Source: Cavenderia fasciculata
Taxonomy: Eukaryota; Evosea; Eumycetozoa; Acytosteliales; Cavenderiaceae
Assembly: GCF_000203815.1 (NCBI RefSeq)
Contig: NW_004457734.1
Span: 689,233 to 753,232, forward strand
Length of the DNA stretch: 64,000 nucleotides
Direction of reading: 5' to 3'
The position numbers and the translations under genes were made by a program. Shown in pieces: positions 1 through 64,000 of the stretch. The notes under the pieces were generated by a model, which was given only the letters and a program-made list of their open reading frames with translations, had not been told where the DNA came from and did no database searches. Within the stretch, counting starts at the first letter, position 1; each line of letters starts with the position of its first letter.

Positions 1-1554
1 TTATTATTATTAAATGTTTCTCTATAATTATTATTATTATTATTATTATCATTATATCTTGAATCTCTATTGTTGTCATTATTATATCTTGAATCTCTAC
101 TATTATTATTATATCTTGAATCACGTTGTTGATAATCTCTTTGTTGATTATTTCTATTGTTATTATTGTTATAATCAACATCTCTTTCTCTACCATGTCT
201 ATTATGATTATTATTATTATTGTCATCATAGTCCCTGTGAAATTGTTGTTGTTGACGAGAGAATCTTTCCAAACGATCTTGGTTTTGTTTATCCCTAGCA
301 TCTTTTTTCTTTGATCGATCTGCACTCTTTTGGATCTCTCGTTGTTGGTGTCTCTTGTTCTTTTGACTACGTTCATGGAGAGTTTCAGCTGATCTGTCGG
401 CTCTATCAGCTCTCAACTGTTTGATCACTCCAAACATCTCATGAAACAATCTAGAGTTTTCCAAATACCATAAATTCTTTCCAACACACATCTAAACAAC
501 AAATCAATTAGCCTTTTTTATAATATTATTATTATTATTAATAATTAACATACTCTTGGATAATGTCCATAAGAACCACACTTGAAACAAAGAAATACTT
601 GACATTCCTCTGTAAAATGACCAAATTCTCCACATCTATAACATGGTCTCTTGTTTGGAACTCTACATTCAAATCCATAATGATCACGATCACCACAATT
701 ACTACATTGTATTGGTGTATCTCCTGTATAATATCTTTTACTCTAAAAATAATAATAAATATTGTTAATATATATTTGTTTTTTCTTTCTTTCTTTCTTT
801 CTTTTCTTACATTAAAATGAGAATTATTTATAGTTGGTTGACCATTGACAGATAATTGTAATTGATGTGTTATAGTTTCAATGGCAGGTGCTACATCGGT
901 ATAGACATCGGTTAAATGGTAAAGTAGATTGGTTGCTTTGTCAGATTTTGTTTGTTTGATCACTTTTTCATTGTCGAGTTCACCCAATGTAGCTTTGAGA
1001 TGTAACAAATCACTTTCATCACGTCCCATCGATCCTCCATTGTACTCGGTATCTTCTTCATCCAAATAATTGTCATAATATTCTTTAAGTAGTTTCCAAT
1101 CAGTTGTACTAAGACTACTAATAGCATCGGTACTTTGATTTAAACTGTCTACTAATCTATTTGCTCTATGTTGTTGTGGTGGGGATGACAACGTTGTAGA
1201 TATTTCATCTTCTTCATCATCATCATCATCATTTTTGTTGTTTATAGTTGATGTATCTAAATCATTCAAATTTAATTCGTCTTTGTCATTGTCGTGATCG
1301 TCTTGATCATCACTTTCATCTATATTATAAATTTGTCTTATGGTTGTTGAAGTGGTTGATGTCGTTGTTTGTGGTTTACTATACTCTGATATGAATTGTG
1401 GTAATTTAGTTGTGTTGTTACTATTACTATTACTATTACTATTATTACTATTATTATTATTATTGGAGATAATACTAGATATAGGTTGTTGTTTTAAAGA
1501 AATGTAATCATCTTCATCCGATAGTATTACAATTTCGCACTTGTTTGCTCCCAT
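1..1554 (-). CDS. CCHC zinc-knuckle protein, Air1/2-ZCCHC7-like (3' end off window)
   Basis: Three exons on the minus strand: 1554-811, 742-554 and 491-1, the last running off the left edge. The joins keep frame and have GT/AG ends. Exon 1 (248 residues) is acidic and Asn/Ser-rich. It opens with EIVILSDEDD, which fits a SUMO-interacting motif (hydrophobic patch then acids). Exon 2 and the start of exon 3 carry three exact C-x2-C-x4-H-x4-C knuckles: CSNCGDRDHYGFEC, CYRCGEFGHFTEEC and CFKCGSYGHYPRMC, the last completed across the second intron. Exon 3 then becomes basic and Arg/Asp/Asn-rich (RDSRYNN repeats). Tandem CCHC knuckles followed by a basic tail are typical of RNA-binding Air1/Air2/ZCCHC7, the TRAMP-complex subunits in nuclear RNA surveillance. 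The family call rests on knuckle style and order. Other CCHC RNA-binding proteins remain possible, and the C-terminus is not visible. Confidence 0.8.
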
Positions 1555-2070
1555 GTTGTTATTCCTTTTGGTTTACTACTACTTTCTTTTGGTTATGAAC
1601 TATAAATAATAAAATAAAGATGGTGATAGAAACAAGAGAGAAAGATATAAGGGAAGATATATATTCACACCTATTTGATCATCTATCTGGGTAGCAGAAT
1701 ATATATCTATACAAATAAATAAATAAATAAATATTCTCTATTTCTTCTCGAGTTTAATATCAAAATGTTTATTCGTTTTTTCATGTAGCCGACAGACAGG
1801 TTGGACCAAAAACCGACTCGACAACAACCAGCAGCCAACCAAATTAAATGAATTTATTCGTTTAATGTTCAATATATATATATTGAATATATACATCCAG
1901 ACCAGACAGTTTGTTTGCAATACAGACAGTATGTTGCAAGTTCCACTGACATTTATAAATGTTCCTTGGTTTATGGAACATTTATAAATGTTAAAACTTA
2001 AACCAAGGATGATCGAAGGATGGCCCAAATGGATGGTATGAATGTTGCTCAGTTCAGGGGGAGAGAGAGG

Positions 2071-2102
<32 letters not shown>

Positions 2103-2726
2103 AAGTATTATTATTTGTTTGTTTGTTTGTTTGTTATCTTCATAGATCTATCTCATAACGTTTTGTTGGTTGTTTGACAAAGAAAAAAAAATAAAAAAAA
2201 TTGAAAAAAAAGGTGATCATTGTACCTTTGGATGATTGAGGGTAAACGAGACTGCAGTGGCTCATAATAGTAGTTGTAGAGAGATTATACTATATTAAAT
2301 TTTATATATACAAACATGTAATTATCGTTCATTCATATATCAATACAAGTCATCACTATCATCATAATCATTATCATCAATCGTCATAATTATCATGATA
2401 ATAGAACACAGTAGTAAACAACCATCATACATTGCTCATTGCAGATATCACTAGTGATATCATCATCTGACGATATACAATGAAAAGATGAAACATACGA
2501 TGATGACGAGATAACAACAATAATAGTACAACAACAATAGTACAACAACAACAACAGATTAGATAAAAGATATAATAATCTATGCAATATGATAATGATT
2601 GATGTTTGAATAGATAGATAATGTGATTGATTGATTGATTGATAGATGCAACAACAACAACAAGACGATTATAAATACTAATAATGAATTATTATCAACC
2701 CTTTTTACCTAATATACATATATAGA
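1555..2726. other. intergenic region with palindrome and GA/TTTG microsatellites
   Basis: This lies between the divergent zinc-knuckle and complex III hinge genes, so it should hold both promoters. It contains a 17-bp perfect palindrome (listed separately), a GA-rich simple repeat at about 2058-2100 and a TTTG run at about 2115-2132. I see no credible coding exon. The open frame at 1738-2028 (minus) spans the palindrome and has no domain. Confidence 0.7.
1949..1991. repeat. 17-bp perfect inverted repeat with 9-nt loop
   Basis: The left arm 1949-1965 (ACATTTATAAATGTTCC) pairs perfectly with the right arm 1975-1991 around the loop TTGGTTTAT. A further copy of the loop side, in reverse complement (TAAACCAAGG), follows at about 1997-2007, so alternative folds exist. 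It could be a small foldback element remnant or a regulatory hairpin. No flanking target duplication was recognised. Confidence 0.8.
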
Positions 2727-3080
2727 ATGGAATCACAATTGTGCCCAGTCAAAGCCCAAACCCAAAAGGATTGTCAACCAGCTTGTGTCAAGTATCAAGA
2801 GTTTTACAATGGTTGTTCCCAACGTATTGAAAAGTTGGTTGATGACGAAAAGGCCAACTGTTTGGGACAATATTTAGAGTATATCCAATGTGTTGACAAA
2901 TGTGTATGTGTAATTTAAGATCTTGATTAGTAGATCAGATGTACAGCAACGAAAAAAAAAAAGAAGATCACAAAGTTGACTAATGCTAATATATATATAT
3001 ATATATATATTGATCATTTATTACTATCACTATCATAATATATATAGGCCGCAAACACTTTGTTCTCCAAGTTAAAGTAA
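2727..3080 (+). CDS. ubiquinol-cytochrome c reductase hinge protein (complex III subunit 6)
   Basis: Two exons, 2727-2903 and 3048-3080, give 69 residues. The intron ends in an AT-rich stretch with TAG. The protein has the hinge-protein pattern of spaced cysteines in a helical hairpin (CPVKAQTQKDCQPAC, then NGC, NCLGQY and CVDKC). It finishes with AANTLFSKLK, which matches the conserved KLFxxLK ending of UQCRH/Qcr6. The hinge protein sits on the intermembrane-space face of complex III and helps cytochrome c docking with cytochrome c1. The usual long acidic N-terminal stretch of fungal and animal homologs is absent if this ATG is right. An unseen upstream exon is possible but not needed. The short second exon was recognised only from the conserved tail. 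Confidence 0.85.
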
Positions 3081-4669
3081 ATTAAAATAGATTATAAATC
3101 AAAATACACATATCAAATAGCAATACACATTATATAATACTAAAAACAACAAAAATATCAATCAACCAATGACTTTTTATTTATTATTTATTGTGATGAT
3201 AAAGTTTAAATCAAGTATACTCTTGGCTATGACGATGTTGTTGATGATGATACATCCGAATTCCATCAACTCTACCCCCCAATTCAAATCAAACTACCCC
3301 CTCCTTCTCTCTTCTAAATATAGAAACAAAATATATGACAATGATGATATATCAATATCGTATGATATGGTCACCCTCTCTTTGTATATCTATGATCATG
3401 ATGAATGGTATGATAACATATGTTGTTTTGATACCAAATCATCTCATCCTATGTCATGGTAATACTAATCATTGATGATCATCATCATCCTATCCACTTT
3501 TTTTATTTCATTCCAATACGAAAGTTGGATAGAAGGATGGATGGAAGGATGGATGAATGGATGGATGAACTATTTATTATTATTTATTATTATTTTGATG
3601 TAGGTGTATATATTCATTGTATTATTATCAAGTTTGTTTGTTTGGTGGTGTAATATAATATAATATAATATAATAAATATTTATTTATTTAACTTTATTT
3701 TGGGCAAAAACGTAAGAATACAATCATTCATTAGATAGATAATTGGATCCAATTACAAGCATCAACGAGATGGTATCTACAGTAGGGATTGACTCCTTCG
3801 TCATCACACATTGGAATTCCTTTTTTGAACATCTCTACCCCCATCCACCAACACATTAATTACCCACACTTTCCTCATTTAGCGGTTGGCAAGTATTGTG
3901 ATTCAAAAGATCATCCGACCACAACGATTAGACTAGATCACACAATGTTAAAGATGTTAGATGAAAATGATGATGGATGATGGGGGTAGACATATCATGT
4001 TGAAGTATCACACAACGATTTACTAGTACCGAAATCTAATCAATGACTAACGAATCCAATCCAATCAAATCAAATCATATCAAATCAAATCAAATCAACC
4101 AATAATGAAATCAATAATTACTGTTCATGGATAGTAGTAATAGTAGTAGTAGGGTTAGGGTTGTTGTTGTTGTAATGTTAATTAATCTGTCTCCCTTTTA
4201 TTCCCCCTTTTTAAGAGGAGAGAGGGTGAACAGATTCAAATAGAATCTATCTGGTCTGTCTGTCTGTCTGTCTGTCGGTCGAGTCGAGTATATTTTAGGG
4301 GGTGGGAGTGGAAACAATAACTATTATTATTATTTTGTTTGCCCATCATCTTGTTGATCAACAATTTATTTTCATTAAAAATAAATCTTGGGAGGTTCTG
4401 GTTCTCCTTCAGGTTTCAGGTTCAAGTTAAAACATAGCAGTTGTCTATCTCTATTCCAATGTTAACTTTCTTTTAAATTCAAGTAACCTCTACTTTATCA
4501 TTACACTTTTTTAATTTATAATTACATCCATTCATATTCAATCATCATCTTTTAATATTTACAAATAATATTAATAATAGAATATTAATAATATTAATAT
4601 TACCCAAAAACTATTATTAATTTAAATTAATAACCTCTTCATAGTCATAGGAGTTTGTAGTAGTAGAAA
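3081..4669. other. intergenic, one doubtful small secreted-protein frame
   Basis: There is no recognised gene in this 1.6 kb. A frame at 3169-3462 (+, 97 residues) begins with a very hydrophobic stretch (ILLAMTMLLMM) that could be a signal peptide followed by TPQFKSNYP. It has no domain and no convincing splice partner, so I would not count it as a gene without RNA evidence. Short tandem runs are present: TATAA at about 3650-3675, CAAAT at about 4065-4095 and CTGT at about 4257-4275. The last part, just before 4670, should hold the P450 promoter. Confidence 0.5.
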
Positions 4670-6452
4670 ATGAATACTATTTTATTAACTATATTAGGTT
4701 TGGTATTATCCTATGTTTTGGTATGTAAATAAAACAACAAAGTCATTTTCTAAAATAATATACCGTATTAACCAAACCAAATTAATTTGATTAAATAAAT
4801 AGTATCATAAAAAAAGAACCTATAGAATGCCACCAGGACCATTTCCTTTACCAGTGATTGGAAATCTTCATCAAATGGGTAAACATGCACCAAAATCATT
4901 AAAACAATTCTCTGACAAGTATGGTGGTTTGACCACTATATTCCTTGGAAGTGTTCCAACAGTTGTTGTTTCTGATCCAGCTTTAATCAAAGAATTAATC
5001 GTTGATCGGTCTGAAGAAATTATTGATAGATTTAATTCTGATTCTGCTAAAATCATTGGAGGTAATAGAAAAAGAAAATATTTATAATATTCTATTTATT
5101 TATTTATTTATTAACATTTATTTATCTACTTTAGAGGAAAAGAATTTATTATTTGCCAAAGGACCATATTGGAAGAAATATAGAAAGGTATTTACCACTG
5201 CAATGACAAAAGCCAGATCATTTAACATTGCATCTAGAATTGAAGCTCAAGCAGTTTCATTGAATCGATTCTTTGGTACATTTGCTACATCTGGTCAACT
5301 TGTAAGTAAAAACATATAGAAATATATATATATAGATACTCTAAATACTACTTACTAATTATTATTATTTGTATTTAGTTGAGTCCACATGTATATATTA
5401 GAAGATATAGTTTAAATGGTGTAATTGATTATTCATTTACAGATGCAGTTGATTATGAATCAGAGAATGAACATGTTGTGATTAGAGCTGCAGAGATTAT
5501 GGAGGATCTATTGGCAACTGGTAATCCACAAGACTTTATTCCAATATTGAAACCAGTATTTAATAGCAAGAGAGTGTTACTTGCTAATACGGTCGGACAA
5601 GTATGGTCTTATTGTCAAGACGCTATTGATTTACATAAAAAGACTTTGGATAGAGAGAAACCACGTGACATGTTGGATGTATTGTTGATCGAGATGGAAA
5701 AATCAGAGGACAGTGCATTCTTTGAATCACAAGATGACAGTTTGGCCAAATGTCTAACAGACTTGATCATTGCCGGTCATGAAACCGTCGCCACTACATT
5801 GGGATGGATGATCATCTTTTTGGTCAATAATCCTGATATCCAAGAACGTGCCTATCAAGAATTGATCAATGTAGTTGGTAAGGGAAACTTGCCACAGCTG
5901 CACCATAGAAATGCTACACCCTATCTCAATGCCATCATCAAGGAAACGATGCGTATCCGTACGCCTGCACCACTCGCACTTCCTCGTTGCGCCGTCAATG
6001 ACATTGAAATTGGTGGTTATGTGATTCCAAAAAACACACAAGTTCTCATGGCAGTCTATGGAATGGCAATGGATGAAAATCATTTTGAAAAGCCTGAAGT
6101 ATTCAATCCTGATCGTTGGGTATCCAAACAACCCTCACCAAATAGCTTGACCGATTATGCCTATATTCCATTTGGTGTTGGTCCAAGAATGTGTGTTGGT
6201 ATGGGTGTTGCTAAAGATGAATTGGTAAGTCAAAAAAATTAAAAAAAAGAACATTATTATTATTATTAAAAACTAACCAACATATCTCTTTCTTTCTCTC
6301 ACTCTCTTTTATATGTTTAGTATTACATTGTATCACAAATGTTGATCAATTTTAAATGGAGTTCACCAGATGGCAGACCATTGGATGATGAAGGAATTTG
6401 TAGAGTATCTCTAGAATATAAACATTATCAAGTTAGACTTGAGCATAGATAG
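4670..6452 (+). CDS. cytochrome P450 monooxygenase (microsomal, CYP5xx type)
   Basis: Five exons, 4670-4720, 4803-5061, 5135-5301, 5379-6224 and 6321-6452, join in frame to 484 residues, the usual P450 length. Residues 1-17 (MNTILLTILGLVLSYVL) form the membrane anchor, followed by a basic stretch and the PPGPFPLPVIGN proline hinge. Visible hallmarks are the I-helix oxygen-binding motif AGHET near residue 292, ExxR in KETMR near 347, FNPDRW, and the heme-thiolate loop FGVGPRMCVG with the axial ligand at Cys431. Such enzymes sit on the ER and oxidise small lipophilic substrates with electrons from cytochrome P450 reductase. The substrate cannot be read from sequence. The tiny anchor exon and the short last exon are common in dictyostelid CYP genes. 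All key residues are present, so it looks functional. Confidence 0.95.
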
Positions 6453-8725
6453 GATAGATAGGATAGATAGAAAGATACTTTGATTTATACAAAAACATAA
6501 GAAATAAACCAACTTTACTTTATCATAATGAAAGAATCGAGGAATTGATCACAAGTTCATTTTTGAAAATATCTTCCACAACATCGCACGTTTGGAATCT
6601 ACAATGATTTAACTCGTTTGCAGCCCATTACAGAATGATCAGTATCTTTTGTGATAAAGATAAATGGATCACATCGTCAATCACTAATCTATTATTAGTG
6701 ACAAAAGAGAAAGAGATAGTTTGTTATAAAAGTGTGTGTTGGGCTACTTTATAAAGATCAAATTGGATCTTGTTTCCGTAAAGATAATCTTGAACAGATC
6801 GTTTACTGCAACAACACAAATGGTTTATGATAACCTGAGACCAATTCGTTATTATCCTAAGGTCAGATCCCAATTGAAGATTCGAGGTGGTGGTCATTAA
6901 TTTAATTAGCGAGGGAAGATCACAAAGGGGTCGCCCTTTGACTTTAGCTCGTTTTCGGTCAATGCCTAACCAAGAAGAACAAGACCATACCTTCCACATT
7001 GAGAGTGGGCGATGGGTTAGAAACCACCAAGAGAGAATTTTTCGACAATTGTTTTTATGTGTTGATTCATTCAAGCATCATCAGACAGAGGGCCAACAAG
7101 GAGAGCATAGCCAATCTTTTAAATGGATGTGTCTGCTTGTCAAGGGCAATCTCCCTTTGCAATCAGTCGAAAAACTAAAAAATCAAACCGAAACATTGGT
7201 TTGGAATGTGGGCGAACGTCGCGGCCATGCATACCATACATTGGGGGGCCAAATGCAAAAGGACAAAAAAATCAATCAAGGTACGAGCCTAAAAATACAA
7301 AGCAAGACATGCAAAGATCCACCCACCAGAATGACAGCGCCGGCTGTGACTGGAACACAAAAAAGAAAACAAATTATAATTACGCTTAAAATCATTTAAC
7401 AGATTAGCAGAAAACGATTGGCAGCCTCCTCCTCAAACAAAAACTTGAAAGCCTTTCTTTCTTTTGCTCTGCATCACTATAGAACCATTCATCCATCAAC
7501 TTAACTTTGGTTTGAGTGCGCGCAGACAAAGAGAGAGAGAGAAAGAGAGAAAGAAATCAATAATTATTTTTTTTTCAACCAACAACAATCAACAACATCA
7601 TCATCACCATCACCGACGACTTTAGTTCTGATCATTCGTTTTCCCCTTCTCCCCTAGTCCAATAGATAGATAGATTAGATAGATAGTTATTAGCAAATAG
7701 ATAGATAAGAGATAGACATCAATCATTATATATATATATCTTACACCGTCGTTTAAACTATTTATACTTGACATCATCCTTTTTTGTATTATTTACAGGC
7801 ACCCTCTTCACCAAGATAATATCTTCATTTTCCCCTCTCATCAACTTTATATATATTATCTATATATATTATATTATATATCGTTGACGATCTATATATC
7901 TTATTATCACTATCAAAATATTGTTTGTTACCTCTTTTACAAAGACCTTTTTTCGATTTCGTTTTTTTTTTTTTTTTCACACCCAACCAAACACCTTTTT
8001 TTTCGATCTATTATATTACGTATATTAAAAATATATTAGATCAAACCAACCAACCAGCCAACCCCACATCCACATCAAATTTTTATTATTATATATATAA
8101 AGATAAAGATTAATATAATAATATAATAATATAATCATATTTATTATCAAACCCCATTTTTTTTTCTCTTTCTTTGTCCCAATCAATCAAGTTTATAGGT
8201 TTTTTTTTATTTTTTTATTCATAGATTTAATCGTCATCATCAGTCGTGTACTGTCTGTCATCCATTCCTTCCCTTCTATTTTCATTTCTAGAAAACCCAA
8301 CCAACCAACCAACCAACCCAACAACCTATCTTTTTAATTTATGTTTACTTTATAATATAATATAATATAATACAAACTTATACAAATACACATACACATA
8401 TTATATATATATATATATATACATATACTCTTCACACATATAATATTTATTTATTTATAATAAAAAACAGCAGTACAAATAGTAGCAGGGAGAGAGCAGT
8501 ATCTAGATATTCAGATATCAACTCAACCAATCAGTTTTCAGCAAGTCATCAAATTAATCAATCAATCAATAGAGAGGATAGGTGATTTTCGTGATTGCAA
8601 GGAGATTGGATCAATCATCCCCCGTCGTTGTCGTCTTTTGCACAAATCTTATGGGCTTTTGAAAATATTTGACTCCTTTTCCCCCATTCCCTCCCGTTAC
8701 ATCCCTCTTTTAGAGCTTTCCAAAG
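6453..8725. other. long intergenic/leader region with a GC-richer unassigned patch
   Basis: Three parts can be seen. At 6453-6720 there is ordinary AT-rich 3' flank with a small hairpin near 6685-6710. At about 6724-7400 the composition is richer in G and C and long frames are open on both strands, for example about 170 codons on plus ending near 7399 but with no early ATG. No domain was recognised, and it may be a decayed gene or element. From about 7410 to 8725 the DNA is pyrimidine- and AT-rich with GA, TA, AACC and ATATAC repeats, which looks like the promoter and long 5' leader of the downstream MYB gene. Confidence 0.5.
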
Positions 8726-11700
8726 ATGGTGAAGCAAATATTTCCATCTTCCACAACAGGATCACCATCCTCGCTTGGTAGCGATAGCGATGCTGAGCAG
8801 CAACAGCAGCAGCAGCTACATGCTGCCTTAAAGGTTAAGAATCCTTCACCTTCCTCCTCATCCTCGCTCTCCTCCCGTCCTCCACCATTCAACTTTGCCT
8901 ATTCCTTTAAAGATCAATCCACAACAAACAATAACCAACAGCAACCAACTACTCCTCCACAACAAAATAATAATAATAATATTCAAATACAAACAACAAC
9001 AACAAACCAAACAGATGTAGAATTAAATAAACAACAACAACAGCAACAACAAGTACAACAACAACCCCAACCAATCAATTTTTCAAGAAAGGGATATGTA
9101 TTTAGCGGAACTTCTTTAGGCACCATAGGCAATAGTTATAATAATAATAATAATAATAATAATCATAGTAATAGTAATAATTACAATGTTGGTTACAACA
9201 ACAAGAATAATAATGGAGTAAATAACCATACCACCAACAGTAGTAGTGATAGTGAACAAGACGAAGATGATCAACCACATCAACTACAACAACAACAACA
9301 ACAAAGACAATATAATCATCCACAACATCAACAACAACAACAACTACGACAAAATGATCATTACGATAATCAAGATGACGATGATTATGATTATGAATCT
9401 GAAAAACTAGAAATCATCGAAGAGATTGGAAACCAGGAACAAGACGATCAACAACATGTTGACAATAGTATGATGGTTGGTGGTAATGGATCAAGACACC
9501 AGACAGAAAACGACAGTGATGTCGATAGCAGTAACGACGATACTGAACCAACATTAATGTAAGTTCATAGAATAGACTTTTTTTGTTTTTTTGTAGTAGT
9601 CGAGTTGGACAGACAAACAAAGAGACGGATGTCTGTCTACTAGTTATAATAGAGAGATTTGGTAGTCGATTTGAATCGACGACACTCAAATATATGTTAT
9701 AGTAATGTCTCTAGTACACTGTCGTGATGATGATGATGATGATGTGGAAACTTATGCAAACGACAGAGAGCTATAATACAACCAACAACACAACTGCGCA
9801 GCAGCAGGTGTCATCGATAGAATGAATGTGATCATTTTGATTGGTGGTGGTGGGGGTTAAGTTTGCAACGTGGGTTAACTTCTTGCAATTATAGGAGGTG
9901 GGTGTTTAGATAAACACTGTGTGTGTGTGGGTGTGTGTGAGTGATTACATTGTGGTGTTGTTTAAAAACTAAACATCACCATCATCATCATTTCTTCTTC
10001 TTTTTCCTCAACTGGCCAGACCACAACCTTATCTTGTCCTATAATAACTGTAATAACAACACTTCCTTGTTCCGTATTGTATTGACAAAACAACCAAGCA
10101 TCGTAGGGGGCAACCAACTTAACTTGACTTGGTAAACCAACAGCAACAACAACAACAACAACAGTCAGTTCAGTTCAGTTGTTTGACATCCAACACTACA
10201 ACCATCCACCACTACCACCAATAATACCACTACCAACAGTGTGTCTTCATTCGCACTCAAATTCCATCTATGATTTAAATCATTCTAAATCAGTAGTGGT
10301 ACTCCTCCTCCTCCTCCTCCTCCTCCTTCACATTGTTGTTCTTTCTCCTGTTTGTTTAAAAATATACATTCTTCTGTATACTATATGTCCTCCTCTTTCT
10401 CTTCCTCCACCTCCTCTTATTTTCATCATCATCAGTAGCATCAGTAGCAGACAGGACAGGATAGACATAGGACAGACAATATTCTCATATTATAACTACT
10501 ATAACAACTTTATTTATCATTCATTATTTATTAATACCCTCTTTTTTTTTTACTACTATCCTTGCTTTCTCTCTCTCGCACATTCTCATTCTCGCGTCGC
10601 GTCCCTCCATCAATCCATCACGCGTTGTTTTGATTTATTCTAAAAAAAAACTTTTTTAATTTCTTTCATCCTCTCTCCTCCTGATCACGCCTCTTGTTCT
10701 TGTCCTCCTATTATTAAAACCTACTTACTCATCATCTGATACATTCTCTATCTTTATTATTATTTATTATTTCAACTGTAATAGTACGTCAGTAGCATTA
10801 GCAACAGCAGCAGCAGCAACAACAACAGGATCATCACCAACATCAGAGGAAACGGCAGTGATCAACACCATCACCATCATCATCATCATTTGCCAACACC
10901 GACAAATATAATAGTAGTAGGATCATCGTCGTCGTCATCATCATCGACTCCCACCTTGTTGTTGGCAGATAGTAGTGTAATTGGTAATGGTCATAATAGT
11001 AGTAGTAGCAGCAGCAGTGACAACAACAACAACAACAACAACAGTCTAGATCATCAGTACTCTAGTAATGTAGTATCAAGTAGAAGAGACTTGCCAAATA
11101 CCAATAACTCCTCCTCCTCGCATTCACATTCCTCTTCCACCTCCACTGTACCATCATCATCATCATCATCGTCATCAACAACATCGAATAATACTACTAG
11201 CACAAGCACCACTTCATCATCAAGAACCACACCTGTATCTTCACCCTCTACGATTCAACCGTCATCATCTACAACATACGATCACAGTTCTATTATATTG
11301 GAAACCAAGACATATCATAATTCCAATAACAATAATAACAATAGCAACGGCAGTAATTCACCTCCCAAACATAACATAAGTGGTTTCCATCAACATAATG
11401 ATCATAGTAACAACTTGACCGGTAGTAGTAGCAGTAGTAGTAGTAGTAGCAGCAAGCAGTACAATTCCTCCAAATTCACCAACACACCAGAGAAGAATAG
11501 TAATAATCATCAGATGATTACGACCTCTCATCAACAACAACAACAACAAATCAATATAAATAATAATAATATTCAACAACAACCACACCATCTTTTAAAG
11601 ATTCAAAATACGCCAACCAAACAACAACCAATGCAATTACAACATCAACAACAGTACCATCAGGTACCTCCACCAATACAAATGTCACCAATTCAACATC

Positions 11701-13706
11701 AAATGAACATTCATCAACAACAACAACAACAACAACATATGAATAATAATAATAATCAAAATAATCTTAATAATAATATTCAACAACAATCATCATCACC
11801 ACCACAATCATCAACATCATTATCGGCGACTGGTGAAGTGATAATGAATAATAGGGGATATGAAGTATGTGGTGTTTTGAATCAACATACCAAGCCATGT
11901 CAGCGTATTGGTAGATGTCCATTCCACCACAAGATTGCTGGTAGCGGCGGCGGCGGCGGTGGAGGAAGCAATTCCAATTCCACTTCGTCGATGGCCACCA
12001 ATACATCGGTTGCCCAACTTCAGAGCATCGGAGACAGTTCTACGACACATTCTGGAGAGCCAGTCGAGAGAATGGCATCTTCAGGGTCATCATTGTCTTC
12101 ATCCACTTCATCGACACCAACCATGTCAACACCAACCTCTATATCCTCTTCTTCCTCCTCTTCTTTGCCAATGGCATTGGTACCATCACCATCATTGTCA
12201 TCGTCTTCAACAACAACAACAACATCGTCATCATCATCATCATCAACATCATCGACAGACCAAACCAAACAGGAAAAGGTTAAAAAGGTACCTTTTAAAC
12301 TTGGTTGGACCATTGACGAACACGTTAGATTCCTCCATGGAATCAATATGCACGGAAAAGGATCATGGAAAGAGATTTCCTTGGTCGTAGGTACAAGAAC
12401 ACCCACTCAAATTCAAAGTCATGCTCAAAAATACTATCTTCGACAAAAACAATTAACAAAAAACAAAAGAAGTATTCATGATTTATCTCTTAATGAATTA
12501 TTACAAGTTGATGATGAAAGTATAGGTAAGTTATAAATGAAAAGAAAATATAAATATATCTAAATAATAATAATAATAATAATAATTACCAATTATTATT
12601 ATTTTTTTGTAGAATTGGATAATAAAAAAGAAACCAAAGAAGAAAGAAAGAAAAAGAAATCAAAAAAGAAACAAGAAAAGATTGAACAAGAACAATCTAG
12701 TCAACAACAACCACCAAATCAACTACAACATCAACAACAACAACCATTACAACAACAACAACAGTTGCATATTCAACAACAACCATTACAACAACAACAA
12801 CAATATCAACAACAACCAGCACCTGGTGCTTTGGTTCCAACCAATCTCTTGTCACATACCAATAATTCTTCATCGTCGTCTTCGTCATCATCCCCACCAC
12901 ATCATCCAAATGGAGCTCCTACTGCCTATTATAATAATGGATATAGTTCACAACAACCACAACAACAATTCCAACAACCAAATTCATCTTCACCACCACA
13001 GGTTATTTCAAGTCCACCTAGTAATGGTCGAAACAATGGCTATTATGGCCAGGGTTATTATTCAACTCAGCCTGCTCCTCCTCCTGCAGTTGCTGCTTAT
13101 CCAACTCAAAATGGTAATCATCAACAAGGTAATAACGAACAACAACAACAATCATATATAACTACACAAACACAACAACCAACCTCTGCACCACAACCAC
13201 AACCAACTCAACCATCGCCATCATATGTTTATCCAAGCCAACCAACTGCCGTACCTGCTGGAGCATCACCATATATTCAAGTCATCCATTCACCTCAACC
13301 AACCTATTATAACAATGGTTCTTCTTCACATCACCAACAACAACAACAACCAACTCATTATAACAATAACAACAACAGTGGTTCAGATACATCTTCTCAA
13401 ACACAACAACAACAACAACAACAACAACCAATAACACCTTTGATTACTAAACAATCAATATTCCAACCTGCACCACAAGCTGGGTCATCCTATCATTCGG
13501 GTAATTCCATTCGAGCACAATTGACTCCAACTGTTCCACCACAATATAATAACCAATATTTTTATCAACAACCTCCACCTCAACAACAACAACAACAACA
13601 GCAACAACAACAACAACAACAATATTCACATTATAATCAATATCAATCGGCAGATTTAAGAGGCAACATTTTCAATCACCAACAACAACAACCGCAAAAG
13701 GAATAA
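8726..13706 (+). CDS. MYB (SHAQKYF-class) transcription factor with SCA7-type zinc motif
   Basis: The best model has three exons, 8726-9558, 10796-12525 and 12613-13706, giving about 1218 residues. Most of the length is Gln, Asn and Ser repeats. The one-repeat MYB domain lies near residues 765-825 (LGWTIDEHVRFL, GKGSWKEIS, SHAQKYYLRQKQ) and is followed by a conserved basic helix (NKRSIHDLSLNELL). Near residues 636-655 is CGVLNQHTKPCQRIGRCPFH, an exact C-x9-C-x5-C-x2-H pattern as in ataxin-7/Sgf73 SCA7 domains. The first intron (about 1.24 kb) is unusually long. It is supported by a perfect GTAAGT donor, matching phase, and by exon 2 being open with in-frame trinucleotide repeats for about 300 codons before any usable ATG. 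The alternative is two genes, with 8726-9562 separate. It is likely a nuclear DNA-binding regulator; its targets are unknown. Confidence 0.8.
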
Positions 13707-14154
13707 TAGGATAGTTAAACAAAAAAGTAATAATAATTAATAATATAGATAAAAAAGATATAGATATAGATATAGTATAGATATATAATAATAATAATAG
13801 ATACCATTATGGTTTTTTTATTAGTGTAGAAATAACAACATAATATAGAAAGTCGTTTCCACCTATCAATTAATAAAAAAAAAAAATCATATTTATTCGA
13901 ACAAAACCAACTCTCTTTAGATATATATCTCTCTTTCTGTCATAAGTACTTATGATGTAAATCATTTTCCCTTTTTTGGTCTTCATGTTATCGTGTACGG
14001 TGATTGTCCACATTGAACATTTCACACACACAAATAAGTAATCTCAAAAGATGGGTGGTTAATCTATTTTAAGAGTTTACTGCTTACCTCAAAGGTTTAA
14101 CAATTATTTCATATTTCCATCTTTATAAATTGTTTATATATTTCTCTTTACACA
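13707..14154. other. intergenic, MYB 3' flank and promoter of next gene
   Basis: AT-rich spacer with short TAGATA repeats and poly-A tracts. No gene or structured element was seen. Confidence 0.6.
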
Positions 14155-14978
14155 ATGTTAATTAAATATTTATTATTAATAGGGATTTTAATTTGTAGTT
14201 TCAATATAGTATTTATTAAATCGGATCAATGTTTACAAGTATTTTCAAAACCTATTAAATGTTCACCTATAAATCATGAATGGTAAGTGTCATAAATAAA
14301 GATGGAAATAAATCATACTTAAATTGGTTTCTTTGTTGATTTAGTGGAGAAAATGATGAGTATGGAGAAATGTTATTATGTAATGCAAATCACTATTGTT
14401 CAAATTCTACAAGTAGTAGTGGAAGATATCCAGTATGTAAAAAGTTACCTGGTCGAGATGAAAAGTGTGATCATCGTATAGGATGTCAATACGGGTATAT
14501 GTGTGCAAGTAGTGGCCATTGTAAAGATTTTGGGTATGGTCAAGTTGGACAAGAGTGTCGAGATGACAATCAATGTTTGGATGGGTTGTTTTGTATTTGG
14601 AATGGAACACAACAACAGATATGTGGTGCACCTAGTAGTTCTTGTGTAAATGATGTTCAATGTCCATTTGGACAATACTGTTCTAGTAAAGAACAAGTAT
14701 GTCTTGATAGACTTGTGGATTATCAAGAATGTGACAGTAATGAGGAATCATCTCCAAAATGCCAACCATTCTCTCATTGTATGCCATCTGATTCGTGGAC
14801 CAGACAAGATATTTCAACATATCAATGTATTCCAATGTATAGTGTAAAGATTGGTGACCCGTGTCTACAGACTAGTGATTCAGAGTACATATCAAACAAT
14901 GAATGTCCTGGTGCCAAATATAGAAAGGAAATTTCCGAAATAGTTAACTATTATCTATATATATTATATATAGATTGA
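14155..14978 (+). CDS. cysteine-rich secreted protein, apparently C-terminally shortened
   Basis: Two exons, 14155-14282 and 14345-14978, predict 253 residues. Residues 1-20 are a signal peptide (MLIKYLLLIGILIC...). The mature part is packed with C-x(n)-C modules such as CQYGYMCASSGHC, CLDGLFC and CPFGQYC. It is a paralog of the gene at 35789-37183: both have a 128-base first exon split inside a Cys codon (TG|T), and the modules align in order. The paralog goes on for about 125 more residues, ending in a GPI-type tail. Here the likeness stops after NNECPGAK, and about 20 unrelated residues precede the stop. This gene therefore lacks the last Cys modules and membrane attachment and would be freely secreted, or it is a decaying copy. 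It also lacks two introns present in the paralog. The role is unknown; surface or matrix function is typical for such proteins. Confidence 0.65.
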
Positions 14979-15034
14979 TTAAATTAATGAGTTAGTGGTG
15001 AATGTTGATTCATTTCTTCTATCGATAAAAATAT

Positions 15035-15696
15035 TTACCCTTCCCCAAAGGTTTGTGGGAAAATATCATTTGGTGGTTGATCTCCAACTTGGGTTTTCAA
15101 CGTCAAACCATCATGGTTACCAACTCCAGGATTTGCTTTGACTAATACCTTTGGTCTTGATTCAATGTAGATAGAAAAATTTCTGTTTGCTTTTCTAGCC
15201 AAAGAGTTGTATGAAGTCGCAATTGACATTCTAGAATTGGTGTCCACCACATCACCAAGGCGCTCCAAATACTGAGCACAGGTTCGAAAATTGGTTTGAA
15301 TTACTTGAAGTTTCTTTTCGGTTCGTGAGACTCTACTGACTATATCATCGGTTTTGTCTTGAAGTTCTTCAAATCTCTCTTGTATTTGATTCAAGATTGT
15401 TTCTGTGGAAAGAGTATTGGTTGACAGTTCATTTGTTGTTTAATGGCTTCTTGCGCTTTGCTCATTTTCTCTTGTGATTCACAAAGTTTGTTGATTTGTT
15501 GTTTAATGGCTTCTTGGTCTTTGTTCATATTGTCTTGCAATGTACTTATTTTAGATATCTCTTTCATTATTTCTTGGAGCGATGGCTTTGGTAATAATTC
15601 TTCTCTAACTAAGTGAGTGTAACTGTTAGACCATACATATATATATATATATATAGATATAGATAGAGTTTCAGAGAGAATGCATGGTTTGAGCAC
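15035..15696 (-). pseudogene. coiled-coil protein gene, frame broken once (or assembly error)
   Basis: The minus strand has two adjacent open stretches in different frames. The upstream one (about 15660-15400) encodes a coiled coil with two near-identical heptad units (KDQEAIKQQINKLCESQEKM, then KAQEAIKQQ). The downstream one, open from about 15430 to 15035, begins TNELSTNTLSTE and continues QIQERFEELQDKTDD. It ends in a compact domain with NSLARKANRNFSI and PPNDIFPQTFGE. The two meet around 15430 with no convincing intron, which suggests a one-base change. The N-terminus lies beyond an acceptor near 15640 and was not located. The 'NS-AR ... FP-T' ending loosely recalls a coiled-coil family I know from fungi, but this is a weak impression. 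No function is assigned. Confidence 0.5.
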
Positions 15697-16177
15697 TTGT
15701 TATCAATGTTTGTGCGAGTTGGGGATCTTGACAAAGAAGGATCGCGACGATAATATAATAATTAAACATACACTCCCGAGTATCATTTATACAATCCACG
15801 ATAATTCTTGTTTGTTGGTCTCTGACCTCTCCCATTTGGTGATCACCCATCGCTAACTAGTACAGTAGTAGGGAGACTTGAAACCTTTCTGCTTTAAACT
15901 CTTGGTTATTCAATTAGTAGTCAATAATAATATTAACTTACAAATAATAAATTAAAACATCTTTTGACTGGGTGTGAGGTACACTTGAGGGGTGTGATTT
16001 TTAATTAATTAAATTTAATATAAAAATCAGGCAAGGCAAAGGGTTACATCAATTGATGTAGCTCGAGAGAGAGTTGGTCGACCAAGACAAGCATAATACA
16101 TATAATATTATATTATACATACATAAAATCAAATCAACTTTGTTATTATTAAAGATTTATTTATTTATGTGTACAGA
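15697..16177. other. intergenic, nothing recognised
   Basis: AT-rich spacer holding the presumed promoter of the FNIP gene. A patch near 15770-15880 is less AT-rich but shows no frame or RNA fold that I can defend. Confidence 0.5.
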
Positions 16178-16780
16178 ATGGTATCACATGATACCAGCAT
16201 TCAAATCAATCAAGATCAACAAGATTCAACTCTAGATAATAATAATAATAATTCTTCACAACCTTCTTCTTCTTCTTCTTCTTCATCTAATACAACAACA
16301 ACAGCAACAACAATAGTTAAATCAAACAATGATCATTATATTAATTTAATGATATTACCAGATGTAGTGATCAATATAATATTTGGTAGATTGTTAAATG
16401 ATGATGATCGATTGTCATTGTACTTTAGTTGTAAAAAGACTTTTAAAAAGAAGTTTCTTTGTCTTGACAATCATCAAGACTTTATTGTAAACAAATACCC
16501 TTCACTTTTGGATTGTGTCCATACCATCACTCTATCTCCGTCACGTTATTATTGGTTTGTCAATAGAATTTCAAAACAAAGATTAAACAATCAATTGGGT
16601 TCATCATATGGTGGGGTTGATAATAATAATAATACTTTATTTATATATAAACCAAAATTATTAAAATTAATACTTCAAGTACCATTAATTGGTGAGCAAT
16701 CAAATTTCAATACTGTACATATAACTCCAAACGATATAAATAATAGAAATAATAATCAAATAATTGATAATCATACTCAA

Positions 16781-16832
<52 letters not shown>

Positions 16833-18490
16833 GTACAACAACTGGTGGATTATTGGATATTGTTAATTTAAATGATCCATCAACATTTACAACATCAATC
16901 AATTCAACCATTTCAACAACAAGTAGTTCACATTTATCCAACTCTGCATCATCTGCTTCTTCATCTACTTCATCAGTACCACCATACTATTATAATTTAA
17001 AATATTTACCAGAGTCTATTGAAACATTGGTGTTTCCAGATACATTTAATCATCCACTCACCTTTTATTTACCAGAGTCTCTTGTATGTGTCAATTTTGG
17101 TAAATCATTTAACCAACCACTAGAGACTGGTGGAGTATTATCAAGACACCAAAATATAACGCAACTATGTGTCGGTAGAAGATTCAATCGTGAAATACAA
17201 AAGGATGCGCTACCACCCAACTTGGAATGGCTAGATTTCACACCTGGATCATTGTTTTTGCATCCAATTACAGTATCATTGCCTCAGAATTTGACACGAC
17301 TAGATGGATTGACAGCATTACCTTCTGTACCATTACCAGCGACTCTTACGTCACTGTCACTTGGTAATTACTTTAATACAGAGTTGCCAGTTGATTGGTT
17401 ACCATCTGGATTAAAGGAACTTTCATTGGGATATTTGTTTGACCAACCTTTACCTCCCAATGTACTACCTGCACATTCACTCCAAGTTCTAAGGATTAGT
17501 GCACTGTATACTAGAAAGTTTGAACCAGACTCATTACCACAATCACTACGAGTACTCGATTTTGGAACAGAATCATTGTATGTTGAAAAGTTGCCACCTT
17601 TGCCACGCTCACTTTGTCATTTGGTGCTTGGATGGTGTTATAATTGCGAGTTTGAAGTTGGTGATCTACCAAACGGACTAGAGTCATTGGTGTTTGTTGG
17701 AAATGACAGTTCTTATCACATGCCATTCCGTCCGGGTGTCCTACCACCATCACTCTTGCAATTAAAAATTGGGTGGCGCTTTAACCATCCTTTCGAACTA
17801 GGATCGATCCCACCCCTTTTAAAAAGCCTAGAGTTTCATAGAGAGAGTCTGTTTGACCATCCCATTCCAATCGGTTTGTTACCAGACTCTCTTGAAACTC
17901 TAAAGTTTGGTTGGCGGTTTAATCATCCGCTAGTTTACAAATCTTTGCCTAGAAACCTCAAATTTTTAACATTTGGTGATAACTTTGATCAAAAGATAAA
18001 GTTTTTTGATGACGTGAATGGTGATGATGATAATGAAAATTATAGTTATTTACCATCAAGTTTGGTATATTTAGTTTTTGGACACGACTATCCTCACAAA
18101 ATATCAAAGTCTTCTATTCCACAATCACTGATTGTTTTGGATCATCCCAAACTCCATTTCAACTATAGTGGTATGGTTGTTGGTCATATCCAAGATTATA
18201 GTGAGCTATTGGCTCATGTACAACAACAAGATGGTGCTGAAAGAGATGGAAATATGTCCACCACATCTGGATCGGCAACAGTCATTATTGGATCAGATGG
18301 TGGTATTCAATTGATCAATCATCATTACCGCCACCATCAGGGTCAAGTTGGATTCCAATCATTTATCAGTCGTTACAGAACCTATATTATATTGATAATG
18401 TCGATTCTAGTACTTGGTGTTTTAATATTTGTCATTCAAAAATTTATCACTGCTTTAAACCCAAATAAAGTTAATTCTCAAAACTCTTAA
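16178..18490 (+). CDS. FNIP-repeat protein with F-box-like N-terminus and tail anchor
   Basis: A single exon of 770 residues; the first ATG in frame is at 16178. An Asn/Ser-rich start is followed by an F-box-like segment near residues 56-100 (LMILPDVVINIIFGRL, then SCKKTFKKKF). An Asn tract follows, and then about 17 FNIP/leucine-rich units from roughly 280 to 665, recognisable by the cycle LPxSLxxLxFGxxFNxPL. FNIP repeats are strongly expanded in dictyostelids and form a leucine-rich-repeat-like solenoid for protein binding. Near residues 734-755 a hydrophobic helix (IILIMSILVLGVLIFVI) precedes a short polar tail, so the protein is probably tail-anchored with the repeats facing the cytosol. 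F-box plus FNIP would suit a substrate receptor for an SCF ubiquitin ligase, but the F-box match is only approximate. Confidence 0.88.
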
Positions 18491-18751
18491 AAAAAAAAGA
18501 GAGAGAAAGAGTTTATTTATTTATTTATTTATTTATTCGATTTAGTTTATTTATTTGTTTATTTGTATCTCTTCCCTGGGGACAAAGAAATATCTATTTC
18601 AAACAATTCGAAAAATATATTTTTTAAAAATTAAATCAATTGTGGTGATTCGGAGCACCCCGATTTCCTTGCTAAATACCACACACCAATGATTGATTGT
18701 TTTAAACACAAACACATTGTGTTGTTGTTTTAGATAGAGATATAGAAAATC

Positions 18752-20706
18752 ATGATAAAGGATATCATTGTATTTGTATTTGTAGTATTATTATTTATTG
18801 TTGTAGATTATACAACTTTAGCACTATCTAAATCTTCAACAACAACAACCATTGAATATTATTTTAAACAAGATGATATTAGTAGTGGAAGTAGTAGTAG
18901 TAGTAGTGGAGAGAGTTCAAAAGAATGGTATTCTCTAACTTCCCAATATCAAGTTGTAAAGGGTAAAAATGTTCAAGGTTCAATTGCTTGGGTATGTGCA
19001 CTATAATATTATAGCATAGGCATAGACAAGGGAATATTTATTAAAAATTACTTTCTTTTTTATTTAGGGATATTTTAAAGATGATATGTTAATTGATGGA
19101 TGGGGTAAATTATCAATTGAAACATCATCGATTTTAAATGATGATGTTGCATTCAAGGCAGCTGGTTATTTGGAAGGTTATCTGACATGGCCACACATTT
19201 ACAACTTTTCAGTCAATTTGTTCAACACCAACTTTAACACTACCAATCCAAAGGAATTCCCAATCGAGGTGATGAACTTTATCTCTCAAAACTACAACTA
19301 TATGACTCAACTAGTCAATAGCACAACTTCACAAAATGATCCATACTATCAACAAGTATCAAATGCAATCGATCAAATTCAAGGTCTTTATCAAGGTTAT
19401 AATGATGCTGCCGATTCTGATCATGTAAATATAAATATTAAAAGTAGAATATATTAATATTAAAATATTAATCAATTAAATTTGATTTAATATCAATTTA
19501 GCAATTAACATTTTGGGAAATGTATTTAATTTCATTGTATGTTGAAATTGGTGATATCATGTCTGCTGTAATGCCATCATCATCACATGAATTTAAACCA
19601 ATGTCTAGAGAAGAAGCAGAGACTGTTTTGGCAAAGACCGATCATTGCACTGGATTTATGAAACTGGCATCCAACGGTTCAGAACTTTACATCGGTCATA
19701 CTACATGGGCAGATTACACCTACATGATTAGAATTTATAAAAGATTAAAGATTCCAGTTGCTTCTACTCCAAATGGTTATGGTAAATTTAAATAGAATTA
19801 TATTATTTTGGAAAACAAATGTATATATTAATCTTTTTTTTGTTTTTACTTCTAGAAACATTAATGGCAAGTTATCCAGGATTATTAGTATCAACTGATG
19901 ATTTCTATATGATTAGACCATCAAAATTAATGGTAACGGAAACTTTAAATACATTGTTGAATCAAACATTGTATTCTTTGATTACTCCGGATTCGCTGAT
20001 GTATTGGGTACGTAATCTAGTGGCTAATAGATTGTCGAATAGTGGGTATGACTGGGTCACCTACTTTGTCAAACACAACTCGGGCACCAATAACAACCAG
20101 TACTCTATCGTCGACTACAAGTTATTCACTCCCTATGTCACTTTACCTGCCGATACATTGTGGGTCGTCGAACAGTACCCAGGCGGATACCAAGCTGCAG
20201 ACCTCACATTCAACCTTTTAGAGAATGGGTATTGGGCCAGTTACAATCGACCTTATTTCCAAGAGGTGTTTGATTTAATGGGATACCCATACTATGTAAA
20301 TCAATACGGCGACCTCTTTACCTACGAGTATAATCCACGTGCCAATATACTACGTCGTGACCAATCTAAAGTCGATTCTCTCGATGATATGATGAATGTC
20401 ATCTCTTATAATGAGTATCTGACCGACCCGTTGTCAACAGGGTCTGCTGGTGGTGCTATTGCCGCGAGATATGATCTCAAGGGTGGACCTGACCATCCAT
20501 ACTCTTGGTTCTACCACGGTACACACGGTGGTATCGACGGCAAGGTGATGAACAGTGCTATGTTTGACTCTTACACTGTGCTAGCTCGTAACGGTCCGAC
20601 TGTAACTGACGAATGTCCACCCTTCACATGGGCAGATTGGCAAGACAACTCTCATGCTGGTATGCCCGATGAATTTAATTTCCCTTGGATTTTGATTCAA
20701 ATTTAA
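18752..20706 (+). CDS. phospholipase B-like hydrolase (PLBD family), secreted/lysosomal
   Basis: Four exons, 18752-18991, 19068-19424, 19502-19781 and 19856-20706, give 575 residues with matching phases. The N-terminus is a signal peptide (IVFVFVVLLFIVVDY). The protein follows the PLBD/laminin-A family throughout: ...QLTFWEMYLISLYVEIGD..., TDHCTGFMKL, HTTWADYTYM, SSYPG-like and STDDF segments, RYDLKGG, and the closing PPFTWADW...HAGMPDEFNFPW. These are N-terminal-nucleophile hydrolases that self-cleave just before a Cys. Here that residue is Cys248 (mouse PLBD2 uses Cys249), so the fold and maturation site appear intact. Family members in Dictyostelium deacylate phospholipids and act in the endolysosomal or secreted compartment. 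It has the expected length, and no lesion was seen. Confidence 0.95.
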
Positions 20707-21161
20707 AAAATTAAATAAAAAGTTATTATTATTAATACTATACTCATCTCATCTCATCTCATCTTTTACAACTATAATTTTTGAGGTTTATTATTAAAAA
20801 TATTATTATTTTTTTTTTGTTTTTTTTTTAAAGAAAGTATTCATTTCCCAGGGCTGATTGTCTTTTTTAATTTACTCATTCCAAGGTATCAAAAAAATGA
20901 GAACTCTGCACTTCACTCCACCAAAATCAATCGAATCTTATTCTCTATTCTTTTTAGGTGTGGTTGATGCAAAGGGTGATCAACACCCTCTATTATTGAC
21001 AGTACAAGCCAGCCTCATTTTTATAGGTTTAGTGCACCTTAACAACAACAAATGATGATGATGATGTTTAAACAACAACAACAACAAGTTCGAATAGAAA
21101 ATAATCATAATCATAGTATTAGTAGGAGTAGTAGTAGTAGTACAGTTATACAAAGTTATAA

Positions 21162-21193
<32 letters not shown>

Positions 21194-21216
21194 TTATATA
21201 TAAATATATTTAAAAT
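20707..21216. other. intergenic spacer, no gene
   Basis: AT-rich with CTCAT repeats (about 20745-20763), a GTA run (about 21120-21142) and a TA-rich tract immediately before the next start. It should contain the 3' flank of the hydrolase and the promoter of the first ApoL-like gene. Confidence 0.5.
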
Positions 21217-22707
21217 ATGCCAACAATAGAATTAGAACAATTGGTAGTACCACCAGTACAGTATGATAAAATAGAGAAGATGGATTGTGACATGATCAAG
21301 TCAATCTCATTGCTCAATACAATGGGAATATCAATGACGGGGTTGGACCAAGTGTGTATTTATATGATCAAGACATTAAAGGATCAACAAAAAGGTGTGG
21401 CTGGTGCCAAGGGAGGCGTAGCAGCTATGGCAGGTGTTGGAGCTGGAATGGCTTTTTCTCCTCTATTTCTCATTGGATTTGGTCTGTTGATTTTCAGTGG
21501 TGTTGGAGGTGCTGTAACGTCGGCGGTCGATTTGGCTGTTGGTGAAAATAGAATGAAAACTGTAACCAGAAACGTAAAGAAATTGGAACAACTTCAAGCA
21601 CAAATTAACACAATCTTGTCGGAAATGTTCGATATGTTTCTTTTAATAGTTGATCCCAACCAACAACATGAACAAGAACAAGAACAAGAAGAAAGAGAGA
21701 GAAAAAGAAAAGAAAAAGAAGATTTGGCATACTACCTTACATTGGTTTATTTTGGTATGAAAGAAGGAACGGCCATTGAAGCATTTACAATGATTCAAAA
21801 TGAATTGTTATCCATCCCAATTGACAATCGTAATATTAACGGATTCGTTGACCACATTCTGGGTGGAAATCAAGGAACCTATGTTGGAAGGATCCAAAGG
21901 TCAATTGGTTTAATATTATTGGGTCGATCTACAAACAATCCCCAAGATGCAATCGAATCATTTAGAAATGCATCAGTCTCTGAAATCAAAGAAAATGCAT
22001 ATGCCCGTATCGCCTTCATTTCCACCATTGGTATTATTGCTCCAACTGCCAGTGCTGCCATTCGAGCATGTGCAGTGGGAGCTGGAGCCGGAGCTGGAAT
22101 CATGGTTGCCAAAGCAACTGGAAAGTTGGCAGTAGCAGTCCTTGGCAAAGTATGTATCATTGCATCACCAGTCATCAGTCTCGCAGATTGTATCATTGAA
22201 GCAGTAGGAGACAGTGGTTTTATAAAAGCAATCAAGAAAATCCAAAGTTGGGGTGAACAAGTTATGAAATTCTATTCTTCCTACTTGCGAATTATCCCAG
22301 AAAACCAGGATATTCAAAAGATACCAAGGGTAATAGAAATGATTGATGATTTGAAACTAGATGGATGCCCTCCAGCTTTTGTTGGAATGTTTGGACTGGC
22401 CTCTAAAGGATACAAATCGTTGGATCTTGGAACGACAACATATTATTTTCAACCACGTGAGAATATATGCATTACAACATCATTTGGAACTGTAATTCCA
22501 GAAACCTTGAGAATGGATTTAGGTGTAACCCATCTAAATCCAACCACCAAACCCAATCATCTAATTGTTTCATGTGAATCTTTAAAAGGTGTTTTTATTT
22601 CATTCAATGTTCGTCAATGGAAAGGTAATAAGACTATTGCTTTTCAAATTCTATTGCATCCAATCAACCAAAATCTTTCAACTTCATATCGTTATGAAAA
22701 TAATTAA
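21217..22707 (+). CDS. apolipoprotein-L-like membrane protein, copy 1
   Basis: A single exon of 496 residues. The order is: a short helical N-terminus (KIEKMDCDMIKSISLLN); a Gly/Ala-rich hydrophobic hairpin near residues 65-110 (KGGVAAMAGVGAGM, SPLFLIGFGLLIFSGVGGAV, then VDLAVG); a long amphipathic coiled coil with an EQEQEERERKRKEKE charged run; a second hydrophobic hairpin near 275-330 (GAGAGAGIMVAKATGKLAV, IIASPVISLADCIIEAVG); and a beta-rich C-terminal domain (TTTYYFQPRENICITTSFG, VFISFNVRQWKGN). This helical layout with two Gly-rich hairpins resembles the apolipoprotein L membrane-inserting region. That is my inference from pattern, not a proven homology. No signal peptide is visible, so the protein would meet membranes from the cytosol. 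Copies at 22994 and 23571 follow in the same direction. The function is unknown; membrane insertion or remodelling is the simplest guess. Confidence 0.75.
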   Translation: MPTIELEQLVVPPVQYDKIEKMDCDMIKSISLLNTMGISMTGLDQVCIYMIKTLKDQQKGVAGAKGGVAAMAGVGAGMAFSPLFLIGFGLLIFSGVGGAVTSAVDLAVGENRMKTVTRNVKKLEQLQAQINTILSEMFDMFLLIVDPNQQHEQEQEQEERERKRKEKEDLAYYLTLVYFGMKEGTAIEAFTMIQNELLSIPIDNRNINGFVDHILGGNQGTYVGRIQRSIGLILLGRSTNNPQDAIESFRNASVSEIKENAYARIAFISTIGIIAPTASAAIRACAVGAGAGAGIMVAKATGKLAVAVLGKVCIIASPVISLADCIIEAVGDSGFIKAIKKIQSWGEQVMKFYSSYLRIIPENQDIQKIPRVIEMIDDLKLDGCPPAFVGMFGLASKGYKSLDLGTTTYYFQPRENICITTSFGTVIPETLRMDLGVTHLNPTTKPNHLIVSCESLKGVFISFNVRQWKGNKTIAFQILLHPINQNLSTSYRYENN

Positions 22708-22993
22708 ATAAATAAATAACCAACCAATTATTTAAAGGTGAAAAAGATGTGAAATAAATGTATAAGCCAAGGGGCCAAGAATCACTATAGTATGTATGTG
22801 TGTGTGTGTGTATGTTGATGCAAAGGAGACCATCAACCCTTTCTATTATTGGACAGAGATAGAAACTCATATTTTTAAGTACAAGACGATAATAAATACA
22901 CCACAACAACTACTTCTTCTGAGGATGATCATCATTCTTTAATCAAAATTAAGTAGTAGTAGTAGAAGTTAAAATATTTGTATTTATTTAAAT

Positions 22994-23257
22994 ATGTCAG
23001 CAATAGAATCAGAAATAACAACACCAGTACAAACTCTTGATGCAATAGAAAATCAGATGGGCTATACCAATAACATGGAGACACCACTAAAAGATCAACA
23101 AAAAGGTATTGCTGTTGCAAAGGGAGGCTTAGCAGCTGTAGCAGTTGCTGGTGCTGTATTGTCTGCTTCCCCTTTATTTCCGTTTGGATATAGTCTGTTG
23201 CTTCTAAGTGGTGTTGGAGGTGTTGTAATGTCGGTGGTCGATTTCATCAATAAATAA
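22994..23257 (+). CDS. short ApoL-like paralog (hairpin only), copy 2
   Basis: An 87-residue single exon. It repeats the N-terminal helix and the first Gly-rich hairpin of its neighbours (KDQQKGIAVAKGGLAAVAV, SPLFPFGYSLLLLSGVGGV, SVVDFINK) and stops straight after it. The coiled coil, second hairpin and beta-rich domain are missing, and the DNA to 23570 does not restore them in any frame that I could see. The first residues differ from both neighbours (MSAIESEITTPVQTL), while the hairpin is closer to copy 3. It may be a partial duplicate with no role, or a stand-alone mini membrane protein. It keeps its ATG, an intact frame and a spacer of similar size to those of the full copies. Confidence 0.5.
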   Translation: MSAIESEITTPVQTLDAIENQMGYTNNMETPLKDQQKGIAVAKGGLAAVAVAGAVLSASPLFPFGYSLLLLSGVGGVVMSVVDFINK

Positions 23258-23570
23258 ATATAATATTCATTGTATAGGACTCAGTGGTGGATCATTGATT
23301 TTACTTGTTAAATGGGCCAATCAAAATAGATAAATTAAAGTAAATAAATAAATATAGCTAGCTGTGGATGGGAAAACTCTTCCTTAATCTAATTTATAAA
23401 AGAAAGTAGACTTTTTGCAATGGTTGTGTCTGTGTGCGTGTGGGTGGTTGATGATCAAAGTAATATTATTTTGCTGGTTAACACAAAAAAAATGTGTACA
23501 TACTTTTTAAAAGTCATTTCATAAAAGTAGAATTATTTATATGTGTATATAAATTTGTATTTCAAAAAAA
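23258..23570. other. spacer between ApoL-like copies
   Basis: AT-rich spacer with AAATA repeats and no further homology to the full-length ApoL-like genes that I could detect. It should contain the copy 3 promoter. Confidence 0.5.
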
Positions 23571-24980
23571 ATGGTTCCAGCAATAGAATTAGAACAAAGA
23601 TATGATGAGATTGAGAAGATGGATCGTGACAAGATCAAGTTATTCTCATTGCTCAATTCAGTTGGTCATTTGAAGTCAGATTTGATTAGAATGTGTCAAG
23701 AGATGGTAGAGACACTTAAAGATCAACAAAAAGGGGTCGCTGTTGCAAAGGGAGGCGTAGCAGCTATGGCAGGTGTTGGAGCTGGAATGTCTGCTTCCCC
23801 TTTATTTCCGCTTGGGTATGGTCTGTTGATTCTTAGTGGTGTTGGAGGTGCTGTAACGTCGGTGGTCGATTTGGCTGTAGGTCATACCAGAGTTTCAAAG
23901 GTGAACAAGGAAACAGAGAAATTGATCAAAGTTCAAGAATCAATCAACACAATCTTGTTGGACATGGTCAATATGTTTCTTTTACAAGTTTGTCACGAAG
24001 GTCCTAGTGATAAGGAAAGAGCCGAGCTGTCATACTATCTTGTCATGGTTTACCTTGCCATGAATCAAGGTGCAGCCACTCAAGTATTCAAAATGATTCA
24101 AAATGAAGTGTCATTCATCCCCATCGACGATCGAAATATTAATGGATTCATTAACCATATTTACACTGCAAATGACCAAACCTATGTTGGTATGATTCAA
24201 AGTGCCATCGGTGCCATCTTGACAGGATCAAATAATAATGCAGATGCCATCAAATCGTTTAGAAACGCATCGGTCGATCAAATCAAGGAGAATGCCTATA
24301 TCAGGATATCGATCATTGTGGCCATTGGTAGTATCGTTGTTCCAACTGCCAGTACTGCCATCAGAGTCGGTGTAGGAGCCGGTATTATGGCAGTCAATGC
24401 CGCCAAAGCTAGTGGAAAGATGGCTCTATCGGTGGTTGGAAAAGTATGTGTCATTGCATCACCAGTCATTAGTTTGGTCGATTTTATAGTATCAATATCA
24501 GGAGACAGTAGTTTTGTAAAAGCAATCAAAAAAGTAGATGATTGGTGTAACCAAATTTTAGAATTCTATTCTGCTCTACTATTCATTACTCCATCCAATA
24601 TCCACTGTATTCCAAGAGTACTAAAAGTAATCGATAATCAAATCCAACTACTTGATCATCCAGTTTCAATTGGAATGTTTAGTATGACCTCTAAGGGATA
24701 CCAATTGTTAAATCTTGGCACAACAACATATTATTATCACCCCCGTGAAAAAGTATGCATTACAACTGGTTTCGGAACTGTCACTTCTATTCAACTAAAT
24801 ACTGCAGATGCAATCCACGAAAATCCAACCTCCAACCCCAATCATATTATTGTATCATGTAATTCCTCAAATAGAGATATATTTATTTCATTAAATGTTT
24901 ATCAATGGAAAGGTAATTGTAATCTTGTTTTTACCATTAAATTGGTTCCTTTCAACATGGTATCAAATCAAAATTTTTAA
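23571..24980 (+). CDS. apolipoprotein-L-like membrane protein, copy 3
   Basis: A single exon of 469 residues, collinear with copy 1 over its whole length. It has the N-terminal helix (YDEIEKMDRDKIKLFSLLN), the first hairpin (KGGVAAMAGVGAGMSASPLF, GLLILSGVGGAV), the central helical region, the second hairpin (IVVPTASTAIRVGVGAGIM, VIASPVISLVDFIVSISG) and the beta-rich tail (GTTTYYYHPREKVCITTGFG, IFISLNVYQWKGN). It lacks the Glu/Arg-rich insertion of copy 1, which accounts for most of the length difference. Strong conservation of the hairpins and tail, with divergence between them, suggests selection on both membrane and C-terminal parts. The family resemblance to ApoL is inferred from layout, as for copy 1. 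No signal peptide was seen. Confidence 0.75.
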   Translation: MVPAIELEQRYDEIEKMDRDKIKLFSLLNSVGHLKSDLIRMCQEMVETLKDQQKGVAVAKGGVAAMAGVGAGMSASPLFPLGYGLLILSGVGGAVTSVVDLAVGHTRVSKVNKETEKLIKVQESINTILLDMVNMFLLQVCHEGPSDKERAELSYYLVMVYLAMNQGAATQVFKMIQNEVSFIPIDDRNINGFINHIYTANDQTYVGMIQSAIGAILTGSNNNADAIKSFRNASVDQIKENAYIRISIIVAIGSIVVPTASTAIRVGVGAGIMAVNAAKASGKMALSVVGKVCVIASPVISLVDFIVSISGDSSFVKAIKKVDDWCNQILEFYSALLFITPSNIHCIPRVLKVIDNQIQLLDHPVSIGMFSMTSKGYQLLNLGTTTYYYHPREKVCITTGFGTVTSIQLNTADAIHENPTSNPNHIIVSCNSSNRDIFISLNVYQWKGNCNLVFTIKLVPFNMVSNQNF

Positions 24981-25094
24981 ATGAATTAAAAAAATAAATA
25001 AATAATATTAATGAAAAGGATATAATCAAAGTGTGTGTGAAGAAAAGGTCAAGCAGACATTAAAGAATTGATCAATAATAAAAACAGATCATTG

Positions 25095-27125
25095 ATGAAT
25101 GCTCCAGATACCACTTTAACAGTTGTACAACCAACATTTAAAAGTTTGATTAGAGTACCATATATCAAAAGAATAATATTCAATCAAATAACCGAGATAT
25201 CAATACAAGAGTTTAGATCACAAAGAGGAACCCAAAACAATGATGATGATGATCACGACGGGTTTGTTCGAGCAAAGAAAGGAAAGGATATTGTCAAGTT
25301 ACCTCATCTTGCAATGATCAGTATTTATGGTATGCCATGGAACTTTATCAAACATTATCTACCAACATGGTGTGCAACAATTGACAACAAAGAGACTGTA
25401 TTAAAGAAAAGAAGAATATATGTAATCACTCGATATTGTTCACATCCCAATGCAACATTGGATACACTACAACATCTATTCGAATGGTCACCAGATTATG
25501 ATCCTCATCTTCTATCAAAGATACATTTTAAAGAATTATCAAGAAATGTTGCCAAGGTAGGAAATAGAGATGTATTAGAACTACTTGTTAACAAGTATCC
25601 ACTTATCAATCTAAAAGGTGTTGTTGAAGTTGCTTCTAGATATGGACATCTTTCAACATTACAATTATTAAACACCGATCAATATCGTAGAGCTAGTTGT
25701 GACGAGACTACAATGGATATTGTTGCAAAGAATGGTCGTTTAAATATTTTAATGTATTTGCATTTTAATAGAACTGAAGGTTGTTCATACATTGCGATGG
25801 ATTTGGCATCTGAATTTGGTCATTTAGATATTGTCAAGGTATAGTACCATAGAGACTGTGATTAAAGGCTTTACAACCTTTATCAATTACTTTTATTAAT
25901 TATTTTATAGTTTCTCCATTTTAATAGAACAGAAGGATGTTCGATACATGCTATGGATAATGCAGCACGTAATGGTCATTATGAAGTTGTAAAGTGGCTA
26001 CATGTCAATAGAAGTGAAGGATGTACGACTCGAGCATTGGACTATTCGGCATCATTGGAAATCACTCAATTCCTTCTTACCAATCGCACTGAAGGGTGTA
26101 CAATAGAGGCATTCGACAATGCAACATCAAGAGGACGGTTAGATATAATTGAATATCTCCATCAAAATACAAGTAAAGAGTGTACATCTACAATGAGTTT
26201 GGCAATTATCAATGGTCACATTGATATTATAAAGGTATATAAAAGAAAGATAGTTATAAGTTATATCATTGCTATATTTAACCATCAGTCATATCTTTCT
26301 ATTTATTGATAGTTTTTGTATCAAATTAGAACCGAGGGATTCTCAGACTCTTTAACTATTGATAGAGTTAAAATGAATGGTAAATGTGATACAATTGGTA
26401 TTATAATATTCCTTCTCTCTCAGAGCAGTAGAGTAGAGTTTTCAAATTTGTTTTTACAAAGAGCAATTCAATCAGGTCGATTGGATATTATACAATTTAT
26501 TCATCAACATTATCCAACATCTGAAAAATGGTCTCAACTAAAATCACTAGACTTGGCTTGCTATTACAATCATTTTGAAATGGTTAAAGTAAATATAATT
26601 TAATTTTAAACAAATAATAATATTTATTATTTATTAATTATTTATTTAATTTAGTGGATACATTTTAATCGTGTAGAGGATCGGTGTTCAACTGACTCAA
26701 TGGATTCAGCTGCCATGAATAATAATATGGAAATGCTTCAATTCCTTCATCTTAATAGAACAGAAGGATGCACAACCGATGCTATGGATCTAGCTTCAAT
26801 GAAAGGTCATTTGAAAATAATAGAGTTTTTAAATGACCAACGAAAAGGGTGCACAGTAAGAGCAATTGATGAAGCTGCTTCAAATGGTTTCTTGGATGTG
26901 GTAAAGTATCTCCACAAGAATCAGACTGGCGCTCAGCAATGTACGTCTTCTGCTTTTAAAATACCAATTTTGTATCCCCACTACGATGTGATTGATTATA
27001 TTCTTGACAACAAATTAATTTCAATATCAGAAATTAAAAATACTATCAAAAGATATGCTGGTCAGGAGACATATTGGGAAACTGTTGATTTGGTTAGTAG
27101 ATATTATAATAATAATAATAATTAA
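25095..27125 (+). CDS. ankyrin-like repeat protein ('NRTEGC' type), copy A
   Basis: Four exons, 25095-25838, 25911-26234, 26313-26588 and 26655-27125, all joined in phase 0, give 604 residues. The N-terminal part (residues 1-150: [45 protein letters not shown]) is a dictyostelid-specific cap. It is followed by about 14 ankyrin-like units of roughly 27-34 residues with the cycle AxxxGHxxIVKxLHxNRTEGCTxxAMDxA. The introns fall at the same point of the repeat (after VK, before FLH), so exons are whole-repeat modules. Such repeats are protein-binding solenoids; no partner or enzyme domain is visible. It faces a paralog on the opposite strand at 27226-29495, only 100 bases away tail to tail. Confidence 0.88.
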
Positions 27126-27225
27126 TGTAAATATAGAAATCATATATTCCAAAACGGTTATTATTAAAATTAAATAAAAAATATTATTTTATATTCCTTG
27201 TTACTTACTAATTTGAATTTATTTA

Positions 27226-29495
27226 TTATATTATATTTCGATCAAACCAATCCATGGCTTCAAAATAACCTTTTTTCAAGTGTTTTAAAATTTCTTTAGA
27301 TATATTTTCTTTGCAAAAGAGTAGAGGATATTTAGGCAAAAGATAATCCAAAACTTGGCAATAAACGGGTAAATAGGTATTTGGTTTAAGAACATCCAAA
27401 GAACATCCTTCTGTACGATTATTATAAAGAAATTCTACTATTTGAAGACCACCATTTTGTGCTGCGTATCCCATTGCACTTGTCGTGCATCCTTCTGTCC
27501 TATTATAATGTAAAAACTATAAATATATATTTATATAATGTTAATAAACATAATTATGAAAAGTGATAATAAATTTCAAAATAATTTACCTCTACTATTT
27601 CTCGATGACCATACTTTGCAGCCATATCCATAGCTCTATAGGTCGCACCTTCTGTTCTATGCTGATTGAGATAGGTTATAATATCAAGGTGTCCATATTG
27701 TCCTGCAAAATCCATTGTAGTGATACTCCATATTTTAGAGGAGGTCTTGAAATGCTTATCAAGATATTGAATAATATCCAATCTACCCAACTTTGCGGCA
27801 TTGTTGACTGCAAGTGAGGTACAAGATGATTTGAGTTGTGTATGAACATATTCTATCATCTCTAATTCCCCATTATTCGATACTATCCTGTTGATTAGAT
27901 TACTTGGGTATTTTTTCTTTACTATCCTATTCTCGTGTAAAAACTGTAGAAATAAATAAATATTAATATTCTCTAAAAAGGAGTCAGTGTTGATAATTAT
28001 TTAATACCTTTAAAATATCTAAATTATTATTATCGATTGCATATTCAATTGCATCCAAAGTACATCCTTCGGTTCTATTTTTATAAAGGAATGATACCAT
28101 TTGTAAATCCAACATAGATGCATGATCCATTGCATTCTTTGTGCATCCTTCAGTTCGATTTAAATGAAGAAACTCGAGTATCTTTAAATTAAAAGAATGA
28201 TCCATAGCATCCACAGTACATCCCTCACTTCTATTGACATGGAGCCACTCTAAAATTTCAAAATGACCATTACGTGCTGCATTATCCATAGCATGTGTTG
28301 AACATCCTTCTGTTCTATTAAGATGGAGAAACTATAAATATAAAAATAAATATAATTAATAAAAATAATTGTCAAGGTATGGTACCATAGAGACTGTGAT
28401 TGAGGTTGTAATCACAGTCCGGACATACTTTGACAATCTCAAAGTGTCCAAATTCAGATGCCCAATCCATAGCATTCTTTGTGCATCCTTCAGATCTATT
28501 ATCATGAAGAAACTATAAATAAAATATAATTATAAATTAATACACAATAGTCAAAAGAAAATGAAGAAGTATTAATTATTGTTACCTTTAATATTTCAAA
28601 ATAACCATTACTAGCAACTTGATTCATAGTGATCTCCAAACATCCTTCAGCCTTATTATCATGAAGAAACTATAAATGTATCCAGTTAATATTTAATTTA
28701 GAGTATTCTTCTGTAGTTATTATAACATACTTTAACAACATCAAAATGACCAAAAGTTGCAGCATTATGCATAGCTCTGCTGGTACAATGCTCATCTTGA
28801 CTATGCAAATACTCCAATACATTTAAATGACCATATTCCGCGACGGTTTGCATTATTTCCTTATAGTATCTTGGTTGATCCTCCTCCCTTGGAAGGGAAT
28901 CTATAAACTGTAGAGTCGAGAGATGTCCATTTATAGCTGCGATATCTGCCATATCACGTGGATCACCCAATGACAGATGAGTTGGATAATATTGAGTGAT
29001 AAGAAACTCTAAAATATCTCGATGACCATACTCTGCAATATCTACCAATAGATCCAAGTAACAGTGACTATGTTGCAAAGGTGTAAAATCTTGTGACCAT
29101 TCTATTAGATGTTTTAAAGTATCCAAAGTAGCATTTGGATGAATACAATATATTGATATGACAATATCTCTTCTTCTTTTTAACAGTACTTGTTGTGAAT
29201 TGATATAATGTTTAATAAAGTTCCATGGCATTGCATATTGTGTAATCATTCCTAAAAGAGCCAAACCAATAATATCTCTTCCTTTTTTAAAACTTTGTTT
29301 GTTATTTTCATCACCTCCTTCTCCTCCTCCTCCTCCTCCTCCATTTAAATGATTAAATATCAATCCTCTAATATATGATATTCTAAATATACTTTGAAAT
29401 GTAATAGTAGTAGTAGTATTAACATTATTATTATTATTATCTGTATCTTTCATATGCAAATTTAAAGAATGAAAAATCGATGACATGTTCTTCAT
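27226..29495 (-). CDS. ankyrin-like repeat protein ('NRTEGC' type), copy B
   Basis: Six exons on the minus strand: 29495-28731, 28669-28586, 28512-28429, 28331-28008, 27943-27590 and 27516-27226. All are joined in phase 0 and total 633 residues. The N-terminal cap matches copy A ([45 protein letters not shown]) but carries Asn and Gly runs. Exons 2 and 3 are each exactly 28 codons, one repeat unit apiece, and are absent from copy A. Exon 4 is 324 bases, the same as copy A exon 2. This supports growth by exon-unit duplication. The third intron holds a foldback (listed separately). It is predicted to be a cytosolic protein-binding solenoid of unknown role. Confidence 0.88.
28368..28437. repeat. 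foldback inside intron 3 of ankyrin copy B
   Basis: The outer arms 28368-28381 and 28424-28437 are inverted copies with one mismatch; each spells the exon end plus donor (ATTGTCAA[A/G]GTATG). The inner arms 28392-28401 and 28410-28419 (GACTGTGATT / AATCACAGTC) form a perfect 10-bp stem. The plus-strand reading also matches the first intron of copy A (about 25830-25862). This points to sequence copied between the two opposed genes. Confidence 0.8.
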
Positions 29496-29597
29496 TCAAC
29501 TCTGCCAAGTTTGTTTGCATTTTGCTAATTAATTAAACTTTTAATTTAACTTCAAGAAAGTAGAGATAGATACTATACTATACTATATAATTAGAGA

Positions 29598-30543
29598 ATG
29601 GATTCATTATTTCATACAAACAACTCACCGTCATTCTATTCAGTTGTAAAGACTATTGATAAATATGAACACCTAAAGTTGGAAAAGAATGTTGATACGG
29701 GTGTTGCAGAATTGATTCTAACATCATCAAATGGTTTAAATCTAATGTCTGATCAATTCTTTGATGGTAAGCGATCGTATAGATAGATAGATATAGATAT
29801 GTTAACTAACTTGTTATTTGTCTATTGCAGAATTAATATCAATCTTTGAAACTATACAATTGGATGAAAAGATTAGAGTAGTCATTATTTATAGTGACGG
29901 TAAGATATTCTCTGGAGGTTTGGATTTGGCAGCTGCATCTAGTCAATTGTCAGATACAGAGGGTACAGTACAAGAACAGAGTTCAAAACTATTCCGTTTG
30001 ATCAGACGTTGGCAATGCGCATTTGACCGTATCGAGAAATGTCTCAAACCTGTCATTGCAGCTGTACACGGTCACTGTCTGGGTGGTGCCATTGATCTGA
30101 TTACTGCATGTGATATTAGATTGTGTTCATCTGACGCTACCTTTTCCATTCTAGAGACCAAGTTGGCTATTGTAGCCGATCTCGGTACACTACAACGTAT
30201 TCAACGTATCTGTGGTGTTGGTAATGCTAGAGAGATGGCATACACTAGTCGTCGTATCGACTCTGCCACCGCATCCCGTTACCAACTCGTAAATAATGTG
30301 TATAGTGACAAGACCACCCTTCTCCAAGAAGCACATAAGCTTGCCAAGCAGATTGCCGCCAACTCACCCCTCGTAGTCCAGTCCACCAAGATGATCCTCA
30401 ACCACTCACTCGACCATAAAATCGATGAAGGTCTTCTCCGTGTAGCTCTCCACAACACCGCCTTTCTTCGTTCAAATGATTTAATGGAAGCTGTTTCTTC
30501 ATTTATGGAAAAACGTACTCCTATATTTAAATCAAACTTGTAA
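29598..30543 (+). CDS. delta(3,5)-delta(2,4)-dienoyl-CoA isomerase (ECH1-like crotonase)
   Basis: Two exons, 29598-29766 and 29831-30543, give 293 residues. The crotonase core is clear: oxyanion-hole segments FSGGLDLAA and AAVHGHCLGGAIDL, then TACDIRLC, VADLGTLQR, and the C-terminal AANSPLVVQSTK. Three acids characteristic of ECH1 are present at Asp145, Glu165 and Asp173, with spacings of 20 and 8, the same as the catalytic Asp176/Glu196/Asp204 of rat ECH1. This favours dienoyl-CoA isomerase over plain enoyl-CoA hydratase. The enzyme shifts double bonds during beta-oxidation of odd-position unsaturated fatty acids. The C-terminus is SNL, a weak variant of the SKL peroxisomal signal, and the N-terminus does not look like a clear mitochondrial presequence. 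Peroxisomal location is possible but unproven. Confidence 0.93.
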
Positions 30544-31014
30544 CTCTACAAACCCAACAAACAAACACATATTCAAGCAATCCAACCTATTCCACTTTTG
30601 TAAATAATACATAATTCATTTAAAATCATCATCATTATTATTTAATTAATTAATTACTCTATTAACTTTTACTTCTACTTTGACCTACATTCATTCGTTC
30701 ATTCATTCATTGTCGTCAATGCAATCAAATTTAAAGTCATGGTGGGAATGGGCAACCAGTTCAATTCAATTCAATTCAATTCCTTGAACAAAGTGTTGCT
30801 TTTAAAAAAGGAGAAGACATCTATGAAATTTTCAATCACATGAACCTGAGATCTGTCGAATCGATTGTGATGATGATGATGATTCACATAACTAGTTATT
30901 AATACTTCTTTCCTCATCTTCCACAAACTCGACTCATTATATTGTTGTTGTTGTTTACTTTTTATTATTATTATTATGTTTAAAACAAAGAGATAGATAA
31001 AGAGATAGGAGAGA
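30544..31014. other. intergenic spacer, no gene
   Basis: AT-rich 3' flank of the isomerase gene and presumed promoter of the next gene, with ATTCATTC and TCAAT runs. No coding or RNA signal was recognised. Confidence 0.5.
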
Positions 31015-32019
31015 ATGAATTTAAAACTTAAAGAAATAGTTGCAACTAATAATGATAGTAGTAGTAACAGTCTACGAGGTCGTAGTAGTAGTATGATACA
31101 AGGACAAACATCACCTACAGGATCTAGATTTATTAGGTTGATGAATCGATACAAAGAACTAGAGATGGAATGGTGGAGTACTCTATCTGAAGAAGACGAA
31201 CAATTACTGCAAGACGAAGGATTAGACATAAAGAATATGTTGTTCTTTTCAGAGGTACTCTTTACAGTGGCTCGATTCAAACCAATGATGATGTTTAGTT
31301 ATCTGCCTGAATCAATGCTTCAATCATACCACGAAAGAGTGATCATTGCAAGTGGACTACTTCAAACGCTACCTGACATTGTCTTTAAAAAGTGTAAATC
31401 AATCGAAACCGATAATACTGTATTCGAAAACACTGCTGTACTATATTTTAAACAATCAATTAAACAATATCAACAACAAATATTAAATCAAAATAACAAT
31501 CAAACTAATAATAATAATCAAAATAATCAATCGAATAATAATGAAGAAATAATAATAACGGCAACTTCACCAAGATCATTATCATCATCACCATCATTAA
31601 ATATTAAACAAATGCTTGGACAATTATCACAATCTACGATATCCCTTTTCCAAAACATTGACCAACACGGAGAAAATACGGATCTGTTGGCAAAGGAAGT
31701 GGAATTGGCTGAATTGTTTGATTATCCAACCAATCTGCCTGAGCATATTCGAGGATCAGAAGATCAATTCTATGATGTTGGTTATTCTTGTTGTATATAT
31801 CAATCAAAAGAAAAAGAATTGAAACAACAACAACAACAACAAAACCCACAAGAAATGGATGATGATGAAAGAATTGTAATGAGTTATTTCATTCCACGTC
31901 ACCAATTACATATTATTCAAGATAGAATTAAACAACATCATCATACCTACGCTACATTATTTAAAGTTATCTTTGGTTTAGATTTAAAATTACGTATTGC
32001 TCAAGCTTGGGATGATTAA
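31015..32019 (+). CDS. unrecognised protein, conserved-looking ends with low-complexity middle
   Basis: A single exon of 334 residues; I do not recognise the family. The N-terminal 30 residues are Ser/Arg-rich. Residues about 40-150 look like a compact helical domain (FIRLMNRYKELEMEWW, LDIKNMLFFSEVLFTVARF, LLQTLPDIVFKKC). An Asn/Gln and Ser stretch follows, and the last 110 residues form a second ordered part (FDYPTNLPEHIRGSEDQFYD, VMSYFIPRHQLHIIQDRI, KVIFGLDLKLRIAQAWDD). There is no signal peptide or membrane helix. It starts 470 bases after the isomerase gene and is convergent with NudC, whose stop lies about 60 bases away. The frame bias and ordered segments make it a real gene. Confidence 0.7.
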   Translation: MNLKLKEIVATNNDSSSNSLRGRSSSMIQGQTSPTGSRFIRLMNRYKELEMEWWSTLSEEDEQLLQDEGLDIKNMLFFSEVLFTVARFKPMMMFSYLPESMLQSYHERVIIASGLLQTLPDIVFKKCKSIETDNTVFENTAVLYFKQSIKQYQQQILNQNNNQTNNNNQNNQSNNNEEIIITATSPRSLSSSPSLNIKQMLGQLSQSTISLFQNIDQHGENTDLLAKEVELAELFDYPTNLPEHIRGSEDQFYDVGYSCCIYQSKEKELKQQQQQQNPQEMDDDERIVMSYFIPRHQLHIIQDRIKQHHHTYATLFKVIFGLDLKLRIAQAWDD

Positions 32020-32081
32020 AAAATCAATTCCAAAGACAAATCCAAATAATTAAATAATTAAATAAATAATTTACCATCCAG

Positions 32082-32748
32082 TTATTTATTAAATGTTGCA
32101 CCACTAAAATCTAAATTTGGGTTCTATTAAATATCAACAACAATAATAATAATTAATTAATAAATTACAAGTAAAATTATAATTAATTTAATACTTACCA
32201 AATCTTTAAACTCTTGTAAATGTCTTTCTTTTTCTTCATCATCGGTAGTTGGTAAACCAGCAGCCTTTTGTCTTTGGTTAAACATCATTTTCTCAACCAT
32301 TGTTCTTGTTTCACCGTCCAAATCATTGAGTGATGAGTTTTCGGGTGTTATCTGGGTAACATCAATCTCTTGTTCTCCTTGTACAATACATGACCACCAT
32401 TCTGATTTAATCTTGAATAATTCTATTGTAATTGTTTTACCATCGACTAAACATAACATATGATTGCAATCAATATATATCTTTCATTATTGATAATATA
32501 TTCTATTACATTTACATACCAACACTCCAAGTTGAATCATCAATCTTTATTGATTTATGTAATGTACCATCTATATATATTTCATTTGATATTTTATTCT
32601 TTACTGTCAAGTATTGCTTATCCATCTTGACAAACAAGTCTCTACCTCTAACTACCACATCCGAGGTGATTGTGATCGTTGCCTCTGTCAATGTTTGACT
32701 CCAACTATATTTATCTGTTTTGTGAACTTTACTTGATGGTATACTCAT
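32082..32748 (-). CDS. nudC: NudC, CS-domain cochaperone
   Basis: Three exons on minus, 32748-32520, 32446-32199 and 32123-32082, give 172 residues. Residues about 12-105 form a CS/p23-like domain (YSWSQTLTEATITI, DLFVKMDKQYLTVK, WSV-VDGKTITIELFK, WWSCIVQGEQEID). The tail has the NudC signature SLNDLDGETRTMVEKMMF, NQRQKAAGLPT, and the tiny last exon supplies NPNLDFSGATFNK, matching the conserved HPEMDFSKAKFN ending. NudC works with Hsp90 and with the dynein/Lis1 pathway in nuclear movement and protein folding. It lacks the long N-terminal extension of animal NudC, like short protist forms. The divergent peptidase gene starts 350 bases upstream. Confidence 0.92.
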
Positions 32749-33096
32749 TCTCTATATATTATATGATAGACTATCTAATCAATCTATAGATTCTATTCCT
32801 TTTTCGTTTCAATGCAAAGTATACACCAAAATTAAAATAGAAAAAAAAAAAAAACTAATGATGATGCTGTGAAGGTGAATCATTCTAATCTTCAACGTAC
32901 CCGATCCCAACCAAACGACAAAGAAAAAGGAAGGAGAAGAGAGAGACTTTTAAAGTAGTCAGTTAGTTAGTAGTAGTTAGTAGTAGGGGTGTACAGTCAA
33001 AATACACCTTGAAATGCTTGGATTTAAGAAGAAGATAGAAATATTATAATATTAAAGAGATTACAAAAGAAAGAAAGAATTAGGTATTTAGGAGGG
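32749..33096. promoter_or_regulatory. divergent promoter region, nudC / peptidase
   Basis: This 348-base spacer separates two divergent start codons, so both core promoters should lie here. It holds a poly-A run (about 32840-32853), GTAGTTA repeats (about 32957-32985) and AG-rich DNA near the peptidase start. No defined factor site was recognised. Confidence 0.5.
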
Positions 33097-35745
33097 ATGT
33101 TTAGATTATTAACAAGGACAACAAATCAATGTATCAACATCAACAAGAATAACATTATTACAAATAGTAATGCTAGTTGTATAACAACAACAACGACAAC
33201 ATTAAGTGCAAGAGGAATTAGAGGAGGACAAGTTAAAACAATTACAACATCAACACCCATCACAAAAGAAACGACATCATTATCAAGTTTAGCAACCAAT
33301 TACTTTTCAAGATTCTATAATAATGCAAGTAATAATAATGCTTCAAGTGTAGATCAGCAGCAGACACTTACCTCTGGAGATTATACAGTATCAGAACCAT
33401 TATTAAATAATGAACTATCGTCATCGTCGAATATTTATAATAATTCATCATTATATAATACTGCTGATAATATTGGATTATTTGGTATTAAAGAATTAAA
33501 GACACCCACTGGATGGTTGGATTTATACGATCGATGTCATGAACGAGGTAGAGAGATATTGGATCGATTGAATCATACCAAAGTCACTGACAAGGACAAT
33601 CTACAACATTTGTCAGAGACTTGTTATTTGATTGATGGATTGTCACAGACTATTTGTGAATTGATGGATCCAGCCGAACTGTGTCGTAATGTGATGTATG
33701 GAACTAAACATGGTGATGCAGCTGACGAAGTATTCAACAAGATGTCATTGTTTGTACATGAACTCAACTCTAATCAATCAATGTATGACTTGTTTAAAGC
33801 CATCTATCAACACCCGGAACATCGTAACTTGCCACCTGCACATCGAGTGTTTGTGTCTGATATGATGAACGAATCAGAGATTAATGGTATTCATCTACCC
33901 GATGAATGCAGAAAACAAGTGATAGATCTCAAAAACATGATTGCCTTTCACGGACAAAGTTATCTTCAAGAGTCTTCAAAACTGCAAAAAAATCAATTAC
34001 CCATTCACAACTCTCACTATGTCTATGTCGATAAAAACACACTTAAAAACTTACCTGCAGAGTATAAAACACATCTAAAGAGACGATACAATGATATTCG
34101 TCTTGATAGTTCTCCTTTTACTCTATCAGGTGTTATGACCCATGTTGATGATCCTTGTATTAGAAAACAAGTTTATCAAAATAGTAAATATTATGTTTCA
34201 AATGGTATTGTATAAAAAAGTAAAAGAAAAAAAAGTATACTTTCAAAAAAAAATAATAACTAATTGTTATTTAATTTTAGATATTGATTATCATTTAGAA
34301 TCATTTATTAATTTAAGAGATCAATTGGCAAAGAAATTAAAGTATCCAAGTTATTCAGCTTATCATTTATCTTCAAAATTAATTGAATCTCCTGAAAAGG
34401 CTACAAATTTTTTAAATGTAAACTAAAACTAAAAAAACAAACATAAATATTGATTTATTAATATTATTATTTATTATTTTTTCTTTTAGAATTTATCAAA
34501 AGAAACTGAAGAACAATCAGATATGGAATTAAATTTATTACAATCATATAAATGTAAAATGGAATATACAGGTGATCCAATTTATCAATGGGATTATCAA
34601 TACTATACAAACTTGATTAAAAACATTCAATCTCAAGAGAAATGTATACCAACTTCGACGGAATTGGCAGAATATTTCACATTGGAAAATGTGGTGGAAG
34701 GATTCAATACGATTGTACAACGACTGTTTGGTCTTAGATTGGCAGAGGTACCAATGTCAAATGGTGAATCTTGGCATCCAGAAGTCATTAAATTGGGTTT
34801 GTTTAGCAAGACTGAAGGTGAATTGGGACATTTCTATTTGGATCCATGGTATCGTCCCGACAAGTTGACTACTGGTGCAGCCAACTTTGTTCTTCATCTT
34901 GGATATCGTCGTGCCAATTTCAATCAACTAACCTATGAAATCCCATTAATGCAAGATTACCATTCACCATTGGTAGCTATTATTTGCTCGTTTTTAAAGG
35001 TCAATCAACCATCACCAACACCAGGCGTCGTTTACAATCATCGAAAATCGCAACTTGGTCTGGCAGATGTTCAAGTATTGTTTCATGAATTTGGTCATTG
35101 TATACATAGTCTATTGTCACGTACCGATTTCCAACATCTAGCAGGTACAAGAGGACCAACCGATTTTGCCGAGATCCCCTCCACACTAATGGAAAATTTT
35201 GTAACAGATTATCGTATCCTCTCTACTTTTGCTCATCATCATCAATCTGGTCGTCCCATTTCAGAATCTATAGTAAATTCCTATAATGAACGTTCAAATT
35301 TATTTAAAGCTATTGAAACTCAAAATCAAGTAAGAAAAAAAAAAAATAGATTATAATTTATTTATTTATTTATTTCTATTTTTAGATAACAATGGCAATG
35401 CTAGATTTAACATTACATGGTAAACATCCATTAAATCAAAAAGCAGGAGATATATTATCAGAATTGAATGTTAAATATTCGAAAATACCTGGAGCGATAG
35501 GACAACCATTTGTACAAAACTTCTCACATCTCTATTATTATGGATCTTGTTACTATAGTTATCTACTGTCAACTCATTATAGCAAGAGAATTTGGAAACA
35601 ATTCTTTGGTGCAGGCGGTGATGTTAATCGAGAGAGAGGAGAATTCTATCGAAGAAAATTCCTTCAAAAGGGTGCATCTCAATTACCTCAATCTATTTTA
35701 TTAAGATTAGGTTTAAAACAACCAGCTGGTGGACAAACAGATTGA
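33097..35745 (+). CDS. mitochondrial intermediate peptidase-like M3 metallopeptidase
   Basis: Four exons, 33097-34204, 34281-34417, 34490-35329 and 35386-35745, give about 814 residues. The N-terminus is basic and hydroxylated with no early acids (MFRLLTRTTNQCININ), fitting a mitochondrial presequence, and is followed by an Asn/Ser-rich stretch. The M3 catalytic core is intact: zinc motif HEFGH at residues 614-618, with the third ligand Glu643 in FAEIPSTLMENF, plus FYLDPWYRPDK, LADVQVLFHEFGHC and a C-terminal QPFVQNFSHLYYYGSCYYSY segment. Mitochondrial intermediate peptidase removes an octapeptide from a set of matrix preproteins after the main processing peptidase. The presequence and the TLMEN/HLAGTR regions favour MIP over cytosolic thimet-type enzymes. 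It is longer than human MIP because of the low-complexity N-terminal part. Confidence 0.92.
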
Positions 35746-35788
35746 ATAAATAATATAAGGTACTTAATTAATTTATTATTATAGTTTC

Positions 35789-37183
35789 TTAGAATAAAAG
35801 GGAAACAAATGAAATCATCAATACTGAAGAGAGTGAAATGAGGGAGATTGAAGAACCGGCAGCACCAATAGAGTAACCCAAAGTAGAGCATGGTAATGGG
35901 AGGAGACCCTCTATAACACATACAAGTTCACTGGTGAGCTCCTTGTAGATGGGAGCACAATCGGCAAGGGAGCCACAAAACTCTTCACCACAGTGTTGCC
36001 AGAAACAATTCTTGACTGATTGACCAGCTTGTTCATTACACTTGTGTTCGACGGCACAAGCAGTCATTCTCATGCTGACAGCTCCACAGGTACGGATTTC
36101 GTCAACAGATGATGCGACTTGGGAAATGCAAACACCTCTATCACTTTGGATACAAGTACATTGAGAATTTTCATTGCATGGGTCTAATGCGAGATTGGGG
36201 TCATTGCAATTACCGCTAAATTGAGTTTGATTGTAACCATTGGCCGATAAGAGTTGACAAGTGCCACTGAAACAGTCGAGACCCTTGGAGATATCACAAG
36301 CATTGGTTTCATCGGTAGCTTCGTCTCCACATGCCTTTGTTTCTCCGAGTGAAAAGTATGGTACGCAAATTGAAGAATTGCTTCCCAAAACAGTTGGAAC
36401 ACACTTAGAATAAGATCCACATGGCTTTTCATCCAAACCAATAATACATGGTTGTTGGTCGGAAATACGGTCGAAACAGTCTTGTGAGGTAGTGTTACAG
36501 TATTTACCATATGCACATTGGTCGTTATCAGTACATCCGTTTGTTCCAAGGGTGCATGCACCTGATGTACATTCAAGTCCTTCAATACATTGGTTAGTGT
36601 TTGAACATGTTTCCTAAGATAAAAATTAAAAAGGGGATAAATATTAATAATTTGTTGAGCTTTTTTTTTTTTTTCTTTGTTACGTACACCTGATTGAGCA
36701 TAGTTATAAGCACCACAAGTACTGTCTACACATTCGTATCCAGTTAAACATTCGTTGTCATCACTACATGGTCCACCTTGATCAGATTTTTCAACTAGAA
36801 GCAAAGGTTAAAAAGAAAATGATTGTAAGTTTTCAAACTGGAAATAATAATAATAATGATATTTAACTTACTGCAATCAAATGTAGTTTGGTCACAATAG
36901 TATTTGGATGAACAGAAACTAACAGTCAAAGATTGTTCATCAGTAGCACTATAATATGAAAATAAACCAATGTGGTGGTTAGGGTCGATCATAACTTTTC
37001 TAAAAAGCTTCATATCGAGGGCTTTTATAAAATATTTATTTTATTTGATACTGACCATGATGAGTCGGAACACTTGATTGTTACACCGGGTGGGAATGTC
37101 ATATCTGAATCAGCACATGACCACGAGGAGGCAACGTTGATTGAAACTAGTATGATTACTAAAATGGCAAGAATTAATCTCAT
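35789..37183 (-). CDS. cysteine-rich surface protein with GPI-type C-terminus
   Basis: Four exons on minus, 37183-37056, 36948-36872, 36794-36688 and 36613-35789, give 378 residues. A signal peptide (MRLILAILVIILVSINVASS) precedes many Cys modules, such as CSDDNECLTGYEC, CTDNDQCAYGKYC, CDISKGLDCFSGTCQ and CTCIQSDRGVC. The end is SIGAAGSSISLISLSSVLMI plus FVSLLF: small residues, then a hydrophobic run to the terminus, as in GPI-anchor signals. The first donor is GTCAGT rather than GTAAGT, but the split Cys codon (TG|T) is the same as in the paralog at 14155-14978. This copy keeps the full set of modules and the anchor. It is likely a cell-surface protein of unknown ligand. It is convergent with the peptidase gene, with stops about 45 bases apart. 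Confidence 0.85.
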
Positions 37184-37797
37184 CTTTTATGTTTTTTTTA
37201 TCTAAAATCTATATAGTTAGTTACAAGAAACAAAATGGAATGAAACTAAAACAATGCGGTCGCTGTATGACCAACAATAAAATCAAATTAATTGTTTTTT
37301 TGCTATACAGAGAGAGGTGGCCACCTAAATTTCGATGATCAAACACCAACTTGTGAGACGGCTGATATTTATTCGGATCACCGATTTTCCGAAATGTTGA
37401 TGAAAATTTAAAAAAAAAAAAGTGATCTTTTTGAAATATCGTACAACAAGCCCACCCTAAACGTCAAACCAACAGTGGTCTCCATGAAAACCAAGACATG
37501 ATAGAAAAGAATCTTTACATCTATGCATAGGAATAGAAGAATAAAACAGTCGACAATTAGGAATGTTTAATTCAGACTTCCAACTATCCTGGTTTTATTC
37601 TATAAACTAGTTCTCTTCTCTTTGAAAAAAAAAAAAGCAAAGAGAATCATATTGGTCAAGAAACATTATTCTCTTTGAGATTTCATGATTCTCTCTTTTT
37701 GTTTTCAGTGTATGCAACTTAACAACATAAACAATAACAAACAAAATGTGATTGTTGATAACAATCATTTCACTAGTATAATAATAATAATAACATA
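37184..37797. other. intergenic, divergent promoters, no gene
   Basis: AT-rich spacer between the divergent Cys-rich gene and the GTPase gene. CTCTTTGA/AGAGAAT-type short inverted segments occur near 37610-37690 (for example TTCTCTTTGA and AGAGAATCA). No gene was recognised. Confidence 0.5.
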
Positions 37798-38582
37798 ATG
37801 CAACCCAATTGTTATCTATCCCGAGATACAAGGATAGAAGATGATATTAAAGTAAATCGTCCATGTGGACCATTCACAGATCGAATTACATTTAAAGCTA
37901 CTTTGGTTGGATCATCTGGCGTAGGAAAGACAACACTCCAACACCGAATCTGTGGTACACCTATTGATCATATGACCTCTTCTACAATAGGTGCTGTTTT
38001 CTATCAAGTTCCACTTCAAGTCGATCAAAAAACTCTTAATATCAATCTTTGGGATACTGTATGTTATATATGAATATAAAGAGTAGAGTATATCTATATA
38101 GATCATTATTGACCTCTTTGTTATTATTTATTTTTGTTTAGGGAGGACAAGAGAAACTTAATATATTTAATCTTCTACCATTTTATTTTAGAGGTTCAGA
38201 CTTTATCTTTTTAGTGTTTGATCTATTTGATCGTCAATCTTTTATGGATTTGTCTAAATGGTTGGACAATGCGAATCGAGCAGAAAGTTCTCGTCGTATA
38301 CCACCAAACACAATCGTGGTTGGCAACAAATTGGATTTGGAAAGAAAAAAAAAGAGACTCGTTAGCTTGGATGAAGCTCAATCATTTGCTTTTAAAAGAG
38401 GATTCCAATATATTGAAACGAGTGCTCTCGAAAATGAGAATTGTGAACTCATTAAAGAGTTGGTCATTCATCATATCAAAAAAACAATTAAAAAAGAACA
38501 AGACGATTTAATAATTAAAGAAAATAAAGAAAAGGAAAAAGAAAAAGAAAAGGAAAAGGGAAAGGAACAAAATAACAAATAA
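37798..38582 (+). CDS. Ras/Rab-like small GTPase without C-terminal cysteine
   Basis: Two exons, 37798-38058 and 38142-38582, give 233 residues. All nucleotide-binding motifs are present: P-loop GSSGVGKT (residues about 38-45), a switch I Thr in SSTIGAVF, switch II WDTGGQE (split at the intron), NKLD in VVGNKLDLE, and SAL in IETSALENE. The intron falls right after WDT. A 37-residue N-terminal extension precedes the fold. The C-terminus is a highly charged (KE)n run ending EQNNK, with no Cys for prenylation, so it probably does not attach to membranes in the usual Rab way. The best match is a divergent Rab-like branch. A rearranged relative follows at 38832-39513. Confidence 0.88.
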
Positions 38583-38831
38583 TATTTATCCTTCTTCATT
38601 TTAATTACGTGTAAATAAAATATAAACATATTTGTTTCATCCTTTCTTTGGATATTATATAATTTAAATTTTTGTGTGATCTGTTTTTCGCACATACCTT
38701 TAAGAGAATTCGATCATTCTCTCATCTCTATTTTAATAATTCTCCCTCAATCCAAAAGAATGTCGAATGTCAACAACAACTACAACAATACTTCTCATTA
38801 AATAATAATAATATCTCTATTGTATTTGAAC

Positions 38832-39513
38832 ATGTGTTGTAACGAAGGTACAAGAAATGATGGTGATGAGCCTCATATCAAATCTATAAAAAATCAAATA
38901 GATGAGTAAATTCAGGACCTATTGAAACAACCAAATCGCTGAATGGTTTACCAGCCAATTTTCTCTCTAGTGTAGTCTTTCCTACATAAGATGATCCAAC
39001 CAATTCAAATAGATGGTAAACCAATTATGATTCAACTTTGGGATACTGTATGTAGAATTTAGAATAATACATTAAAAGAACAGAGTTGTTTAAAAAGTAA
39101 AAATCTATTTATTTACTATTTACTATCTATAGTTTGGAGAAGAAAGGTTTCGTCATTATCTACCATTTAGTTATTATAGATCAGATTATATATTTTTAGT
39201 GTTTGATATAACAAACCGTCGGTCTTTTTTAGATTTACCAGAATGGTTGGAGCATTTCAATCGCTTTGAATTGGACCAAAAATCATACACGATTCTTATT
39301 GGCAATAAATTGGATTTGGAGAATCAGAGATTGGTTAGTTTTGACGAAGCTCAAACTTTTGCTCTTAAAAATGGACTACAATATATTGAAATAAGCGCCC
39401 TACAGGATGAAAATTTTGATATCATAAAGGATTTGACTATTCTTCATATCAAACAAAAGATTAAAAATGAACAAATAGTTCAAGAAAAGAGGGATAAAGA
39501 AATTGTTTATTGA
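38832..39513 (+). pseudogene. second Rab-like GTPase gene with inverted P-loop segment
   Basis: Parts of a paralog of the preceding gene lie in order but not in one direction. A plus-strand start (MCCNEGTRNDGDEPHIK) at 38832 is followed by a stop. Then about 38905-39006 reads on the minus strand as the P-loop region (ELVGSSYVGKTTLERKLAG, then SIGPEF). Then about 39004-39047 reads on plus again as IQIDGKPIMIQLWDT, with a donor at 39048. An acceptor at 39131-39132 opens exon 2 (FGEERFRHYLPF, ILIGNKLDLENQ, IEISALQDE) to the stop at 39513. An in-place inversion of roughly 100 bases explains this. The 3' exon remains open with no damage seen and has DTFGE where Rabs have DTAGQ. Without the P-loop the gene cannot make a working GTPase from this arrangement. 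Confidence 0.75.
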
Positions 39514-39611
39514 CAATAAAATAAACCAAACCTCTTTATTAATCCCACAAAGGCTCCAACCAAAAAGAAAGAAATCAACTTTTATCAGAAAACCCCACAT
39601 AAATCTCTTTG

Positions 39612-39624
39612 ATGGTGTGGTATT
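39612..39624. repeat. target-site duplication, tail-side copy
   Basis: ATGGTGTGGTATT, identical over 13 bases to 40476-40488. It abuts the T-run (A-tail on minus) of the retroposed element. Confidence 0.75.
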
Positions 39625-40475
39625 TTTTTTTTTAAAGTAATTCTTTTCCTGTTCTCTCCTATCGGGAAGAGTAGTACTCAGAAGTTACAAAGTTTTATTA
39701 ATTATACATTTTAATTGACCAGCAAGAAATAAAGATTATCTCGAGAAGAATTAAAGTTAATTTGTTCTGGGGGTTGTCCATGTCTATGATACATGTTATA
39801 TGGACGTTGATCATGTATCTTATTGTATAGTGTCAAGCATGTTGGATTGTTTTGGGTTGTTGCTTGTTCTAAAAATAAATTGGTTAAAGATATCGCTTTT
39901 TTTTTTTTTTTTTTTTTTTTTTTCTCAGCACTATAGGCTGTAATATTGTGTTATATAATTATTCTATGTTATTATTATTTAGTAAATTATTATATTATTA
40001 ATATTATTATTGATAGATGACGCAAATATGGCACCCATCTTCTTCTAATTTTAGTACCATACTTGCGGTGAAACCTTAAGCCTTGGGTGCGTCCAAAACC
40101 GACTGCCGCTCTCAACTCTCGCGCCGATTTACTCCCCATTGTGGACACTCGTCTTTACGTGTTGCATATTGTATTTGAAATGTCAAATGGCTTTCTATCG
40201 CGACGGCCCAGTAGGTCCTCCACTACCTTCCCGTTACTTGTTGCAGTCTGGCTACCCAATCTCCTACTGAGAAGGGGAAACTAACCCGGTCATCCTTCCG
40301 TGGGGGTGTCCTGTCCTCTAGATCCCTAAAGTCGGATGGTTTTTCTCCTCAATCCCCCCAATTGTGGTCAAGTTAAACGTTGGCGCCAAAAGTAAAGTTC
40401 GAGGACAGGATTCGAACCTATGACCTTTACGTTCCCGGGATCGCACACTCCCGACTCACTTGCCACGCCATGCCC
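39625..40475 (-). mobile_element. non-LTR retroposed element, SINE-like with tRNA-like head, near tRNA gene
   Basis: An 851-base insertion flanked by 13-base direct repeats and ending, on the minus strand, in an A-run. Read on minus it has four parts. First is a GC-rich head with a perfect pol III B-box (GGTTCGAATCC, about 40408-40418) and an A-box-like TGGCAAGTGAG about 40 bases upstream. Second is a GC-rich body to about 40030. Third is an AT-rich stretch with a 27-base internal A-tract (39897-39923 on minus). Last is a segment of about 270 bases with an open frame of about 50 codons (EQATTQNNPTCLTLYNKIH...), an AATAAA-like signal and the terminal A-run. The insertion lies 45 bases upstream of tRNA-Asp, as dictyostelid TRE5-type LINEs prefer. 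It is non-autonomous: no reverse transcriptase is present. The last segment may be carried-along 3' sequence. Confidence 0.65.
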
Positions 40476-40488
40476 ATGGTGTGGTATT
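40476..40488. repeat. target-site duplication, head-side copy
   Basis: The second ATGGTGTGGTATT copy, 45 bases before the tRNA-Asp 5' end. It adjoins the tRNA-like head of the element. Confidence 0.75.
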
Positions 40489-40533
40489 GTCAAATTTTGA
40501 TATTATATTTTGGATTCAATACACATATTAGTT

Positions 40534-40605
40534 TCCCTTTTGGTCTAGTGGTGAGGATTTTCGCCTGTCACGCGAAAGGCCCGAGTTCAATTCTCGGAAG
40601 GGGAG
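40534..40605 (+). tRNA. tRNA-Asp (anticodon GTC)
   Basis: A 72-base cloverleaf. The acceptor stem TCCCTTT pairs with AAGGGGA (one G:T), with discriminator G. The D-arm contains the A-box TGGTCTAGTGG. The anticodon arm is TTCGC-CTGTCAC-GCGAA with GTC at the centre. The T-arm CCGAG-TTCAATT-CTCGG contains the B-box. No intron, and the CCA is not encoded. A T-run follows as the pol III stop. All stems pair, so it looks functional. Confidence 0.97.
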
Positions 40606-40609
40606 AACC

Positions 40610-40615
40610 TTTTTT
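40610..40615 (+). terminator. RNA polymerase III terminator of tRNA-Asp
   Basis: A run of six T starting five bases after the tRNA 3' end. Confidence 0.85.
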
Positions 40616-40738
40616 ATATGCAGGACTGAACTTATCACTAAAGTATGTACTTACATAAAGTAAACGCTAGCGAACCGTCATGATAGTCCACGTGGAAGGA
40701 AATACTATCATTTTATCTATTTATTTATTTATCTATTT

Positions 40739-41983
40739 CTATTTATTTAAAAGAGATTGCCGATATTCTTCTTCATAATCATAGTCATCATTTTCACCCA
40801 AGCTGTAAACCCTAGAGGTGGCCATTTTTGTTGGTTGGGGATCACCATATCGATTTAAAGACAGAAGATCTTCTTGACTCTCCTTGTCATCATCCATTCC
40901 AACTCGTTGTTTGTCAATTAAGGAATAGTCAAAATCTTTATCTTGTCCATTAATGAATAAATCTTTCATCAAATCTATAAATGCATCTATTTCATCATTA
41001 TCCTCTTCTTGTACCACGACCATTGATTGATCATCTTTTTGTCCATTGTCATTATTTTCTACTTTTGTTTCCTCTTTTTCTTCTTCCTCTTCTTCTTCCT
41101 CATCTTCTTCCATTTCTTCATCTTGATCATTTCTATCTCTTTTTTTTTTGTTTTCAAGTTGTTGTTTTAATTGATTTAAAGTTGATTTTCTTTTATACAT
41201 TTCTTTGATGATTGATAGTAATTGTTGTTTGTTATTAATCTGTAACCATTTGTAAAGAAGAGGATATGGTTGATTATCATTAAAGATATCATTATTTTTG
41301 CGTGTTAGAGTTCCAAGTTTCGAGGTGATATCTTGAATCTCTTGAAACTCTGTTTCAATTCTTTTAATTGACAATTGTTCCAAATGATAATTATCCAATA
41401 ATCTTTCAGATAGTGTTGCAGATGATTTAAATGGTTCTCTTCTATCACTTTCGTCTTGTTCATCATCATAATCATGGTTATATTTTGAAATCATATGATA
41501 ATAGATAAAAGGATGACGATCAATACACTTTTCCATTGAAAAGTAATCAGTACCAATCAACTTGTCAACCATATAATCATATCTCTTGTTTTTAGTCTCT
41601 TGATAATTGAATCGATTATTATCTATTCTATCTCTATTGTCTTTACTTGTTTGTTTTTGATATAATCTATATAAATGATGTTCAACTGAATATTTACAAG
41701 AAGAATCAGATCCATCATCATCAACAACATATATAGATTCAATGTATTCCAATTGATGCAAGTTTAAACATTCACCATATTTCTCTAAAGAGATAGATTA
41801 TAAAGTGTTAATAATTAAACTCTTGTTCTATACTATGCAAACACAATACATACCTAAAAACAAAACAATATTTGTTTCAAATAGTTGTTTTATATAATCT
41901 TTATCAATATTGTTATCTTTGCCTTCTTCTTTGTTATCTATGATATATTGTGTATAAACATCTTTAATTATTTGTTCTTCCAT
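40739..41983 (-). CDS. CCDC97-like (DUF2052) acidic protein
   Basis: Two exons on minus, 41983-41854 and 41784-40739, give 391 residues. The N-terminus (MEEQIIKDVYTQYIIDNK... FETNIVLFLEKYGECLN) is helical. Residues about 120-160 read YDYMVDKLIGTDYFSMEKC, then HPFIYYHMISKY, which resembles the CCDC97 'R-Y..L..L...EYFS...M..R.P.LY...I..Y' block. A Glu run ([14 protein letters not shown]) follows. Near the end is IDAFIDLMKDLFINGQDKDF plus DYSLID, matching the conserved 'F...M...FL.G.D..FDY..ID' block. CCDC97 associates with the SF3B splicing complex in animals; the same role here is inference. No membrane or catalytic motif. Confidence 0.7.
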
Positions 41984-42087
41984 TTCAAGAATACAATTAA
42001 AAAAAAAAGCTCATCGATTTTCTACAATTTACAAATATATTTTATGTTTTTTAATTTATTTATTATTTTAATTTCTATTTTTATGTT

Positions 42088-44498
42088 TTAAGCAATCAAA
42101 TGTTTAAGAATTAAATAGAAATCGTAAAATACAGCAAATGTAAAATATACAAATACGATATATCGTGCTTGATAGACACGTTGAGGTATTGGAAGAGGGA
42201 TTGGGTAATGATGGTAATGTGAACGTGAGAAATTCAACATCATCACAACGAATAGACCAGCTTGTAGGTTGAGTCCCAAACTAGTTCCATTCTCCATAAC
42301 CATGAGGAATCCTCTTGGATTAAGAATAGCAACCAATAAAATGAACCCAAATCCAACAATATAAAGTGTATATTCTCTAATATTGATATGTTGTTTGGTA
42401 GTAGTTGCCATTGTTGTTGTTTCCTCTTTCATTCTAATTTCACCACTTGTTTCACTTTCATCTAATTGATCAATTGGTGAATGTCCACTACCACTACTAT
42501 TGTGAAGGTTTGGATGTTGTTGATTATTTCTATTCTCCCTAGAATCAATCTTTTGGTTTAGTGTATTGAACAAATCCGATAATTTTGATTTTGTTTTATA
42601 AACTAGTCCTAATAGTTTAGGATGATCAACCATTTGTTGTTGTTGACTACTACCAAGATCAATATCTTCCATTTCTTGTGTCTGAGAATGTCCTAAAATG
42701 ATATTATTATTATTATCAGACATATTATCAGAAACAGATGAATGTTCAACTGAAGATGACATTGATAAAAGTGACTGTTTTTGTTGATGTTGATGTTTTT
42801 TGTTTGTTGATGATTTTTGGAGACTTGATTTTCTCCAACTATGACTAAACCCATCCAAAGTATGTTTGAATCCAGTACCAACTGTAATAAAACTAATTGA
42901 AATGGAAATGACAATAAATATATCAGTGATTCTAGCTATCCATAAAAACTCTGGATAAAATTGTTCAACAACTCCCATCAATGGTATAGTTGCTATTTGT
43001 CCTTTTTTCTCGGCTCTAAAAAGAAATAATAAATTGATTAATATATGTATATTTATATTTAAATTTATATTTACTCTAATAAAGAAGGATAAGAAGGATT
43101 ATTTGGATCAGGTAATTGAGGGATAATTCTTAAGAGGAACCAACACCAAATGATATTTAGGATATAGACAGTGGTAAGAGAAGAAAAGACAGTGAGATAA
43201 CACTTCTTCATTTCCTTTTTTGAAAAGACCAATTTTGGGAATACGATGGGTAGGACACTGACACTACCACCAAGAGCAACGGTCGAGATGAGAAAACTCT
43301 TTCCAATGTCAAACCAGTTGTTTGATATTTCATGCTCGACCGAATTGGATATGATACCAGTGATAAAGACAATCACAACGAGAAGTGTACCTTTACCAAA
43401 GGTAAAGAGCGTGATAATGTGTTGGAGTGCTTCCGACCCAAAGATGATGATACATGTAAAGATGATAATGACTGGCACGATTAAATAAGAGTGGTCAACC
43501 TTGAACAATTGTCCATATGCCTCTGACCCTGCCAATCCATAACTGATAAGCACCGATGTGAAATGAAGTATCACTGAAAAGATAAATACAGTATGAGAAT
43601 ATTTTCCAAGGAATTTTGACCCCAAATAATGTAGGTTTGGTGTTGCTTCTGTTTCCAATGAAGCAGCAGATGAACTAGTTTGAATAGGTGAGGATGGGAC
43701 AGTACCACTAGCAGGTATTGTCCATTGATTTAATGGGACAACCTCTTCCTCTTCCATTCCTTCTCCTTCTTCCTCTCCTCCTCCTCCAAGGGGAGGTGTA
43801 GAAGTACGTTTTCTTGTGATGGGAGTTGTTGCATTCGAAGTGGTGCCAGCGGCGGCTGATGGTGGACTGGTCGATCCATCTCCATGAGGTGAAGATAATG
43901 AATGATGATGATGATGTCCAATTACAGTTGACGATTCTTTACTCATATCTTGTAACTCCAACTCGTCATTTTCATCGTCTCCAATGACAATACCAATACT
44001 GCTACCACCTCCATTCTTAAAGATACGGTTATGATTATTATTGTCAGTGACACATTGTTCAAACTTTGACTTGATTTCTTGGTTACTGTTGATTCGAATG
44101 ATTGAATAGACACGTTGCAATATCTCAATGAGAAAGAATGTCGATAGAACTTGCATGACATAGCAGAGTGTGTAACTTGCAAGGAACGGGTCGAACCCAC
44201 TCTCTGCAAGCTTTACGGGGATGGCAAGGATACCTGTACCCAAGACACTCGCCACCACGATAAAGTAGAGGTATACTAATACCAACACTGGTGTCCTCTC
44301 TGTATCGCTATCGAAAACAGCCGTAGAGTGTGGTCCAACCACATTCTCTTCAATCTCTAGTTCCAATCGTATTCTATTATAACTGTCGTCACCTCCACTC
44401 ATACCGATATTTCCTCCTCCACTACCACCTCCACCATCAGAGCCATGCATCATTCTATTGATAAATTCACCTGCTCCTTTTGTCCATTTCTTTATCAT
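42088..44498 (-). CDS. AAAP/SLC38-type amino-acid transporter-like membrane protein
   Basis: Two exons on minus, 44498-43075 and 43015-42088, give 783 residues. A Gly-rich cytosolic start precedes the first helix (TPVLVLVYLYFIVVASVLG, then TGILAIPVKLAESGF). That helix shows the GTGxLxxP-type bend of amino-acid/auxin permeases. Further helices include FLASYTLCYVMQVLSTFFLI, TVFIFSVILHFTSVLISYGL, YLIVPVIIIFTCIIIFG, LLVVIVFITGII and IVISISISFITVG, with two more near the end. Two long loops are low-complexity and poorly conserved. About 11 helices fit the superfamily. A TMEM104-like member is also possible. The substrate cannot be told from sequence. The gene lies just downstream of the CCDC97-like gene on the same strand, with separate promoters expected. 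Confidence 0.75.
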
Positions 44499-45658
44499 TG
44501 TTATTACTTTGTTATTATTATTATTATTATTATTACAATTGACTCCTATTACTATCTATGTGTTTACTATCTATCTATCTATCTGTTTATTTATCTTTGA
44601 TATTTCTCTACATTTAAGAGTACGATATATATGTCGAAACTAACTAACTATAATATAATATAATAATCTTATTCTGAGCATGAGAAAAAAAAGATAGATA
44701 AAACTGGTTGAGTTTGAACTTTCCCAAAGTCTGGGTCAAGATTCATTATTTTAATTGAACAGGGAAAAAAACTTTAAAATTAAAAAATTAAAATAAAATA
44801 AAATTTATTATTGAGTACATATTTTTTTACAGAGTGTACCATCATCGTCGAACCACCACAACAATATGAAATTTGGTTAACACATTTATTATTATATCAC
44901 ACCACGGTCACAGTTTGTACAACACACAGCCACTTAATAATGTAGATTAAACCCTCTTCCTCTTCCCACCACTCCCTCCCTATTATTTTAAATTAGGAGG
45001 GAGGGAGGGTGTAGGTAAATAACATACATTGCACTACCTACCATCACTTCCCAGCAGCAGTAGTAGTAGTATATTACTACTCTCTCTACTCCTCAACACC
45101 AAACAAACAGAGAGATAGACAGAGAGACAGAGAGAGAGAGAGAAATAAAAGAGGAAATTAGAAAAAGATAGAAAATAAACAACAACAACAACAACAAGAA
45201 AGAGTAAGTAAAATGAAAGATAAAAGATCAATCAATCCTTTATTTGGTTATGATTATGGTTATTGTGTTTATTAGAGAGTGAGCGACAGCTGATGTGGTT
45301 AAAATATTGATGATGAATATGGTGGAGGTGAGAAAAGAGAGAAGAGATTGAGTGAATGAATGAATGATACACTATTCATTTAAAATATTATTGGTTTCTG
45401 TCTCCTCACCAATCCTTGAAGTTTCGATCATAACAATAATACCAGAGAGAGTACTACCTATTACAACGATACTAACAGTTGTTTTTTAAAAATAGAATTA
45501 ATCAATCAATCAATCCTCTAATCCCAATAATAATAATATTCAAGTTAAACTATTAATAATTGTACATGATAGCAACAAGAGTAGAATTAGTAGGATCAAA
45601 TTACACACTCTCTCAAAGTCGATAATTAATTAAATTGTTTAATTAATTATTGATTACA
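44499..45658. other. intergenic, divergent promoters
   Basis: This separates the transporter and the ubiquitin ligase genes, which diverge. It contains TAT/CTAT repeats (about 44565-44600), a GGGA-rich patch near 44940-45010, GA repeats (about 45120-45145) and poly-AAC (about 45180-45195). No gene was recognised. Confidence 0.55.
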
Positions 45659-48600
45659 ATGGGTTCACATCATAGTAAACAACGAAGTAGAGGAGGAGGA
45701 GGAGGAGAAATGACAAGCAATGGTGAATTTATAAATAGTAATCATGAATCATTTGGACCCTCTTCTTCTTCATCATCGTCGTTTGTTACAATGTCTCCAT
45801 CATTTTCAAAAAGAGGTGAAAATAAGATTAAAAGTAGTGGATCAAGTACATTTAACCTTTTGCGAAGAGTTGGTAGTACAACTAGTAGTAATAACACAAC
45901 ACCGACATTGGATGGAATGTCACCTGCTTTATCATCATCAAACATGATGTTGGATGTCGATGACCATCTATCCAATCTATCTCTAATGATTTCAAAAAAG
46001 AACAAAAAGAAAAAACCAAAGAAACTATTGAAACAACAACTTGTATCATCCTCTTCATCCACAACAACAACTCCTTCTCATCCTCTTCCTTCATTACCAT
46101 TGGAAGAATTTATTGATGAAAATAATCAAGCTCAAATTTATTTAAATAATAATAATAACAAAAATGGTGGTGAAAAGGATGATGATTCAAATCAAGATTC
46201 AGAACAAGACAATAGTGGCGAAGAAGAAGAGGAAAGTGATGAAATTATAAATATTATGGACGATGATTTATTTCAACTTTATGAAACAAATGGTTATTAT
46301 GATGATGATGATGAAGATAATATAATACAACAAGGAATGTACACTAGAAATGTATCATTGGCATCGATTACATCATCGTCGTCTCCTACTACTACTACTA
46401 ATCTTCAAGGTCGCCATCCATTTTCAGCATCATCCAAGTTGTCGTATGGATCGTCATCGTCGTCATCATGGTTTTATCTACAAGGAATAGACAGATCACT
46501 ATTATCTAGAGAGAATGACAGACATATCATAGTACTGTCGACACATGAAATGATCGATCGTCTATGTCTAGAGATTCATCGTACATCTGAGGTAATAGGG
46601 TTGTCACTGATATCAACCTCTATCCTTTTACAACACTTTAAATTTGATCATCACAAATTGATGCAACACTATGTCGAAAAGGGGGAGAATGCAACCTTTC
46701 AACTGGTCGGTCTCCCACTCTCCCTACTAGATCTCATCAGCCAAGAAACCGACGCTCACAATATCGAATCATTACAAGATTGCTTTAAAACTTTAAAAGA
46801 GTCTCTTAAACTATCAGCTCTTCGAAAAATTGCTTTTGATGGTATGGATACATCAATTTCAACTAATCGTAATAATAATAACAATCAATATAATAATCAG
46901 TATAATAATAATCAAAATAATCGTCATCGAAATCAAAATAATAATACAATTAGAAATAGAATTAGAGTTGTTAGATGGACATTAAACGATCGTGAGAATT
47001 CTAGTCGTCGTCATTCATCGACCATGACAACTAGAGTCAACTCTTCAAATGATATTCTTCATGACACTACTGACGCATTGTCATCATCATCATCATCGAC
47101 TTCAACCACTGTCAGAAGATATAATCATGATTATAATCCATATTCTAGGTTTTCACAAGTGGCTAATCATAATCATCACAACAACCGATTAATGGTGGGT
47201 CATCATCATCATCATCATCATCAACAAGACGAGGACGACGACGACGACGATCAACAAGACAATCAAGTAGAGGATAGTCATAGAATAGCTGTTATGGAAT
47301 CTTTGGTTTCACAAGTACTGGATGTATTTCCAGATTTGGACAATGAAAGAATTATACATGCACTTTCACAATACGACAATAATCACGAACGTATCATCAA
47401 TGCCATTTTAGAAGGTGTTTTAATTATTCCTTCTAGGTCTCAAACCAACAGTAATATTAATAACAATAATAATAATAATAACAATAATAACAATAATACC
47501 ATCCCATTGGTATTACCAATACAAGCAACATCAACAACATCTACTACTACTACTACATCTTCTTCAAATTTAGATTCAACCCAATCAATTATAGAATCAA
47601 TTAATAATAATAATAATAAAGAAGAAAAACAAAACAATGAATCATCATCTTCATCCTCATCTTCATCCTCTTCATCTCCTTTATCAAGTCCAAAACAAGA
47701 ACGTGGTGAATTAACAAAGGGCAATAGTATGGCTAGTATATTTAGTATTACCAGTGATGAAGATAATGGATTGAATCCTTTAAATCCTCATATACAATCA
47801 TTACGGTCCTATGACATTGACAATCCTCCTCCTTCACCTCGTCCCATTAGAAGATTACCCTTTATATCAAAATTATTAAGAGATAGTAACGATGATTTAC
47901 TCATCGATATCAACAACAAACACACAAATAATCTAAATAATTCACAGACAATCAACAATAACAATAACAATAGTAACAATAGTAACAATAGTTTACATGA
48001 TTCTTCATCGGAATCGTCTGAATTATTTTGTAATTATTATCGAAATAGTGATAGAATTAAAAATAGAAGAGCTAGTAATCTAAATAATATTAGTAATTAT
48101 CAAAATAATCAAATCATTTTGGAAGAAAATGATCAAGAAGAAGAACAAGAAGAAAAAGATAATCAAGATGCTGATGATGAAGAGGAAGATGATGACGATA
48201 ATGATAATAGTGAGGAGGAAGAAGAAGATGATTGTATACAATTATTTTCTCCATCTACCGTTGGATCCTCTATTATCACAAAGCCAATGTCATTTAGTAG
48301 TAACAATTCATCATTTTTATCAAACATTGATGAATTTAATATTAGTCTTGGCGATTTTAATCATCATCCACTAAGAAATTTAACAAGTACAACATCAACT
48401 ACTACAACTATAAATAATAATAATAATATTTACAACCACAATTCAAATTTAATTGTGAATCGACAAGACATTGAAGAGGAAGAAGTAGAGGAAGAACCAC
48501 AACAAAATATAGTTGAACAAGACATTGAAGAAGAGGAGGAAATGGATGAAAAGGATGGAGCTGATATTCATATGGCAAATGGTGCAGAAGAATATATTCA

Positions 48601-48685
48601 AGATGAAGAAGATGATGATGATGAAGAATTGGAACAACAAGAAGATGAAAATGGAGAAGAAATTATTATTAATAATAACCAACAA

Positions 48686-48770
<85 letters not shown>

Positions 48771-50822
48771 TTCTACCTCCTTGTTTAACAATAGAAAATA
48801 ATGATGAACAACAAGAAAATAATAATAATAATAATAATGGTGACCAATTAATGTGTTTAGTATGTTTATGTGATATTGAAATATCACATTCATATTCATT
48901 GGCATGTAAACATACTTATTGTTTGGATTGTTGGAAATCATATCTTTGTACCAAAGTTGATGAAGGAATTCAAAGTTTACATACAAAGTGTATAAGACCA
49001 CAATGCAAGTATGTACATCAAATCAGTCAGAGATATGATCAGACATTTTTTTATTCACATCTATTCTACTTCTACTTTAGTTTAATAATAGATTTATTAA
49101 GTTTTAAAAAATTGATTGGTGATACAAAACAATATCATAAATATAGTTGGTATTTTTTAAAATCATTTATTGAAAATAGTCCCAAATCATCATGGTGTAC
49201 GAATCCAGAGTCATGTTCAAAAGTGATCTACTATGATGGTGTCATTGATATTCCTCTTACACTCAATGTCACTTGTACAAGTTGTGATTGGCGATTCTGT
49301 TTTCATTGTGGTGAAGAAACTCATCACCCTTCAACTTGTAAACAACTGTCGGATTGGAAATTATTAAAAACAAGAGAAGAAGGTCAAAATGCTTTATGGT
49401 TATCTCAAAATACTAAAAAATGTCCAATTTGTAAAAGTAAATATTAATCAAATAATAATAATAGAATAATAATATTTTTAATCCTAATTTTGTTTTTTTC
49501 TATTTTTTTTAGTTCATATTGAAAAGAATGAAGGATGTATGCATATGAAATGTACATGTCAATATGAATTTTGTTGGCTTTGTAAAGGACCTTGGAGTGA
49601 ACATGGGGATAGAACAGGTGGATTCTTTTCATGTAATCGATATGATCCTTTGAAACATGATACAGCCGATCTCGACAAATCATTTGGTATCTATGTTCAT
49701 AATTTTCAACGATTCAATTATCATCACAATGCTAAAAGGGTTGCCATTCAAAAACAATCTCAACTTGTTTCTCTTGCTCCTGAACATTCAAAATATTATA
49801 TCAAACCATCCCCAAAACCAAAACCAAATCGTATCCATCCAAATCATCAACATTATAATAATAATAATAATAATGGACATTATAATTATAACAATCATCA
49901 TCATAATCATAATTTGGAATCTTCATCTTCTTCAAATGTTGTTGACGACCATTCACTTTATGGTAGTCATGATGACATGGAACAACCAAAAACTAATACT
50001 ACTACGACACAACAACAACCAAGTTCATGGGAAAAAGATTACTTGTTTGAAGGAATAGAATTGGTGATTGAATGTAGAAATGTATTGAAATATACTTATG
50101 TCTATGGATTCTATATACAAGATGAAAAGGAAAAGGAATTATTTGAATTCCTTCAAGAGGATTTGGAAAAGAGTACAGAACATTTGGTTGAAAATCTATT
50201 CAAGGAAATTGATAATCTTGCATTACCAACAACAGTGGTATCAGTGATCAACAATCCATCTCCATCTCAATCACCTTTATCTGCAGCTCATCATCATCAT
50301 GTATACAACCAACAACAACAACCTCAACATCAACCTCAACACATTTCACAAAATCAACAATATAATGGTGTTTCATCATCCAATTTATCTGTATCATCTT
50401 CATCATCATCTTCTTATTATACCAATACCAATACTAGTTGTAGTAGTAATCATCAACAACATAATAACAATTCACAACCCCACCAGTATTATAGTTTTGA
50501 ACAACAGCAACAACAACGACAACTTCAAATTCAACAACAATTACAACTCCAACAACAAGCTCATATAACCAATTACATCAAGATTACTCACAACTTTTTG
50601 GAAAATTTGTTGAGTGGCATCCACAATGGGTTGACATCCAACTATGCACCTCCATGCTACCAACAAAATCGACGAAAAAAAAGAAGTAGATATGGATTTG
50701 GTTTTATCAATAGTAGTAGTCATGGATACCACCGCAATAATAGTAGTAATCAACAACAAGGTCAACACTCAAAGAATGTAATTTCCATTTTAAAAAGAAA
50801 ACTTACATTTTCAAAAGGATAA
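45659..50822 (+). CDS. Ariadne-type RBR E3 ubiquitin ligase with CUE domain
   Basis: Exons are 45659-49436 and 49513-50822, with a probable extra stopless intron at 49009-49080; about 1671 residues. The start MGSHHSK fits N-myristoylation. Order: Ser-rich N-terminus; Ariadne UBA-like helices near 294-345 (THEMIDRLCLEIHRTSEVIG); CUE domain near 543-585 (VLDVFPDLDNERIIHALSQY, NNHERIINAIL); acidic and poly-Asn stretches; RING1 near 1065 (CLVCLCDIE, ACKHTYCLDC, KCIRPQC); IBR (WCTNPESCSK, CTSCDWRFCFHC, HHPSTC); RING2 (CPICKIHIEKNEGCMHMKC) with the catalytic Cys as the last residue quoted; and the Ariadne helices (ELVIECRNVLKYTYVYGFYI). RBR ligases take ubiquitin from the E2 onto that Cys before passing it on. 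All zinc ligands and the active Cys are present. The domain set is Ariadne-like; the CUE between UBA-like and RING1 is not standard. Confidence 0.92.
48684..48770 (+). repeat. in-frame AAT run (poly-Asn) within the RBR ligase
   Basis: Nearly uninterrupted AAT triplets encoding about 28 Asn just before RING1. It is typical dictyostelid coding microsatellite and likely length-variable. Confidence 0.9.
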
Positions 50823-51072
50823 GGATAGAAATAAACCAATTATTTATCTTTTTTTTTTTATTTAATTGTTTAATGAAGAGGATGAAGAGGAAGGAGGAAG
50901 GAGGAAGGAAGAAAGGAGGAGGATTAATATTATTATTATTATTATTATTAGTAATTATCGAGAGATTGATTATATACATGTTTAAACCAAATATCAAATT
51001 AAACTTTGGTATTTAATATATATATTTATATCTTTTGATGAGAGGAGGGATCAATCTTTTTTATTGATTTGA

Positions 51073-51801
51073 TTAAAATGATGGTACAGTATTGGTAGTA
51101 CCAGATGCGATTTGACCAACGGTATTATTATTAGAATTATCGTTGAGACAATTGGTATTATTTTTGAAACAGTGATCACTGTTTTGTTCCTTCTTTGAGT
51201 CTTGTTGTTGCCAATCCAATCTATTAAATGAATCATTTTTAACAAATACATGGTAATGTGTAACCTCGCGGATAGATTGTAATTCGACGGGATTGATAAA
51301 GAACAAAAAGTCTTGTTGGTGTTGGAGTTTGTGTTGGAAATGCGTGATGAGGTGCTCTTTGGCTTCTTGATGAGTCAATGGTTGTAGACACCAAAGTACC
51401 CAATGCGTAATACTGTCATGACAGTTATATGGAAAATCGTTTAATTTAAAAGCTAATTTTTGTTTTACATCTACTGGTCTTACAACTTTTTTCTTATATA
51501 CATTATTATTATTACTATTATCACTACTACTTGAGTCATTATTATTATTATTATCATTATTTTGGTTGGTTATATTATTATCTACATTGTTGATGATTGG
51601 GTGTTGATGATCATCCTCGGTTGGAAAATCAAACATTTTGGATAGGATATAATCTTTGGTTGAAGAATAGGTTGCTCTGACATAGACCATATGATCCATC
51701 ATCTTTGTAGTGTCTTGGTCTTTTCGACCCAACTCTCCTAATCGGTCTTCGTTGATGACATTTTTTAAATCATCCCAAGTTCTCTCGATATAATGTGTCA
51801 T
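51073..51801 (-). CDS. DUF3605-family protein (fungal Ngi1-like)
   Basis: A single exon of 242 residues. The N-terminal part has TWDDLKNVINEDRLGELGR, then a YVRATYSSTKDYILSKMF segment. After an Asn/Ser insertion, KLAFKLNDFPYNCHDSITHW and the stretch VLWCLQPLTHQEAKEHLITH fit the DUF3605 pattern (TW..L...I..N.L..L.R, Y....DYIL, ..NDFPY....IVH.V.W). Members are known mostly from fungi, including an N-acetylglucosamine-induced protein, and have no established biochemical role. The last 50 residues are Asn/Ser/Thr-rich. It is convergent with the RBR ligase gene, with stops 250 bases apart. The family call is from remembered motifs. Confidence 0.72.
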   Translation of the reverse strand: MTHYIERTWDDLKNVINEDRLGELGRKDQDTTKMMDHMVYVRATYSSTKDYILSKMFDFPTEDDHQHPIINNVDNNITNQNNDNNNNNDSSSSDNSNNNNVYKKKVVRPVDVKQKLAFKLNDFPYNCHDSITHWVLWCLQPLTHQEAKEHLITHFQHKLQHQQDFLFFINPVELQSIREVTHYHVFVKNDSFNRLDWQQQDSKKEQNSDHCFKNNTNCLNDNSNNNTVGQIASGTTNTVPSF

Positions 51802-54422
51802 GTTCCTTATATATTCTATGTATATATATATTTATAAGCTATTGATTTGTTGATTTTGTTGTTGCTGTTGTTGTTTTGTTGACTACTACTCGTTTGGTTG
51901 TATGTGTCTTCTGTCATATAGTAAACAAAATATATATATATTATTAGTTATATAAATATTATAAAGAATGTGTGATATTTGTTCTTTCTCGTCGTCGTCG
52001 TAATAATAATAAGATGGAGATGTGTTTGCAGTATGTATACTGAAGAAACAAAACAAAACAAAAAATAAGGGGATGGGAAGATTTCTAAAACAAAAATATC
52101 CTCCTCTTGTAGTCGTGGGGATTTTCAATAAGCAAAGAAAGTAAAGTAAATGAAACGAAATGAAATGAAATGAATGAATCAAAACACAAAACTTTTTGAA
52201 AGTAAAGTAAGTAATAAATATGAATTTTTGAATGTTCTACCAAAGAAATTATTGTTTGTTGTTCCGACCTCTAGTCAGTGTGTTAACACACAGACACACA
52301 CAATTGAAAGGAGGGGTGGGGGTTGACGAAACGAAACGACTCTTTTTTTTTTGACATAGGTACAAATATCTAGATATATTGACACGCCATCATGAAATAC
52401 CCACCTTTATGACGTTGTATAGAGATATAGATAGATACTTGTGACTAGCTAGCTAGCTGCGGCTGTAGCTGTAGGTGGAGCGGACTATAGTTTTTTTGCG
52501 AACCGAAAAGGTGTGTCCAAGGTAAAGGCCGTAATTAAATAAATAAATAAATAAATAATATTCAAGTCGACTTGGTTGTTGACGACGTTGATGGTTATGA
52601 GAAAAAGATACCTATTGTAGAAAAGAGAGACAGAGAGAGAGAGAAAGAGAGAGAGATATGTTTTACAAAATAAAAATGAATAAACGTGGATCCGAACAGT
52701 CATAGTCTAAAGGTCAGAGTTAAGGAAAACCTTGGGTTTGGGAAAATGATATTAAATATTATTATTATTATTAAAATGGAAGATTATCTTTAACCTCCTC
52801 AAATTTCCAACCTAGGTTGCCAAACACATCGCTATCAAGGTTGCGATGTACGAGCCATCATACGACAACGCTCGGTACGATTGTCAAGTGTTGTTTTTTT
52901 TTTCGACCAAAGCCCATCACTTTCCCGAATAATTTTAATAATATCTCTGAGGAAATTTGGAGTTCTTTTTATCGAATGATCAGAACTTTAAAATAGAATG
53001 AACTTTAGAGTTGAGTCTACGTCCTCTGATCCGAGTTGAAATGACTAAAGAAATATATTTTCATTTTTAGATTCTTCCCTTTTTTGGGATCATTCCTCGT
53101 TGAAGTTTGTGTCATCTCTATCTACTCATGACAAAGACAATAGAATTCTTTGTTTTTAAATCAATAAAAGAAGAAAAGAAGTAGTATTTTTTTTAAAAAA
53201 AAGACATAATAGAAAAAGTATTTGATTTGGAACTATGTAATGATTTTATTATTAACATTGTTTTAGAGATGGGATTGGTTGGATCACTATTTAAAGAAAT
53301 AGAATTTTGATTAGTATTGGATTTTAATTGTTTATTTAAAAACTATTTAAATTAAAATGTGTGTCAGACAAAATGATAACGCGTGTTGGGGTTTGTCATC
53401 AATATGATACAGAAGTGTCCAAGTCCTCATCATTCACATGCATTTAAAATTTAAATAGTTTTAATTATGTTTGTGGTTTTTAGAAACTTACATTATTTAT
53501 TTTGTTGGATTATTGTTGTATGGAAGAGACAGAGAGATAGAAAGGAGAGGAGAGAGGACAGAGGGAAAAAAAGAACTCAAAGCATCAAGGGATATTATAG
53601 AATGGGCAAACCTAAAAGATCAAGTAAATAAATACTTTAAGAAAGGTAAAAAAAGAGATAAGATTAGTAAATATGAACAAGATAAGATATAAAAGAGTGA
53701 GGAATAAAAGAGATTTAGAGGTTGATTATCAGAAGACCGTACGTGTTATATTTCACATAAAATCAAAGAGCTGGGTTTAGATATTGTAACCACGTAGTTT
53801 CATCATTAAAAAATAGAGTAGAAGAGAAATGGACAGAAAGAAAGAATAGATATATATTTGTTTTGAACTTACAATTTAAGCTGTGACTTGTTGAAAAAAT
53901 GAATCGTTCGTTCATTGCTTTTGAGCCTTGCTCCACGCAGAACCTGCTGATTTCGTTTTTTGAAAAAATTAAATAAAATTCATTTCTTTTTTGTTTTTTT
54001 TTTTTTGCCTGTTTGTCCTTTTACGTTTGAATGTAAGAGCATGCTCCTATGACAAAGCTAAAATGGGTTTGCTGTGATGGTTGTCAGAAACATATTATAA
54101 ATTATGTCCATTACCTCGGGAAAAGAAACTTTATTATTCATATCATCCATGGATATGATAGATAGATAGATAGAAAGATAGAGAGAATGAGATATATTGA
54201 AACAAACAAGAAAAGGGTTCTTTTCTTTTATTGGGTGAGAGATTTGTGAGGTTCACCAAAATATTCAATAAAAAAATAAATTAAAAAAGACTTTGGTTGT
54301 GGAGGAGCGTTGTTTAAGGAAAAGGACTAGAAAGTATAGTACTATAGTTAATTTATTTATTTATTTATTTATATATATATATTGTATTGTAATAGATATA
54401 GTTATATAGTTAGATATTAGCA
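51802..54422. other. 2.6-kb intergenic region, no supported gene
   Basis: Mostly AT-rich. It has TA and CGTC runs near 51890-52000, GT repeats near 52290, an AGCT palindrome (CTAGCTAGCTAGCTGC, about 52447-52462), an AAAT run (about 52535-52556) and GAGA repeats (about 52630-52655). Frames such as 53471-53692 (+, 73 codons, Arg/Lys/Glu-rich) have purine-repeat composition and no domain. A less AT-rich patch near 52800-53100 shows no tRNA or other RNA fold that I can support. The end should hold the promoter of the next gene. Confidence 0.5.
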
Positions 54423-56668
54423 ATGGGACATGGAGATGAAGATGATGATGGATGGGAGATTAGTGGATCAAGCAAACAAGCAAAGATGAAAGAGTTGCAA
54501 TTAAAGAGACAAAAGAAAGCAAATGATCTGCAACTCAAGCGTGAACAAGAGGCTAAAGAGATTGAACAAAAGAAGAAAAAGATGGATGAGATGATGAGTG
54601 GACAAGGCTACTTTAACAAGTGGGAGGTGCTCAATGACGATGTCGAAGACTCTGAAGAGGCAAAGCGTGAAAAGCGTCGCTTGCAAAAGAGCAAGCAAAA
54701 GAAACAAGAGGATGGCGATGGCACCACCTTTGTCTATCAAAGTGCTTTCATCAGAGACGAGGAAAAGAAAAAGAACCAAAAGAAACATCAACAACAAATG
54801 AATTCACAGTATCATCAATTGGCTCATCAAGAACAAAAGGAAAAAGAGAAAAGAGATTTGGAATTATATCCAAGAACTATTGAATTGGCAAAAGAAAAGG
54901 TAAATAGAAATAGGAAAAAGAAAAAAGAAAAAGAATAGTATTAATATAATGTTAACATTACATTTGATTTGATTTATTTTGTTGTTTTAGTTTAATTATG
55001 CAAATTATTATGAATTGATGGGAAATGTTGAGAAAAAGTATCCAAAGGTTGTTGATATTCAAATTAAATATATTGCTGAATGTTTGGAAGAATTCTTTGG
55101 TCATGTTACAATGGATTCAAATAATTTAGTTTCTGTTTTAAGTGATACTGGTATGTAAATATATTTATTTATTTATTATTTATTTATAAATATTAATTTT
55201 GTTTGTTTTTAGAATTCCCATTAAAACATTTATCAACAAGATTTGTTGATGAAACTATTAGATTTTTAAAACAAAAACCAGCTGATAATGTTGCATCTGC
55301 CGTTTTATTCTTGATCAATACATTACTATCTATTCTCAAGGGTGAAAAGGGAGCAATCAAATCAAGTGGTGTTGGTTTATTGATTTTCTTACAAGTCGTT
55401 TTTAAATGCAATGCTTTGGTTCCACTCTATCTAATCGAACATTTCAAGACTGTTTTCGCAGCCAATAATCTTCAACATGTTAAACCAACCATTGCAAGTC
55501 TCTATATTTGGTTGATTATGCAATCAATTGAAACAAATCCAAATGTTGCTTTATCTTGTTTGTATCAAGAAAAAAAAAGAAAGAGAGAGAGACATAATCA
55601 AACAAAATTACTAATTATAATTTATTTTTTTAAATAGTTTGGTTATCAATATTTTTACCTTTATTATTAACTCCTGGTGTCAAAATTCCATCAACAATGA
55701 ATGATTTAATTCAAAAGTTTACTACTAAATTATTTGAAAAGGAAATGTATGTCAAAAGAATATTAATAATATATATAGTTGAGTAATATTAATATATTTA
55801 TATTTTGTTATATTAGTAAATTTTCAAGTCATAAAGAAGTAGATGGAAATATTTTAGCATCAAGTTTGGAATTATTTTTATGGTCAATTCATAAAGAATA
55901 TTCGTATGTCAACATAAATAACCATGGTCTTGATTATTTAAAATATTAATTTTTTTTCTAACTTTTAGAACACAAGAGAATATTTTAAATAATTTAAATC
56001 AATTATTATTTGATCCAAAAAAATTATTCCCATCAAAGAATGTATCACAATCATATTTATCAGTTTTGGTTGGTAGCACGGCAGTAGCTGATACCAAACA
56101 AAGAGATCGTATCATTTTGTCGATTATCGAGTGTTTAAAGATTGACAAGAAATGCTACGAATACATAAAGGTGGATTCATCAAAGAATGTTGCACAGATC
56201 AACAACATCCTCTTGTACATATCGTTAAAGTGCGACGAATTAAAACTCAACAAGGTACTCGACCGCGAGCAAATGTATGGTCTTGCCAAATACTGCAAGG
56301 AGCAATACACAGCAGTCCTCGAAACACCACCCAAAAAGAGACAACTTCCTCGTAGTGTAGAGGTTAAAGACATTGAAATGTGTCTTATTAGTCTTAAACC
56401 AGTTTTAAAGAGATTCAAACCATCTGGTTCAAGCAGCAGCAGCAGTGGTCATAATAGTAGAGGTGAATCAAAAGGACGTGGATTTTTATTTACATTCTTT
56501 ATCATTCTATTACCATTGATTGCAGTATTGGCATTTTTTATCCGTTCATTACTTTGTAACCCTGAATTCCATCAATACCAAGAACAACTTCATCTCGAGA
56601 AATATCTAACTCAAGATCATCTAACAAATATTAAACAATATGTTTGTTTTAAACCAAAAGGTTTTTAA
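54423..56668 (+). CDS. TMEM214-like ER membrane protein
   Basis: Six exons, 54423-54899, 54991-55150, 55213-55557, 55638-55746, 55817-55903 and 55969-56668, give 625 residues. All phases fit, though the third donor is GTTTGT. The N-terminal 160 residues are charged coiled coil (KELQLKRQKKANDLQLKREQ) with a short FNKWEVLNDD motif. The middle is helical with TMEM214-like blocks (FNYANYYELMG, IRFLKQKPADNVASAVLFL, FWLSIFLPLLLTPGV, SHKEVDGNILASSLELFLWS, KKLFPSKN). Near residues 570-595 is one strong membrane helix (FLFTFFIILLPLIAVLAFFI). TMEM214 in animals sits in the ER and takes part in ER-stress-induced death; that role is not assumed here. Homology is inferred from the order and spacing of motifs over the whole length. 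Confidence 0.75.
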
Positions 56669-57004
56669 AAAAACAAATAAATAAATATTAATAATAATAA
56701 TAAACAAACAAATAATAATAATAAACAAACAAATAATAATAGAAACAACATAAATAAATAAATAAAAAATTAGGGATTTTAAAATGATTAATGCGTTTGC
56801 AATTCAAAACAATCGGGTTATATTTTATATTTATTGTGTATAGGTATGTAAGGAAAGAGAAGGTAAGGAATATTAAAAACTAAATTTTGATTCCATTATC
56901 TCTTTAAATTATTATTAATTAATTAATTATTATTATTATGATGTGATTTTATATATATAATGTATATAGAGGTTTGGTTTGTTTGTTATTCTTTTTTTTT
57001 TTGT
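56669..57004. other. convergent 3' spacer
   Basis: AT-rich spacer between the stops of the TMEM214-like and kelch genes, with repeated AATAAT/CAAACAAA units carrying AATAAA-type poly(A) signals. No gene. Confidence 0.6.
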
Positions 57005-60000
57005 TTAACTAATATCAATTGTAACATAAACTAAAGCATTACCTTCTCTTGGTTCATTCATTGAACGAAGAGTTGACCATTGATTATGTTGGATATTATA
57101 ACGATAGGCATCAGACAATACCTCTGAAAAGTAACCACCGACTACATATACGTTGTCCTCATTGTCATAGACGACCGAGTTTCTAACGTCGATTGGCTTG
57201 ATCATATCGGCCATGGTGTCGCATCTAGGTGGGTCAGTGAGAACTTGATAGCGGTCCAAGCAAGAAGAGATGCGTTTGGTGCCATAGCTACCACCCATGA
57301 GATAGATAGAGTCGGAGCGAGTGTCATAGATGGCGCCAGGACCATCACGCATCTTTCGCATGCGCAATAGACGGACCCATTTGTCTTCGGCAATGTCATA
57401 GCGTTCGATAATGTCGAGGGCCTTTCCGTTGAAGCCTCCGATAGCGTAGATGTAGTTCTTGCCGTCATAGACAGCCGACAAATCAGATCGTTGTGTCTTC
57501 ATGGGTGCCAAAGACTGGTACTCTTGCGTAAAGAGGTCGAAACGGTCGACATGGTTGGTGAACCAACGGTCCTTGCCACCAATAATGTAGACATAGCGTT
57601 TGCCGTCGTAGATCGTGGCGTGACGTGATCGTTCGCTTGGGAGGGGTGCTACATTCTCCCAAGTGTCGTTGTAGATGTTGTAGCGCTCGACCGTGGTGAA
57701 CGAGATGTTGCCAGACTCGCCACCAAACACGTAAATGTGGCCGCGTCCATCATAAATGCCACTGATACGATTGCGTTCGTTGGTCATTGGTGCCACATAA
57801 CTCCATCGGTTCTGGTTGATCGAGTATCTTTCAACCGATTGTTTTCCTTTACCACCAATTGCATAAATGAATTTTAATGTACATTTAAAAGGTAAATTTG
57901 ATACTTTAAGTAAATTGATTTGATAATTATCATTAATTGATTTAATAAAATTATTATTATTATTATTATTTGTTTGTTGTTTGCTATCTACATTGTTGTT
58001 GTTATTTACTATGTTGTTATTTTTTGGAAGAGAGACTAATTGATTTCTAAATTTAAATTGCCATTGAATATCATTATTTTCAGTTGATGATACTTCAGAG
58101 ATGGCTTTGAATAGATCGTTAAAATGAGCCTTTTGTTGATTTGATTCGTGAATGGATTTGGGAGATGAGGAGTGTCCAAAGAATCTACTTCTTTCAGCCT
58201 CAATGTCTGACAATAACTTGTTGATTCGTTCACGTTTGTGTTCCATTCTAGAGCGATGGTTGACAAAATCACTGTCAACTTGGTTAAATAGATCCGAAAG
58301 GATACGTTCAAACTCTTTACGCAGTTGTTCCTTACAATCCTCGACAGGATTGTATTTGAGAATACTCTCGACAATGTCACTTTCCACTTCGAGATAGTTT
58401 TTGTATCGAAGGAAAATGTCTCGCATGTTTTGATTCTCTACATTGTTTTGTGCAACAATCTCACCATACGATTGGATACGATGTTTGTTGTGATGGTGAT
58501 GCAAGCAAAGCTCACACAATGACATTTGACATTGATCATCAAAACAATAGTATTGATATTCTTGTCCATGTACAATACATCTAGTATCTGCTGGTTTCAA
58601 CGCAATTGCTGGTGTCAAATATGGAAGCTTCAAATTATTTGATTGATGATGATGTTGTGTTGGAGTTTGAGTAGATGAAGATGAATGATGTTGAGAATGA
58701 TGATGAGAATTTGGTGTTAATGAATGTTGTTGTTGGTGTTGATTCATTACAGATATATGTGGTGAAAGTGGTTGTTGTTGTTGATGATGATGTGGAGAAA
58801 GTGGTGGATGTTGTTGTTGTTGTTGTTGTTGTACCTGTTGTTGATGATGTTGTTTATATTGATATTGTTGATGATCTTGTAAATACATTTGAAACTGTTG
58901 ATATTGTTGTTGGAATTGTTGTTGTTGAATCGATTGGGATAGATAGACAGGGGTGGATGCAGACAACGGAGAGGAGGACAGATTGGAGGGATTGGAAGAG
59001 GAAGAGTTGAGGGGGTTGTTGGAAGAGTTGCTGTACAAGTAGGATGGATAGGATTGGTTGAGTTCAGACAACAACGAGTTGCTGTTGGACATGCCCGTAG
59101 AGGCGTTTCGGCTGAACCCTCCGCCACCCTCGCTGCTCGTAATCGACGAGCCGTGTGACCCACCCAATGGATTGTTTGACTTTTCCAACAAAGAGGACGA
59201 CAGAGAAAGAGGATTCAAAAAGTTTGAAGATGGGGACTGTGGAGGGGGTTGATGATACATATTGGGAAGTAGATTGGACGTTGAGATGGATGGTAAGGGT
59301 GGAACCAATGTTCCATTACCACCAATCATTTTGTTGTTGTTATTTCTATTGGCGTTTGCGTTGATCGTATTATTATTATTATTATTATTATTGTTTCCGT
59401 TGCGTGGTGATGATAATATATTGGCGTTTGCGTTGTTATGATTATTATTATTATTATTGTATTGATTATGAATCGCAGAAGAGGGAGGGAATGAAGAGGT
59501 GGAAGTGAGAAGAGGGGACGAGGAGGGAGGGATTTCCGTAGATTTAAAGAGTGGCGACTTTGGCGACAAGGGCGTAGGTGAAAGATAAGAGGACAGCGCA
59601 GGTGTGCTGGTGCTCGATGATAACACGTTGAATTCCTTGACTGGAGAAAACAACAATGGTGAAGTAGACAATGGTGGCGAATAAGATGGCGTCGATGAAC
59701 TAATTCCCGTAGAAGAGTTGATACTATTACCATTACTATTACCTTGTTGTTGTTGTTGATTAAATAATTTATAATAATTTCCTCCCATAGAAGAAGATGG
59801 ACCAGAAAAAGAAGAAGAACTTGAATTGGAGATAGCAATGGCAATGGAACTGCTACTGTTGAGTGGTGGAGGGGAAGGAGAGGATGAGGAGCCGAGTGAC
59901 TTGTTGGACGAGTAGTCGGCAAGCGCACGGTACAAAGAGTCGTCGACACGAACGTCGCGAGCAGGTGTTTTCAAACGACACTGCACACAATAGTAGGTGA

Positions 60001-60223
60001 TAGAGTCGCCTGGAATCGAATTCTTGTCGACAAGACTAAGATCCAAACAATCGGAACAATAGCTATGATCGCATTTCAGTGTCTTTGGTTTGGACAATAT
60101 AGATTGACATACTTGACAAATCATACTTTTATCTCCATAACCCGATGGTGACGACGACGAAGATGATGATGACGGTTGATGTAATTGTTGATGATGTAAA
60201 TTATTATTATTGTCTTCTTTCAT
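57005..60223 (-). CDS. RING/B-box/coiled-coil/kelch protein (TRIM-like)
   Basis: A single exon of 1072 residues. The RING is near 36-80 (CQVCQSILSKPKTLKCDHSY, then CSDC and YCVQC), making it a likely E3 ubiquitin ligase. A very long Ser/Asn/Gln/Pro linker follows. The B-box lies near 547-590 (CIVHGQEYQYYCFDDQCQ, LCELC, HHHNKH). A coiled coil lies at about 600-720 (EVESDIVESILKYN, RMEHKRERINKLLSDIEAER). Six kelch repeats run from about 785 to 1068, each with a GG pair and Tyr/Trp positions (IYVFGGESG, YVYIIGGKDR, YIYAIGGFNG, SIYLMGGSYG, VYVVGGYF). RING, B-box and coiled coil in this order is the TRIM tripartite module; the propeller would select the target. Exon GC in the kelch part is higher than in its surroundings. 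All RING ligand positions appear filled. Confidence 0.92.
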   Translation of the reverse strand: MKEDNNNNLHHQQLHQPSSSSSSSSPSGYGDKSMICQVCQSILSKPKTLKCDHSYCSDCLDLSLVDKNSIPGDSITYYCVQCRLKTPARDVRVDDSLYRALADYSSNKSLGSSSSPSPPPLNSSSSIAIAISNSSSSSFSGPSSSMGGNYYKLFNQQQQQGNSNGNSINSSTGISSSTPSYSPPLSTSPLLFSPVKEFNVLSSSTSTPALSSYLSPTPLSPKSPLFKSTEIPPSSSPLLTSTSSFPPSSAIHNQYNNNNNNHNNANANILSSPRNGNNNNNNNNNTINANANRNNNNKMIGGNGTLVPPLPSISTSNLLPNMYHQPPPQSPSSNFLNPLSLSSSLLEKSNNPLGGSHGSSITSSEGGGGFSRNASTGMSNSNSLLSELNQSYPSYLYSNSSNNPLNSSSSNPSNLSSSPLSASTPVYLSQSIQQQQFQQQYQQFQMYLQDHQQYQYKQHHQQQVQQQQQQQHPPLSPHHHQQQQPLSPHISVMNQHQQQHSLTPNSHHHSQHHSSSSTQTPTQHHHQSNNLKLPYLTPAIALKPADTRCIVHGQEYQYYCFDDQCQMSLCELCLHHHHNKHRIQSYGEIVAQNNVENQNMRDIFLRYKNYLEVESDIVESILKYNPVEDCKEQLRKEFERILSDLFNQVDSDFVNHRSRMEHKRERINKLLSDIEAERSRFFGHSSSPKSIHESNQQKAHFNDLFKAISEVSSTENNDIQWQFKFRNQLVSLPKNNNIVNNNNNVDSKQQTNNNNNNNFIKSINDNYQINLLKVSNLPFKCTLKFIYAIGGKGKQSVERYSINQNRWSYVAPMTNERNRISGIYDGRGHIYVFGGESGNISFTTVERYNIYNDTWENVAPLPSERSRHATIYDGKRYVYIIGGKDRWFTNHVDRFDLFTQEYQSLAPMKTQRSDLSAVYDGKNYIYAIGGFNGKALDIIERYDIAEDKWVRLLRMRKMRDGPGAIYDTRSDSIYLMGGSYGTKRISSCLDRYQVLTDPPRCDTMADMIKPIDVRNSVVYDNEDNVYVVGGYFSEVLSDAYRYNIQHNQWSTLRSMNEPREGNALVYVTIDIS

Positions 60224-61893
60224 TTTTTTTAGATTAGCGCTATAACTACTAATAATTTATAAATTATATCATTGGTACATATATAGATAAAGATAAAGAT
60301 AAAGAAAGAGATAAAAGATAAAAGATTAAAGGTTGTGAGAAAAAAAGAGAAATTAATTATTAATTATTTGCTTGCTTTGTCCACTTTTTTTTTTTTTTTG
60401 GATTTTTGATTGAGTCCTCCTTTCTTTTAAAAACTACAAGAAAGTTGAAAGAGAAGTGTGGTTTTATTGTCACACCACCACCCTACACGGCAACGGGCAT
60501 CTGACGACATCTTTCTCTCATCTGCAAACAACAAACATACATACCTTCTTGAGGGTTTAGTTTAGATTTAGAGGAAGTTGACTTTTGGCTGAAAGGAATA
60601 AATAAAGGGAAATGTAGAGGTTGATGTGACTTTATATATATATACAATAATAGTACGAGAGAGAACTATATACAAATGAACTGAATAGTTGTTGATGATG
60701 AGACTGGAACTGTGATTTGGTTATTATGTGAGATACGTAAATATAAATAAATATAAATTAATAACAAACTAAAATGATGATTATTATACTAAATAACGAA
60801 CAAAATGAGATATTTAATGAATAAAATTAATTTAACAAACTTTTACTTGTTCTCTTCTCCTCTTGAAAAAAAAGAGAATATAAAGATAAGAAGTAGTATT
60901 ATTTGTATTTTATATCTACAAGATGGGAGGAATAATAAAAATAAAAAAAAGCCTACACACCTTTACAATAAAGGACACTGAGGGTAGCGAGTGTAGTAAG
61001 TGGGTGTGACAATAAAAAGTAAAAGGAATGACAATAATCTAAATATAAATATAAATATATTCTTTTTTTTTTTTTTTGTCTTCTATTCTATTCTATTCTA
61101 TTCTATTATTGTATGTGTATGTGTATGGGTATATCTGTTTGTCTCGTGGTGAGAGTAGTGTATAGGAAGGAGTTGGACTGACTGTATACTCTATTCTCTA
61201 TTCTATCTATTCTTGAATATGCGTGTTTGTAAAGTTAAAAAAAAAAAACAAACAAACAAAGAAAGAAAGAAAGAAAGAGATTATATGTATATATCTATCT
61301 GTCTATCACTAACACACAAACAATTTAGATATGGATATGAAGTGATATCTTCTTTGATATGATGCAACAAAACAACCCAGACAAAAACAAACAGACAGAT
61401 TGATGAAAGAAGAACAAAATTTGCTGGCCTTCAGATTTCTTTCATTTAAAAATGAAATTGTGGCAAAGGAAAAGGAAACTTCTTTTGATCGCCGAATCAA
61501 GTAATATCTAATTTTTTTGTTTTCACAATAACCCTTCGGTTAGGAGGGGAACTGCCAAGATTAGGAGCTCAATGACATCATTCAAGTATGTGGTCTCGTT
61601 GTCATGACCTAGGTATATTTATAAATATATAAATATATATATATATATTATTAGTTAAATAGGTCAATAATAATAATCAGAGTAGAGTAGAGAGTACTCA
61701 AAGTATGAAGTTTGTGGTGCCCAGGATCACTTTTGATTATTGGGGGGTGGGGAGAAACCTTGGTCGAAATTAGTTTAGAAATTTGCACTACACTTTACTT
61801 TCATTTCATTTTTCACTTTACTCCAATAGATTATATTATAGTACTCTCTTATACTTCTTCTTCTCTGTATACATGTATATAATATAAAAAAAA
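60224..61893. other. 1.7-kb intergenic region, divergent promoters
   Basis: It lies between the divergent kelch and Rab32-like genes. AAAGAT and TTCTA repeats (about 61081-61108), GAAA repeats (about 61255-61277), TA-rich runs and poly-T tracts are present. An open frame at 61309-61500 (minus, 63 codons) has no domain. No structured RNA was recognised. Confidence 0.55.
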
Positions 61894-62824
61894 ATGGCAA
61901 AAGATAAAGATAAAGATGATGACGATCATCAACAACAACCCAAAAGAGACTTTACAGATGAAAGCAACAATCACAATCAAGATAACAAAGACGATGAAGA
62001 CAATGATATAGATGAAGAAGTATATATACCATTCAAACTATTAGTTATTGGTGATCCTGCTTGCGGAAAGTCATCAATAGTTAATAGATATTGTTTGAAT
62101 AGTTTTGAATCAAATTATAAGATTACAGTATGCATTAGATAATAATAAGAGATGACGAGGATGTTTATAGCGTTCTAACATAAAGAATATCTGTCCTGTC
62201 TACCTATGAAACTATATAGATAGGAGTAGATTCATTAACAAAACATCTAAGAGTTGATGGTAAGATGGTATCATTATTATTGTTTGATGTGGCTGGTCAA
62301 GAACGATTTAGACATATGATTAGAAGTTATTTTCAAAATGCTCATGCTGCCATTATCGTTATGGACGCAACTAGAGTATTACCAACACTCAATGCATCAT
62401 CTATTTGGAGACAAGAGATTGATTGTTGTTTTCCCGATTCTCCTCTACCAACTATATTATTAGTCAATAAGGTAAATTTAAATTTAAATTAAATTAATTA
62501 TATATCAAACTAAACCAACTTATTTGTTTGTTTATTTAGTGTGATTTATTAAAAGATAAAGATGCAATCATTGAAACATTGGATCAATTTGTAGTTGAAC
62601 AAAACATTGATAAATATTTCTTTACATCGGCCAAATATGGTACTGGTATCGATGAATCAATGGAATATATAGCAAAGATATTATTACAACAAGAAATTGA
62701 TAGGATTACCAATCCAAGAGATAGTTTTAAATTACAACCAAATAATAATAATAATACCAACGCATCATCATCCTCTCCGACATCTTCATCCTCTTCTCAA
62801 CGACGTAATTGTTGTCCATCTTAG
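61894..62824 (+). CDS. Rab32/38-like small GTPase
   Basis: Three exons, 61894-62127, 62220-62471 and 62540-62824, in phase 0, give 256 residues. An acidic N-terminal extension of about 45 residues precedes the fold. Motifs are: P-loop GDPACGKS near 53-60, IGVDSLTKHL at switch I, FDVAGQERF at switch II (the Val-Ala-Gly-Gln form is typical of the Rab32/38/7L1 branch, which has IAGQ/VAGQ where other Rabs have TAGQ), NKCD formed across the second intron, and TSAK. A Ser/Asn-rich tail ends RRNCCPS, giving two cysteines for geranylgeranylation. Rab32 proteins act on lysosome-related and other late compartments. The catalytic Gln is present, so it should hydrolyse GTP normally. Confidence 0.92.
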
Positions 62825-63651
62825 CAATAGTTGGGGAAACTAAACTTGTAAATATCATCATCAACCATTATCGCTCATAAACTTTATTTGTACAAATTAT
62901 TATTTATTCTATAGTTATTTTTGTTCAGGGTTGTGTCCCATTTTTGGTACATGTGAGATATTATCGTCGTCAAACAGATTCATCATCTTTCAGGTCGTTG
63001 GGTTGACGGATATTTTCGTGATGAAATCGGCGGTCTGACCAATTTCAGTTGGGGTCATGAATTTTTGGCACCCACGATATTTTTTTTTTTTGAAAAACGA
63101 GCACCGGTATGGTTCTCGAGGTGGGATCAAGAAAAGAAAACAGTAAAAATGTAGCGCAAGAAAGGTACCTTTGCCCATGCCACCATCAGTTAGCACATTT
63201 TTTTTGTTTAACCACCAACTTGTCAACCAATCGTGCAGCTCTCTTGCCCCTTTTCTTTCTTTCTTGTTCCTTCCTCCTCATCTCATCACACACTTTTCAG
63301 TCTATTATTATTCTATTCTATACGCATACATATACAAAAAAGAGAGAGATAGATAGATAGAGAAACTTTTTTTGTTTGTTTACGCTTCTTTTTTTTCACT
63401 TTCACACATCAACAAAAAGTCAAACAAGATCTTTATCTTATCTTCTTTATCTTTTTGATTTTATTTTTAGACACCCCCCCTCCCTTCAATCGATTGTGTT
63501 TGTGGATATAATAATAATAGTCGGGTTAATAGTTTTTTTTTTTTATATATAATACTTGTAATATTAGTCAATCAAATTATTATTGTAACACCCAACTATC
63601 TTTTTTCTTATTTATATTACGAAATATAAATAATTACACTTTTTCTTAGTC
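62825..63651. other. intergenic, promoter of the edge gene
   Basis: AT-rich at both ends, with a less AT-rich patch at about 62985-63190. Open frames in that patch (for example 62990-63226 minus) show no domain. Pyrimidine-rich runs precede the start at 63652, as in other gene leaders here. No RNA gene was recognised. Confidence 0.5.
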
Positions 63652-64000
63652 ATGTTAAAATTAATATTTGTAATATTAGTTTTAACAAACATTATTTTGA
63701 CAATGGGAGCACCCATTCCAAACATTACCAATATTTATGTCTGTCCAAGTGAATCTGGACAGGTCAAGTTTTCTTTCTTTGGACCAAGTACCGACCCCGA
63801 ATACCCCCAATACAAGGCAGCCGCCGTCAAAGCCTTTTCAGACAAGGCTGGTGATTTTTGCACCAAGTACAACCGTTCCACCGTCATGTACCACCCAGAC
63901 GAGTCACCCGCTGTCATCAACTCGCTCGACCTTGTCGAGGCTGGCGTCCAAGTCGTCATCGGTCCACCATACACTGGTACCAGTCAGGTATCGTGTTTGA
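63652..64000 (+). CDS. N-terminus of a secreted or receptor protein (3' end off window)
   Basis: The first 116 codons of a gene cut by the right edge. Residues 1-21 are a signal peptide (MLKLIFVILVLTNIILTMGA). The mature start NITNIYVCPSESGQVKFSFF, with N-glycosylation sites, leads to SLDLVEAGVQVVIGPPYTGT. The last part recalls the 'GV..IIGP..S..S' loop of periplasmic-binding-like receptor domains (GABA-B/ANF-receptor or Bmp type), which is suggestive only. After TGTSQ there is a possible donor (GTATCG), but the frame also stays open to the edge. Codons strongly prefer C at third position (GTC, ACC, CTC, AAG), unlike most genes here, which in dictyostelids often marks high expression. Confidence 0.75.
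   Translation, partial: MLKLIFVILVLTNIILTMGAPIPNITNIYVCPSESGQVKFSFFGPSTDPEYPQYKAAAVKAFSDKAGDFCTKYNRSTVMYHPDESPAVINSLDLVEAGVQVVIGPPYTGTSQVSCL

What the first reader, a model, noticed from the sequence alone, without database searches (positions are those of the whole stretch)
21217..24980. Tandem cluster of apolipoprotein-L-like membrane proteins in an amoeba
Three same-strand genes encode proteins with two Gly/Ala-rich hydrophobic hairpins separated by amphipathic helices, plus a beta-rich C-terminal domain with a conserved TTTYY...ITT.FG block and .QWKGN motif. The layout resembles the membrane-inserting part of ApoL proteins, which act in vertebrates in innate defence and membrane remodelling. 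The C-terminal domain is not one I know from ApoL. No signal peptide is visible, so the action would be on internal membranes, for example phagosomes in a bacteria-eating cell. This is the best candidate in the window for an undescribed system.
Basis: partly seen in the sequence, partly recalled or inferred. Interest (0 to 1): 0.75.

Follow-up and report, generated by a model that had tools for sequence, protein, structure and literature searches.

The report
Amoeba-specific orphan membrane-protein gene pair
A slime-mould genome carries two intact sister genes and one shortened copy for proteins with a very oily, glycine-rich hairpin that probably enters membranes; they match no protein family we could test, so the suggested kinship to animal ApoL proteins is not supported.

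Summary
The window comes from a dictyostelid-like genome (31.0 Mb). Two uninterrupted same-strand genes are real: 21217-22707 (496 aa) and 23571-24980 (469 aa), 59% identical. The middle "gene" (22994-23257, 87 aa) is a truncated copy with only the first hydrophobic hairpin. Whole-genome searches gave no convincing fourth copy. Pfam, NCBIfam, PHROGs, PADLOC, PDB sequences, and viral, phage and sampled prokaryotic DNA gave no credible relative. ApoL (PF05461) never appeared and the APOL leucine zipper is absent, but no positive control or profile-profile test was possible. Both AlphaFold runs failed (pLDDT 33, 36), so no fold search was made.

Hairpin 1 is the best-supported feature: 39 residues without D, E, K, R, N, Q or H in all three copies (shuffles p about 0.0002), 86% identical between the full genes. 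The second hydrophobic region is weaker. The C-terminal part is beta-leaning and fast-evolving (dN/dS 0.72). The fragment changed 13 of 53 residues without gaining a polar residue or stop (simulated p 0.006-0.017), a hint that it may still encode a hairpin peptide. Most likely: a lineage-specific, cytosolic, membrane-inserting protein pair; a defence role is speculation.

The parts
21217..22707 (+). gene A, 496 aa, uninterrupted ORF (P0001)
   Evidence: 59% identical to gene C; overall dN/dS 0.48
21412..21528 (+). gene A hairpin 1 (residues 66-104), 39 aa without D/E/K/R/N/Q/H
   Evidence: shuffle p 0.0002; 86% identity and dN/dS 0.30 for residues 49-104 of gene C numbering
22003..22212 (+). 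gene A hydrophobic region II (about residues 263-332), interrupted by charges
   Evidence: 65% identity, dN/dS 0.35; boundaries are mine
22363..22704 (+). gene A beta-leaning C-terminal part with GTTTYY, ITTSFGT and QWKGN
   Evidence: 52% identity, dN/dS 0.72; fold not established
22994..23257 (+). fragment B, 87-aa ORF: short, diverged N-terminus plus hairpin 1 only (P0003)
   Evidence: 14 substitutions on its branch (17 with 3 ambiguous sites), 13 aa changes in 53 codons, no new polar residue or stop
23123..23239 (+). fragment B hairpin 1 (residues 44-82)
   Evidence: shuffle p 0.00015
23571..24980 (+). gene C, 469 aa, uninterrupted ORF (P0002)
23751..23867 (+). gene C hairpin 1 (residues 61-99)
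   Evidence: shuffle p 0.0002
24300..24506 (+). gene C hydrophobic region II (residues 244-312)
24507..24590 (+). gene C amphipathic helix candidate (residues 313-340), with the highest hydrophobic moment in the protein
24657..24977 (+). gene C beta-leaning C-terminal part (residues 363-469)
   Evidence: model pLDDT 36
20963..20984 (.). GTTGAT...ATCAAC inverted repeat upstream of gene A
   Evidence: 3 such sites in the window (the third at 3240), 0.25 expected; lies in a 43-nt stretch 79% like that before fragment B
22814..22837 (.). GTTGAT...ATCAAC inverted repeat upstream of fragment B
23448..23458 (.). shorter TTGATGATCAA repeat upstream of gene C
   Evidence: 17 such sites in the window, 10.4 expected, 6 of 100 shuffles reach 17, so weak

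Best explanation
A lineage-specific (orphan) family of cytosolic membrane-inserting proteins, made by local duplication. SHOWN: two intact paralogs and one truncated copy, purifying selection on the pair, a strongly conserved Gly-rich hydrophobic hairpin near the N-terminus, a fast-evolving C-terminal part. INFERRED: the protein stays soluble as a helical bundle that buries the hairpin; on a trigger (lipid, pH, or a ligand bound by the C-terminal domain) hairpin 1, helped by hydrophobic region II and the following amphipathic helix, inserts into an internal membrane to remodel or permeabilise it. The 87-aa copy would, if expressed, be a hairpin-only peptide that could cap or co-insert with the full proteins. 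The target membrane and purpose are unknown; endosome, phagosome or mitochondrion are all possible.
For: Intact ORFs with dN/dS 0.48 overall and 0.30, 0.26 and 0.35 in hairpin 1, the helical middle and region II. 39-residue polar-free stretch in all three copies, p 0.00015-0.0002 against shuffles. Proline/glycine-bearing centre (SPLF..G) in that stretch, fit for a turn (sequence). The segment after region II has the top hydrophobic moment in both proteins. The C-terminal part has dN/dS 0.72, as one expects of a recognition part, or of relaxed constraint. The fragment's 13 changes keep the hairpin free of polar residues, simulated p 0.006-0.017.
Against: Kyte-Doolittle peaks do not exceed shuffled sequences, and with only D/E/K/R excluded the 39-residue stretch is less rare (p 0.016, 0.058, 0.012), so a buried hydrophobic core of a soluble protein is not excluded. 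Region II is broken by charged residues. No structure, no homolog in a second species, no expression or localisation data. The polar-gain test was devised after seeing the data.
Confidence: 0.42

Rival explanations
1. True but highly divergent ApoL family members (PF05461) in an amoeba, with the leucine-zipper end replaced by a beta domain.
For: Order of elements resembles the published APOL layout: two transmembrane segments forming a membrane-insertion domain, a later pore-lining segment (PMC8358165 passages; PMC10937811 passages). PF05461 has been reported outside animals, in the algal virus TsV-N1 (PMC4517135, one table passage).
Against: No ApoL match at E<=10 for whole proteins or six fragments; none in the own genome; no leucine zipper. 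No positive control rang in 14 control genomes, and HMMER filters can hide weak hits, so this is not a strong exclusion.
Confidence: 0.07
2. Helical pore-forming-toxin-like proteins (soluble alpha pore formers with a hydrophobic hairpin) used against bacteria or competitors.
For: Helix-hairpin-helix order with an oily hairpin and a variable end domain.
Against: No pore-forming-toxin family among the Pfam or NCBIfam lists, no visible secretion signal, no structure.
Confidence: 0.12
3. A resident two-to-four-span membrane protein of an organelle with a housekeeping role, duplicated by chance; the middle copy is a decaying pseudogene.
For: Orphan genes are common in this group: 3,358 of 12,165 C. 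fasciculata genes are lineage-specific by PMC8535579 (passages). Fragment dN/dS against gene C is 0.75 (0.126/0.169), near neutral, and its branch is long (14 against 3 changes).
Against: The fragment's changes avoid polar residues and stops more than simulated neutral change does.
Confidence: 0.28
4. Soluble protein whose Gly/Ala-rich stretch is a buried core, not a membrane hairpin.
For: Hydropathy maxima are not above shuffled sequences; region II carries several lysines.
Against: 39 residues without any D/E/K/R/N/Q/H in three copies, p 0.00015-0.0002.
Confidence: 0.11

Closest known systems
Apolipoprotein L family (PF05461; human APOL1-6)
   Same: Hydrophobic two-segment hairpin, a later hydrophobic segment, most members without signal peptide (PMC8358165 passages); clustered paralogous genes (recalled for APOL)
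   Different: No Pfam match; hairpin 1 starts near residue 61-66; C-terminal leucine zipper missing and a beta-leaning part in its place; hairpin 1 has no acidic residue, unlike the APOL1 membrane-insertion domain (PMC8358165)
EcsC family (PF12787)
   Same: Weak 47-residue resemblance at and before the Gly-rich stretch of gene C (E 0.069, 13.3 bits)
   Different: Far below the 30.4-bit cut-off, seen in one of six fragments; the only own-genome match (E 0.62) lies elsewhere and is also below cut-off
Dictyostelid lineage-specific genes in general (PMC8535579, passages)
   Same: Paralogs without detectable relatives
   Different: Nothing tested sets this pair apart except the conserved hairpin; other dictyostelid genomes could not be searched, so the true range is unknown

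Membership tests
ApoL (PF05461) | Match to the Pfam profile | tested here: not met
   hmmscan at E<=10, 3 whole proteins and 6 fragments: absent; own genome six-frame: 0. Caveat: HMMER filters; 0 of 14 control genomes ring
ApoL (PF05461) | Membrane-insertion hairpin of two transmembrane segments | tested here: inconclusive
   39-aa polar-free stretch but hydropathy not above shuffles
ApoL (PF05461) | Later pore-lining transmembrane segment | tested here: inconclusive
   region II present but interrupted by charges
ApoL (PF05461) | C-terminal leucine zipper conserved in APOL1-6 (PMC8358165 passages) | tested here: not met
   no L-x6-L-x6-L-x6-L in either protein (looser heptads of any hydrophobic residue occur); C-terminus beta-leaning
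ApoL (PF05461) | pH- or voltage-dependent ion conductance or membrane fusion | not testable with these tools
   needs protein
EcsC (PF12787) | Pfam match above 30.4 bits | tested here: not met
   13.3 bits in one of six fragments
Known anti-phage, phage or NCBIfam families | Profile match above the curated cut-off where the library has one, otherwise a significant E-value | tested here: not met
   PHROGs best E 0.0084, NCBIfam best E 0.0067 at 16.6 against a 211-bit cut-off, PADLOC none at E<=10

The most novel reading that the evidence does not exclude
A dictyostelid-specific defence or membrane-remodelling device that reached an APOL-like hairpin architecture independently: two full-length effectors with a fast-changing recognition domain, plus a hairpin-only micro-protein from the same cluster that tunes or blocks their insertion.
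Probability: 0.1. Interest if true: 0.7.

Novelty: new member of a known kind. Interest (0 to 1): 0.3.

Why it matters
If the proteins insert into membranes on cue, they would be a membrane-acting effector family unknown to the profile libraries searched, in an amoeba of the kind used as a model phagocyte, and a test of whether APOL-like architectures arise repeatedly. As it stands it is a well-formed orphan gene pair: on average 24% of dictyostelid genes are lineage-specific (PMC8535579 passages), so orphanhood alone is ordinary.

Tried and rejected
ApoL kinship: PF05461 sought in the proteins, own genome, 6 prokaryotic genomes (0 of 6) and 368 genomes of one bacterial phylum (1 of 368 at E<=0.001, 19.3 bits in a 1305-aa frame, 0 of 368 over the cut-off). 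I wanted true ApoL sequences for a profile-profile test and did not obtain any.

Further family members: the whole-genome protein search gave only the three copies with gene C, its C-terminal part (two copies) and its N-terminal part, and with gene A one extra match at E 0.046, which proved to be a lysine/glutamate-rich stretch at the end of a gene that I recognise from recall as eIF4E-like. The QWKGN DNA pattern gave three sites; the third lies beside an ORF that I recognise (recall) as an aldehyde dehydrogenase, with no ORF of this family around it. The GTTTYY pattern with one mismatch gave 44 places, fewer than the reversed control (91), so it is uninformative; one exact place besides the two genes (L038) was covered by the profile search and not otherwise read. 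hmmsearch without filters over the window, 200 kb of flanks and 13 other loci gave nothing beyond the three copies and the lysine-rich artefact, the next matches being at E 0.17 or worse (I left out 14 loci that only repeat the window's own genes). This covers about 1% of the genome.

Prokaryotic relatives: 4 of 395 and 5 of 368 genomes matched gene C's protein at a per-genome E<=0.01; about 7.6 of 763 are expected by chance. The matches are short and scattered over the protein; the best profile score among them is 15.1 bits, a Gly/Ala-rich 82-aa frame in L135. L131 aligns at 34% over 76 residues to gene C (blastp E 8e-6 against the frames of ten selected loci only); as it was picked from 763 genomes and gene A gave no blastp match there, I treat it as chance, but it was not followed further. 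Scans of viral contigs and genome contigs used two short peptide patterns each and are weak negatives; phages gave one match at E 1.

Structure: two AlphaFold jobs (whole protein; 45/52 C-terminal part) gave pLDDT 33 and 36, so no fold search was run.

PDB sequences: best E 0.67, none, 1.1.
Full report
WHAT IS THERE. The window lies at C4:689233-753232 of a 30,995,898-base genome held in 21 contigs. Its other genes (FNIP repeats, ankyrin arrays, poly-Asn/Gln tracts, Phospholipase B-like) fit a dictyostelid (recalled trait); the species was not established. Two uninterrupted ORFs, gene A (21217-22707, 496 aa) and gene C (23571-24980, 469 aa), lie on the + strand. They are 59% identical. Between them lies an 87-aa ORF, fragment B (22994-23257). 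It matches gene C over 160 nt at 88% and gene A at 81%, covering hairpin 1; its N-terminal part is about 17 residues shorter than gene C's and aligns poorly apart from the first residues. Downstream of it, before gene C, only an AT-rich stretch of about 40 nt resembles gene C's 3' end (80%, E 8e-4).

HOW STRONG IS THE HAIRPIN. A 39-residue stretch without D, E, K, R, N, Q or H occurs in all three copies; shuffles of the same residues reach that length in 0.015-0.02% of 20,000 trials. With only D/E/K/R excluded the test is weaker (p 0.016, 0.058, 0.012). Sliding-window hydropathy maxima are within what shuffles give. The second hydrophobic region (residues 244-312 of gene C) is broken by charges and has polar-free runs of at most 18-19 residues. 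A strongly amphipathic segment follows it. I take hairpin 1 as well supported and region II as plausible.

EVOLUTION. NG86 dN/dS between A and C is 0.48 overall; by region: N-helix 0.45, hairpin 1 0.30 (86% identity), helix after hairpin 1 1.36, helical middle 0.26, region II 0.35, amphipathic 0.48, C-terminal part 0.72; for the two short linkers (11 and 22 codons) no dS could be computed. dS around hairpin 1 (0.29) is less than half of the overall 0.64, which may mean gene conversion there. Fragment B against gene C over 53 codons gives dN 0.126, dS 0.169, near neutral, and its branch carries 14 changes against 3 on gene C's, with 3 ambiguous. Yet its 13 amino-acid changes introduce no polar residue and no stop; neutral simulations with 17 substitutions reach that in 0.6-1.7% of runs over six mutation settings, while the number of amino-acid changes is not lower than neutral. 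This was a post-hoc test on one short sequence and is a hint only.

COPY NUMBER. Protein searches of the whole genome found these three places and no convincing fourth; a first-look filter limits sensitivity, and introns are not modelled. The QWKGN pattern occurs in the two genes and at one unrelated place. An unfiltered profile search of the window, 200 kb of flanks and 13 other loci added only a lysine-rich artefact.

KNOWN FAMILIES. Pfam lists nothing above its cut-offs for three proteins or six fragments; the best are N1221 (E 0.0026, 17.4 bits against 27) over a charged stretch, DNA_gyraseB (E 0.038) and, among weaker ones, EcsC (E 0.069). NCBIfam, PHROGs and PADLOC give nothing credible, nor do PDB sequences. 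ApoL is not in any of these lists. ApoL could not be given a fair profile-profile test since no ApoL sequence was obtained, and none of 14 control genomes rings. In the passages of PMC8358165 that I saw the APOLs are described by a membrane-insertion domain of two transmembrane segments, a pore-lining segment and a conserved C-terminal leucine zipper; the zipper is absent here. Passages of PMC10937811 describe the transmembrane hairpin and roles in fission and fusion. A search for apolipoprotein L with Dictyostelium returned one unrelated paper (listing), and apolipoprotein L with amoeba and domain returned six, none on an amoeba ApoL by title (listing). So the resemblance is of layout only.

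STRUCTURE. Their helices followed by strands agree with a modest composition difference, but I did not search folds with such models.

REGULATION. Gene A and fragment B share a GTTGAT...ATCAAC inverted repeat (20963-20984, 22814-22837) within a 43-nt stretch 79% alike; such sites number 3 in the window (the third at 3240) against 0.25 expected. Gene C has a shorter TTGATGATCAA (23448-23458), of a kind only mildly enriched (17 against 10.4). This may be inheritance by duplication, or shared control.

VERDICT. A real, intact pair of orphan genes under purifying selection and a truncated sister, with one striking conserved membrane-type hairpin. Membrane insertion is the likeliest activity; ApoL membership fails the tests that could be run; defence or phagosome function is not evidenced. 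Lineage-specific genes make up 3,358 of 12,165 genes in C. fasciculata (PMC8535579 passages), so the case is interesting but not surprising. I call it a new member of a known kind, the kind being lineage-specific duplicated genes for putative membrane proteins, not ApoL.

Noticed in passing
18752-20706: Phospholipase B-like gene directly upstream (PF04916 profile 214-486 in ORF 19819-20703, E 5e-107); the N-terminal part may lie in separate ORFs at 18752-19795 (not scanned), by introns or damage.
   Followed up: partly
25095-29495: Ankyrin-type ORFs with NRTEGC repeats on facing strands (+ strand 25095-27125, - strand 27226-29495); only 25095-25841 was scanned (Ank_4).
   Followed up: no
21353-21651 and 23692-23990: Hairpin-1 stretch has dS 0.29 against 0.64 overall, suggesting gene conversion between copies.
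   Followed up: partly
20963-20984, 22814-22837, 23448-23458: Inverted repeats of the TTGAT..ATCAA kind upstream of the copies, a possible shared transcription-factor site.
   Followed up: partly
57005-60223 (- strand): RING, B-box and Kelch repeats in one 1072-aa ORF.
   Followed up: no
40533-40606: tRNA-Asp (GTC) gene.
   Followed up: no
L131, ORF frame from 1378, + strand: A 435-aa frame in an unnamed bacterial genome aligns 34% over 76 residues with gene C (residues 339-413); probably chance after a search of 763 genomes.
   Followed up: partly
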